From the IMG/VR virus record IMGVR_UViG_3300017735_000040, positions 1 through 35,542 of that record: a stretch of 35,542 bases of DNA; one strand, 5' to 3'. A model generated the notes under the pieces. The model did not search any database, was not told where the DNA came from, and saw nothing but the letters and a program-made list of their open reading frames with translations. Of the stretch, positions 1-35,542 are shown in pieces (the stretch's first letter is position 1; every line of letters begins with the position of its first letter). The stretch is from a virus. The position numbers and the translations under genes are program-made.

Positions 1-123
1 GCCTAAATCAGACAAGTCATCAATAGCACCGACTTCAACTGATCCGCCCATATTTGAGTGGTTCGCACAGTAGTAAAAAAGATCATAAGGCGCATCTTGC
101 TCCAAAGTCACTTCAACGTAAGC
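1..123. repeat. Terminal direct repeat, left copy
   Basis: These 123 bases are identical to the last 123 bases of the window (35420-35542). The reading frame of a tail-fibre gene continues unbroken through both copies. The simplest reading is a circular assembly whose ends overlap by one k-mer length; a genuine short terminal redundancy is less likely because the repeat lies inside a coding frame. Confidence 0.95.
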
Positions 124-522
124 TCCCGCCGACCCAGCGGTCCCAACAGTTGTTATACCCGTTGTAAACGCACTTCCGCCGCCGTGCGTGCCGTTTGACG
201 TTGTGCTTAATAAAAGAGGATGCGACGAATTCGAGCTATCAGATTGGTCAAACCGATATGTAAGAGAAGGGGTTAATCGCGCTGTTTGTTGCTGCGTTCC
301 GTCTAAATAAAACTTACCGCCTGAGACTGTAACAGCAATTTCTGGCGCTGATAACTTTGCCGTCACATCTGTTGCTTTTGCAAGTGGAACACCGCCAGCC
401 GTTGATCCGTCATGTACGACTGCAACGTCTTTGTCTGTATCAACAGTGATTTCTCCAACAGCACCCGTAAAAGAGCCGTGCTGAGAAGTTGTGCCGCGTC
501 TAAATTGTATTTGCTTCGCCAT
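1..522 (-). CDS. Tail fibre/adhesin, N-terminal part (gene crosses the circular join)
   Basis: This is the first 174 codons of a 391-residue protein; the rest is at 34766-35419. Residues 1-48 match the Mtd_N-type fibre-attachment module (QFRRGTTSQH, then VGEITVDTDKDVAVVHDG), which in known phages anchors fibres to the virion. Residues about 85-160 form a beta-rich domain with SHP at 100-102 and YYCANHSNM at 150-158. This gives H101, C152, H155 and M158, the ligand pattern of a type 1 copper (cupredoxin) site. A similar segment recurs in marine cyanophage structural proteins. ATG at 522 directly follows the stop of the upstream 122-aa gene (ends 522), so the two are coupled. Role as a fibre is well supported; copper binding is inference. 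Confidence 0.85.
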   Translation of the reverse strand, partial: MAKQIQFRRGTTSQHGSFTGAVGEITVDTDKDVAVVHDGSTAGGVPLAKATDVTAKLSAPEIAVTVSGGKFYLDGTQQQTARLTPSLTYRFDQSDSSNSSHPLLLSTTSNGTHGGGSAFTTGITTVGTAGSAGAYVEVTLEQDAPYDLFYYCANHSNMGGSVEVGAIDDLSDLG

Positions 523-890
523 TACGCAACGCTCCCATAATCGTCTAATTGACCGACAACGCCTGTCACCAGGCCATAGTCTTCATCTACAAAAGCCATG
601 TCCTCTGCCGTAGCTGAAATAAATACTTTAGCCGACCCTGAAAGGTTAAGAGCCGCGTCGCTGTTACTACTTTCAGAAACAGTACGAGATAAAGTTGTTC
701 CTGACGCAGTATATGTGCCAGAACCAATTTCAAAAGCATTTCCGTCTTCTATGACATACCGAACCAAATCGCCATCAACTACTCCAGCCGCAGCAAATGT
801 TTGAAAACCCGTTTCAGCTGAGCCAAGCGTGATTGCGCCAGCACCAGTTGTACTGGTTGTCATTTTAGCTCGGTTAACTAGCTTAACCAT
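522..890 (-). CDS. Small beta-rich virion protein (122 aa)
   Basis: A 122-residue Gly/Ser/Thr-rich protein starting MVKLVNRAKMTTSTTG, with a central IEDGNAFEIGSGTY stretch and TLSRTVSESSN. I recognise this as a family repeatedly found beside fibre genes in marine tailed phages, often with this opening, but without an assigned function. It lies between another small structural protein and the Mtd_N fibre, and its stop touches the start of the fibre gene. Likely a baseplate or fibre-connecting component. It has no cysteines and no membrane segment. Confidence 0.75.
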   Translation of the reverse strand: MVKLVNRAKMTTSTTGAGAITLGSAETGFQTFAAAGVVDGDLVRYVIEDGNAFEIGSGTYTASGTTLSRTVSESSNSDAALNLSGSAKVFISATAEDMAFVDEDYGLVTGVVGQLDDYGSVA

Positions 891-899
891 ATTTTACAC

Positions 900-1271
900 C
901 TATGCAGGGTCAGGAAGTTCAACGTCAAACGCAGCGATTGTAAAAGTGTTACCAGAGGTAACCGATTGCGAGCTTGACAAAGTACCAGTGGCAAGCAACC
1001 GAGAAGCTGAAACATCAACAATTGCATAGTGCGTCGCGCTGCCTGTACTTGTGACTGATCCGTCGCTGATCGCAGAGGCAGTAACTTTTCGCCCAGAAGT
1101 GTCACCATCTACCGGAGAACCAAAAGCCAGAGATGTAGAATTGCCAAGTGAATATGCTACTGTGGCATTCGCGTAAGTTGTCGCTTCTTGCGAAGTGATG
1201 TCAATTCGATCTGCTTCAGTGTCAAGTTTAGAAAGTGCAGCATCTAGCACATAATCTGAAATCGTTGCCAT
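900..1271 (-). CDS. Small virion protein (123 aa)
   Basis: A 123-residue protein starting MATISDYVLDAALSKLDTEADRIDI and ending FTIAAFDVELPDPA. The two ends bracket a Ser/Thr/Gly-rich beta segment (GDTSGRKVTASAISDGSVT). Close relatives occur in many marine phages next to the tail adaptor; none has a known role as far as I know. The position between the adaptor-like gene and the fibre genes suggests a tail or tail-hub component. It is separated from its neighbours by under 12 bases on each side, consistent with the late operon. Confidence 0.75.
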   Translation of the reverse strand: MATISDYVLDAALSKLDTEADRIDITSQEATTYANATVAYSLGNSTSLAFGSPVDGDTSGRKVTASAISDGSVTSTGSATHYAIVDVSASRLLATGTLSSSQSVTSGNTFTIAAFDVELPDPA

Positions 1272-1280
1272 TTTATTCTC

Positions 1281-1904
1281 CTAATAGGTATTTACCTGTA
1301 TGCGCAAACCTGACCCGCCATATTTAGCACTGTCATTGTTTGCATTTATACCACCAATTGAGCTTTGATACAACGATGCCCATGTTGTCGCTCTTTGATC
1401 GTCTTTTAAGTAAGGCGCGGAATGCATTAAAGCACCATAAAGATAAGCGTCTGGAAAATGCTCCAATATCCAATTTGAAGCATTTTCAGCACTTAATGAC
1501 GTTGTTCGTGAGTAATAATATAATTCACTTGCATATGAAGTGTCTGGAGTTGGCCAGACCTCTATTTGCCCAGCAACTATAGCGTAAAATTGCGGCCTTC
1601 CTGTGCTGTCAGAGTTTCCTAAACGACGTTGTTGCAAAGCAAGTGGCGTAAGTAACTCTATTGGTCTTTCGTCTAAGTCTAAATGAAAGCGAACAGCTTC
1701 GATAAATCCCGGTGGAAGTTCAGTATATCTTGAGTTTATTTCTGCTGTTGATCTTTTTTCCATCCTCCAGTGACGCAGATTGCGACTAAAATCTGCTTCT
1801 GCAATACTTATAAAATCAGGAATTGCAGCAATTGTTTCAGCATCTTCACGGTTCAACCAACCAGCAATAGACGTTTTTAGCTCTGAATAAGTTGAAAGTG
1901 CCAT
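1281..1904 (-). CDS. Head-tail adaptor / tail tube A-like protein
   Basis: 207 residues, starting MALSTYSELKTSIAGWLNRED. The N-terminal helical segment is followed by IPDFISIAEADFSRNLRHWRMEKRS, then a beta-rich part (PPGFIEAVRFHLD, IEVWPTPD, SELYYYSRT) and a helical end (FPDAYLYGALMHSAPYLKDD). This arrangement is typical of the adaptor proteins that join portal to tail in short-tailed phages of the P22 gp4/T7 gp11/SU10 type. In those virions a dodecameric ring forms under the portal. The start ATG immediately abuts the stop of the 90-aa gene, suggesting coupling. Family assignment is from pattern recognition, with no alignment run. Confidence 0.75.
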   Translation of the reverse strand: MALSTYSELKTSIAGWLNREDAETIAAIPDFISIAEADFSRNLRHWRMEKRSTAEINSRYTELPPGFIEAVRFHLDLDERPIELLTPLALQQRRLGNSDSTGRPQFYAIVAGQIEVWPTPDTSYASELYYYSRTTSLSAENASNWILEHFPDAYLYGALMHSAPYLKDDQRATTWASLYQSSIGGINANNDSAKYGGSGLRIQVNTY

Positions 1905-2177
1905 TTAACAATCCCATGCCTTACGCGACCAATAGTTGGCCGACAATTTGCTATTCTTTCCTTTTATACCACCAGAACGCGCACAATACGATGCTTTTCT
2001 GCTTGCAGTTCCTTTCTTGATGGTCATATTCGGATCGCCAAAATTAACTTTTTTAACTTGGTTGCCCTCAACCGCCAAGACTTCAAACTTCTTTGGCCCA
2101 CCTCGGCGAGGTTTGTTTACCGCCGTGAAACCGTGCCGCTTTTTTGCAGCCGCTATCTTTTCAGCTTTTGTACGCAT
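1905..2177 (-). CDS. Lys/Arg-rich conserved phage protein (90 aa, DUF6321-like)
   Basis: A 90-residue, strongly basic protein. Its C-terminal motif ASYCARSGGIKGKNSKLSAN followed by YWSRKAWDC resembles a small family (of the DUF6321 type) found next to terminase or head genes in marine and cyanophages. The middle (KKFEVLAVEGNQVKKVNFGDPN) looks like a short beta domain. High positive charge suggests DNA contact or an internal virion role, but that is inference. No strong ribosome site is seen at the usual distance from the ATG, so translation may depend on coupling with the small genes upstream. Confidence 0.7.
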   Translation of the reverse strand: MRTKAEKIAAAKKRHGFTAVNKPRRGGPKKFEVLAVEGNQVKKVNFGDPNMTIKKGTASRKASYCARSGGIKGKNSKLSANYWSRKAWDC

Positions 2178-2193
2178 TTGAAATCAATAAGCC

Positions 2194-2298
2194 TCACGCT
2201 TTTGCTAGACACTTGCCAGCCATTGAGCATTTGCTTGGTGTGGGGCAACCTTTGCATGGCTTGAAAGATGCTGAAGAAGAATACTTACCAGTTTTCAT
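2194..2298 (-). CDS. Tiny Cys-motif protein (34 aa)
   Basis: A 34-residue reading frame, MKTGKYSSSASFKPCKGC at the start, with cysteines at 15, 18, 24 and 30 (C-x2-C-x5-C-x5-C). This spacing could hold one zinc ion. The ATG overlaps the stop of the 18-aa gene upstream (ATGA arrangement), a strong sign that it is translated. I do not know a function. The frame fills most of the gap between large terminase and the 90-aa gene that would otherwise look non-coding. Confidence 0.6.
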   Translation of the reverse strand: MKTGKYSSSASFKPCKGCPTPSKCSMAGKCLAKA

Positions 2299-2351
2299 TT
2301 CTTTTTGCCGCCTTTTTTCTTACCCATACCTTTTTTGCCATAACCCATCAT
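2295..2351 (-). CDS. Tiny Gly/Lys-rich protein (18 aa)
   Basis: An 18-residue frame reading MMGYGKKGMGKKKGGKKK. Near-identical tiny Gly-Tyr-Gly-Lys proteins recur close to terminase in many marine podoviruses, which argues that this is a real gene. A Shine-Dalgarno-like AGGA lies a few bases before the first ATG, and the ATG overlaps the previous gene's stop. Composition (9 Lys in 18) suggests binding to nucleic acid or acidic protein; the function is unknown. The second ATG at 2348 is an alternative start. Confidence 0.55.
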   Translation of the reverse strand: MMGYGKKGMGKKKGGKKK

Positions 2352-2497
2352 GCTTTCCTTTTTACTGGCTTTTTCTTGGATTTCTTTGCATCTGCTCTGA
2401 TAACTTTTAAATTTGACCAAGCATTAGGATACGCAGAACCCTCGCGCTCGGACATAGCCCTAGCTCTTGCAATTTGTGCTTTAGTCATTTTTGCCAT
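2348..2497 (-). CDS. Small basic protein (49 aa)
   Basis: A 49-residue frame starting MAKMTKAQIARARAMSEREG, with GSAYPNAWSNLKVI in the middle and a Lys-rich tail KKSKKKPVKRKA. The tryptophan and helix-breaking residues plus orderly overlap with the next small gene (TGA/ATG overlap) favour a translated product over chance. It sits directly downstream of large terminase. A role in packaging or as a minor internal head protein is possible but not shown by the sequence. Confidence 0.55.
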   Translation of the reverse strand: MAKMTKAQIARARAMSEREGSAYPNAWSNLKVIRADAKKSKKKPVKRKA

Positions 2498-2505
2498 GAT
2501 GCACC

Positions 2506-2522
2506 TGTGATTTTCAATCACA
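2506..2522 (-). promoter_or_regulatory. Short perfect hairpin after large terminase
   Basis: On the minus strand TGTGATT-GAA-AATCACA forms a 7-bp perfect stem with a 3-base loop. It lies between the stop of large terminase (2533) and the start of the 49-aa gene, just ahead of the AGGTG that could serve as its ribosome site. There is no U tract, so it is more likely an RNA processing or translation-control element than a terminator. Confidence 0.4.
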
Positions 2523-2532
2523 CAATATCACA

Positions 2533-3792
2533 TTAAGCTATTCCACGCAATCCGCGCTTGATTGGTGCGCCCCAATCAGTTTTCTCGCTACGACCAACTG
2601 CTAAATATCTGAAAGCATCTGCACCATGAGACGTCCAATCATGCAATGGCCTGCCTCGCCAAGTTTTAAGTCTTTCGTCAAATTCTCTACGATATTGAAG
2701 TAATGCTTCAACACCACGCTCGCATTTATCTTGATCGAACCAACACTTATTTATCATAGACCTTGCTGCTTGAATGCCGTCATCAACTCCTAGCATAGGT
2801 GCAATTTTTACGTTTCGCACTCCCAATGAGTCGAGTGTTTCGAGGCGACTTTTCCCTGTTCCCAACTCTTTAACTCGTACGTCATGTGGCAAAATGTGTT
2901 GTTCGTAATGGTATTTTTTTTCAGATAATGCTTTTGCATAATGTTCTAAACCTACTCCACTATTTTCATAATAGTCAATTAAATGAACTTCTTGCCCAAC
3001 GTACTGGGCAAACCATATTGCAGTGCTATCGCCAATTCCTAAGTCCCATGCCGTTACAACGCCTACTGCAGGATCATAAGGAACTCCAGAAATTCTGCCT
3101 TCAGAAGAACAAGTTTTAATTTCTTTAGCATAATAAGCGCCTTGTATTGCAGCTTCGAAACTGCACTCAAATTCTTGTTCAAAACGGTCTTCGCCCATAG
3201 CCTTTTTAGCTTCTTCAAGCTCGTCTGGATCGAGCAAACCTGTTTCTGAAGACTTATACATAGCGGTAAACCAATTAGGGTTATTTTTGCCTTGGATGTA
3301 AGTATCGTAAAATTGGTTTTTACCTTTTGGCGTACCGATAAATGTTGCTTTTCCTTTTCGATCTGCAAGCGCTGGGCGAATTACAGTAGGCCAAGCACGT
3401 GCTGGAAAGTCTGCTGGTTCGTCAAGTACAACATGGTCAAAATAAAGCCCGCGAAGAGTGTCTGCGTTATCTGCACCAAATAACCTTATTCTTGCACCAT
3501 TTGGAAAATCTACACGCAACTCTGATGTATTGTAAGTTACGCCAGAAACGTCTTGTGTATATTCTCTCAAATAATCCCACGCGATTGCTTTAGCTTGACT
3601 GTAATAAGGTGCAATATAAGCGACGCGCACATTTGGCAGTGGTATTGTAAGAGCATCTTTTATTAAGTCATTAATTGCTGCTACAGTTTTCCCAAAGCGG
3701 CGATGTGCAATAATAACAGCAAAGCGCTCAGTTCTATTATGAAAAGCTTTTATTAACTTTCTTGGGCGGTAATTAATCGTCCGAACTGTCAT
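2533..3792 (-). CDS. terL: Terminase large subunit
   Basis: 419 residues, the ATPase-nuclease motor that packages DNA into the prohead. Visible motifs are a Walker A variant AHRRFGKT (residues 29-36), a Walker B run VVLDE (121-125) and a coupling motif IGTPKG (152-157). The RNase H-like nuclease half opens with AWDLGIGDSTA and closes with HDWTSHGADAFRYL near the C terminus, with acidic metal ligands. The length is typical for compact TerL proteins of short-tailed phages. The ATG at 3792 overlaps the end of the small-subunit gene by 20 bases. All core motifs look intact. Confidence 0.95.
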   Translation of the reverse strand: MTVRTINYRPRKLIKAFHNRTERFAVIIAHRRFGKTVAAINDLIKDALTIPLPNVRVAYIAPYYSQAKAIAWDYLREYTQDVSGVTYNTSELRVDFPNGARIRLFGADNADTLRGLYFDHVVLDEPADFPARAWPTVIRPALADRKGKATFIGTPKGKNQFYDTYIQGKNNPNWFTAMYKSSETGLLDPDELEEAKKAMGEDRFEQEFECSFEAAIQGAYYAKEIKTCSSEGRISGVPYDPAVGVVTAWDLGIGDSTAIWFAQYVGQEVHLIDYYENSGVGLEHYAKALSEKKYHYEQHILPHDVRVKELGTGKSRLETLDSLGVRNVKIAPMLGVDDGIQAARSMINKCWFDQDKCERGVEALLQYRREFDERLKTWRGRPLHDWTSHGADAFRYLAVGRSEKTDWGAPIKRGLRGIA

Positions 3793-4177
3793 CAGTTATC
3801 CATTTGTAAGCATGTACGTGTTCACCGGAAATAGTTTGCTCTTGTTTGTCTTTTTGACCAAGATATTGCTTTCCAAGCCAGACCAGCATGGTCGGATTAC
3901 CATTCTCAGCTGCTTGCCATTGCATACGCCTAAGCGACATTCTGCCTTCATCGTTGTGCCTTTTATAGAGGTCTACAAAATTTTCGTATCCTCTCTCTCT
4001 TAATCTACGCTTTAAAGTGGTGTCAGACATACCTAAAATGCTACATATTTCTGTCTGTGTGCATTGTATTCTAACCATATTAAGCAAACGATTAAAATCG
4101 TTTTCACTCAAGCCTTTAGATGGTCCTTTAGGTCCGCGTTTTTTACCTTCTGACTGATCGTCCTGTAGGTCTGCCAT
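3773..4177 (-). CDS. terS: Terminase small subunit
   Basis: 134 residues, immediately upstream of and overlapping large terminase. The N-terminal third is basic (GKKRGPKGPSKG). It is followed by a helix-turn-helix: FNRLLNMVRIQCTQTEICSI then LGMSDTTLKRRLRERG, the DNA-recognition part expected of a small terminase. The C-terminal part includes LVWLGKQYLGQKDK, a motif seen repeatedly in TerS proteins (GKQxLGQ). It marks the phage DNA for packaging. A good promoter lies 30-60 bases upstream, making this the first gene of the late operon. Confidence 0.88.
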   Translation of the reverse strand: MADLQDDQSEGKKRGPKGPSKGLSENDFNRLLNMVRIQCTQTEICSILGMSDTTLKRRLRERGYENFVDLYKRHNDEGRMSLRRMQWQAAENGNPTMLVWLGKQYLGQKDKQEQTISGEHVHAYKWITDDSSDD

Positions 4178-4209
4178 TACATATCCCTATATGTTGTGTA
4201 AGCATCTTG

Positions 4210-4237
4210 TTTATACCATAAATTTTGAATGTTCCAA
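4210..4237 (-). promoter_or_regulatory. Likely late promoter upstream of terS
   Basis: On the minus strand TTGGAA (4237-4232), a 16-bp spacer and TATAAA (4215-4210) make a sigma-70-like promoter 33 bases from the terS start. It is the only promoter of this quality I see for the late block. Expression could run from here around the circle to the terminator at 13989-14018. Confidence 0.6.
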
Positions 4238-4251
4238 TAGTGCTTTTGTTT

Positions 4252-4291
4252 GTAAATAATTTGTTGACAATATTATTAGTATCGTTAGTTT
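4252..4291 (+). promoter_or_regulatory. Early promoter with shared upstream element (68-aa gene)
   Basis: GTAAATAATTTGTTGACA (4252-4269) carries a perfect -35 TTGACA, followed after 16 bp by TAGTTT (4286-4291). The 18-base element is identical to one before the DUF932 gene and close to two others. The leader ends with GGAGG at 4308-4312 and TTCAAATG at the start codon, also shared. This points to a common regulator or an UP-like element. Confidence 0.65.
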
Positions 4292-4317
4292 GGTATTTGT
4301 AAATAACGGAGGTTCAA

Positions 4318-4524
4318 ATGCAATTTACTACTGGATACGAAGAAAAAATCTTTAACGAAGCTGCTTATTTTGTAGCTGTACGCGGTAAAGGTGCAAATAG
4401 AATTCGCACAGAATGCACTTCATTCAACGAAGCAAAAGCTTGTGGTTCTAACCATTCTGATAAGCGCACTATGATTTATGCTGTAAATGAACTTGGATCA
4501 GCTGCTCATATCTGTAATGTTTGA
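4318..4524 (+). CDS. Small conserved phage protein (68 aa)
   Basis: 68 residues, MQFTTGYEEKIFNEAAYFVA at the start and KRTMIYAVNELGSAAHI near the end. The TMIYAV-NE-G pattern resembles small proteins of unknown function seen in many marine phages. It is the only plus-strand gene in this part of the genome and has its own promoter and a strong GGAGG site six bases before the ATG, so expression is likely. The 3' end overlaps the end of the oppositely oriented cytidylyltransferase gene by 27 bases. No function can be assigned. Confidence 0.8.
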   Translation: MQFTTGYEEKIFNEAAYFVAVRGKGANRIRTECTSFNEAKACGSNHSDKRTMIYAVNELGSAAHICNV

Positions 4525-4935
4525 TTTAGACTTTATGCTTTCAGCGTGTGCTACTCGTTTGCGTAAAAGACTTGAACTAAAATTATGCTTTCTTTTGTTG
4601 TAATGGATTAGCATATCTAAGTTTTTGCCTGTGAAGTCTTTGTCACGGTATTCTTCGCCGATTATCCTTACATCAATAGGATACATTTTAAAAATATCTA
4701 GCAGATCGTTTTCTGTTTCATATGGTATAATCTCGTCAACCGACTTAACTGCCGCTAGCTGTGCGTATCTTTCTACTAAAGTCTGTATAGGTTTATTTTT
4801 GTAATTGCGTTCTGTAGATGGGTTGACGTGAAGTCCTACGATAAGATGGTCACAAATAGCTTTAGCTTCGTGGAGCATTACAATGTGACCTGCGTGTAAC
4901 AAATCAAACGTAGAAGCTGTGAAGCCTGTTTTCAT
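4498..4935 (-). CDS. Cytidylyltransferase-like nucleotidyltransferase (TagD/RfaE-C type)
   Basis: 145 residues with the HxGH nucleotidyltransferase signature: GFTASTFDLLHAGHIVMLHEA (about 4-24; HAGH 14-17), then LIVGLHVNP, and DVRIIGEEYRDKDFTGK further on. This is the fold of glycerol-3-phosphate cytidylyltransferase and ADP-heptose synthase C-terminal domains, which activate a phosphorylated polyol or sugar with CTP or ATP. The terminal motif is NFSSSLLRKR rather than the usual GISTT, so substrate is uncertain. Its ATG overlaps the stop of the glycosyltransferase gene (ATGA), so the two are probably made together, suggesting that it supplies an activated donor. That link is inference. Confidence 0.85.
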   Translation of the reverse strand: MKTGFTASTFDLLHAGHIVMLHEAKAICDHLIVGLHVNPSTERNYKNKPIQTLVERYAQLAAVKSVDEIIPYETENDLLDIFKMYPIDVRIIGEEYRDKDFTGKNLDMLIHYNKRKHNFSSSLLRKRVAHAESIKSKSNITDMSS

Positions 4936-5858
4936 TTTACCTTTACCATTTTCATTCCGTAATCTTGCACTGTTCCGTTAAAATCAACGTCTGTTTTTCT
5001 AATTAGTTTTTGCTTTTTAAAGCGATTATAGTCTACATGATGATGCCATCGCCCGTATTTTTTAACTAACTTTGAACAATCGGGATGCACGCGAACTTGC
5101 ATTTTAGATTTTTCTAGTGTGCCAGTGTCAGCATATCTTTCGCCGTCTTGTACCCTTCCCTCTGCATGGTAAAATTCATCTGTATTGCCTCCCTTCATTA
5201 CTTGAGTGTTGGTTTTTTCTTGTAAAAATGCATTGAACTGTGTTGTGCACCAACCTGACTTAAGTATGTCTAGTGACAAAATTGTATCTTCGTTGTATCG
5301 GCCACGCCATCTATATTTAAGCTCGTTTCGGATCAAGTTGCAGCTATAAATTCGTGTATTAAGCACAAAAGGCGGCAAGCGCTTTTTGCGAGGTGCAAAC
5401 ATCATATAGTTAGGCCCAGCCATACCTATATTTGTATACCTCTGTACAAAATCTTCCATTACACGAAAGCACGTACCATCGGTTACTTTAATTTGTAGAT
5501 TTTTATTAAATCGGTGAAAATATCGTATGTTGTCATCCATAACCCAATGCCAATTTTCACCATTTTGTTTTGAATGTTCCCAAGCAAAATTTCTAGCTGG
5601 GCCGGGTCCAGTAGATTTCGTCATGCCAAAATTATCACAAAGCTCGTATTTTTCCTTAAAAGACATATCTAGCTTAAGTACAGTAGTAGATAAATCCCAA
5701 TGTTTTACTGCTTTGTTGTACAAATCTACTTCTTGCGGCTCAACTATAATAAAATGTGGTACCTTCATAAAAGTAAGCGCTTTTGAAGTCATCATATACT
5801 CATGACGGCCCTTACTTGGGATATAAAGTGAAAAATTAGGCTGCATCGTCTGTGCCAT
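4932..5858 (-). CDS. Glycosyltransferase, TET-associated (TAGT)-like
   Basis: 308 residues. The N terminus has YIPSKGR (12-18), then GPGPARNFAWEHS (84-96), HWVMDDNIRYF (104-114, with the metal-binding acidic pair D108-D109) and RYNEDTILSLDIL (187-199). This is the arrangement of the TAGT family, GT-A glycosyltransferases found in phages beside TET/JBP dioxygenases and thought to glycosylate modified bases in DNA. No TET-like gene or cytosine methylase is visible here, so the acceptor is unknown. It lies between a ParB-like gene (22-base overlap) and a cytidylyltransferase gene (4-base overlap), which suggests one modification unit. ATGs at 5858 and 5846 are both possible. Confidence 0.8.
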   Translation of the reverse strand: MAQTMQPNFSLYIPSKGRHEYMMTSKALTFMKVPHFIIVEPQEVDLYNKAVKHWDLSTTVLKLDMSFKEKYELCDNFGMTKSTGPGPARNFAWEHSKQNGENWHWVMDDNIRYFHRFNKNLQIKVTDGTCFRVMEDFVQRYTNIGMAGPNYMMFAPRKKRLPPFVLNTRIYSCNLIRNELKYRWRGRYNEDTILSLDILKSGWCTTQFNAFLQEKTNTQVMKGGNTDEFYHAEGRVQDGERYADTGTLEKSKMQVRVHPDCSKLVKKYGRWHHHVDYNRFKKQKLIRKTDVDFNGTVQDYGMKMVKVK

Positions 5859-6501
5859 TTACTCTGTAAGCATTTAAGTCTTCTTTTATATTTTCGGGAT
5901 AACGAATAAATCGCGTACTTTCTGTAAGTTTTAAACCTGTTTTTTCTGCAAATTCGTCAACGTCTTCTTGGTTATCGAAATGCACTTTAATTGTACGAAA
6001 ATAATTTATATCTTCGTTATCGTATTCTGGCATGTCCTGCCATTCATCAAACGCATTCGTTTCACCGAGGTCTTTATCTAAAAATAAATCTGCAAGCTCA
6101 TCCATGCCAAAACCAAGTTTTGTTACATCAAACTGGTCAAACTCAAGTTGTTTAATTTCAACTTTAAGTAACTCTTCGTCCCATGTAGAATTTTCTGTAA
6201 GTTTGTTATCAGCAATAACGTAAGCTCGCTTTTGAGCGTCTGACCATCCTGTTGCAACCATGGTTGGCACTTTTTTGAGCTCTAACTTTTGCGCTGCCAT
6301 CAAACGACCATGACCTGCAATCAGTGTATTATCTTCGTCTACCAGTATGGGAACTGTAAATCCCCACTCTTGTATACTTGCGGCAATTTGAGCAACTTGT
6401 TCTTCGCTATGAACTCTGCTGTTACGAGCATAAGGAATAAGTTTACTCGTATCCTTCATAGTAATTTCAGTTGCAGGCCACTTTTTTTCTTTGTTTGACA
6501 T
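5836..6501 (-). CDS. ParB/Srx-like N-terminal domain protein
   Basis: 221 residues with a ParB N-terminal domain. It shows LIPYARNSRVHSEEQVAQIA (21-40), SIQEWGFTVPILVDED and the conserved box LIAGHGRLMAA (60-70; GHGR at 63-66), followed by VIADNKLTEN. In phages this domain often accompanies DNA-modifying enzymes; it can act as a CTP-dependent switch or nuclease, and the sequence does not show which. The C-terminal half (NYFRTIKVHFDNQEDVDEFAEKTGLKLTE) looks like a separate small alpha/beta domain. It overlaps the following glycosyltransferase gene by 22 bases. Confidence 0.88.
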   Translation of the reverse strand: MSNKEKKWPATEITMKDTSKLIPYARNSRVHSEEQVAQIAASIQEWGFTVPILVDEDNTLIAGHGRLMAAQKLELKKVPTMVATGWSDAQKRAYVIADNKLTENSTWDEELLKVEIKQLEFDQFDVTKLGFGMDELADLFLDKDLGETNAFDEWQDMPEYDNEDINYFRTIKVHFDNQEDVDEFAEKTGLKLTESTRFIRYPENIKEDLNAYRVNGTDDAA

Positions 6502-6502
6502 T

Positions 6503-6964
6503 TTACGAGTTCCTGTATGGTTTTAAATCAGTTTCAGAAATTAGATTTTTTTCTATGAGAAACTCTGCATATTTCCCTGAAACATATTTTTCATCAACTG
6601 GTTCTTTTCTCTTTATTCTACCAGCATTAATTTTAAAAACATCGAGCTTTGGCGAAAACTCTTCTGAATTTTCTAAAAGCTCTTTTTTGATTTTGTCTCT
6701 GTTTTCCTTAATGCCTTTTACAAACATATTAATGGTTGGCCATCTGCGACTTACTTGATTTTTCCGCACATATTTTGCAGCTTCATCTAAAACCCATTTA
6801 AGCCCACCTTCGTTGGTAGATGGGCATTCGCTGTTAATGTCTTCAACCATAAGTAACATTTCTTCACGGCTGGCGTCTTTATCGAGATGGCTAGGTGCTT
6901 CATATCGTTTTAAAAATTCAAGAAGCCAATTTGCAATAATTCTTTTTCTGCTATCATAATCCAT
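6503..6964 (-). CDS. Protein in lambda P position (possible helicase-loading partner)
   Basis: 153 residues from the ATG at 6964 (MDYDSRKRIIANWLLEFLKR), helical and charged, with no Walker motif. This start overlaps the end of the O-like initiator by 11 bases and has GGGGA about nine bases upstream; a longer frame begins at 6991. The region WPTINMFVKGIKENRDK recalls replisome-associated phage proteins, but I do not recognise the family with confidence. Overlap with an O-like gene is the arrangement of lambda O and P, where P loads host DnaB, so a loader role is a positional guess. The ParB-like gene follows after one base. Confidence 0.6.
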   Translation of the reverse strand: MDYDSRKRIIANWLLEFLKRYEAPSHLDKDASREEMLLMVEDINSECPSTNEGGLKWVLDEAAKYVRKNQVSRRWPTINMFVKGIKENRDKIKKELLENSEEFSPKLDVFKINAGRIKRKEPVDEKYVSGKYAEFLIEKNLISETDLKPYRNS

Positions 6965-7724
6965 TGTTACTAATCCCCAAAATGCCACCACTTAAAAGAC
7001 TGTGCAGATATTCTGAGGAAGTTTCTTTTTGCTCTTTAAAACTTACCTCTTCGTCATCCCAATGACCTCCATTAAGCCACGTTGAAGGGTTTAATATGTA
7101 TTTTTTTTGCCTTTCTTCTTTTTTACAAAGATCAGCATATTTATTAACACCAGCCATAATAACACTTCCGCATACCATATTGATCGCTTTGATAAATGCT
7201 TTTTTAGCCGTTTGTTTTCCCGTTTTTTTAGGATACCTTTCCCAAAAAAAGCCAAACGAAATATCTATCTCTTCTTCTGTATATCCACGATATTTTTTAA
7301 AAGATAAGTTAGCATTTATAGGATCGTCATTTATAACCTTTATAAGGTTATCTTTTATAAGGTTATTATTTACAAGGTTATGGTTGTTAAATAAGTTTAC
7401 ATCCTCATGTAAAATATTTTTACTAGGGATGTCTGATTTTTTTACATCACTGCCTTTGAGAAAAAGTTTATACTCACAGCTTGTATTTGAGCCATTATCT
7501 CTTGCTCTGTTGGTGGCATCAATAAAGCCTTTATCTTTTAAAACACCAATATGAGTTATGACCGATTGGCGCGTCATTTCACATAATTTTGCCAATCTGT
7601 TATGACTTGGAAAACATGCACCGGTTTCATGGTTGTAATGGTCTGCTATCCAATAAAGAACTATTTTGGTAGCTGGCTTCAAACCAGTTTGCTGCATTGC
7701 TAGAGCGGTCATATAGTGCGACAT
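6954..7724 (-). CDS. Replication initiator, lambda O-like (winged-helix)
   Basis: 256 residues. Residues 1-95 form a winged-helix domain of the phage replisome-organiser type (MALAMQQTGLKPATKIVLYW-like opening, then CFPSHNRLAKLCEMTRQSVI and LKDKGFIDATNRA). A low-complexity Asn-rich linker (about 110-137) is encoded by DNA repeats. The C-terminal part has FFWERYPKKTGKQTAKKAF and NPSTWLNGGHWDDE, typical of O-like/DnaT-like replication proteins. It would bind the origin and recruit the host helicase. A GGAG eight bases before the ATG at 7724 supports this start. A promoter and an inverted repeat lie upstream. The iterons inside the gene suggest that it carries its own origin. Confidence 0.82.
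   Translation of the reverse strand: MSHYMTALAMQQTGLKPATKIVLYWIADHYNHETGACFPSHNRLAKLCEMTRQSVITHIGVLKDKGFIDATNRARDNGSNTSCEYKLFLKGSDVKKSDIPSKNILHEDVNLFNNHNLVNNNLIKDNLIKVINDDPINANLSFKKYRGYTEEEIDISFGFFWERYPKKTGKQTAKKAFIKAINMVCGSVIMAGVNKYADLCKKEERQKKYILNPSTWLNGGHWDDEEVSFKEQKETSSEYLHSLLSGGILGISNNGL
7333..7388. repeat. Iterons: three AAGGTTAT copies at 15-bp period plus one inverted copy
   Basis: AAGGTTAT occurs at 7344-7351, 7359-7366 and 7374-7381, exactly 15 bp apart, and its complement ATAACCTT at 7333-7340 pairs with the first copy around a 3-base centre. The flanks are very AT-rich. The repeats encode the Asn-rich linker of the O-like protein. In lambda and relatives the replication origin is a set of iterons inside the O gene, so this is the best origin candidate in the window. 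Confidence 0.75.
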
Positions 7725-7808
7725 ATGCGTTGCTCCATGGTTTGCGTTGTGCTATTTAATGTCTGTAACAAGGTGAACCTCCAATTCGTGTTGTTATCAT
7801 ATCCCATT

Positions 7809-7834
7809 GGGCCACACTTTACAGAGTGTGGTCC
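7809..7834. promoter_or_regulatory. Inverted repeat at start of initiator transcript (operator or leader hairpin)
   Basis: GGGCCACACT-TTACAG-AGTGTGGTCC: two 10-base arms with one mismatched position and a 6-base centre. It lies six bases downstream of the -10 box of the minus-strand promoter for the O-like gene, so it spans the expected transcription start. It could be a repressor operator or a 5' hairpin. No U tract follows in the minus direction. Confidence 0.55.
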
Positions 7835-7840
7835 TTTATC

Positions 7841-7868
7841 TTTATAAACACAACATTTACATTGTCAC
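7841..7868 (-). promoter_or_regulatory. Promoter of the initiator/modification operon
   Basis: Minus strand: GTGACA (7868-7863), 16-bp spacer, TATAAA (7846-7841). It drives the O-like gene and the genes down to 4498. The leader of about 110 bases contains the inverted repeat at 7809-7834 and a GGAGGTTCACC element at 7782-7772, the same translation-start cassette seen at four other early genes but here followed by TTG rather than ATG. Confidence 0.6.
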
Positions 7869-7878
7869 TAAAAATTTT

Positions 7879-7918
7879 GTAAAACATTTGTTGACTGACT
7901 TAGTCACGTTGATATTAT
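7879..7918 (+). promoter_or_regulatory. Early rightward promoter (recombination operon)
   Basis: GTAAAACATTTGTTGACT (7879-7896) ends in a -35 TTGACT; after 16 bp comes TATTAT (7913-7918). TGACT-GACTT-AGTCA (7892-7906) is a perfect short palindrome overlapping the -35 and spacer, a likely operator. The leader has GGAGG at 7933-7937 and an ATG at 7943. Together with the divergent promoter at 7841-7868 this forms a bidirectional early control region. Confidence 0.65.
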
Positions 7919-7942
7919 GATATTGTTAACTTGGAGGTTCAC

Positions 7943-8146
7943 ATGACAAATACACCTATTCACTTTATTAGAGCTACAATTGCAAACAAAATTGCAAATC
8001 GTGGTACAAAACTAGTACAGCAAGCTTTGTCTGGAGAAATAACTCATCAGCGATATTTAGCTGATCAATTTCCTGCAGATGCAATTTCTTTTATTGAAAA
8101 AGCAATTGCTCAAGCGGTTGATGACTTTGAAAGCACACAAAAATGA
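7943..8146 (+). CDS. Small early protein (67 aa)
   Basis: 67 residues from the ATG at 7943, chosen because GGAGG lies six bases upstream and the same GGAGGTTCACATG leader is used at another early gene; a TTG at 7931 would add four residues. The protein is helical with a mixed charge pattern (ANKIANRGTKLVQQALSGEI, then FPADAISFIEKAIAQAVDDF). I do not recognise it. It is the first gene of the rightward early operon and its stop overlaps the start of the Gp157-like gene (ATGA), so it probably belongs to the recombination module. Confidence 0.75.
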   Translation: MTNTPIHFIRATIANKIANRGTKLVQQALSGEITHQRYLADQFPADAISFIEKAIAQAVDDFESTQK

Positions 8147-8625
8147 AACTTAACTCATCAATGCTGACATATATGGCTGAAAGATTAGCGCCTTACTCAG
8201 AAGAGCTTGAATTGTTTTGGGACACACTAGACGGCGAAACAGATGTAATGGACGTTGTATCAAATGTTTTGACGCAAATTAGTGAAGCTGACGCTGGGAT
8301 GATTGCTTGCCACGAAATGGCAAAAAAATATTCAGAGCGCAGATCGTTACTCGATGCTAGAAAAGTGCGTCTTAATCAAATGCTAAAAACTATTTTACTT
8401 TGCGCTAATCAGTCAAAAATTCCACATCCACTTGGAACAGTATCGCTTCGCAAAGGTACAGAGAGCGTAGTCATAACCAACGAAAAGGAGATACCTTCAC
8501 AACTATGTAAAACGACCGTCACGCCAGATAAAGCAGAAATAAAAAAACAACTTCAAGCGGGTGTCCAAATTGACGGTGCCGAATTGGTAACTGGACCTCA
8601 AACTATATCAGTAAGGATGAAATAA
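8143..8625 (+). CDS. Siphovirus Gp157-like protein
   Basis: 160 residues with the pattern of the Gp157 family. An N-terminal helical region (residues 1-85) is followed by RSLLDARKVRLNQMLKTILL, a short beta part (HPLGTVSLRKGTESVVITNE, then IPSQLCKT), a TVTPDKAEIKKQLQAGVQI segment, and a closing GPQTISVRMK. The family is found next to phage recombination genes and has been linked to phage resistance phenotypes in streptococci; its biochemical role is unclear. Here it is directly followed by ERF and SSB with overlapping stop/start codons, as in many temperate and lytic phages, which supports a part in recombination. Confidence 0.88.
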   Translation: MKLNSSMLTYMAERLAPYSEELELFWDTLDGETDVMDVVSNVLTQISEADAGMIACHEMAKKYSERRSLLDARKVRLNQMLKTILLCANQSKIPHPLGTVSLRKGTESVVITNEKEIPSQLCKTTVTPDKAEIKKQLQAGVQIDGAELVTGPQTISVRMK

Positions 8626-9239
8626 TGTCTAATAACGGACCAATATCTAGCTTGACAGCTTTTGCTGCGGCGCAAGCTCAAATGGGGTCTGCATTTAAAA
8701 ATGCAAAAAACCCATTTTTAAAAAACAAATACGCAGACCTGACAGCTATACAAAATGCAGTTTACCCAGCATTTCACGCAAATGGTTTTGCAATCATGCA
8801 ATCTCCCGGCAAAGACGAGTTCGGGCCATTTGTAGAAACAACCTTTGCGCACATCTCTGGAGATAAATATACTGGCAAGGTTTACTTAGAATACAAGGCC
8901 AATGATATGCAGTCATTAGGTGGAGCTATTACATATGCACGCAGATATGGTCTAGCCTCTATATCAGGCGTTCCTATTGAGGATGACGATGGTAATGCAG
9001 CAACAGGCAAATATAAATCAAGTCCGTCGCACACCTCGCATACAGAACCTACAGCTTTGCACCGTGGCGTTAGGTTTATGAAATTTTTAGAAAGCGACAT
9101 GGTTACAGAAGAAAGATTGCGCACAATAGAAGACGAAGCAAATGAAGTTATTAAAGCAATTAAACTTCAAGATCCAAAATATGCAGAAGCAATCGAATTG
9201 GCTTTGGCTAAAAAGAAAACAGCATTGGGGATTATGTAA
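8625..9239 (+). CDS. erf: ERF-family single-strand annealing protein
   Basis: 204 residues. The N-terminal core has KNAKNPFLKNKYADLTAIQ (about 25-43), HANGFAIMQSP, TTFAHISGDKY and the signature QSLGGAITYARRYGLASISG (about 95-114) followed by DDDGNAA. These are the hallmarks of ERF/Rad52-like recombinases such as P22 Erf, which anneal complementary single strands during recombination and circularisation. The C-terminal 75 residues are helical and charged. It is placed between Gp157 and SSB with one-base overlaps, so all three are likely made together. Confidence 0.92.
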   Translation: MSNNGPISSLTAFAAAQAQMGSAFKNAKNPFLKNKYADLTAIQNAVYPAFHANGFAIMQSPGKDEFGPFVETTFAHISGDKYTGKVYLEYKANDMQSLGGAITYARRYGLASISGVPIEDDDGNAATGKYKSSPSHTSHTEPTALHRGVRFMKFLESDMVTEERLRTIEDEANEVIKAIKLQDPKYAEAIELALAKKKTALGIM

Positions 9240-9607
9240 TGCATACACATCAATTTATTGGAAATTTAACACGTGATTGTCGGTCTGGTGATCATAAAGG
9301 CACTACAGTTGTGAATTTTTCTGTTGCTGTAAATAATCGCCGAACTGATACCACACATTATATTGATTGTTCGCTGTGGGGGCGCGTCGCAGAAGGTCAG
9401 TTGCGTGATTACCTCAAAAAAGGTACAAAAGTATATATACAAGGTGAGTTTGGTACAGATGAATATAATGGCAATACTAAGATAACTTGCAATGTTGGCA
9501 CTATTGAATTGGTAGGTGGTAGAGATAGAACCTCCAGTAACGTTTCTCCCACTGAAAACAATGATGCTAATGTAAATGGCGATTTGGACGATGAAATCCC
9601 GTTCTAA
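9239..9607 (+). CDS. ssb: Single-stranded DNA-binding protein
   Basis: 122 residues with an OB fold. It opens MHTHQFIGNLTRDCRSGDHK, then VVNFSVAVNNRRTDTTHYID, CSLWGRVAE, DYLKKGTKVYIQGEFGTDEY and KITCNVGTIELVG. It ends in an acidic tail, DLDDEIPF, which matches the C-terminal tip that docks partner proteins in bacterial SSBs. It is shorter than E. coli SSB, as usual for phages. It protects single strands for ERF annealing and replication. The ATG overlaps the ERF stop by one base. Confidence 0.95.
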   Translation: MHTHQFIGNLTRDCRSGDHKGTTVVNFSVAVNNRRTDTTHYIDCSLWGRVAEGQLRDYLKKGTKVYIQGEFGTDEYNGNTKITCNVGTIELVGGRDRTSSNVSPTENNDANVNGDLDDEIPF

Positions 9608-10001
9608 AAAACCAATGCTGCAAGTTGTGATGCGTGATGGGGTTTTACACCCTGTCACGCGTTATGATGCCGAGGTAATGGAAACATATACCAATAATCA
9701 GTTATTCGATATTCAAGCTGTAAGTGAGCGATCACCACAGCACCATAAACTTTATTGGTCTGTACTTAATAACGTAGTTAAATCGACTAAACGCTGGGCA
9801 ACTACCTCGCACTTACATGACGATTTAAAGATGTTATGCGGGTACTATCATACAGTCATAAATCAAGCTAATGGCGGAGTATACTACGTCCCAGATAGCA
9901 TTGCTTTTGATAAAATGGACCAATCAGAGTTTAAAGAATATTTTGAAAATTCAATGGAAAAATTAGCAGAGGCTATCGGCTTTGATCCGATGGAATACTA
10001 A
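9591..10001 (+). CDS. DUF1367/NinB-like recombination-associated protein
   Basis: 136 residues from the ATG at 9591 (MKSRSKKPMLQVVM); another ATG at 9576 would add five residues and both lie inside the end of ssb. The key segment SERSPQHHKLYWSVLNNVV, then HLHDDLKMLCGYY and FDKMDQSEFKEYFENSMEKL, fits the DUF1367/NinB-like group. Members sit in phage recombination modules and are thought to assist single-strand DNA handling (NinB is lambda Orf). Which of the two families it belongs to is not certain from inspection. Directly downstream of ERF-SSB. Confidence 0.75.
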   Translation: MKSRSKKPMLQVVMRDGVLHPVTRYDAEVMETYTNNQLFDIQAVSERSPQHHKLYWSVLNNVVKSTKRWATTSHLHDDLKMLCGYYHTVINQANGGVYYVPDSIAFDKMDQSEFKEYFENSMEKLAEAIGFDPMEY

Positions 10002-10241
10002 ATGATTGAACGAGAAGAACGCAAAAAAGACGAAACAACATTAATGGTTTTACACCTTACAGAAAACGAAGGCTGGAGTTGCCGCGATGCTGGAAGGCGA
10101 TTTGGTATGACAAAAAATGCAGTCATTGGAATTAGAAATAGGATTAGAAAAACAGAATATTGCTTTGATGGCTGTCGTAATCCTGAAAACATTGATTGCG
10201 GAATGAGTCCTTTGTGGTGGAGGTTAACAAATGTTAACTAA
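10002..10241 (+). CDS. Small HTH protein with GcrA-like recognition motif
   Basis: 79 residues. Residues 18-49 read ENEGWSCRDAGRRFGMTKN then AVIGIRNRIRK, a helix-turn-helix whose recognition helix closely resembles the TRNAVIGKVHRL motif of alphaproteobacterial GcrA. GcrA binds promoters carrying methylated GANTC sites with sigma-70. The rest (CFDGCRNPENIDCG, then MSPLWWRL) has three cysteines and is not like the GcrA C-terminal domain. The start codon immediately follows the previous stop. A DNA-binding role is well supported; relation to GcrA rests on one motif. Confidence 0.7.
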   Translation: MIEREERKKDETTLMVLHLTENEGWSCRDAGRRFGMTKNAVIGIRNRIRKTEYCFDGCRNPENIDCGMSPLWWRLTNVN

Positions 10242-10383
10242 AGATATTTTAGAAGCTCAACGAAGAAACGCCTTTCTAATTGAAAAGCTCGAACTTAGGT
10301 TGGCTCAAGATAAACAAATTATTAGTGATTTAGAGGACATAAATTTAATTTTAAATAGGATAAAAATTCAACATGAAAAATAA
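10231..10383 (+). CDS. Small coiled-coil protein (50 aa)
   Basis: 50 residues reading MLTKDILEAQRRNAFLIEKL and then LELRLAQDKQIISDLEDINL, with leucine/isoleucine heptads across almost its entire length. A strong GGAGG site lies seven bases before the ATG at 10231, inside the end of the HTH gene, and the HNH gene starts five bases after its stop. No function is recognised. The signals and tight packing make it very likely to be a real gene, perhaps a dimeric partner of a neighbour. Confidence 0.75.
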   Translation: MLTKDILEAQRRNAFLIEKLELRLAQDKQIISDLEDINLILNRIKIQHEK

Positions 10384-10388
10384 TAGCT

Positions 10389-10697
10389 ATGTGGTCTAAT
10401 CCTAAAAAACCAAAGGAAAAAAAAGATGGAAACTATTTGCAAAAAGTGCGGCGGAAGAGGTGTTGTATTTGTGAGCGATTTGGAGAAGTCCAGCAAAGCC
10501 CAACAACAGCGCACCATCCGATACATGATAGGTATAGCCGTGCGAAGCGAGGTGACAGAACTGCAATCCCGCTTTGCGAAGGTCATCACCAAGGTCTTTG
10601 GGACAAAAGCAAAGTAGCAATCCACAAAGAGCCAAAAAAATGGCGAGAATTATACGGGACTGATTTTTCTTATTCACAAAAAAATTTAGAAACCTAA
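10389..10697 (+). CDS. HNH-type nuclease, Ref-like (RecA-dependent nuclease family)
   Basis: 102 residues. The core is RRKRCCICERFGEVQQSPTT, then AHHPIHDRYSRAKRGDRTAI, then PLCEGHHQGLWDKSK. It shows a CxxC zinc knuckle (CCIC), the histidine pair AHH and the HH of EGHHQG, as in the HNH fold of phage P1 Ref and related phage proteins, which cut DNA in RecA-made D-loops. This fits the recombination operon. The last 12 bases overlap the 3' end of the convergent HAD gene; no terminator is visible between the two operons. Confidence 0.8.
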   Translation: MWSNPKKPKEKKDGNYLQKVRRKRCCICERFGEVQQSPTTAHHPIHDRYSRAKRGDRTAIPLCEGHHQGLWDKSKVAIHKEPKKWRELYGTDFSYSQKNLET

Positions 10698-11387
10698 ATC
10701 ATATAAAATCTTGTGAGTATCTTTCCAATTTTTAACAGAGTAACATTGATTTTTATTTAGTAACCTCGACAAAGGGAAGTCATTGCCTTCCTCTTGCATT
10801 TTATCACCAAAAAATTTGACAGAATTTTTATCTACATAGTTAAGCACTACCGCTTTACTCATATTACTAGGCATTAAATCAATACCAGTTTCACCTGCAA
10901 CTCTTGCAACTAAATTTATAAAATTTTTATTTATTTTATCCGCAATAGTTTTGCGTTCTTTTGTAGCTTCATCCCATGCTACATAGTGACGTCTTTGCTC
11001 TTTTGAAGCATTTCTGCCAAGAATACTAAAATTGCACATTCCTATACGATCATCAAAATGTTTTCCTGTTCGATGTGGAAAAGCGCTGTCTTGTAAATAA
11101 TTTTTCAAATAACCTTTTACTGATCTTTTTAATGCCCAATCGCTTTGATGTTTTGTAACTCCATTTTGAACTACGTGTGCGCCATTACATGCAAATACCC
11201 ATTTTGAACTATAGCACAGGTGACAGCCAATTTGGTTTTTTATGTTTTCGTAACTTGCACCCGAAACAATAGCACATTGGTTTTGCAAAAAAACTTTAAT
11301 TAAATATTTTTTAAAGCTTTTATCAATTTTTTCAGAACTATTAGTAAGCGTTCCATCCATATCAAATATAAGTATTGGGTCGCTCAT
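10686..11387 (-). CDS. HAD hydrolase resembling eukaryotic-type phosphomannomutase (PMM)
   Basis: 233 residues, close to the 245-250 of PMM enzymes. Motif I is FDMDGTLT (8-15; nucleophile D9, acid/base D11), followed by SGASYENI, FACNGAHV (65-72) and RIGMCNFSILGR (114-125), matching the PMM substrate-binding RNGMLNxSPIGR. Near the end FFGDKMQEEGND (192-203) matches the PMM loop FFGDKTxxGGND. PMM interconverts mannose-6-P and mannose-1-P, feeding GDP-mannose synthesis; a plain sugar phosphatase is also possible. The start has GGAG five bases upstream and lies inside the end of rusA. It is the last gene of its operon. Confidence 0.8.
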   Translation of the reverse strand: MSDPILIFDMDGTLTNSSEKIDKSFKKYLIKVFLQNQCAIVSGASYENIKNQIGCHLCYSSKWVFACNGAHVVQNGVTKHQSDWALKRSVKGYLKNYLQDSAFPHRTGKHFDDRIGMCNFSILGRNASKEQRRHYVAWDEATKERKTIADKINKNFINLVARVAGETGIDLMPSNMSKAVVLNYVDKNSVKFFGDKMQEEGNDFPLSRLLNKNQCYSVKNWKDTHKILYDLGF

Positions 11388-11847
11388 AGTTACTCCAATG
11401 TATTTTTACATGCAGATGTGCTATTTGTTCGTTGTCACAGTACTTTTTACTGGCATATATATTTCCCACCATGCAATCATCGTCATATACCACTTTGTTG
11501 CAGCCATCTAAAACTGCTTTTACAATATTATCTAAATCGGGTCTTCTAGGAATATGTACGCCAAACTCACATTCCATTGTCTTGCGTTTGTTATAAGATT
11601 TTGGAATGTCAAAATAAGCACATATTATAAAACTTATTCGTTTATCAGTTGGCGATAAATTTAACTTTTTCATAGCCGACCATGCAGCTTGCTTAATTCT
11701 TTGTTCGTATTGTTTAGTCTCTTTTGGCGTATAAATATGACCAGATTTTGTAAATCTTGGTCTTGCTTTGCCAATTGGCTTTCCAGAAACAATAAATTCT
11801 AAAGTATTTTGCATGGTGTTTTCCAAAAAATTATATTTTTCTGCCAT
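11362..11847 (-). CDS. rusA: RusA-type Holliday junction resolvase
   Basis: 161 residues from 11847, or 150 from the ATG at 11814 (MQNTLEFIVSGKPIG), which would give the usual family N terminus. Core motifs are SGKPIGKARPRF (21-32), RRPDLDNIVKAVLDG (101-115) with aspartates D104 and D106, and VVYDDDCMVG (119-128) with further acidic ligands. RusA cuts Holliday junctions as a dimer during phage recombination and replication. It overlaps the gene before it (17 bases) and the HAD gene after it (26 bases), indicating an operon. Confidence 0.92.
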   Translation of the reverse strand: MAEKYNFLENTMQNTLEFIVSGKPIGKARPRFTKSGHIYTPKETKQYEQRIKQAAWSAMKKLNLSPTDKRISFIICAYFDIPKSYNKRKTMECEFGVHIPRRPDLDNIVKAVLDGCNKVVYDDDCMVGNIYASKKYCDNEQIAHLHVKIHWSNYERPNTYI

Positions 11848-12019
11848 TTTGCCTAAGTTGAGACAATAGATTTTTTAATTCTTTTGTCGCTTCAAAGTGC
11901 TCTGTCTTTGCATTAGGCATAGCGTCAACACGGTTTCTTTCTTTGCATGCATTTCGTTCTCTTAGTTTAACGCTACGCAATAAACTTTCCTCAAACGGTG
12001 TTAAATTACTGTTTAGCAT
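11831..12019 (-). CDS. Hypothetical small protein (62 aa)
   Basis: 62 residues, MLNSNLTPFEESLLRSVKLR then ERNACKERNRVDAM, helical and basic, ending LLSQLRQNGRKI. GAGG six bases before the ATG supports the start. It overlaps the HTH gene upstream by 14 bases and rusA downstream by 17. I do not recognise it. Location suggests an accessory to recombination or regulation. Confidence 0.65.
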   Translation of the reverse strand: MLNSNLTPFEESLLRSVKLRERNACKERNRVDAMPNAKTEHFEATKELKNLLSQLRQNGRKI

Positions 12020-12176
12020 TGCTTACCTCATAAGTTTTGCAAAGAACGTACATTTGTTGCCGAGAAACACCAAGAATTCTTGCTGCTCCCGACTGTGTTC
12101 CCGCTTGCTTCAATGTTTTAACGACAAGTGCTTTTTTTGCTTTTCGCTGTTCATTTAGAAGCTTTTGCCATTTCAT
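12006..12176 (-). CDS. Small Fis-type helix-turn-helix protein (56 aa)
   Basis: A 56-residue frame reading MKWQKLLNEQRKAKKALVVK and then TLKQAGTQSGAARILGVSRQ. Its C-terminal half is a helix-turn-helix of the Fis/NtrC C-terminal (HTH_8) type: GAARILGVSRQQMYVLCKTY. A strong GGAGG lies seven bases before the ATG, and it overlaps both neighbouring genes. It is small enough to be missed by length cut-offs. It is probably a DNA-binding regulator acting as a dimer; the target is unknown, though the shared early promoter element is an obvious candidate. Confidence 0.75.
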   Translation of the reverse strand: MKWQKLLNEQRKAKKALVVKTLKQAGTQSGAARILGVSRQQMYVLCKTYEVSNAKQ

Positions 12177-12387
12177 GTGTTGCCTCCTTTAAAAGACTAT
12201 ATGCAGCAAATCGTGATCCAGTTTGGTCACAGGTTACCATTTGTTTTTCAATATGATGCCCATCGTCCTTAAGATCGTGAATACGCGCTGCAAGTCTAAA
12301 ACACCCATAGTCTTTGAGTGCGTCTATAGGTGTTATTCTGCGTTGCGTGCGAAGATGGTGCAAAATCATTTTTGTTTGAGTTTCCAT
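12151..12387 (-). CDS. Winged-helix DNA-binding protein (78 aa)
   Basis: 78 residues with METQTKMILHHLRTQRRITP, then IDALKDYGCFRLAARIHDLK and DDGHHIEKQMVT. This is the small helix-turn-helix seen in many phage proteins (Pfam HTH of the PF14090 type), where the I-x-ALxxYGCFRLAARIxDL motif is the hallmark. It binds DNA, with an unknown role. The ATG overlaps the stop of the 85-aa gene (TAATG) and its 3' end overlaps the Fis-type gene by 26 bases. Confidence 0.8.
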   Translation of the reverse strand: METQTKMILHHLRTQRRITPIDALKDYGCFRLAARIHDLKDDGHHIEKQMVTCDQTGSRFAAYSLLKEATHEMAKASK

Positions 12388-12644
12388 TAAAAATTCTCCC
12401 GCGCCAAATCATCCCAATTTTCTGCATGTAAACAATTTACTTGAGTAAGATAGCTACAAATTCGCTTGGGAAGTTTGAAGTTATTTGTTTTTTTGCGCTT
12501 TTCTTTTAGATATACAGCATCAATATCAAAATAATCCTCATCAAAGTCAAAAGAACCTTCAGCGACTATTTCTATTTCTACACCTTTAAGTGTAATGGCC
12601 TCAGTAATGTGTGTTAATCTTCTACCGTGCATTGAGTAACCCAT
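12387..12644 (-). CDS. Hypothetical early protein (85 aa)
   Basis: 85 residues: MGYSMHGRRLTHITEAITLK, then GVEIEIVAEGSFDFDEDYFD and an Arg/Lys turn, then CSYLTQVNCLHAENWDDLA. It has an acidic beta-rich half and a helical tail, not recognised by me. The start is set by GGAGGTTCAC immediately before the ATG, identical to the leader of the 67-aa gene at 7943. It is the first gene of a minus-strand early operon running to the HAD gene. Confidence 0.75.
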   Translation of the reverse strand: MGYSMHGRRLTHITEAITLKGVEIEIVAEGSFDFDEDYFDIDAVYLKEKRKKTNNFKLPKRICSYLTQVNCLHAENWDDLARENF

Positions 12645-12674
12645 GTGAACCTCCAGTATGTTGTTACAAGTAAA

Positions 12675-12714
12675 ACTCTACAAAACATAGTACATATGTC
12701 AATAATTTATTTAC
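12675..12714 (-). promoter_or_regulatory. Early promoter with shared element (85-aa gene operon)
   Basis: Minus strand GTAAATAAATTATTGACA (12714-12697) with a perfect -35, 16-bp spacer, then TAGAGT (12680-12675). The element overlaps the stop codon of the 67-aa gene. The leader ends GGAGGTTCACATG. This is one of four promoters with this architecture. Confidence 0.65.
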
Positions 12715-12914
12715 AATACGTCATCCTTAAAAATATCAATCCAATCGTCAGATGTAATGCCATTCACAATAAACTCTCTTTCAGCGGGTTCTAAATTAGG
12801 CATTGCATTTTGAATAAGCTCGCCATCTTCCCAAGAATTAATCTGATCTTGCGTTACATTTATTTCCATTGTGTTGATTTCTTTTGACCAAGGGCTTTTA
12901 CGTGTGATTTGCAT
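12711..12914 (-). CDS. Acidic small protein (67 aa)
   Basis: 67 residues: a basic start (MQITRKSPWSKEIN) then a strongly acidic body with EINVTQDQINSWEDGELIQN and ITSDDWIDIFKDDVL. AGGAG seven bases before the ATG at 12914 supports this start; an internal Met at residue 16 is an alternative. A rho-independent terminator lies just upstream, so its expression probably depends on read-through or on an unseen promoter. The function is unknown; small acidic phage proteins often inhibit host DNA-binding proteins, but nothing here proves that. Confidence 0.65.
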   Translation of the reverse strand: MQITRKSPWSKEINTMEINVTQDQINSWEDGELIQNAMPNLEPAEREFIVNGITSDDWIDIFKDDVL

Positions 12915-12933
12915 TTTTTTCTCCTATTAATAG

Positions 12934-12956
12934 AAAAAAAGGGGCTAAGGCCCCTT
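12934..12956 (-). terminator. Rho-independent terminator (leftward)
   Basis: Minus strand AAGGGGC-CTTA-GCCCCTT followed directly by a T run (12940-12934). The GC core is 5 bp plus two A-T pairs. It follows the DUF932 and 29-aa genes and precedes the 67-aa gene, so it probably limits transcription between them. Confidence 0.8.
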
Positions 12957-12960
12957 CTCG

Positions 12961-13050
12961 TTATATTACCATGAATTTTTCAATATTGAGTCCTGCAATG
13001 ACAAGAACAATGCCGAAAATTATTACTATCAAAGTATCTTGCTTATTCAT
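12961..13050 (-). CDS. Tiny membrane protein (29 aa)
   Basis: A 29-residue frame, MNKQDTLIVIIFGIVLVIAG then LNIEKFMVI, which is a single hydrophobic helix with short polar ends. Its ATG overlaps the TGA of the DUF932 gene (ATGA), which indicates translational coupling, and the terminator follows 4 bases after its stop. It is likely an inner-membrane peptide; function unknown (superinfection or membrane signalling would be guesses). Confidence 0.6.
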   Translation of the reverse strand: MNKQDTLIVIIFGIVLVIAGLNIEKFMVI

Positions 13051-13886
13051 GCCCACGATCCGTTTTTCCAAATTGCGCTGTTTAATGCAAAAGCAACTTT
13101 TTGTTCCCGATCACGGGTAACATTGTATGGTGATTTTGCACCTTGTGTGTGTGTGGCCCAATGTGTCATGCAGTTATAAACAGCCCATTGGTTTTTACCA
13201 AGGTCTCTAAATTCGTTGTCAAGTTGCCCCATTAAGTTTTCAAGCTGTTTTTTATTCCAGTTTTCTTCGCTCGATTTAGTCTTGTGATTAACCAATGTGC
13301 GTTTAAAAAACCATTCTACATGGGTTCGGTTAACCTTGTTCGCCATCCAGTGCTGCCACAAATCTTTTTGCGTATGAAAAATTTCGAGACCATTGGCAAT
13401 TTTAGCCGCAGCTCCCTCTGTAGAAATTTGTGCAGTGTGGCGCATCCAGAGTTTTGAAATGCTGTCCGAGGTAGTGCAGCCATTTAAGCAAAAAAGTCTC
13501 ATTGCATCTGCCGATGTTTGAAATGCCCAAGAGCCATCATAAGAATTAAAAGCTCGAATGCGAAATTTGACATGATCGCCAACCGCAGGTTCTGTAACCA
13601 AATCGTTGAACAAAACTTCAATTTGCATTTTCCTACCACTGTCTAAACAATCTACCTTAAAATCAAAATCATTAGAAATATTTGCAGCTTTAATGCTTTC
13701 GTGAGTAGCATTAACCACATCATCGTGAGGTAACACAGTGTATGAGTTGCGGTGAGTGTGTAGAACCTCGTCGGTGTCGGTGCGAACCAAGTTAAAAAGA
13801 TTTGGCACCTCTTGACCGTTGGGGCGAAGCACAGGCTCTTTGATAGTTTCAAAGTTCCAGTTATTTTCATTAGTAAAATCAAGCAT
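13047..13886 (-). CDS. DUF932 phage/plasmid protein
   Basis: 279 residues. It starts MLDFTNENNWNFETIKEPVL, with the family features VLHTHRNSYTVLPHDDVV, RKMQIEVLFNDL, DHVKFRIRAFNSYDGSWAFQ and MRLFCLNGC. DUF932 proteins are common on phages and plasmids; their biochemical function is not established as far as I know, though some are made early and abundantly. The GGAGGTTCAAATG leader and the promoter with the shared 18-bp element place this gene under the same early control as three other units. Confidence 0.85.
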   Translation of the reverse strand: MLDFTNENNWNFETIKEPVLRPNGQEVPNLFNLVRTDTDEVLHTHRNSYTVLPHDDVVNATHESIKAANISNDFDFKVDCLDSGRKMQIEVLFNDLVTEPAVGDHVKFRIRAFNSYDGSWAFQTSADAMRLFCLNGCTTSDSISKLWMRHTAQISTEGAAAKIANGLEIFHTQKDLWQHWMANKVNRTHVEWFFKRTLVNHKTKSSEENWNKKQLENLMGQLDNEFRDLGKNQWAVYNCMTHWATHTQGAKSPYNVTRDREQKVAFALNSAIWKNGSWA

Positions 13887-13917
13887 TTGAACCTCCGTTA
13901 TCTTAATTTGTAAGTAC

Positions 13918-13957
13918 TTCCTATCAAGTGAGTTGGTTGTGTCAACAAATTATTTAC
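13918..13957 (-). promoter_or_regulatory. Early promoter with shared element (DUF932)
   Basis: Minus strand GTAAATAATTTGTTGACA (13957-13940), identical in all 18 bases to the element at 4252-4269, then a 16-bp spacer and TAGGAA (13923-13918). The -10 is weak. Leader GGAGGTTCAAATG again matches the 4318 gene. Confidence 0.6.
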
Positions 13958-13988
13958 TTTTATTTAAAAAAAAATTACCGAGGTGCAT

Positions 13989-14018
13989 AAAAAAAACCCT
14001 TCGCGGGAGGTCGAAGGG
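13989..14018 (-). terminator. Rho-independent terminator at end of late operon
   Basis: Minus strand CCCTTCG-ACCTCCCG-CGAAGGG followed by eight Ts (13996-13989). A 7-bp perfect stem with an 8-base loop and a strong U tract. It lies downstream of the endolysin gene and marks the end of late transcription. The 14019-14160 interval before it has no gene but holds a long-range stem. Confidence 0.88.
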
Positions 14019-14039
14019 CTCAGTAACTTAAGAATTCGT

Positions 14040-14153
14040 GTGGGTGGCCGTTGAAATTTAAAAGTTTGGCGCTTTTTTGTAACGACGTCATCCGAGGTAA
14101 ACAACCGCCCAGCTTGGAACAAGGCAATTTATGTTATGATGATAGCCACCCAC
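14040..14153 (-). ncRNA. Candidate structured RNA in the late 3' region
   Basis: GTGGGTGGC at 14040-14048 is the exact complement of GCCACCCAC at 14145-14153, giving a 9-bp GC-rich closing stem around 96 bases that have no convincing gene. On the minus strand this element lies between the endolysin stop and the terminator at 13989-14018. A folded, stable late RNA or 3' UTR is possible. I could only verify the closing stem by eye; internal helices were not established. Confidence 0.35.
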
Positions 14154-14160
14154 TCGACAT

Positions 14161-14616
14161 TTAAACCATAAGTTCAAAGTGGGGTCCATCAATAAATGGA
14201 GATTTTCCTTGGCTACGGCGCAAATCAACGTAAGAAATATATGCTTTTTCCATTGTACAATCCCAATGGCGGATGTCATTGATATGCCAAGCTGCGCCCC
14301 AGCGCATGGCAACACCTACGTCAATGGCAGCTTGCTTAACTGCATCAGCAATGTCAAAGTACAATTTTATTTCCCATGACCCACGCGAACCCACATAAGC
14401 CATAAGGTCTAAAGCATTGCCGTCAATGTGCTTAGACTTCATAGTTTTCGATGCACCTTTGTTATAAAGCTCGCGCTGTTCTTCAATAGTTCTCAGCCCA
14501 CAAATTACACCAAAGTCGGTTTTTGTATGGCCTATGGCTGCTTTAGCAACCGCAACTAAACTCTCGTTTACGCCATCCATTCGATCAAGACTGCGTTGTG
14601 ATAATTTAAAAGTCAT
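14161..14616 (-). CDS. Endolysin: M15 (VanY/L-Ala-D-Glu type) peptidase
   Basis: 151 residues from the ATG at 14616, preferred because AGGTG lies five bases upstream; a GTG two codons earlier (14622) is the alternative. M15 features, numbered from the GTG, are SKHIDGNALDLMA (63-75; zinc ligands H65 and D72), a WG pair in MRWGAAWH, and DGPHFEL near the end (third ligand H148, acidic D145). These enzymes cleave the peptide stem of peptidoglycan to release progeny. It is placed immediately after the holin and before the late terminator. There is no signal peptide, so it depends on the holin. Confidence 0.92.
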   Translation of the reverse strand: MTFKLSQRSLDRMDGVNESLVAVAKAAIGHTKTDFGVICGLRTIEEQRELYNKGASKTMKSKHIDGNALDLMAYVGSRGSWEIKLYFDIADAVKQAAIDVGVAMRWGAAWHINDIRHWDCTMEKAYISYVDLRRSQGKSPFIDGPHFELMV

Positions 14617-14618
14617 TT

Positions 14619-14990
14619 TCACACCTTTTTAACCTTTTCAAAACTTCGCATACCAGCCAAACCAAGCATTCCAGTTAACACTGGCATCATAACAGACATT
14701 TCTGCTTGCGGCACAATAAATCCAAAGCCTGCCGCAATTGGCGATATCAAAAAGTTGACCGCAAGACCTAAGACGCACACATAGCCACACAGGGGCCTCC
14801 AAGAGGCTTGAAACCAGTTTCCTTGGGCCTCAACCCTATTAACCTCTACTTGCGCTAATAACGCCTCCTGAGCGTGCTTATCGGCCATCGTGCTTAAATC
14901 ATGAGCTAACTGTGCCGCTTGATCTTTGTCTTGAATGAACTTGCCAGCTAATTCAGTTGCTGGTCCTATAATTGTGCTAAGTATTCCCAT
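14619..14990 (-). CDS. Holin, GTA 3-TM type
   Basis: 123 residues from the ATG at 14990, which overlaps the stop of the gene before it (TAATG) and gives the usual MGxxSxIIG start; an upstream ATG at 15008 adds six residues. A helical N-terminal half (KFIQDKDQAAQLAHDLSTMA and AQEALLAQVEVNRVEAQ) leads to WFQASWRPLCGYVCVLGLAV, then membrane stretches (NFLISPIAAGFGFIVP and MMPVLTGMLGLAGMRSFEKV). This is the pattern of the gene-transfer-agent holins, which permeabilise the inner membrane so the endolysin can act. Adjacent to the endolysin. Confidence 0.9.
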   Translation of the reverse strand: MGILSTIIGPATELAGKFIQDKDQAAQLAHDLSTMADKHAQEALLAQVEVNRVEAQGNWFQASWRPLCGYVCVLGLAVNFLISPIAAGFGFIVPQAEMSVMMPVLTGMLGLAGMRSFEKVKKV

Positions 14991-15304
14991 TATTTTCGCC
15001 CCATCCATGCTGTTGCGCCCATGAAAGCGCCGACAATGCCAGCGCCAGAAATGTAAAACAAGTTAGAAATGTCGCTAAGTGCAGTGACGCGATCCAAAGG
15101 TATAAAGAACATTGTAACCGTAAAGACGCCCATACCGATCAAAGTCCACCGGGCCATGCGAAGTTGGGCTAGATGTTTGCGCAGCGCATCCTCTGTTTCC
15201 CTGATCTCTTTGGCTTTTGTCATCTCAGCATCAGACACAACGCCATCGCCATCCATATCATAGGCGTCATACTTTGACTGATCTTCAAGTTTCTTCGCTG
15301 CCAT
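14990..15304 (-). CDS. Membrane protein with EF-hand-like loop, lysis cassette
   Basis: 104 residues. Near the N terminus YDAYDMDGDGVVSDAE contains a perfect 12-residue EF-hand loop, D16-M-D18-G-D20-G-V-V-S-D-A-E27, usual for calcium binding. A helical linker (AKEIRETEDALRKHLAQLRM) leads to two hydrophobic segments (WTLIGMGVFTVTMFFI, then LFYISGAGIVGAFMGATAWM). AGGAG eight bases before the ATG supports the start. It lies just ahead of the holin with overlapping codons, so a second holin, antiholin or calcium-sensing lysis regulator is plausible. Similar EF-hand membrane proteins occur in other marine phages. Confidence 0.8.
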   Translation of the reverse strand: MAAKKLEDQSKYDAYDMDGDGVVSDAEMTKAKEIRETEDALRKHLAQLRMARWTLIGMGVFTVTMFFIPLDRVTALSDISNLFYISGAGIVGAFMGATAWMGRK

Positions 15305-15419
15305 CTTTTAAACTCCTGGCGTAAGCAATCGCGTAGTGCTTGTGGTGCGTAATAATAACAACTTTTTCATCTTTGTCATATACAACGTAATTTCCTTTTT
15401 TATTCTGGTATAACCTCAA
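15285..15419 (-). CDS. Possible small protein, TTG start (44 aa)
   Basis: A 44-residue frame from a TTG at 15419: MRLYQNKKGNYVVYDKDEKV then VIITHHKHYAIAYARSLKDG. The composition (beta strand with KGNYVVYD, then a helix) looks like a real domain rather than chance. No ATG is in frame, and it overlaps both the 54-aa gene (20 bases) and the EF-hand gene (20 bases). A shorter out-of-frame ATG peptide of 23 residues exists in the same place and is less convincing. Function unknown. Confidence 0.45.
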   Translation of the reverse strand: MRLYQNKKGNYVVYDKDEKVVIITHHKHYAIAYARSLKDGSEET

Positions 15420-15564
15420 AGCAATACACCGTCGTCTGACTTGTAGTTATCAAGACTTTTGCATCCTCAAGAGCCTCGCTGCACTCGTTCTCAGTAGGAA
15501 ACTGATTGAGTTGATAATGCTCAATGTTGTTGTTGATGACTACAAACCAAACTAAAAACCACAT
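15400..15564 (-). CDS. Small exported or anchored protein (54 aa)
   Basis: A 54-residue frame: MWFLVWFVVINNNIEHYQLN, then QFPTENECSEALEDAKVLIT and a terminal YCFEVIPE. A short hydrophobic N terminus followed by a soluble part with two cysteines suggests a signal-anchored periplasmic protein. AGGA eight bases before the ATG, and one-base overlap of the ATG with the stop of the 157-aa gene, support expression. In this position a spanin-like or lysis-regulating role is possible, but it lacks a lipobox. Confidence 0.65.
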   Translation of the reverse strand: MWFLVWFVVINNNIEHYQLNQFPTENECSEALEDAKVLITTSQTTVYCFEVIPE

Positions 15565-16037
15565 CACCACTTTCCTTGATAGCGCCCAAGATAATAAAAG
15601 CCTGTAACTATGCCAGCACCAGCAATAGCAAATATAAAAGCGCCAAGAACAAAGTTGATTGCATTGTCTATCATTTCTTGCTTTTTGTAAGCTTCTTCTT
15701 TGCGTATGCGACGCATCTCACCTTCGATAGCAAGAACCTCTTCCCAAGCTGATGGTCCGTAAGTCCAAGATATATGGTCTTTTATTTCTGCCCTCATAGA
15801 CTCCATTTTCTTTTTCTGAGCAAAGATTTCAATAGCATTGGCGCTATTATCAGACATCATCTTATAAAATGGAGGGTTCTTTGTTTTGTCTTCAGCGTAC
15901 TGAAAGTCAGAAAAAGCGGAGCCCCATTTAGCTAGGGTTCCGCTCATTTCTTGTATATCTTTACCTGCACTAATACCCTGCTTTAGAATATTAAACGCAC
16001 TGGTGGCTAGACCGACCGCTGTTACCGGGTCAATCAT
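15564..16037 (-). CDS. Conserved membrane-anchored phage protein (157 aa)
   Basis: 157 residues. It starts MIDPVTAVGLATSAFNILKQ, with a charged helical middle (SFxDFQYAEDKTKNPPFYKM-like region, then MRAEIKDHISWTYGPSAWEE and RRIRKEEAYKKQE) and one C-terminal membrane segment (AINFVLGAFIFAIAGAGIVT). I recognise this as a protein found in the head/lysis interval of many marine phages, with the motif TYGPSAWEEV; its role is not known. The coiled-coil plus membrane anchor could fit a lysis accessory or an internal membrane-interacting protein. Confidence 0.7.
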   Translation of the reverse strand: MIDPVTAVGLATSAFNILKQGISAGKDIQEMSGTLAKWGSAFSDFQYAEDKTKNPPFYKMMSDNSANAIEIFAQKKKMESMRAEIKDHISWTYGPSAWEEVLAIEGEMRRIRKEEAYKKQEMIDNAINFVLGAFIFAIAGAGIVTGFYYLGRYQGKW

Positions 16038-16041
16038 TTTG

Positions 16042-16239
16042 TTAGCCCATCTTAGTCAGCACTGCTACTAAGAGTGCAATGATAAAGCCTGTTGTGCCAA
16101 TCATGATTGCTTCCATGCGTTTGACCCTGCCAAACAGATCTTTGAATTGAATTCGCATTTCTGTTTGCATAGCAATCACCTCTTTTTCAAGTCCGTCGAT
16201 ACGCTCATGCGCAGATGCAACTGTGCTTTTATTACTCAT
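16042..16239 (-). CDS. XhlA/holin-like small membrane protein (65 aa)
   Basis: 65 residues from the ATG at 16239 (MSNKSTVASAHERIDGLEKE). This start has GAGGG seven bases upstream; the longer frame from 16284 adds 15 hydrophobic residues that look spurious. A coiled-coil (EKEVIAMQTEMRIQFKDLFG) is followed by a single C-terminal membrane helix (IMIGTTGFIIALLVAVLTKM), the layout of haemolysin XhlA-type proteins that act with holins in some phages. It is located in the lysis block. Assignment is by architecture only. Confidence 0.7.
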   Translation of the reverse strand: MSNKSTVASAHERIDGLEKEVIAMQTEMRIQFKDLFGRVKRMEAIMIGTTGFIIALLVAVLTKMG

Positions 16240-16249
16240 AAAAATACCC

Positions 16250-16531
16250 TCAATACCCATGAACCATAAGCTTAGAATAATCACCGCTTATAATTTTCTT
16301 TTTTATATATTGCGCAAACTCTTGAGAGCCTAATTGCAAACCACTTTCATGGAGCCATTTTTCAAGCTCTACAAATGGTATTCCGCAAACATGGCGAAAT
16401 TCTGAATTTCGGTTGTGTCCATCAATTTGCTTTTCTCTGTTGAAATCTAAAATTTCTTGAATATTTTGCGACCTTGAAACAACAACTTTGTTGTCTTCTT
16501 GTTTGATTTTGGTTTTTACGTGTTCAATCAT
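16250..16531 (-). CDS. Small conserved head-region protein (93 aa)
   Basis: 93 residues from the ATG at 16531 (MIEHVKTKIKQEDNKVVVSR), which is preceded by GAGG and follows the stop of the 84-aa gene by two bases; a longer frame from 16564 would overlap that gene. The conserved part appears to be FRHVCGIPFVELEKWLHESG, then LQLGSQEFAQYIKKKI. I have no name for it. The position after the capsid and an 84-aa protein suggests a head-associated or regulatory late protein. Confidence 0.7.
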   Translation of the reverse strand: MIEHVKTKIKQEDNKVVVSRSQNIQEILDFNREKQIDGHNRNSEFRHVCGIPFVELEKWLHESGLQLGSQEFAQYIKKKIISGDYSKLMVHGY

Positions 16532-16533
16532 TT

Positions 16534-16788
16534 TTACTTCCTCGGAGCTTTGCCGCCAACCCATGCTTCGTTTACATCTGGCGTCGATAGATCGTCAGCT
16601 TTAAGTCTACCTTTTGTATTTCTAGCTCGTTTTGGCGCAGATTTTTTAGCTGTTGTTATAACCTCAGAAGCAAATCCGTTTGCAATTAATATTTTGGCTT
16701 CTTCAGCGGTTACTTCGTATTCTGTATTTATCTTAGCTTTTGAACCGTGAACCCATGTACGATCTGTTGTTATTTTGACTTTTGGCAT
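16534..16788 (-). CDS. Small post-capsid protein (84 aa)
   Basis: 84 residues. N-terminal MPKVKITTDRTWVHGSKAKI and NTEYEVTAEEAKILIANGFA form a small beta-then-helix domain seen in short proteins after major capsid genes in many phages; the helix AEEAKxLIANGxA is the common signature. The C-terminal half is basic and Lys/Arg/Pro-rich (KKSAPKRARNTKGRLKADDL). Role unknown, perhaps a head-decoration or connector-related protein. It is separated from the capsid gene by a hairpin terminator, so it may be expressed at a lower level. Confidence 0.75.
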   Translation of the reverse strand: MPKVKITTDRTWVHGSKAKINTEYEVTAEEAKILIANGFASEVITTAKKSAPKRARNTKGRLKADDLSTPDVNEAWVGGKAPRK

Positions 16789-16809
16789 ACCTACCTCCTA
16801 GAAGGGAAA

Positions 16810-16827
16810 GGGGGCTTTTTAGCCCCC
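16810..16827 (-). terminator. Hairpin after the major capsid gene
   Basis: Minus strand GGGGGCT-AAAA-AGCCCCC, a perfect 7-bp GC-rich stem, followed by TTTCCCTT. The U run is short, so it is probably a partial terminator. It lies between the capsid stop (16836) and the next gene (16788), where many phages uncouple very high capsid expression from the genes downstream. Confidence 0.65.
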
Positions 16828-16835
16828 AATCTTAT

Positions 16836-17804
16836 TTATGTGGTTGTGCAATCTGCAATAAAGCCGTGTGCTTTTTGCGAGGTCACTTGCAAGCCATATT
16901 CAACCGAAATCAATCGGCGCTCAGAGTGGCCTGTTTTTGCCAATGGTTCTTGTTTTGCAGTTTGCAAATATGCGACTTCTGCATAGCTTGGATCAAGTAC
17001 AAAAGCATCACGCGCACGAATATGACGAGAAGGAACAATTTGCAATTCACCAAAGTCACTGATGTACACATCAATAGCTGCGTTGAGCTTGCTGTCTTCT
17101 GCTTCTTTATAACGCGTCGCATTACCTGTAAAACCAGAGATAGTTTGCTTATTAAACGAACCACACAAAACGATCGAAGGTTCTGCACCTGCGTCCCAGC
17201 ATGAAGCGATTACATCTTTTAAAACTGTTTCTGTAAGCGCGCGTTGCGTACCATCTGTTGCCGCAGCATCAGGATACCCAGCTTCTCCTGTACCAGATGT
17301 CGTACCAGCAGCACCACCACTACCAAAAGATGTGTTGGTGGTAATAAAAGCCGGTAGACCAGCCGTTTGACGGGCTGTGCCAGAAGCACCTGCCGAAGCC
17401 GCAACATTTGAAAGAAGCATTGCTTCCATATCACGCTTCAACTCTTTAAGTTTAAATGCAACTTGCTCTGCAACAGTTTGTGCGTCACCAACACCATTAA
17501 CAGCATTTGCAGTTGAAGAAACTTCAACGACTTTATCTGATATTTGTGTATAGTTCCCTTTACGAACTGCATTAGTACCAGCATCGTTAGCTGGTGAAGC
17601 TTCGCCTTCAATCACACGGTTTGAAGTACTTGCGGCTGCAAGATCAACTTCTGCCCACTCGAAATAGGTATTTTCTGCGTTACGAGTGCCAATAGTAGAC
17701 ATCAAAACTGTCTCAGTTGGAGTTATCGAGGTAAGTGCATCTTGCACATCCTCACGAATTGTTGTGACGTCATACGTCTCGTTTGTATTAGCTGTAACAC
17801 CCAT
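16836..17804 (-). CDS. Major capsid protein (SU10/DUF5309-like HK97 fold)
   Basis: 322 residues. It opens MGVTANTNETYDVTTIREDV, with SITPTETVLMSTIGTRNAEN and VIEGEASPANDAGTNAVRKG, the pattern of the DUF5309/SU10 major capsid family, HK97-fold shells of short- and long-tailed phages. Later features are RRLISVEYGLQVTSQKAHGF near the C terminus and SFNKQTISGFTGNATRYKEA (about 215-235). GGAG six bases before the ATG is a strong site. It forms the icosahedral shell with the upstream scaffold, and the length is typical. It is flanked by the scaffold gene and a terminator hairpin. Confidence 0.92.
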   Translation of the reverse strand: MGVTANTNETYDVTTIREDVQDALTSITPTETVLMSTIGTRNAENTYFEWAEVDLAAASTSNRVIEGEASPANDAGTNAVRKGNYTQISDKVVEVSSTANAVNGVGDAQTVAEQVAFKLKELKRDMEAMLLSNVAASAGASGTARQTAGLPAFITTNTSFGSGGAAGTTSGTGEAGYPDAAATDGTQRALTETVLKDVIASCWDAGAEPSIVLCGSFNKQTISGFTGNATRYKEAEDSKLNAAIDVYISDFGELQIVPSRHIRARDAFVLDPSYAEVAYLQTAKQEPLAKTGHSERRLISVEYGLQVTSQKAHGFIADCTTT

Positions 17805-17819
17805 GGTGTTCTCCTTTCG

Positions 17820-18839
17820 CTATGACAATAGATAATCGGCAACGCTTGAAATGTCGCCGCGCTTTTTCATCCTAGACCGTTTTTGTTGCCGCTTTTTTTC
17901 TTTGCCGTCTTCTGTTCGTTTGGCACCGGGCTTAAGAGCGGGTCGAGCGCCTTTAGATTTTTGCTCAACTTTTCCTCTTTTTTCCACTAGCTTACGATAG
18001 GCAACTGCATCGCGCATTATTTTGAATTCCCAACCATGCGATAATGCACCGAAAATCTCAGGAGGAACGCCATAATGGTTGGTTGCTATAGTCTGAATAT
18101 CTGAAAGCAATTTTTTGCCTTTTTCAGGGTCACGCAACTCTGGCATTTCTTCTTTGATTTTTTCTGCTTGTTCAGCACGATACGCTTGTAGTTGGTTATA
18201 TTCTACTTCTGCTTGCTGCTGTTTAAGAGATTGAGCTTCGTTTTTAAACTTATCATACTCTTGCTCAGCATCACGATATTCTCCCAATTGTATCGCATAA
18301 GCTAAAGGGTCACTATTTTCTAGTTCCTTTGATGGCTTTTGCGGACGCTGTGGGATGTTACCATTTTCAAAGTCGGCAATGCGTTGCGCCAATTGACCAC
18401 GCTCTGCTAACATGGCTTGTTGCAAATTTTCCAACTCTTTACGAGATTGAGCATTTTGCTCCATGCCTTTTTGGATGTAATCTTGCCCAGCGAAGTCTTG
18501 CTTTAGCTCTTTTAGGGTCACTTTCTTCATACGACCATCGGACTTTACTTCAAGTTCGTAATCGTCTGAAAGCTCCAAAGGAACGGCTGCTTCTGTTGCA
18601 TATTCATCCTCAGCTACAATTTCACTATCAAGCTCAAGCTCTTCGTCACTATTATAGCCAGTGTCATCATCGCTCTCGGCAATATAGTCTTCTATATCAG
18701 ACTGACCGTCATCAGTTTCCTCTATAGCGGCTTCTACTGCTTCGCTTTGATTTTCTTGTGTTGGCGTTTCTTGCTCTGGAGTTTCCATAAGCATTGAAGC
18801 CACGGAGCTAATGCTTCCGTCATTAGGTTCAGTCGTCAT
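17820..18839 (-). CDS. Scaffolding protein
   Basis: 339 residues, very acidic at the N terminus (residues 10-90 with long Asp/Glu runs), then a long helical region rich in Gln/Glu/Lys (NAQSRKELENLQQAMLAERG and QQQAEVEYNQLQAYRAEQAE). The tail is basic and Lys/Arg-rich (KSKGARPALKPGAKRTEDGK). This composition, with no enzyme motif, and the position between portal and major capsid are what is expected of phage scaffolds, which guide shell assembly and then leave. Its ATG overlaps the stop of the 80-aa gene before it (ATGA). Confidence 0.88.
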   Translation of the reverse strand: MTTEPNDGSISSVASMLMETPEQETPTQENQSEAVEAAIEETDDGQSDIEDYIAESDDDTGYNSDEELELDSEIVAEDEYATEAAVPLELSDDYELEVKSDGRMKKVTLKELKQDFAGQDYIQKGMEQNAQSRKELENLQQAMLAERGQLAQRIADFENGNIPQRPQKPSKELENSDPLAYAIQLGEYRDAEQEYDKFKNEAQSLKQQQAEVEYNQLQAYRAEQAEKIKEEMPELRDPEKGKKLLSDIQTIATNHYGVPPEIFGALSHGWEFKIMRDAVAYRKLVEKRGKVEQKSKGARPALKPGAKRTEDGKEKKRQQKRSRMKKRGDISSVADYLLS

Positions 18840-19078
18840 CGCGGTGCCGATCCTTTCTTGTCTACGAGTGTCTCTGCATCAATATCACCTTGCAAAAGAT
18901 ACCCAATTTCATTTAACGCAAGTACAATATGGTGAGCTTTTTCTCTTACCTCTGACTCTTGCGCAGCGCTATTTGCAAAAATAAGCATTTGCCTTTCTCG
19001 CAAATCTTGTAATGTAGCTATGAAGTTCTCATCGCGTAATAAAGCTTTAGCCCGTGCCGCGCGTTTCTTGTACTCCAT
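18836..19078 (-). CDS. Small protein between portal and scaffold (80 aa)
   Basis: 80 residues from the ATG at 19078, with a GTG at 19084 as alternative start. It begins MEYKKRAARAKALLRDENFI, then ATLQDLRERQMLIFANSAAQ and EVREKAHHIVLALNEIGYLL. It is helical and overlaps the 3' end of the portal gene by 32 bases. Small proteins with the pattern ARxKALLxDExF...REKAH occur between portal and scaffold in related phages; the role is unknown, perhaps assisting portal or scaffold assembly. Confidence 0.75.
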   Translation of the reverse strand: MEYKKRAARAKALLRDENFIATLQDLRERQMLIFANSAAQESEVREKAHHIVLALNEIGYLLQGDIDAETLVDKKGSAPR

Positions 19079-21206
19079 ATCCACCCATCATTTGTTCGTT
19101 GTGCGGTCGACTTGCATCTTGTGCCGATTTAATGGCTGCAACATCAACTTTACCGCCATATTGCCCTAAAATCTTTGCAACTTCAACTGCAAGGTCTTGC
19201 ACCATGCTATCTCGGCTTAAATCGTCTTTCATTGCAAGCTCATGCATTTTAAATTGCTGATCTGCTTGTGCTTTTTGTGCATCTAATTGCAGCTTGGCCA
19301 TGTCGATCTGCATCTTGCTTTGTGCTTTCATCTGTTCAGCTGCTAAAAACGCTTGATTAGGATCACTTGTAGGCATACCAGCTTCTTGCTGTGCTTGTTG
19401 TGCTTGTTCAGTTTCTTGTTGTTTTTGCGCTATAAGCTCTTGCTCACTTTCTGGAGTTACAGGCAAATAGTATCGGTCACTGTTTTTAAGACCTACAGCA
19501 GACAAAACGTCCGCAAGTGTATTCCTGACGTTTGTCATAGTTACTAGGCCGTTTTGTGGCCCGTATTGTTGCCAAACGCTCATTTGCATTTGCAATGTTT
19601 CACGAAGAACTACTGCCTTTTCTTGCTCTCTACCAGTGCCTATTCCAACATTTACAATCATATCCATATCAGCATTCCATGCCGAGGGATCAACAGAAAC
19701 AAAATTATTGTTTAAACGTATAATTTCTTCTCTGTTTGAATTTTTAATAATTGTAGAAGCTATCAACTTAAATAAGCGGCGCATACCTCCTTCAGCAAGA
19801 TTTCGAGCTATAACTTCTGCTTGACCCGCAGCGCCTTCCATAGTTGCTGCGACGGCTGTTGCAGTTGCACTTTGCAAAATATCAGGATCTAAACCTTGTG
19901 CAGCCTTAGAAACTCCCGTTTTGTTATCAACCAACATATCAAAATATTGCAGCGCGGGCAAAGTAGAGCCCGCAGTAAACGGCACAACTTGTTCACGAAT
20001 AGAACCCGCTGTTTTGACACGAACAATTCTACCAATCTCGTTGTTTAACAAATCGTCAACTGAAACTTGACCATCTACGATTTCAAGACCTGGGTTGTTT
20101 GTAAGTGCTACGTTATCAAGTACACCACGAAGCATTGCAGTGGCGGCATCTTGGTCATCAATTACTAAATCAACAAGACTGCGGCCGAAAAAAGCATGAG
20201 GCTCTGGATCAACCTCAAAAATTGCAAATGGCACTTCATCAGCTAATTCGTAAGAAAGCATTTTGTAACCCGAACCAGCTAAAATAAATTGATAAAGCTG
20301 AGGAATGCCGGTTCCCTCTACATCGACCTTCATATAACATTCTGTAACAACAACTTTTTTTGATGTTGGGTCAACGCTTTCATCATCATCTTCGTCTATA
20401 GAATAGCCACGGCGTTCAAATTCAGCTTCGCTCTCAATCGTTGCCATTGTTCCGGCAATTCCAGCTAAATCGTCTTCATCGTATCCCATTGCGATTAAAT
20501 CGCCGATTGTTAAGTCAGTTCTGTGACCGATTACAAAGAAATCGTCTACCGATCTTGCATTTCGGTCTACAAAAAACTCTTCTGGAGGTACAGAAACTAT
20601 TGAAATATCGCCATTTTCTTTTTTTTGACTTAATTTGCAATCATAAATAGGACGCTCAATCTCAACACCCTGCTGATCGGCTTCAATCTCTACTGAGATT
20701 GTTTGCTCTAAAACTTCTACATCATCACTTTCAGCTAAATAAATAAATTCTTCTTCAGTTAATCCGGTATGTGTAGATATTTTTGTTTCTGACTTGTCTT
20801 CAAACATGACCTTTGCAACGCCGCACTTTTTGACCATAGCGTCTTGGAAAACATCATTTAGCAAACGAAATCCATTATTTTGCATAAATTTATAATTTGC
20901 ATATTTTGTCATTTGCTCGGCGGATTGCACATCTTCAGGCATACGTGGAACAAACTCAACAGCATTATCGTTACTTAAAAATACGCGCTGAATAGATGGT
21001 TTCATTCCACGCACAACGTCACGACATTTTGTTGCAACGACTTTCGACCTACCAGTTTCGTAGCCTATATCAACTTCACCATCAAAATAGCGTTGTGATT
21101 TAAGCCTCGGCTCTGATATTTCGCTTTCAATAAAATCAACTGCGTCGCGCACCGCTTTTTGTATGATACCTTGTACTGTATCGCGATCTAATGGCTCAAT
21201 ACGCAT
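19047..21206 (-). CDS. Portal protein (P22/SU10-like)
   Basis: 719 residues, the length of large portals in short-tailed phages. Its start, LDRDTVQGIIQKAVRDAVDF, is followed by RYFDGEVDIGYETGRSKVVA, then VVRGMKPSIQRVFLSNDNAV and EFVPRMPEDVQSAEQMTKYA; these recur in portals of P22-like and related marine phages. The C terminus has a Gln-rich helical coil (EQELIAQKQQETEQAQQAQQ) that would form the crown or barrel. The portal is a dodecameric ring that admits DNA and holds the tail. AAGGA eight bases before the ATG supports the start. Confidence 0.92.
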   Translation of the reverse strand: MRIEPLDRDTVQGIIQKAVRDAVDFIESEISEPRLKSQRYFDGEVDIGYETGRSKVVATKCRDVVRGMKPSIQRVFLSNDNAVEFVPRMPEDVQSAEQMTKYANYKFMQNNGFRLLNDVFQDAMVKKCGVAKVMFEDKSETKISTHTGLTEEEFIYLAESDDVEVLEQTISVEIEADQQGVEIERPIYDCKLSQKKENGDISIVSVPPEEFFVDRNARSVDDFFVIGHRTDLTIGDLIAMGYDEDDLAGIAGTMATIESEAEFERRGYSIDEDDDESVDPTSKKVVVTECYMKVDVEGTGIPQLYQFILAGSGYKMLSYELADEVPFAIFEVDPEPHAFFGRSLVDLVIDDQDAATAMLRGVLDNVALTNNPGLEIVDGQVSVDDLLNNEIGRIVRVKTAGSIREQVVPFTAGSTLPALQYFDMLVDNKTGVSKAAQGLDPDILQSATATAVAATMEGAAGQAEVIARNLAEGGMRRLFKLIASTIIKNSNREEIIRLNNNFVSVDPSAWNADMDMIVNVGIGTGREQEKAVVLRETLQMQMSVWQQYGPQNGLVTMTNVRNTLADVLSAVGLKNSDRYYLPVTPESEQELIAQKQQETEQAQQAQQEAGMPTSDPNQAFLAAEQMKAQSKMQIDMAKLQLDAQKAQADQQFKMHELAMKDDLSRDSMVQDLAVEVAKILGQYGGKVDVAAIKSAQDASRPHNEQMMGGYGVQETRGTG

Positions 21207-21221
21207 AACTGTATTCCTTTA

Positions 21222-23180
21222 TTACTGCGGCACGGCGGAAGATGGCGTCAACATATTCATCATGCTAGCGCCTTCTTGTGACTGCATTTGCGTAGCACTT
21301 CTTTGCGTTCCGCGGCGCGATACATCAATAAACTTATTTACACGTTCTTGTGCTTTAGCAAGACCACTTTCGTCTAACAAAAGCTGTTTAATTCGATTGG
21401 CATCTTGAGACATCATTAGCATCACAACTTCAGATCGTTGCTCTGGAGACATTTGCGGCTCTGCTTTTTTAACCATTCGAGCAATCATTCTTGCTACACC
21501 AATCATAGACGCGCCATCAACCGCTAAATCTAGCAAATCTATGTCATTTCCTTGCTGTTTCATAAGAGCGTTTGTTATTGCTGTAGGGCTTTGGCCAAGT
21601 ATTTCATTTGCAGCATTATTAGCTTCTTTTGCTACAGAAAGCCTTCGCAACATTTCTGGAAGGTTTTGTTCAGGGAAAATCTCACGGAGCAATTGACCTT
21701 GAGCATTATCTTCGTCAAGTAACTTTTTAATTGTTCCTGCAGCGGTGCCACCACTTAGCATCCTTCGTAACGATGACATAACTCCAAGACGAAATGACTT
21801 TGTTGTCTCATCGCCAAGAGAAAGCGCCTTCTCCCATTCAATCTGAGCAACGTCTATTTCTGGTGTAGCTTTCATTACGCTTTTGCCTACATCAAAAGCT
21901 TCACCTTCATTTTTCATTTGTCGCCAAGTTTGACGCGCAGCTTGCGTATCTGGGCTTATATTATCTATAAGTCCACGAAGAGTATTCTCTAGGTCACCTA
22001 ACGCTTCACCAGCCGCACCTTTTCCTTCTTTATAAAGGTCTTGCACGCGGTTTGCTATGGCTCTACGAACCAATTCTGCTTGACCAATGGTTGGTGTTCC
22101 TGTGACAACAACCTTTCCATCTTGGTCTAACTTAAAAAACATAGATGCTCCAGGCGTTGCCTCTATTGCTTCTTCTACTTCCGCAAACGCTCGTCTTGCA
22201 CCTTGAAAAATCATACCCAATTCAGATACAAGTTCTTGTGGCACATCTGCGTTTGCCCAATCAGACTTATAAAGCTGATTAGCTTGTTCTTTAAGGTCTG
22301 TAAGTCGTTGAGTATTTTGTTTAATAATATTTTGATCAGCTCCGCCGAGCACACCTTCTAAATATTCAGTGACTTCTTTGCGAGTTGCTGATGGTCTTGG
22401 TCCCAATCCCTTGCGCAACAATTCAGCTGCTTCGCCACCACTAGCACGATATGAACGCATCACATCACGAAGAGTGGCATTTTCTACCAGTAGACCACCA
22501 TCCATTACTAAACGAAAAGCATCGTCTGGGCTAATACCACGCTCTTGCGCCAGCCTCTGAATTTCACGCTCTGCTGCTTTACTAGCTTTTGCACCTTTGC
22601 TGCGGCGTGCAAAATCAATCATGCCGCCTATGCCTTTTTCAAGCAAGTTACCAGCAACCTGACCACCAAGTCCTAATACGGTGCCAGTAACTGTGCCATA
22701 ACCGGCGCCTTCAATTCTATTTAATAAACCACCTTCAGCAGTACCGGCTCCTGTCAAAGCACCTTGTGCCGCTCCTACTGCTGCGCCACCAGCAAGAGTT
22801 TGAGTTCCAGTTGTTCCCAAAACTTTGCCTGTTGCTTGCCCAACTAATCGAGTAAGAAAAGGAAGTCTTGATCCAATTCCAGCGATAGCCGCAGTACCAC
22901 CAGACATAATGGTTGCAACAATGGCTGGAAGAGCGGCTCCGCCAACCTCAAATGCGCCCGCTTCTATTGGCCTTGCTTCTGAATATGCATCTAAATTGCC
23001 ACGTATTTCACTAACCAAGTCTTCGTATTCACGGTCAGAACCAATGCTTTTTATATAAGCTTCTATTTCATCTGCTGTGCCGAAAGTAAGACCTTGCAAA
23101 AATGTACGACCGCGTTCTGTTGGAGCTTCTGGCTCTGGTGCAATTTGATCAAGCAGTTCTTGTAATGTTGGTTTAGCCAT
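21222..23180 (-). CDS. Internal virion / DNA ejection protein (652 aa)
   Basis: 652 residues. The N terminus (PTLQELLDQIAPEPEAPTER, then FLQGLTFGTADEIEAYIKSI) recurs in large internal proteins of marine podoviruses. Residues about 75-175 are Gly/Ala-rich and hydrophobic (GAALPAIVATIMSGGTAAIA and LAGGAAVGAAQGALTGAGTA), suitable for inserting in membrane as part of an ejection channel. The remainder is long and helical, with no enzyme motif seen. The gene overlaps the hydrolase gene by 8 bases and precedes the portal gene by 15, fitting the ejection-protein group. Confidence 0.8.
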   Translation of the reverse strand: MAKPTLQELLDQIAPEPEAPTERGRTFLQGLTFGTADEIEAYIKSIGSDREYEDLVSEIRGNLDAYSEARPIEAGAFEVGGAALPAIVATIMSGGTAAIAGIGSRLPFLTRLVGQATGKVLGTTGTQTLAGGAAVGAAQGALTGAGTAEGGLLNRIEGAGYGTVTGTVLGLGGQVAGNLLEKGIGGMIDFARRSKGAKASKAAEREIQRLAQERGISPDDAFRLVMDGGLLVENATLRDVMRSYRASGGEAAELLRKGLGPRPSATRKEVTEYLEGVLGGADQNIIKQNTQRLTDLKEQANQLYKSDWANADVPQELVSELGMIFQGARRAFAEVEEAIEATPGASMFFKLDQDGKVVVTGTPTIGQAELVRRAIANRVQDLYKEGKGAAGEALGDLENTLRGLIDNISPDTQAARQTWRQMKNEGEAFDVGKSVMKATPEIDVAQIEWEKALSLGDETTKSFRLGVMSSLRRMLSGGTAAGTIKKLLDEDNAQGQLLREIFPEQNLPEMLRRLSVAKEANNAANEILGQSPTAITNALMKQQGNDIDLLDLAVDGASMIGVARMIARMVKKAEPQMSPEQRSEVVMLMMSQDANRIKQLLLDESGLAKAQERVNKFIDVSRRGTQRSATQMQSQEGASMMNMLTPSSAVPQ

Positions 23181-24690
23181 CTATTTTTCCCTCCGCCTTC
23201 GCCGCTTCAGTCAATTCGCGAACTTTTTCTGGAGTAAGTTTATCCCACTGGCGTTGCGTAATTCCTGTTGCCCATTTTGGCACTGGCCCATTCGGCTGCG
23301 CATTACTACCTCCGTCTTCACCTTCGTCGCCGCCGCTCGGAACAGGCAAGGGCTCAATTCTAGGCTGTTTTGGTTTAACCAATACTTGTTCGGCAATGTC
23401 TCTTGATATACCGGAAAGTTCTGCTTGTCTCAGAGAACGCTCGCGCTCATCCGAAACCATTTGATACCATGTATCAGCTGTTTTCTGTGTTGTTGACATA
23501 ATTTGATTGCGTACAGCAGGTGTCAACGACCCTTCGCCGCCTAGGAAATTCCTCAATCCGGTCCATGCTGCGGCAACTCCACCTCCTGCTGCACCTACGG
23601 CAGCACTTTCTTCAGCGCGCACGACACTTTCGGGGTCAAGTAATTTAGAGAACGAAATAGAAATAACAAGATCGTTTACTCCAGACGGTGTTCCTGATTT
23701 CTGAGCAGCAATAGCTCTTGAAATCTGCCCATATGCATTGAAAATCTCATTGTAAGGTTTCATCAGTTTGTAAATTGCGGTATTTTGCTGATTTATTATT
23801 GTATTTTTATCTGAGTCAAGCTGACCTGTTTTGTCTTCGTATATAATTTCACCGGTAACTGGATCAATTATCTTACCATCTACTTTTGTTCCTGAACGCT
23901 TAGTTTCAGCAAGCCATCTTTCGTATGCCTGTGCGCCTGTCATAGCGCCCTGCAAAATGGCTTGTGCGTAGGGCTTTCCACCTTTTTGGTTAGATAGCCA
24001 CTGTGCAGTCTTATTATCAGTCTCGCGGCCTCTCATCGCCTCTCTGTCACGATCTGCTATAGCGCCAAGCTTTTCACCGGCCCTACTGCGACTAAAAGCA
24101 GACATAATTTGCCGCGATCTTGGGTCTCGCAACATACCCATCAAGCCACCACTTTGCTGCATTTGCTGCATTTGTTGTGCCGTTGGCTGCATTTGCTGCC
24201 CTTTAACTTGTCCGTCCATTGCTGAAGCTCCTCCAAAAATTTCGGCTTCTAAAGACTTTTCAACCGTCCCGTTGTTAGGAATTGCCTTGGGGCCAGCTTT
24301 GTTTGCTTTACCAAAAACGTGTTGCCCAATGGTCATCCAATCACCACCATAAGATGCGCCCCAAATAGGATCAGCAAGCTGCGGGTTGTAATAATGAGTT
24401 GCACCGCCTGTCGGGTCTTCATATTCACCAGCAAGCAAAGCATCAGCAACTTCATACGCTTTGGCACTTGGCGTGAAGCTCATATCTTGGCCTTGTTCGC
24501 CGCCAGCATAACCAGTGGTACTGTTCCACGCAGAGAAATGACCCGGCTGCAAAATGACTTTGCCAAGATCACTGCCACCAGCAAGACGGTTCATAATTAC
24601 CGACCCAACAGCTACCATGCCATTATAGCCTTGGTTTCCAGCCTCGGCTTGCAGTGTTTTTGCCAGTAAATCTCGTTGTGTTAGTTCCAT
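23173..24690 (-). CDS. Virion protein with N-terminal SleB-type cell-wall hydrolase
   Basis: 505 residues. Residues 1-125 are a SleB/Hydrolase_2 domain: LLAKTLQAEAGNQGYNGMVA with the catalytic-type E16, VGSVIMNRL, GHFSAWN, and later GATHYYNPQLADPIWG and GQHVFGKA. The family cleaves peptidoglycan. The rest is helical, with a Met/Gln-rich stretch (QQMQPTAQQMQQMQQSGGLM) and long charged regions, and a Lys/Pro-rich end. A large internal protein with a wall-degrading domain at the front is typical of phages that puncture the wall at infection (like T7 gp16 or P22-type ejection proteins), so this is more likely an entry enzyme than the lysis endolysin. Confidence 0.88.
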   Translation of the reverse strand: MELTQRDLLAKTLQAEAGNQGYNGMVAVGSVIMNRLAGGSDLGKVILQPGHFSAWNSTTGYAGGEQGQDMSFTPSAKAYEVADALLAGEYEDPTGGATHYYNPQLADPIWGASYGGDWMTIGQHVFGKANKAGPKAIPNNGTVEKSLEAEIFGGASAMDGQVKGQQMQPTAQQMQQMQQSGGLMGMLRDPRSRQIMSAFSRSRAGEKLGAIADRDREAMRGRETDNKTAQWLSNQKGGKPYAQAILQGAMTGAQAYERWLAETKRSGTKVDGKIIDPVTGEIIYEDKTGQLDSDKNTIINQQNTAIYKLMKPYNEIFNAYGQISRAIAAQKSGTPSGVNDLVISISFSKLLDPESVVRAEESAAVGAAGGGVAAAWTGLRNFLGGEGSLTPAVRNQIMSTTQKTADTWYQMVSDERERSLRQAELSGISRDIAEQVLVKPKQPRIEPLPVPSGGDEGEDGGSNAQPNGPVPKWATGITQRQWDKLTPEKVRELTEAAKAEGKIDG

Positions 24691-25458
24691 TTAAGCAAAT
24701 GTTCCAATGGCAGTTAGAAAATCAAACAAACCGGGGTTGCCACTTTCTGTGACTGTTTGTTTTGGAAAACTACTAAGTAAGCCAGAACCAGTTTGCAAAG
24801 CCTGACCGGGATATCCTAAGTTAATCATTGTTTGCTGACGCCCAGCATCCAGCATTGCTTGCTGTGCAGCTTGCGCTCTAGCCGCCGCCGCTTGTTGCTG
24901 GTCTAAAGCGCGCATACCTTGACCAAACATAGTTGATCCAAGACCTCGCAAACCCGATGCGCCGCTCTGCTGATACCCCAATCCAGTAAATTGAGATTGC
25001 AAGTTTTGCATCCGTGCCGCTTGCTCTCTTGCAGCCGCCGCTTCAGCCGCCGACCGTTGCCCGGTAACGTCAAATTGTGCAGACTGCATTGCTTGATTGT
25101 ATGCTTGCTGACGTTGATTAGCCGCCATGTCAGCCGCCATTCGTCCATATTGACCGTATGTCTCACCTTCAGCCAAACCAAAACGTGACCCGCCAAAAGC
25201 CCCCGCACTTGTAGCTTGAGCGCCTAAAGCGTTTAAAGCCTGTTCTCTTTGTCGAGCAATATCGGCTTCACCTCGCTGAATGACTTGCTCTGTATAAGGG
25301 TTCATATACTGAGCTGCGTCTGTCTGCGCCAATGAAGGGCTTTGCGTCTGACCAACCGCTTTCACCGTAGGTGCCTGAAAGTTAGCCATGCGGTTATATA
25401 CGTCACCCGCTTGAGTTTGATATTGTTGAGCTTGCCCAAAAACGTTTGAACCAATCAC
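24691..25458 (-). CDS. Ala/Gln-rich internal virion protein (255 aa)
   Basis: 255 residues with long Ala/Gln/Arg helical runs (RQREQALNALGAQATSAGAF and AARMQNLQSQFTGLGYQQSG) and a glycine-rich end. It starts MIGSNVFGQAQQYQTQAGDV. Composition and position, between a Gly-rich protein and the wall-hydrolase ejection protein, suggest a minor internal or tail-associated protein; similar Ala/Gln-rich proteins occur at this position in marine podoviruses. It overlaps the 218-aa gene by 4 bases. I do not recognise a specific domain. Confidence 0.65.
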   Translation of the reverse strand: MIGSNVFGQAQQYQTQAGDVYNRMANFQAPTVKAVGQTQSPSLAQTDAAQYMNPYTEQVIQRGEADIARQREQALNALGAQATSAGAFGGSRFGLAEGETYGQYGRMAADMAANQRQQAYNQAMQSAQFDVTGQRSAAEAAAAREQAARMQNLQSQFTGLGYQQSGASGLRGLGSTMFGQGMRALDQQQAAAARAQAAQQAMLDAGRQQTMINLGYPGQALQTGSGLLSSFPKQTVTESGNPGLFDFLTAIGTFA

Positions 25459-26111
25459 TTTAAAAACCCTCCAAAGAAATCACCAACTTTTCCGAAATTA
25501 CCTACGCCATCATCGCCGCCTCCTGAAAAAAATCCTGACGAAGGAGCCGCAGCATCAATAAAGCTATCGTTGTTTACATACCCGTATGTATTTGCACCCG
25601 GTGTTGTTTCCGGGAATAGTCCATAATGTGTTGCTAAAGCTGCAGCAGTTCCGTCAGAGTCGCTATTATTATACTGATTTCCGCCACCGCCGCCGGGCAT
25701 GGTTACAGGGGCGTTTGGATTAACATACCCATAAGAACGAGTGCCGGGTTCGCCAGTAACAGGGTCTCGGTAAAAAGATCGCAAGAAGTCGTATTGTCCC
25801 GGATACTGTTCTCCGTAAGCAGTTTCTATTTGCTCTTGGAATGGCTGACTACTGTAAGCTTCAACCCCGCCGACATTTACTGTAGGCATTGACGGAGGTG
25901 CAACCGTTCCTAAACCAAGAGAGCTAAGAAGATCATTTGTGCCGCTATACATTGCCTCAGGAGCAACAGCTTGATATTGCGGAACATTTACTGGGCCAGC
26001 GCTATATTGCTCCAACATTTGATTTAGAAAAAAGTTTCTTGCCGCTTTGGTTTGCGGATCAAGTTGGCCTGTTTGGTCTGGTGTACCAAATAAAAAATCC
26101 ATTATGCCCAT
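25455..26111 (-). CDS. Gly/Pro/Tyr-rich virion protein (218 aa)
   Basis: 218 residues with low-complexity regions, MGIMDFLFGTPDQTGQLDPQ at the start and SGFFSGGGDDGVGNFGKVGD near the end. The DFLFGTPxQTGQxxPxT pattern is common at the N terminus of small proteins from the ejection group of marine phages. GGAG seven bases before the ATG fits the start. No enzyme motif or membrane helix. Probably an internal protein or linker, but function is not shown. Confidence 0.65.
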   Translation of the reverse strand: MGIMDFLFGTPDQTGQLDPQTKAARNFFLNQMLEQYSAGPVNVPQYQAVAPEAMYSGTNDLLSSLGLGTVAPPSMPTVNVGGVEAYSSQPFQEQIETAYGEQYPGQYDFLRSFYRDPVTGEPGTRSYGYVNPNAPVTMPGGGGGNQYNNSDSDGTAAALATHYGLFPETTPGANTYGYVNNDSFIDAAAPSSGFFSGGGDDGVGNFGKVGDFFGGFLK

Positions 26112-26174
26112 TTTATAACTCCGAACGGTTTAAACATTTATACCATATTTCTTGCACTTTAACACCCCTAGCCA

Positions 26175-26525
26175 TTACCATGTCGAAAGCGATACACGTT
26201 TCCATATCGCAGAGGAGCCATTGTAAGAGTTTACACAAATATAAATGTAATTTGCATCCCAAGCCACCATCCCGCTTACGTCTCCGACTGCTCCTATATT
26301 TGAGTTAGGAGTTGCCTGTTTTGTTGCAAGTTGCCTAAAATCTCCATTTGCAGAAATGACCGCGTAACTATTTGTATCATCCCATAAAATTATTCCGTTT
26401 TCAGACGGGTTATCATCTGCCGTTTTAAAGTAAAGGCGTGGCAATTGTCGGCGCAAATAAGTTGTTAAGCTGTTACCCCAAGCTTTAATGTTATCGCCGA
26501 TTGGTGGTAATACTGGTGCAACCAT
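26175..26525 (-). CDS. Small tail-associated protein (116 aa)
   Basis: 116 residues. The C-terminal part, SNIGAVGDVSGMVAWDANYI and YICVNSYNGSSAIWKRVSLS, is a small beta domain seen at the ends of phage tail fibres and tail proteins. The N terminus (PPIGDNIKAWGNSLTTYLRR) is helical and would connect to another tail component. It overlaps the stop of the nozzle-like gene by one base. The 63-base gap after it holds only the ribosome site of the next gene. Confidence 0.7.
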   Translation of the reverse strand: MVAPVLPPIGDNIKAWGNSLTTYLRRQLPRLYFKTADDNPSENGIILWDDTNSYAVISANGDFRQLATKQATPNSNIGAVGDVSGMVAWDANYIYICVNSYNGSSAIWKRVSLSTW

Positions 26526-28024
26526 TATCTTTGCCCACCCGGTTTTGCATCAATTCTCATCGTACCAACTTTCCACGCAGAATATGGAGTGTCACCGTCA
26601 ACGCGCATTTTAATTTGTCTTCCTGAAAATCTAACAGAAGTCGGATTGGCAGGAGCAAACGGCCCATGCGAATATTCTGTGTCATTTGGATAAAATTTAC
26701 TTTTAAAGGTTAAGTTGACATCACCTTGCGTTTTTTCATCAGGTATCAAGTCAGTAACGTGCATGATATTATCACCTGCGCCAATGCTTATTGGACCAGT
26801 TTGTGCAAAAACAGCTTGCTGAGCACTAGAGGTTTCATACGAAACACCCACTTCATGGTCATATAGCGCACCACCTTCGTTCATTAGTAACGGGTACTCA
26901 AACACACCACGAGATGCACCTGTTGTTCGCGAAAGGTTGCCAATAAGCCAATGGTTTTCTTTATAATCAAATGCAACATAACGGTCTATTTCGTTGCTGT
27001 TTGACGATGGATAAAACCACCAGATTTCGCCAAACTGCCCATTAGTAAATGCCCAAGTTTTGCTTTTTTGCGATGTGTTTATATCGCCGAAAACATAATC
27101 GTGAACAGCGCAGGGAATTTCTGAAACTACGTTTCCATCAAACCGAAAGAAACCTCCATTGCCCATCCAAAACACGCCCATATCTACATCAGCCGCAGCC
27201 TTGCGTGATATAATACCACAGCTTGTACTTACACGCTCAAACCCAAAAACATATGGAGGGCCAACGTATGTGGCTGTGTGAGCGTCAATGTCAGTGATAA
27301 TTAAAGTTTTTCCTCTAGTACGGATTGCAGTTTGTATCTGGCCAGATGTTTGCAGTTCAATATCACCAGCTTCGTTTGTAGTCGCGGGTGTCCAGCTTGT
27401 GTTGTTTTCGCGGTCGCACCACTGCACCTTGCGAGGGTTACCACCAGCTCCAAGTGCAAGAATAAAACGCTCCTCTGTAACTATTAGCCCAGCGTTATTT
27501 GTCGGTGCGTTAGAAATTGCTGCTGCATCTGCGCTTGCTCCAAGTTGCCATTCAAGTAAACGCCCATCAGCCGTTGAGCAAGCAACCAAATACTCGCCAA
27601 AATTATCTAACGACCAAGTGGTCGCCTCTACTAAATTTCCTGTTTCTGGGCGAGGTGTTCCATATGTACTAATTCCGTAAAACCCGTATCCGTATCCAAC
27701 ATTATATGCAGCGGTCTCTAAGCCATCGGTTAAGTCTGTGGGAGTTATATCATATGCTGTACCACCAGAAACCACTGCAAACAGCTCGTTAAAAGAACCA
27801 GCAGAAACATAACGAGTGCCATTGTTACTTTGCCAAGTGTGCATACTTCTTGGCGCATTCTGCGTAATGCTTGCAATGTTTCCATTAGAACGCCACCCAC
27901 CAATTGGCCGAAGTGATCCGTCCCGCCAGCGAACAAGAGACCCGTCTTCCCAACGGCCAGTTGCATCTAAATCCGTGCCTGTTTTGTAAAATCCGGCTGG
28001 TATTTTTAAGGGTATTAAAGGCAT
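26525..28024 (-). CDS. Tail nozzle / P22 gp10-like beta-propeller protein
   Basis: 499 residues from the ATG at 28024, supported by AAGGT five bases upstream and by following the previous stop; the longer frame from 28093 adds residues that overlap another gene. The opening IPLKIPAGFYKTGTDLDATG and RWEDGSLVRWRDGSLRPIGG is characteristic of a large family in marine short-tailed phages. A series of W/G-rich strands follows (GFERVSTSCGIISRKAAADV, WMGNGGFFRFDGNVVSEIPC). It is probably the tail tube or nozzle, equivalent to P22 gp10 or T7 gp12, where DNA passes. The equivalence is by position and fold-like pattern. Confidence 0.75.
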   Translation of the reverse strand: MPLIPLKIPAGFYKTGTDLDATGRWEDGSLVRWRDGSLRPIGGWRSNGNIASITQNAPRSMHTWQSNNGTRYVSAGSFNELFAVVSGGTAYDITPTDLTDGLETAAYNVGYGYGFYGISTYGTPRPETGNLVEATTWSLDNFGEYLVACSTADGRLLEWQLGASADAAAISNAPTNNAGLIVTEERFILALGAGGNPRKVQWCDRENNTSWTPATTNEAGDIELQTSGQIQTAIRTRGKTLIITDIDAHTATYVGPPYVFGFERVSTSCGIISRKAAADVDMGVFWMGNGGFFRFDGNVVSEIPCAVHDYVFGDINTSQKSKTWAFTNGQFGEIWWFYPSSNSNEIDRYVAFDYKENHWLIGNLSRTTGASRGVFEYPLLMNEGGALYDHEVGVSYETSSAQQAVFAQTGPISIGAGDNIMHVTDLIPDEKTQGDVNLTFKSKFYPNDTEYSHGPFAPANPTSVRFSGRQIKMRVDGDTPYSAWKVGTMRIDAKPGGQR

Positions 28025-28031
28025 TTTTACC

Positions 28032-28445
28032 TTACTCCGGTTGCGGCGGCCAAGAAATGTTGTTGGGAAACCCAGATTGTTGCGGAACATCAAGGAGAGC
28101 TTGACGATACACAGTCCACTCGTTCTGTTTATCTGAAGATAGAGATGCCCAGCGCAGTGGGTTGCTGACTACTACATCTACCTCCACTAACAAGCTGTCT
28201 CTCTCGGCCCTTACTTGGGCAGCTAAACCAGCATCAAGCTCTGCCTGTGTAGGAGCAACGTATGCACCAAAGTCTGTACCAACCAAAGCTAGGATGGCAG
28301 CGTTGTCTATGGTGGTGTCAGTGTCAGATGGGTCCACAGTGTAGGGTATCCAGCCGTATGTGGGGTGGTTGATCTCAACGTCCATGCCTAAATTATCAGA
28401 CTGAAGTGACTGTGCGTTGCGCACTTCTGTTATTTGAATGCTCAT
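28032..28445 (-). CDS. Tail fibre assembly chaperone-like protein (137 aa)
   Basis: 137 residues. The C-terminal half LAAQVRAERDSLLVEVDVVV and SNPLRWASLSSDKQNEWTVY plus RQALLDVPQQSGFPNNISWP follows the pattern of phage tail-assembly chaperones (Phage_tail_APC: RxxRxxLLxxxD...W...YRQALxDIP...WP). The N-terminal part carries a DUF-like beta segment. It is encoded one base-overlap after a fibre gene, so it probably folds or attaches that fibre. It is paralogous to the protein at 30337-30837. Confidence 0.8.
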   Translation of the reverse strand: MSIQITEVRNAQSLQSDNLGMDVEINHPTYGWIPYTVDPSDTDTTIDNAAILALVGTDFGAYVAPTQAELDAGLAAQVRAERDSLLVEVDVVVSNPLRWASLSSDKQNEWTVYRQALLDVPQQSGFPNNISWPPQPE

Positions 28446-29293
28446 TAGGAAATCCTCAAGAATATTGTGCCGCGACCATAAGTGCTAGTGCTATTGTAAG
28501 TCACAGAGCCCATAGCTCTCCATGTTCCTGACATCGTGGTATCTCCACGGGCCAAACCTGTCATATTTGCGTTATAAACATTGTTATTAACAGTTAAGTT
28601 TTGAATGGCATTAACGCCGCCGCTCTGCAATGAACTGCCAGACACTGAAGAGCCAGATGTCACTGAAGAACCATTCTTGACCAGAAAAGCATATGTTCCA
28701 ACCGCGCCAAATGTTGTTGGCTGCGTATATAGGCTGGCCGCAGTAATAAAACCGCTATTGTTTGTTAGCTGACTTGTGGTTGTGGGAATGTTTGAGATTG
28801 ACGCTGCTTGCGATGACGTAAGTAGCGAATATCCAGACTGAAAAGTTAAAGCTAACGTGCCGTTTGACGTTATAGGTGACCCAGAGACTGAAAAACCAGT
28901 GGGAGCCGTTAAAGCAACACTCGTAACCGATCCCGTTCCGACAGAAGCATTGATATATGTTTTTATGTCTGACAAAGCCACCTGTTTCATCGTGCCATTG
29001 TCATTAAAAACAACTCTATCAGCATCAACAACAGTCGTGGATGTCGCGCTAGTGTCTCCGTCTAATATGTTAATTTCTGTAGTTGATACCGAAAGCCCAT
29101 CTAGCGAGTTTAATTCGGCGGCGGTGGCGGTTACCGCCGTTCCTCCAATTTTCCAAGAACCAGTAGTAAGGTTTGGCTCAATTGTTGTAACGCCATTCAA
29201 ACCATCGCCAATATTGTCAAGTGTATTGTTAAGAATTAAGCCCCAACTGTCTTCTGACCCACCAATTGTCGGTTTTGTAATCGTCACAGCCAT
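28445..29293 (-). CDS. Tail fibre protein with AAELN repeats
   Basis: 282 residues. N-terminal TITKPTIGGSEDSWGLILNN is a familiar virion-attachment start of marine fibres. Then come fibre repeats of the AAELNSLDG/TEINILDG type (about 58-82) and a Ser/Gly-rich beta shaft (NGTLALTFQSGYSLLTSSQA, NNSGFITAASLYTQPTTFG). The C-terminal tip (LARGDTTMSGTWRAMGSVTY) probably binds the host surface. It lies between a repeat-rich protein and its likely chaperone. The AAELN modules are shared with the fibre crossing the join, so exchange between the two genes is possible. Confidence 0.8.
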   Translation of the reverse strand: MAVTITKPTIGGSEDSWGLILNNTLDNIGDGLNGVTTIEPNLTTGSWKIGGTAVTATAAELNSLDGLSVSTTEINILDGDTSATSTTVVDADRVVFNDNGTMKQVALSDIKTYINASVGTGSVTSVALTAPTGFSVSGSPITSNGTLALTFQSGYSLLTSSQAASISNIPTTTSQLTNNSGFITAASLYTQPTTFGAVGTYAFLVKNGSSVTSGSSVSGSSLQSGGVNAIQNLTVNNNVYNANMTGLARGDTTMSGTWRAMGSVTYNSTSTYGRGTIFLRIS

Positions 29294-29304
29294 CTAAATC
29301 TCCT

Positions 29305-30327
29305 TTAAGCGGCAGTCTGCACAACGGTCCATGTGCCATTTATAGCAGAAACTTCATTCCATGTCTTGTTATCTATCTGCTGTAAGTCCCATAGGAAACG
29401 AACAGATGGCTCAACGGGAGCGCCCATTAAAATTTCATCACTAGCTAAAATATGCACTTGATTGAACGGGACGGGGTTAATCCGAGAAGTTGCAATAAGT
29501 TTATTTGGCTTTATGTGAGCAAGTTGCTGCACAACGATATTGTCGACGACAGCCGATCCTGCTGTAATTTTGGCAGGGGTTATTAATTGCTGCAATTCAA
29601 CATTTGCGCTTTCGACAACAAATGTTGACGTTAAACTATTTGCTTGAAAAGCATAATTAACAGTTACAACAACGTCTTGAATATTGAGCGTTGATGTAAG
29701 ACCAGCTATTGTGAAATTATGAACCTCAGTAATTGAAATGCTGTCTACTATTGGCACAATACTTAAGTTTTGAGCCGTAATAGCACCAGAAATTTCGATT
29801 GCCGCACTATCTATAATCGAAGTTATAGTAAGATCGTTAGGAATTAAGTGATGAACTGAAGTAACTATGGCAGTGTCAACGACCGCCGTTGTGCTTATAT
29901 TGTTTGCATCAAAATTATAAACGCTGTTTAAGCCAATTGCATCCAAAACAGGAGCATTAGCGGTAATTTCTACAGCTGTAAGACTATACAAAAGTGATGA
30001 AACGACGCTGTCAACCAAAGGTGCGCTTAATGTAATTTCGTCACACGAAAATGAATATTGCGACGCAACATTTATAACATCAATAACTGGCGTTGAAGTT
30101 ATATCGGATAAAGAGAAACTATGTTCGACTTGAATGGAAGCGTTATCAATTTGCGCATTTTGCGCCTCAATCGAATTAGCATTCAAGACGTGAGTTTGGT
30201 TCAAATTGGCTTGATCCACTGCCGGATTGCCAGCCGCAATATCAGACGCTACAAAGTTAAGCCCAAGTGCTTGAACCTGACTTGTTGCGCTTATTGGAGC
30301 AGAAGCTAGTGGACTAAAACCAAGCAT
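29305..30327 (-). CDS. Repeat-built beta-rich fibre protein (340 aa)
   Basis: 340 residues built from about 12 copies of a 22-24 residue unit with the pattern H/Y-x-F/L-x-x-x-x-I-T-x-x-x-x-V-D-x-x-x-I-x-x-V. Examples are HSFSLSDITSTPVIDVINVA, YSLTAVEITANAPVLDAIGL and HNFTIAGLTSTLNIQDVVVT. Proteins with this repeat are found in phages and prophages beside fibre genes. The regular spacing suggests a beta-helix or stacked shaft. A short C-terminal domain (LWDLQQIDNKTWNEVSAING) ends the protein. The precise role is unknown; the position between two fibre/chaperone sets makes a shaft or spike likely. Confidence 0.75.
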   Translation of the reverse strand: MLGFSPLASAPISATSQVQALGLNFVASDIAAGNPAVDQANLNQTHVLNANSIEAQNAQIDNASIQVEHSFSLSDITSTPVIDVINVASQYSFSCDEITLSAPLVDSVVSSLLYSLTAVEITANAPVLDAIGLNSVYNFDANNISTTAVVDTAIVTSVHHLIPNDLTITSIIDSAAIEISGAITAQNLSIVPIVDSISITEVHNFTIAGLTSTLNIQDVVVTVNYAFQANSLTSTFVVESANVELQQLITPAKITAGSAVVDNIVVQQLAHIKPNKLIATSRINPVPFNQVHILASDEILMGAPVEPSVRFLWDLQQIDNKTWNEVSAINGTWTVVQTAA

Positions 30328-30336
30328 AGTCGATCC

Positions 30337-30837
30337 TTACGGTTTAGTTGGGAAGTCGCCTTCATCCAAATTAGGCCAGTTGGAGTGGCTGGTGATGTCA
30401 CGCAATGCCTGGCGGTAGGTTGTCATCGCTGCGTCCATCGTCACATCAGTGAGCGCAAAGTAATCTGTTGCATTAAGCAACTCGTCACGTTTCATGCGAT
30501 TTTCTTGAGCTACTCTATCATCTAGCCTGGCCTGATGCGCAGCTTCTTGCTCCGCCTTAGTAATTGCATCGCCCTTTTCATCCGTCGTGTCTCGGAACAT
30601 ATCGCGGGCAACGTACTTCTCGACCCAATTTCCATTGGCGTCTTGCTCCACACCGTCCCTCACAGATATTTGGTATGCTCCCGTTGCGGCAGGTGGACTG
30701 CGTAGAACTGCATCCAAGTTAAGTGCATCAAGGGTTGCAGCCTTCCAAACTCTCGGCAGCGACATGTTGGGATTTAGAGCCCGCCATTGCCCTTGCGTTT
30801 TGACTACGCCTGTTGTTCTGTTTCTGTATTCACTCAT
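30337..30837 (-). CDS. Tail fibre assembly chaperone-like protein (166 aa)
   Basis: 166 residues. The C-terminal RMKRDELLNATDYFALTDVT and MDAAMTTYRQALRDITSHSN matches the Phage_tail_APC pattern closely (KRDxLLxxTDYxxLxDVxM...YRQALRDI). The N-terminal half (RNRTTGVVKTQGQWRALNPN, DGVEQDANGNWVEKYVARDM) is a beta-rich module found in similar proteins. It follows the giant repeat protein and so may fold it; the paralogue at 28032-28445 follows another fibre. Confidence 0.82.
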   Translation of the reverse strand: MSEYRNRTTGVVKTQGQWRALNPNMSLPRVWKAATLDALNLDAVLRSPPAATGAYQISVRDGVEQDANGNWVEKYVARDMFRDTTDEKGDAITKAEQEAAHQARLDDRVAQENRMKRDELLNATDYFALTDVTMDAAMTTYRQALRDITSHSNWPNLDEGDFPTKP

Positions 30838-30864
30838 TTGATTGATCCTTTCGTATGAGCTTGA

Positions 30865-33800
30865 TTATGCGAGTGCATAGTAAATATAGTTTCCTGTCGG
30901 AAGTGCCGCACCGATCTCGAACCCAGAACTGTTGGGGTCAATTTCGTCAACATTTGTAACTTCTAATGCGTTACTGTTTAAAGACAGTCTGCTATCATTC
31001 CCGCTCACAATTCCTCGAGTCGAGTCGTAGGTGAGCCAGTTACCAGCCGCATCTGTCCGCTTCAACATTACAAGAGAGCTTCCGCTAGAAAATCCACAGT
31101 CAACAACAGTATTAGAGCCGGTTGTGTGTGCTATGCCTCCAACTTTTGATACACCATCCGCTGTGCCAAAGCAGAACATGATGTAATTGGCCGAGTTAGT
31201 ATTGAGGCTAGTTGCCACACGAATGGTTGAAGCAGTTGGAGCCGTCCCATCCCAAATTGTTGACGAAGTAACCGCTGCGTCACTATTTAAGATCAGATGA
31301 TAGTCCTCTGGCGAGGAGGCGTGTGCATCTTTGTGGTAGACGTACCAATCGTGGCTTGCTGTGTCTCTCTTCACCCACACCATCTCCGGTATCGTCTGGA
31401 CGTCATGGTTCAACGTCCTAGCGCCTGTTCCTTTTCCCATATACATATGATGGTCAAAGAACGATCTTGCAGTTTTCCATAAGTACGCGACACCGGGGTT
31501 GTTGGAGGTGTTCAATGTAGCCGTACCAACGCCCTCGTTGTTGTCCCACCCAGTTGCAGCAATAGGTCCATTTCCTCCGATTGCATTGCTGTTGGTTTTT
31601 ACCGCTTGGGTAGGCCAATCCCTAGTGCTGACAAACCAATCCGTTATGTACGAGGCTATACTCTTTGTAATTACCATATCCGTTGTGAAGCCAGACTTGT
31701 AATATGGCAGAGGTGTGCTTTCACCTACGTTATCGACCTTAAATACCTTCGTGACATCTGTAGGTTTGCCCATATTTCCGCGGCGGATCGCCATGTAAAT
31801 ATATTCATTATTGTTATAATTTAGCTGATTATTTCTAATCTGGAAGCCTGTGTTTTCTGTCTTCACCCAATGATTAGTGGTTTTTCGACCGCCATAACTG
31901 TCGGTGAACCAAACTGGGTTATATTGATTATATGCGTACTCGTTTGGTATCCCTGTCAGAGAATTCATCATATACCGCTTATCACCATAATCCTTTGGCG
32001 TGATCCATATACTTTGAGGACGAAAGCCTAGGTCAATCATAGCGCCATCATATTGGTCACCATTTCCGGTGTAGGTGCCGCATTTAATCATGTCTTGGTT
32101 GCTGTCGTCGCCGTGCGTTGAACCATCGTTATGGGCAAAGACATAATAAGTATATGTGGTATTGTTGCTGTTTACTTTGCCATCAGAACCGACTGTGAAC
32201 TCGGTTGAAGTTGGGTCCACATAGCTGCTATTGTTTCCAAAAACGCTGTTACTTGAGCCTTTGGCGTAAGCAAGATTGAGATAATTCCAACTTGTTGTCC
32301 CAGCAAAGCCTCGATGCCAAAATGCCCAGTGGTTCCCAGAACTCTTCACCCAGATCATGCCTACAGTCCCATTCAGTCCATGGGTGATCGCCTGAGTGCT
32401 TCCATTTCCTGTGTACTGGCCGTGTGCAAAGAAATCATCAGCATTTCGCCATGTTTGACTGTAATATTCATAGCCACTGTAATTGCCTTGAAGATAGTTA
32501 CCACTCGAAAGAGTGTAGCCATCTGTGTTAAATGTGGATAGGTTGTAGGTGGCTTCTGCTCCAGAAGACCCAAGGTCAAACTCCTTGGTGGCACCGCGTG
32601 TTGTATCTGTTAATACGCTTCGTGCTGCGCTGTTAGTGACATCCGATCTTGCTGTAAGCACAGCGCCGCCGTGCGTAGATAAGTCAACTCCGTTGGTTAT
32701 AGTTTGTGTTGCTGACGTACCTGCGTAGCGATTAATTGAATAAACGTCCTCAATATTTAAGCCGCCAGAAGAGCCACTGCTGCTAACTGGCATTGTCTTT
32801 CGGATAGCTATGTATATATATTTTGACCCATTTACGTTTTCGTAATTGTTTGACGATGCACCAGTTTTCCATCCCGAACTATCCGTTTGAGCCCAGTTAG
32901 CGTATGTGAAGAATTGTGCTGCACCAACAAGATTTGGGTAAAGTGTTTCAGCGGTGCCAGAAGCAGTCATCCCCCTCGTTTGATCGTGGATTTTCCAATG
33001 GTCGTATTGTCCGCCGTTAGTAATTCTCTTTGTTAATATAAATTCGGCCTCAAAGCCAACATCGATGGTTCTAAGGGAAGTGCCATCGCCTGTATACACA
33101 CCACATCTAATGATGTCTTGATCGGCATTTGCACCAAATATTCCATCTCCGTTATTATCTGCAAAGATATAGGCTACATATGTATGTCCATTAGTATTAA
33201 AAAAAGTAGAACTTGCACTGGAAACGTAGAAGTCTGTGGTAGTGGGTGCTGTCGAGGGAAAGGCACTATTTGGTTCCTCATTAACAGCACCGCTCATATT
33301 AAGGTTGTTTTCATTTGAAGATAGGTCTTTGTGCCAAACCCACCAAAAATCTAAATTACCACTGTTACTTGTACTTTTAATCATGATGCAGCCCACGTCA
33401 TGATTTAGTGCGTGACCAATACTTCGACTATTTGTGCCGTCCCCGGTCCATGTTTGTACATCAAAGAACGATGCGTGCTTTTTAAATGACCAACCCACAT
33501 AATTCTCGGTTGTGTCGTTTATTACGTTATGGGTTCCTATAGAAAAACCATCGGCATTAAAGGAAGTTAGACCTGTCGAATTAGTTACGCTTGCACTGTA
33601 CGGCCAACCTGTTTTAAGTGCCTTAGTAGCTCCACGCTCAGTATCATAAAATTGGTGGTCTGTGGCAGCACTTCTGGACTTTAGCCACACCAAACCACCA
33701 TCAGTTGCCATATCAAGGTTAGTTACAATTGACTGTGCAGAGCCCGTTCCCGTGTAAGTAGAAATGTTAAATACATCTTGAACATAGGTAGCAGAGCCAC

Positions 33801-34752
33801 CACCGCTGCTTGATAGGGTCCAAGTGCCGTTCGTGTCGTATTGGTAGACCGTGTCGTTTGTGTTTCCAACAGCATACATTTTGGTTGCGTCTGGGTCAAA
33901 AGCAAGGCCGCGCGGAAAACCCATTTCGTTACTTAGATCGAAGTTTTTATTTGCATATGACCCACTTGATATGTCCCACGCAGTCGTGAGGTCATATTGT
34001 TTTATATCCGTTGCTATAGTGTCTTGCACAAATACTTGCGTCCCAGACGAATTAAAGTGAATTTGACTAAAGCCATAAGTCCGGTTACTGCCACTTGCGG
34101 TATAATTTGCGCTATTTGTCAGCTCTAAGAAGTTGTTGTAACTAGCGGTGCTTAAGTCGAACGCTGTTGATAAATCCCATTCAAATATACCGGGCTTATC
34201 CCCATACAGCGTATAGTTTTGAGCAGCAATATAAAATTTAGTTCCATCGGGTTTGAATGCTGCACCTCTGGGGACTTCATTTGTGCTGAAATGATGCAGG
34301 CTTTTACTATCTGCTGAAGCGGTACTCACATCGTAAGCGGTAGTGAGCGTATGTTGGTGGTATTTCGCGTTGTTGTGATCCAGATTATAAAGTTTAGTAC
34401 CATTGTCCCCAAAGCAAAAAGACAACAGTGAGCCTTGAGCACTAGCAAGAGCATAATCAGAACTTGATCCATCGTATGATGCGGTTGTCACATCCCACGC
34501 CGTTGATAGACTATAAGTGAAGAATTTCTTAGTAGTAAAATCAGAGACAATCATCTTTGTGCCAGCAGGGTTAAAATCAACACCACTTGGGAAAGTCGCC
34601 TGAGATGAAACATCGTAACTTTTGTTTGCGTAGCTTGCGCCCGATATGTCGAGCGTAGAAGAGCCACTTCCGCCACCGCCGCCGCCGCCACCGCCGCCAG
34701 AACCTGTTGAAACACCAGCGGCAGCTGCGGTAAGTTTTTTAGTTGTCGCCAT
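30865..34752 (-). CDS. Giant tail spike/fibre protein: beta-propeller plus DUF7483-type repeats (1295 aa)
   Basis: 1295 residues. Residues 19-28 are ten glycines. Residues about 35-315 contain five repeats of a propeller blade (FPSGVDFNPAGTKMIVSD, then YSLSTAWDVTTASYD and variants). Then come three modules of roughly 270-300 residues, each made of three sub-repeats of the DUF7483 type (for example EDVYSINRYAGTSATQTITN, FFAHGQYTGNGSTQAITHGL and MIKCGTYTGNG, with recurring W-V-K-R-x...W...D-x-x-R-G). These are lectin-like beta folds in fibres of marine phages. AAGGAG lies nine bases before the ATG. It is probably the main host-recognition spike; a chaperone-like gene follows. Confidence 0.85.
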   Translation of the reverse strand: MATTKKLTAAAAGVSTGSGGGGGGGGGGSGSSTLDISGASYANKSYDVSSQATFPSGVDFNPAGTKMIVSDFTTKKFFTYSLSTAWDVTTASYDGSSSDYALASAQGSLLSFCFGDNGTKLYNLDHNNAKYHQHTLTTAYDVSTASADSKSLHHFSTNEVPRGAAFKPDGTKFYIAAQNYTLYGDKPGIFEWDLSTAFDLSTASYNNFLELTNSANYTASGSNRTYGFSQIHFNSSGTQVFVQDTIATDIKQYDLTTAWDISSGSYANKNFDLSNEMGFPRGLAFDPDATKMYAVGNTNDTVYQYDTNGTWTLSSSGGGSATYVQDVFNISTYTGTGSAQSIVTNLDMATDGGLVWLKSRSAATDHQFYDTERGATKALKTGWPYSASVTNSTGLTSFNADGFSIGTHNVINDTTENYVGWSFKKHASFFDVQTWTGDGTNSRSIGHALNHDVGCIMIKSTSNSGNLDFWWVWHKDLSSNENNLNMSGAVNEEPNSAFPSTAPTTTDFYVSSASSTFFNTNGHTYVAYIFADNNGDGIFGANADQDIIRCGVYTGDGTSLRTIDVGFEAEFILTKRITNGGQYDHWKIHDQTRGMTASGTAETLYPNLVGAAQFFTYANWAQTDSSGWKTGASSNNYENVNGSKYIYIAIRKTMPVSSSGSSGGLNIEDVYSINRYAGTSATQTITNGVDLSTHGGAVLTARSDVTNSAARSVLTDTTRGATKEFDLGSSGAEATYNLSTFNTDGYTLSSGNYLQGNYSGYEYYSQTWRNADDFFAHGQYTGNGSTQAITHGLNGTVGMIWVKSSGNHWAFWHRGFAGTTSWNYLNLAYAKGSSNSVFGNNSSYVDPTSTEFTVGSDGKVNSNNTTYTYYVFAHNDGSTHGDDSNQDMIKCGTYTGNGDQYDGAMIDLGFRPQSIWITPKDYGDKRYMMNSLTGIPNEYAYNQYNPVWFTDSYGGRKTTNHWVKTENTGFQIRNNQLNYNNNEYIYMAIRRGNMGKPTDVTKVFKVDNVGESTPLPYYKSGFTTDMVITKSIASYITDWFVSTRDWPTQAVKTNSNAIGGNGPIAATGWDNNEGVGTATLNTSNNPGVAYLWKTARSFFDHHMYMGKGTGARTLNHDVQTIPEMVWVKRDTASHDWYVYHKDAHASSPEDYHLILNSDAAVTSSTIWDGTAPTASTIRVATSLNTNSANYIMFCFGTADGVSKVGGIAHTTGSNTVVDCGFSSGSSLVMLKRTDAAGNWLTYDSTRGIVSGNDSRLSLNSNALEVTNVDEIDPNSSGFEIGAALPTGNYIYYALA

Positions 34753-34765
34753 TGGTTTGCGCTCC

Positions 34766-35542
34766 TTATGCTAGTGCTTGACCAGCCGTAAAGCCTCGCC
34801 ATGTGGTCCCACCGTCTCTTGTAGTGAAGACAAAGTAATCGACCGCATTTGCAGTTGCTGTAAGCGTGGGCGCGGTTCCCGAAGGCCAGGTCACAGTAGG
34901 CCATGTCACTGCGTGACCAGAGCCACCACTGTCTTGAATAATTTCGACGCTGAAAGTGTACGCCGTGCCACTGGCAGGGGGGTTTGTGAATGTGAACGTG
35001 GTGGCAGCGGAAAGCACTATACTAAATGAGTTTCCTGCCTCACAATCAACCGCTGGTGTTGCTCCAGACAGAGCGACATAAGTCTCATTGTAACTGTCAA
35101 CAATCAATTCACCAGTAATGTCCACATCGCCCGTATACGTTGCGCCTAACTTTGCGTCTAGCTGAGTTTGTATTGCGGAAGTTACACCGTCAACATAGCC
35201 AAGCTCAGTTGCTGTGAGTGTAGCAGGAACTCCATCTAAAGTATTTAACTCCGCTGCGGTTGCCGTAACACTTAGGTCTGAAAGGGACGATACAGTGCCA
35301 GTGCCTTTTGCATCAAGTTGAGTCTGAATTGCGCTGGTAACGCCGTCAACATAGTTTAATTCAGCAGTAGAAAGTGTCGCTCCCGAAAGAATATTAAGCT
35401 CTGCCGCGGAGGCAGAAACGCCTAAATCAGACAAGTCATCAATAGCACCGACTTCAACTGATCCGCCCATATTTGAGTGGTTCGCACAGTAGTAAAAAAG
35501 ATCATAAGGCGCATCTTGCTCCAAAGTCACTTCAACGTAAGC
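34766..35542 (-). CDS. Tail fibre/adhesin, C-terminal part (continues from 1-522)
   Basis: This is the distal part of the fibre gene that crosses the join; after removal of the duplicate bases the last 217 residues lie at 34766-35419. It contains repeated AAELNxLDG and TELxYVDGVTSAIQTQLDAK units (two near-identical copies, in DNA about 35150-35390), a fibre shaft pattern. A C-terminal beta domain follows (FSIVLSAATTFTFTNPPASG, VTWPTVTWPSGTAPTLTATA, DYFVFTTRDGGTTWRGF), typical of fibre tips. Codon and repeat identity between units could allow length variation by recombination. The next gene, the giant spike, starts 13 bases after the stop. Confidence 0.85.
   Translation of the reverse strand, partial: AYVEVTLEQDAPYDLFYYCANHSNMGGSVEVGAIDDLSDLGVSASAAELNILSGATLSTAELNYVDGVTSAIQTQLDAKGTGTVSSLSDLSVTATAAELNTLDGVPATLTATELGYVDGVTSAIQTQLDAKLGATYTGDVDITGELIVDSYNETYVALSGATPAVDCEAGNSFSIVLSAATTFTFTNPPASGTAYTFSVEIIQDSGGSGHAVTWPTVTWPSGTAPTLTATANAVDYFVFTTRDGGTTWRGFTAGQALA
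35420..35542. repeat. Terminal direct repeat, right copy
   Basis: Exact copy of the first 123 bases. Removing one copy gives a circle of 35,419 bp. The fibre gene that starts at 522 on the minus strand then continues in frame from 35419 down to its stop at 34766. Confidence 0.95.

Follow-up and report, generated by a model that had tools for sequence, protein, structure and literature searches.

The window, the whole stretch of 35,542 bases analysed here, is an IMG/VR virus record with a 123-bp terminal direct repeat, and because of this repeat it is probably the complete circular genome, 35.5 kb in length, of a small marine bacteriophage. It encodes a portal, capsid, and adaptor of the SU10 type. 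Three overlapping open reading frames (ORFs) on the minus strand encode a ParB-domain protein, a TAGT glycosyltransferase, and a nucleotidyltransferase (NT), with overlaps of 23 and 4 bases, and are followed by genes for a probable terminase small subunit (TerS) and then the large subunit (TerL) (Table 1). All three genes lie where the initial annotation had placed them. Identical gene order was found in independent contigs, so the arrangement is not a product of chance.

Table 1. Features of the cassette and related loci in the window
Feature	Position	Strand	Evidence
ParB-domain adaptor protein, 221 aa	5836..6501	-	PF02195 E=4e-7; phrog_620, phrog_498; AlphaFold model
ParB/sulfiredoxin-type N-terminal domain, residues 1-145	6067..6501	-	GHGR box 6304-6315
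C-terminal WMPE domain, residues ~150-215	5857..6054	-	TAGT-associated; invariant residues, fusion forms
TAGT glycosyltransferase, 308 aa	4932..5858	-	PF20691 E=5e-40; phrog_842; DDN at 5529-5537
HxGH NT, TagD/HldE-C/PCYT2 type, 145 aa	4498..4935	-	PF01467 E=1e-15; phrog_7878 E=4e-35; HAGH 4885-4896
Probable terminase small subunit (TerS), slot border	3773..4177	-	phrog_606 E=8e-5; kept after swapped cassettes
Terminase large subunit (TLS, TerL)	2533..3792	-	phrog_2 E=1e-39; PF03237
Phosphomannomutase (PMM)-like HAD protein, possible sugar-phosphate enzyme of the pathway	10686..11387	-	PF03332 E=3e-24

The PMM-like HAD protein is of eukaryotic type, which is unusual for a 35-kb phage; it was rejected as an obligate partner of the cassette, being absent from near-identical NT-bearing relatives (e.g., L002). 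Between NT and TerS, on the opposite strand, sits a 68-aa ORF (4318-4524, +) without a Pfam match, which is present in most window-type relatives and also lies beside a ParB-Mom pair (L139) and a ParB-SpeD pair (L133).

The 308-aa protein scores 138 bits against PF20691 (cut-off 27.5), which bears out its initial assignment to the TAGT family. Its AlphaFold model (pLDDT 89.5) gives weak but significant matches to GT-A glycosyltransferases, mostly enzymes with protein or glycan substrates, in agreement with the GT-A fold published for the T6 TAGT (PMC13216743); a sequence search against solved structures gave no match. Residues D108, D109, and N110 (the DDN motif, 108-110) and R187-T192 (RYNEDT) are invariant among 39 TAGT sequences. 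The T6 enzyme puts a second glucose on hmC DNA (glucosyl-hmC) that is made via another route, and a 2026 paper counts 288 phage genomes that carry a TAGT of undefined function but no other T-even glucosyltransferase (PMC13216743). From its family and its genomic slot, the window TAGT is predicted to transfer a sugar onto DNA. In one related locus (L080:5992-8477) TAGT is fused with a SAM methyltransferase domain and the next gene encodes an NDP-sugar epimerase, which suggests a methylated or rare sugar there.

The match of the ParB protein to PF02195 exceeds the curated cut-off, and the GHGR box occupies residues 63-66. Over about 140 residues its AlphaFold model resembles CTP-binding ParB and Noc structures, and also KorB and PadC; other phages carry this N-terminal domain in fusions with methyltransferases. 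The C-terminal ~65 aa carry the pattern W-x-x-M-P-E-[FY]...HF...F..L..Q..T.KTKSIWYP, for which there is no Pfam model and which we call the WMPE domain. W154, M157, P158, F184, and P202 are invariant among 38 WMPE sequences, and the region is modelled with low to moderate confidence (pTM 0.55).

WMPE occurs in four arrangements. It is found C-terminal to the ParB domain, as in the window; as a separate small gene just 5' of TAGT (L035, L040, L078, L079, L221); as an N-terminal fusion to TAGT in the Vibrio phages 1.124.O and Kuja (by profile) and 1.076.O (by inspection); and within a single 673-aa ORF that joins ParB, WMPE, and TAGT in a triple fusion (L243:2270-4291). In Pectobacterium POP12 and in T4-like phages of Aeromonas, tblastn finds a match to WMPE inside or just before the TAGT gene. 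From this pattern we infer that WMPE is a partner-specific docking domain for TAGT. In three further loci (L230:6151-7008, L234:200-877, L252:6394-7071), all with TAGT downstream, the ParB profile does not detect the N-terminal region to which WMPE is attached.

Among 80 viral loci on contigs encoding a close TAGT, a gene matching the window ParB protein, in some cases through its C-terminal part only, is found upstream of TAGT in 74 cases. The remaining six loci are cut off there, with TAGT starting no more than 291 bases from the contig start. After clustering at 70% identity, WMPE adjoins or is fused to TAGT in 50 of the 56 TAGT clusters with room upstream. Of the six clusters without it, one is L244 and the other five form part of a second TAGT branch. 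TAGTs of this branch, too, are found next to ParB in several loci (L156: PF20691 E=1e-33), the C-terminal region of that ParB being a different one. On these comparisons the conserved unit is the ParB+TAGT pair, linked through a shared domain, and not the trio. The cassette of three genes proposed in the initial annotation thus does recur, but its core is the pair, NT being absent near TAGTs 85% identical to that of the window.

The pair extends to cultured phages: ParB lies immediately 5' of TAGT, with a terminase nearby, in the Lactobacillus phages c5 and phi-jlb1, E. coli vB_EcoS-666R9, and halovirus HHTV-2, and in Nocardia NTR1 TAGT adjoins the terminase and the upstream gene is unassigned. 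The literature on HHTV-2 and L. delbrueckii phage DNA yielded no modification data, and we found no ParB-TAGT phage with measured chemistry. Across 53 dereplicated ParB-TAGT loci, the only widely recurrent neighbours are of terminase, portal, and capsid types, and a recurrent third gene acting as base modifier was therefore rejected. In one locus (L174:2992-5819) ParB-WMPE and TAGT are separated by a radical SAM/SPASM gene, whose product may carry out a base-modifying step there.

NT belongs to the PF01467 superfamily (58 bits, cut-off 21) and has the HxGH motif in the form HAGH (residues 14-17). The closest relatives of known structure are ethanolamine-phosphate and glycerol-3-phosphate cytidylyltransferases, and NT shares with TagD, the HldE C-domain, and PCYT2 a comparable size and the HxGH cytidylyltransferase-like fold. 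It falls far below the equivalog cut-offs of both TagD (TIGR01518, 58 bits against 165) and HldE (TIGR02199, 64 bits against 181).

NT is present in 18 of the 80 TAGT viral loci, in varied positions: 3' of TAGT (window type), upstream of ParB (L041, L053, L069, L080), about 3 kb upstream (L055, L057, L067), and on the other strand (L038). In L157, a histidine phosphatase-NT fusion lies between ParB and a branch-2 TAGT. NT is missing from L005, L103, and L104, which carry the 85%-identical TAGTs, and from all 50 TAGT loci taken from genomes. NT lies near ParB in 16 of 88 clusters with TAGT as against 0 of 67 without (95% identity, p=6e-5), and in 7 of 72 as against 0 of 49 at 80% identity (p=0.02); at 70% clustering the association is not significant (p=0.43). 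Homologues occur in 136 phage records, mostly without TAGT, and the closest cultured ones (58%) are in six Vibrio phages, each of which also encodes a TAGT. Judged by this distribution, NT is an optional, repeatedly acquired third gene, and its simplest reading is that of an accessory changing or securing the sugar donor.

The position of the cassette, with ParB on one side and TerS and TerL on the other, corresponds to the known ParB-TLS type of locus. Such loci with DNA-modifying genes were described earlier (Iyer et al. 2013, as cited in PMC6536676); in that account, as in the window, the modifying gene is flanked by a ParB-like gene and a terminase, ParB is sometimes fused to the modifying enzyme, and targeting during packaging is suggested. 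The window differs in that the enzyme is a TAGT joined via the TAGT-specific WMPE domain, with NT in addition. Relative to ParB-TLS loci as cited in PMC6536676, the present analysis adds the WMPE domain, the ParB-WMPE-TAGT fusion, the swap between colinear phages, and the association with NT.

The swap is seen in three marine relatives colinear with the window in the order RusA-NinB-SSB-ERF-gp157-repO-ParB-X-TerS (32-69% identity), ERF not being found in L112 and RusA lying beyond the available stretch of L109. Slot X holds TAGT and NT in the window. In L112 it is taken by a Pfam-confirmed N6/N4 (adenine/cytosine) methyltransferase that is fused to ParB, and in L109-L111 by an ABC-ATPase+GNAT protein. 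In L139 a Mom gene (PF25680 E=5e-52) follows ParB and precedes a TerS of the window's family. Among 80 loci with homologous ParB domains there are 44 ParB-methyltransferase fusions, called by a DPPY-type motif and with L112 as one further case, and several Mom genes, and a homologous ParB domain occurs with a C5-methylase in L155 (E=4e-54). The slot is thus interchangeable with known DNA-modifying enzymes.

We find no recognisable source of a modified base in the window. The genome has no matches to thymidylate synthase (TS; PF00303), for which control genomes were positive, to the C5-methylase and N6/N4-methylase families, or to Tet_JBP, the last a weaker negative since no control genome matched. 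A Pfam scan of almost all window proteins (the exceptions being a cut ORF at 1-522 and a 1295-aa fibre-like ORF) likewise found no TET, TS-type, or DNA-methylase family. The absence of such modifiers noted in the initial annotation is thereby upheld, with the same reservation for Tet_JBP. Related genomes are similar: none of the four families is present in 21 of 25 related IMG/VR records, which are 17-69 kb and may be fragments; across up to 29 such records these families occur only sporadically; and c5, phi-jlb1, 666R9, HHTV-2, and NTR1 have no TS, C5-methylase, or Tet_JBP matches, Tet_JBP again without a positive control.

The initial annotation pointed to a TAGT without a visible TET. This is no anomaly, as ParB-TAGT phages generally have neither TET nor TS-type enzymes and the T6 TAGT uses hmC DNA that arises in a different way. 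The T6/T2 beta-glucosyl-HMC-alpha-glucosyltransferase shares PF20691, the PHROG family, and the GT-A fold with the window TAGT, but in T6 a dCMP hydroxymethylase and a first glucosyltransferase prepare the hmC DNA, and neither is detectable in the window. TET-TAGT cytosine hypermodification in phages was reportedly described by Iyer in 2013 and by Burke in 2021; such phages share TAGT with the window, whose genome has neither TET/JBP nor C5-methylase. The arabinosyl-hydroxycytosine phages RB69 and NP, like the window, combine sugar-activating genes with a DNA glycosyltransferase, but they use a 5-hodCMP synthase of the TS superfamily, of which none was found in the window (PMC13390438).

We consider this locus to be probably, though with some reservation, a post-replicative, ParB-guided DNA-glycosylation cassette of the ParB-TLS kind, acting on a base that the phage does not oxidise. 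The pairing with ParB, the shared WMPE domain, and the exchange with DNA methyltransferases in one slot argue for DNA modification as the role of TAGT. Given its partners and its resemblance to the CTP-binding structures of ParB, Noc, and PadC, the ParB/Srx-type domain may sit on phage DNA, perhaps gated by CTP as in ParB and Noc, and WMPE, as the fusions suggest, would hold TAGT. Shortly before packaging, TAGT would then, judging by its family and slot, attach a sugar or alditol to a base, which presumably shields the phage DNA from host nucleases. Gene linkage suggests that NT makes the donor by using CTP or ATP to activate the phosphorylated form of a sugar or alditol. In relatives that lack NT, a nucleotide sugar of the host would serve instead. 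Because this phage and most relatives have no recognisable base oxidase, hydroxymethylase, or methylase, the acceptor could be an unmodified base (for example, at an exocyclic amine) or one that comes from a host enzyme or from an enzyme not recognised here. The proposal in the initial annotation that DNA may be decorated by an undescribed route stands. A point against our reading of the cassette is that characterised TAGTs add sugar to a hydroxyl and no source of a hydroxylated base is visible in the window.

Direct glycosylation of an unmodified base without prior oxidation, with the ParB adaptor choosing the sites and with, for example, an exocyclic amine on adenine or cytosine as acceptor, is plausible because other enzymes beside this ParB domain act on ordinary bases; because characterised TAGT reactions use a hydroxyl, we rate it as less likely than not. 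TAGT may instead perform ordinary O-glycosylation of a DNA base after the host, or an unrecognised phage enzyme such as the DUF932 protein or the 162-aa protein (6503-6991), has oxidised or hydroxymethylated it, a serious possibility that we nonetheless do not hold to be the probable one. It would accord with the hydroxyl acceptors of known TAGT reactions (PMC13216743), with the TS-type enzymes of some ParB-less TAGT genomes that have a stand-alone or fused WMPE (G007, henriette, Kuja), and with several window genes of unassigned function. It fits poorly with the 53 dereplicated loci, where only ParB, terminase, portal, and capsid types recur widely, and with the sharing of the pair by phages of unrelated hosts, an archaeal one included, without TS, C5-methylase, or Tet_JBP matches. 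On another view, NT has nothing to do with TAGT, lies beside it by coincidence, and works in the surface or lipid metabolism of the host. This view draws on the many TAGT-less homologues of NT and on the absence of NT beside 85%-identical TAGTs (L005, L104) and at the genome loci; we find it doubtful in view of the several separate NT-ParB-TAGT arrangements, including the L157 fusion, the absence of NT beside any other ParB partner in the survey, and the six Vibrio phages.

A protein or other non-DNA target, with ParB a mere neighbour or itself the substrate, seems unlikely. GREB1, a relative of TAGT, is reported to glycosylate protein, and the GT-A matches of the model mostly act on proteins or glycans; against this, sister phages carry a DNA methyltransferase or ABC-GNAT in the same syntenic slot, homologous ParB domains pair with Mom, a C5-methylase, and a DpdA-like enzyme, and the T6 TAGT modifies DNA (PMC13216743). 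The ParB domain could be more than a tether, because DNA nicking is reported for the ParB-methylase Bce_0392, and nuclease or NTPase activity for GmrS-type ParB folds (PMC5512222). These reports would fit a restriction-like pair, in which the ParB domain acts as a nuclease on DNA lacking the modification and TAGT labels the DNA of the phage as self. We regard such a pair as quite improbable, since the closest structural matches of ParB are CTP-binding ParB, Noc, KorB, and PadC and include no nucleases, and since the ParB gene persists alongside many unrelated modifying enzymes.

ParB-guided glycosylation of phage DNA can be tested in the small cultured phages that carry the core pair (c5, jlb1, 666R9, HHTV-2). 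Should TAGT prove to act on an unoxidised base, the reaction would be new to DNA chemistry and might provide an enzyme for labelling DNA in a single step, and direct glycosylation, if true, would form a new class of DNA modification in phages of Proteobacteria, Firmicutes, and haloarchaea. Carrying C-terminal modules that can be swapped, the ParB domain has the look of a general adaptor for the DNA-modifying enzymes of phages.

Further loci in the survey show other genes after ParB. The ABC-ATPase+GNAT protein (phrog_11143; L109:4278-5375, L111:5543-6640, L197:2550-3620) is a candidate for an unrecognised DNA-acylating enzyme. A 278-aa protein in the DNA-modifier slot of L177 (1422-2258) has no Pfam or PHROG match. 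L189:3-3444 has a deazaguanine DNA-modification set after ParB, made up of a DpdA-like gene, FolE, QueD, and a QueE-like ORF. In L133:2989-4639, a ParB with a different C-terminal domain precedes an S-adenosylmethionine decarboxylase (PF02675), pointing to a possible polyamine-type base modification.
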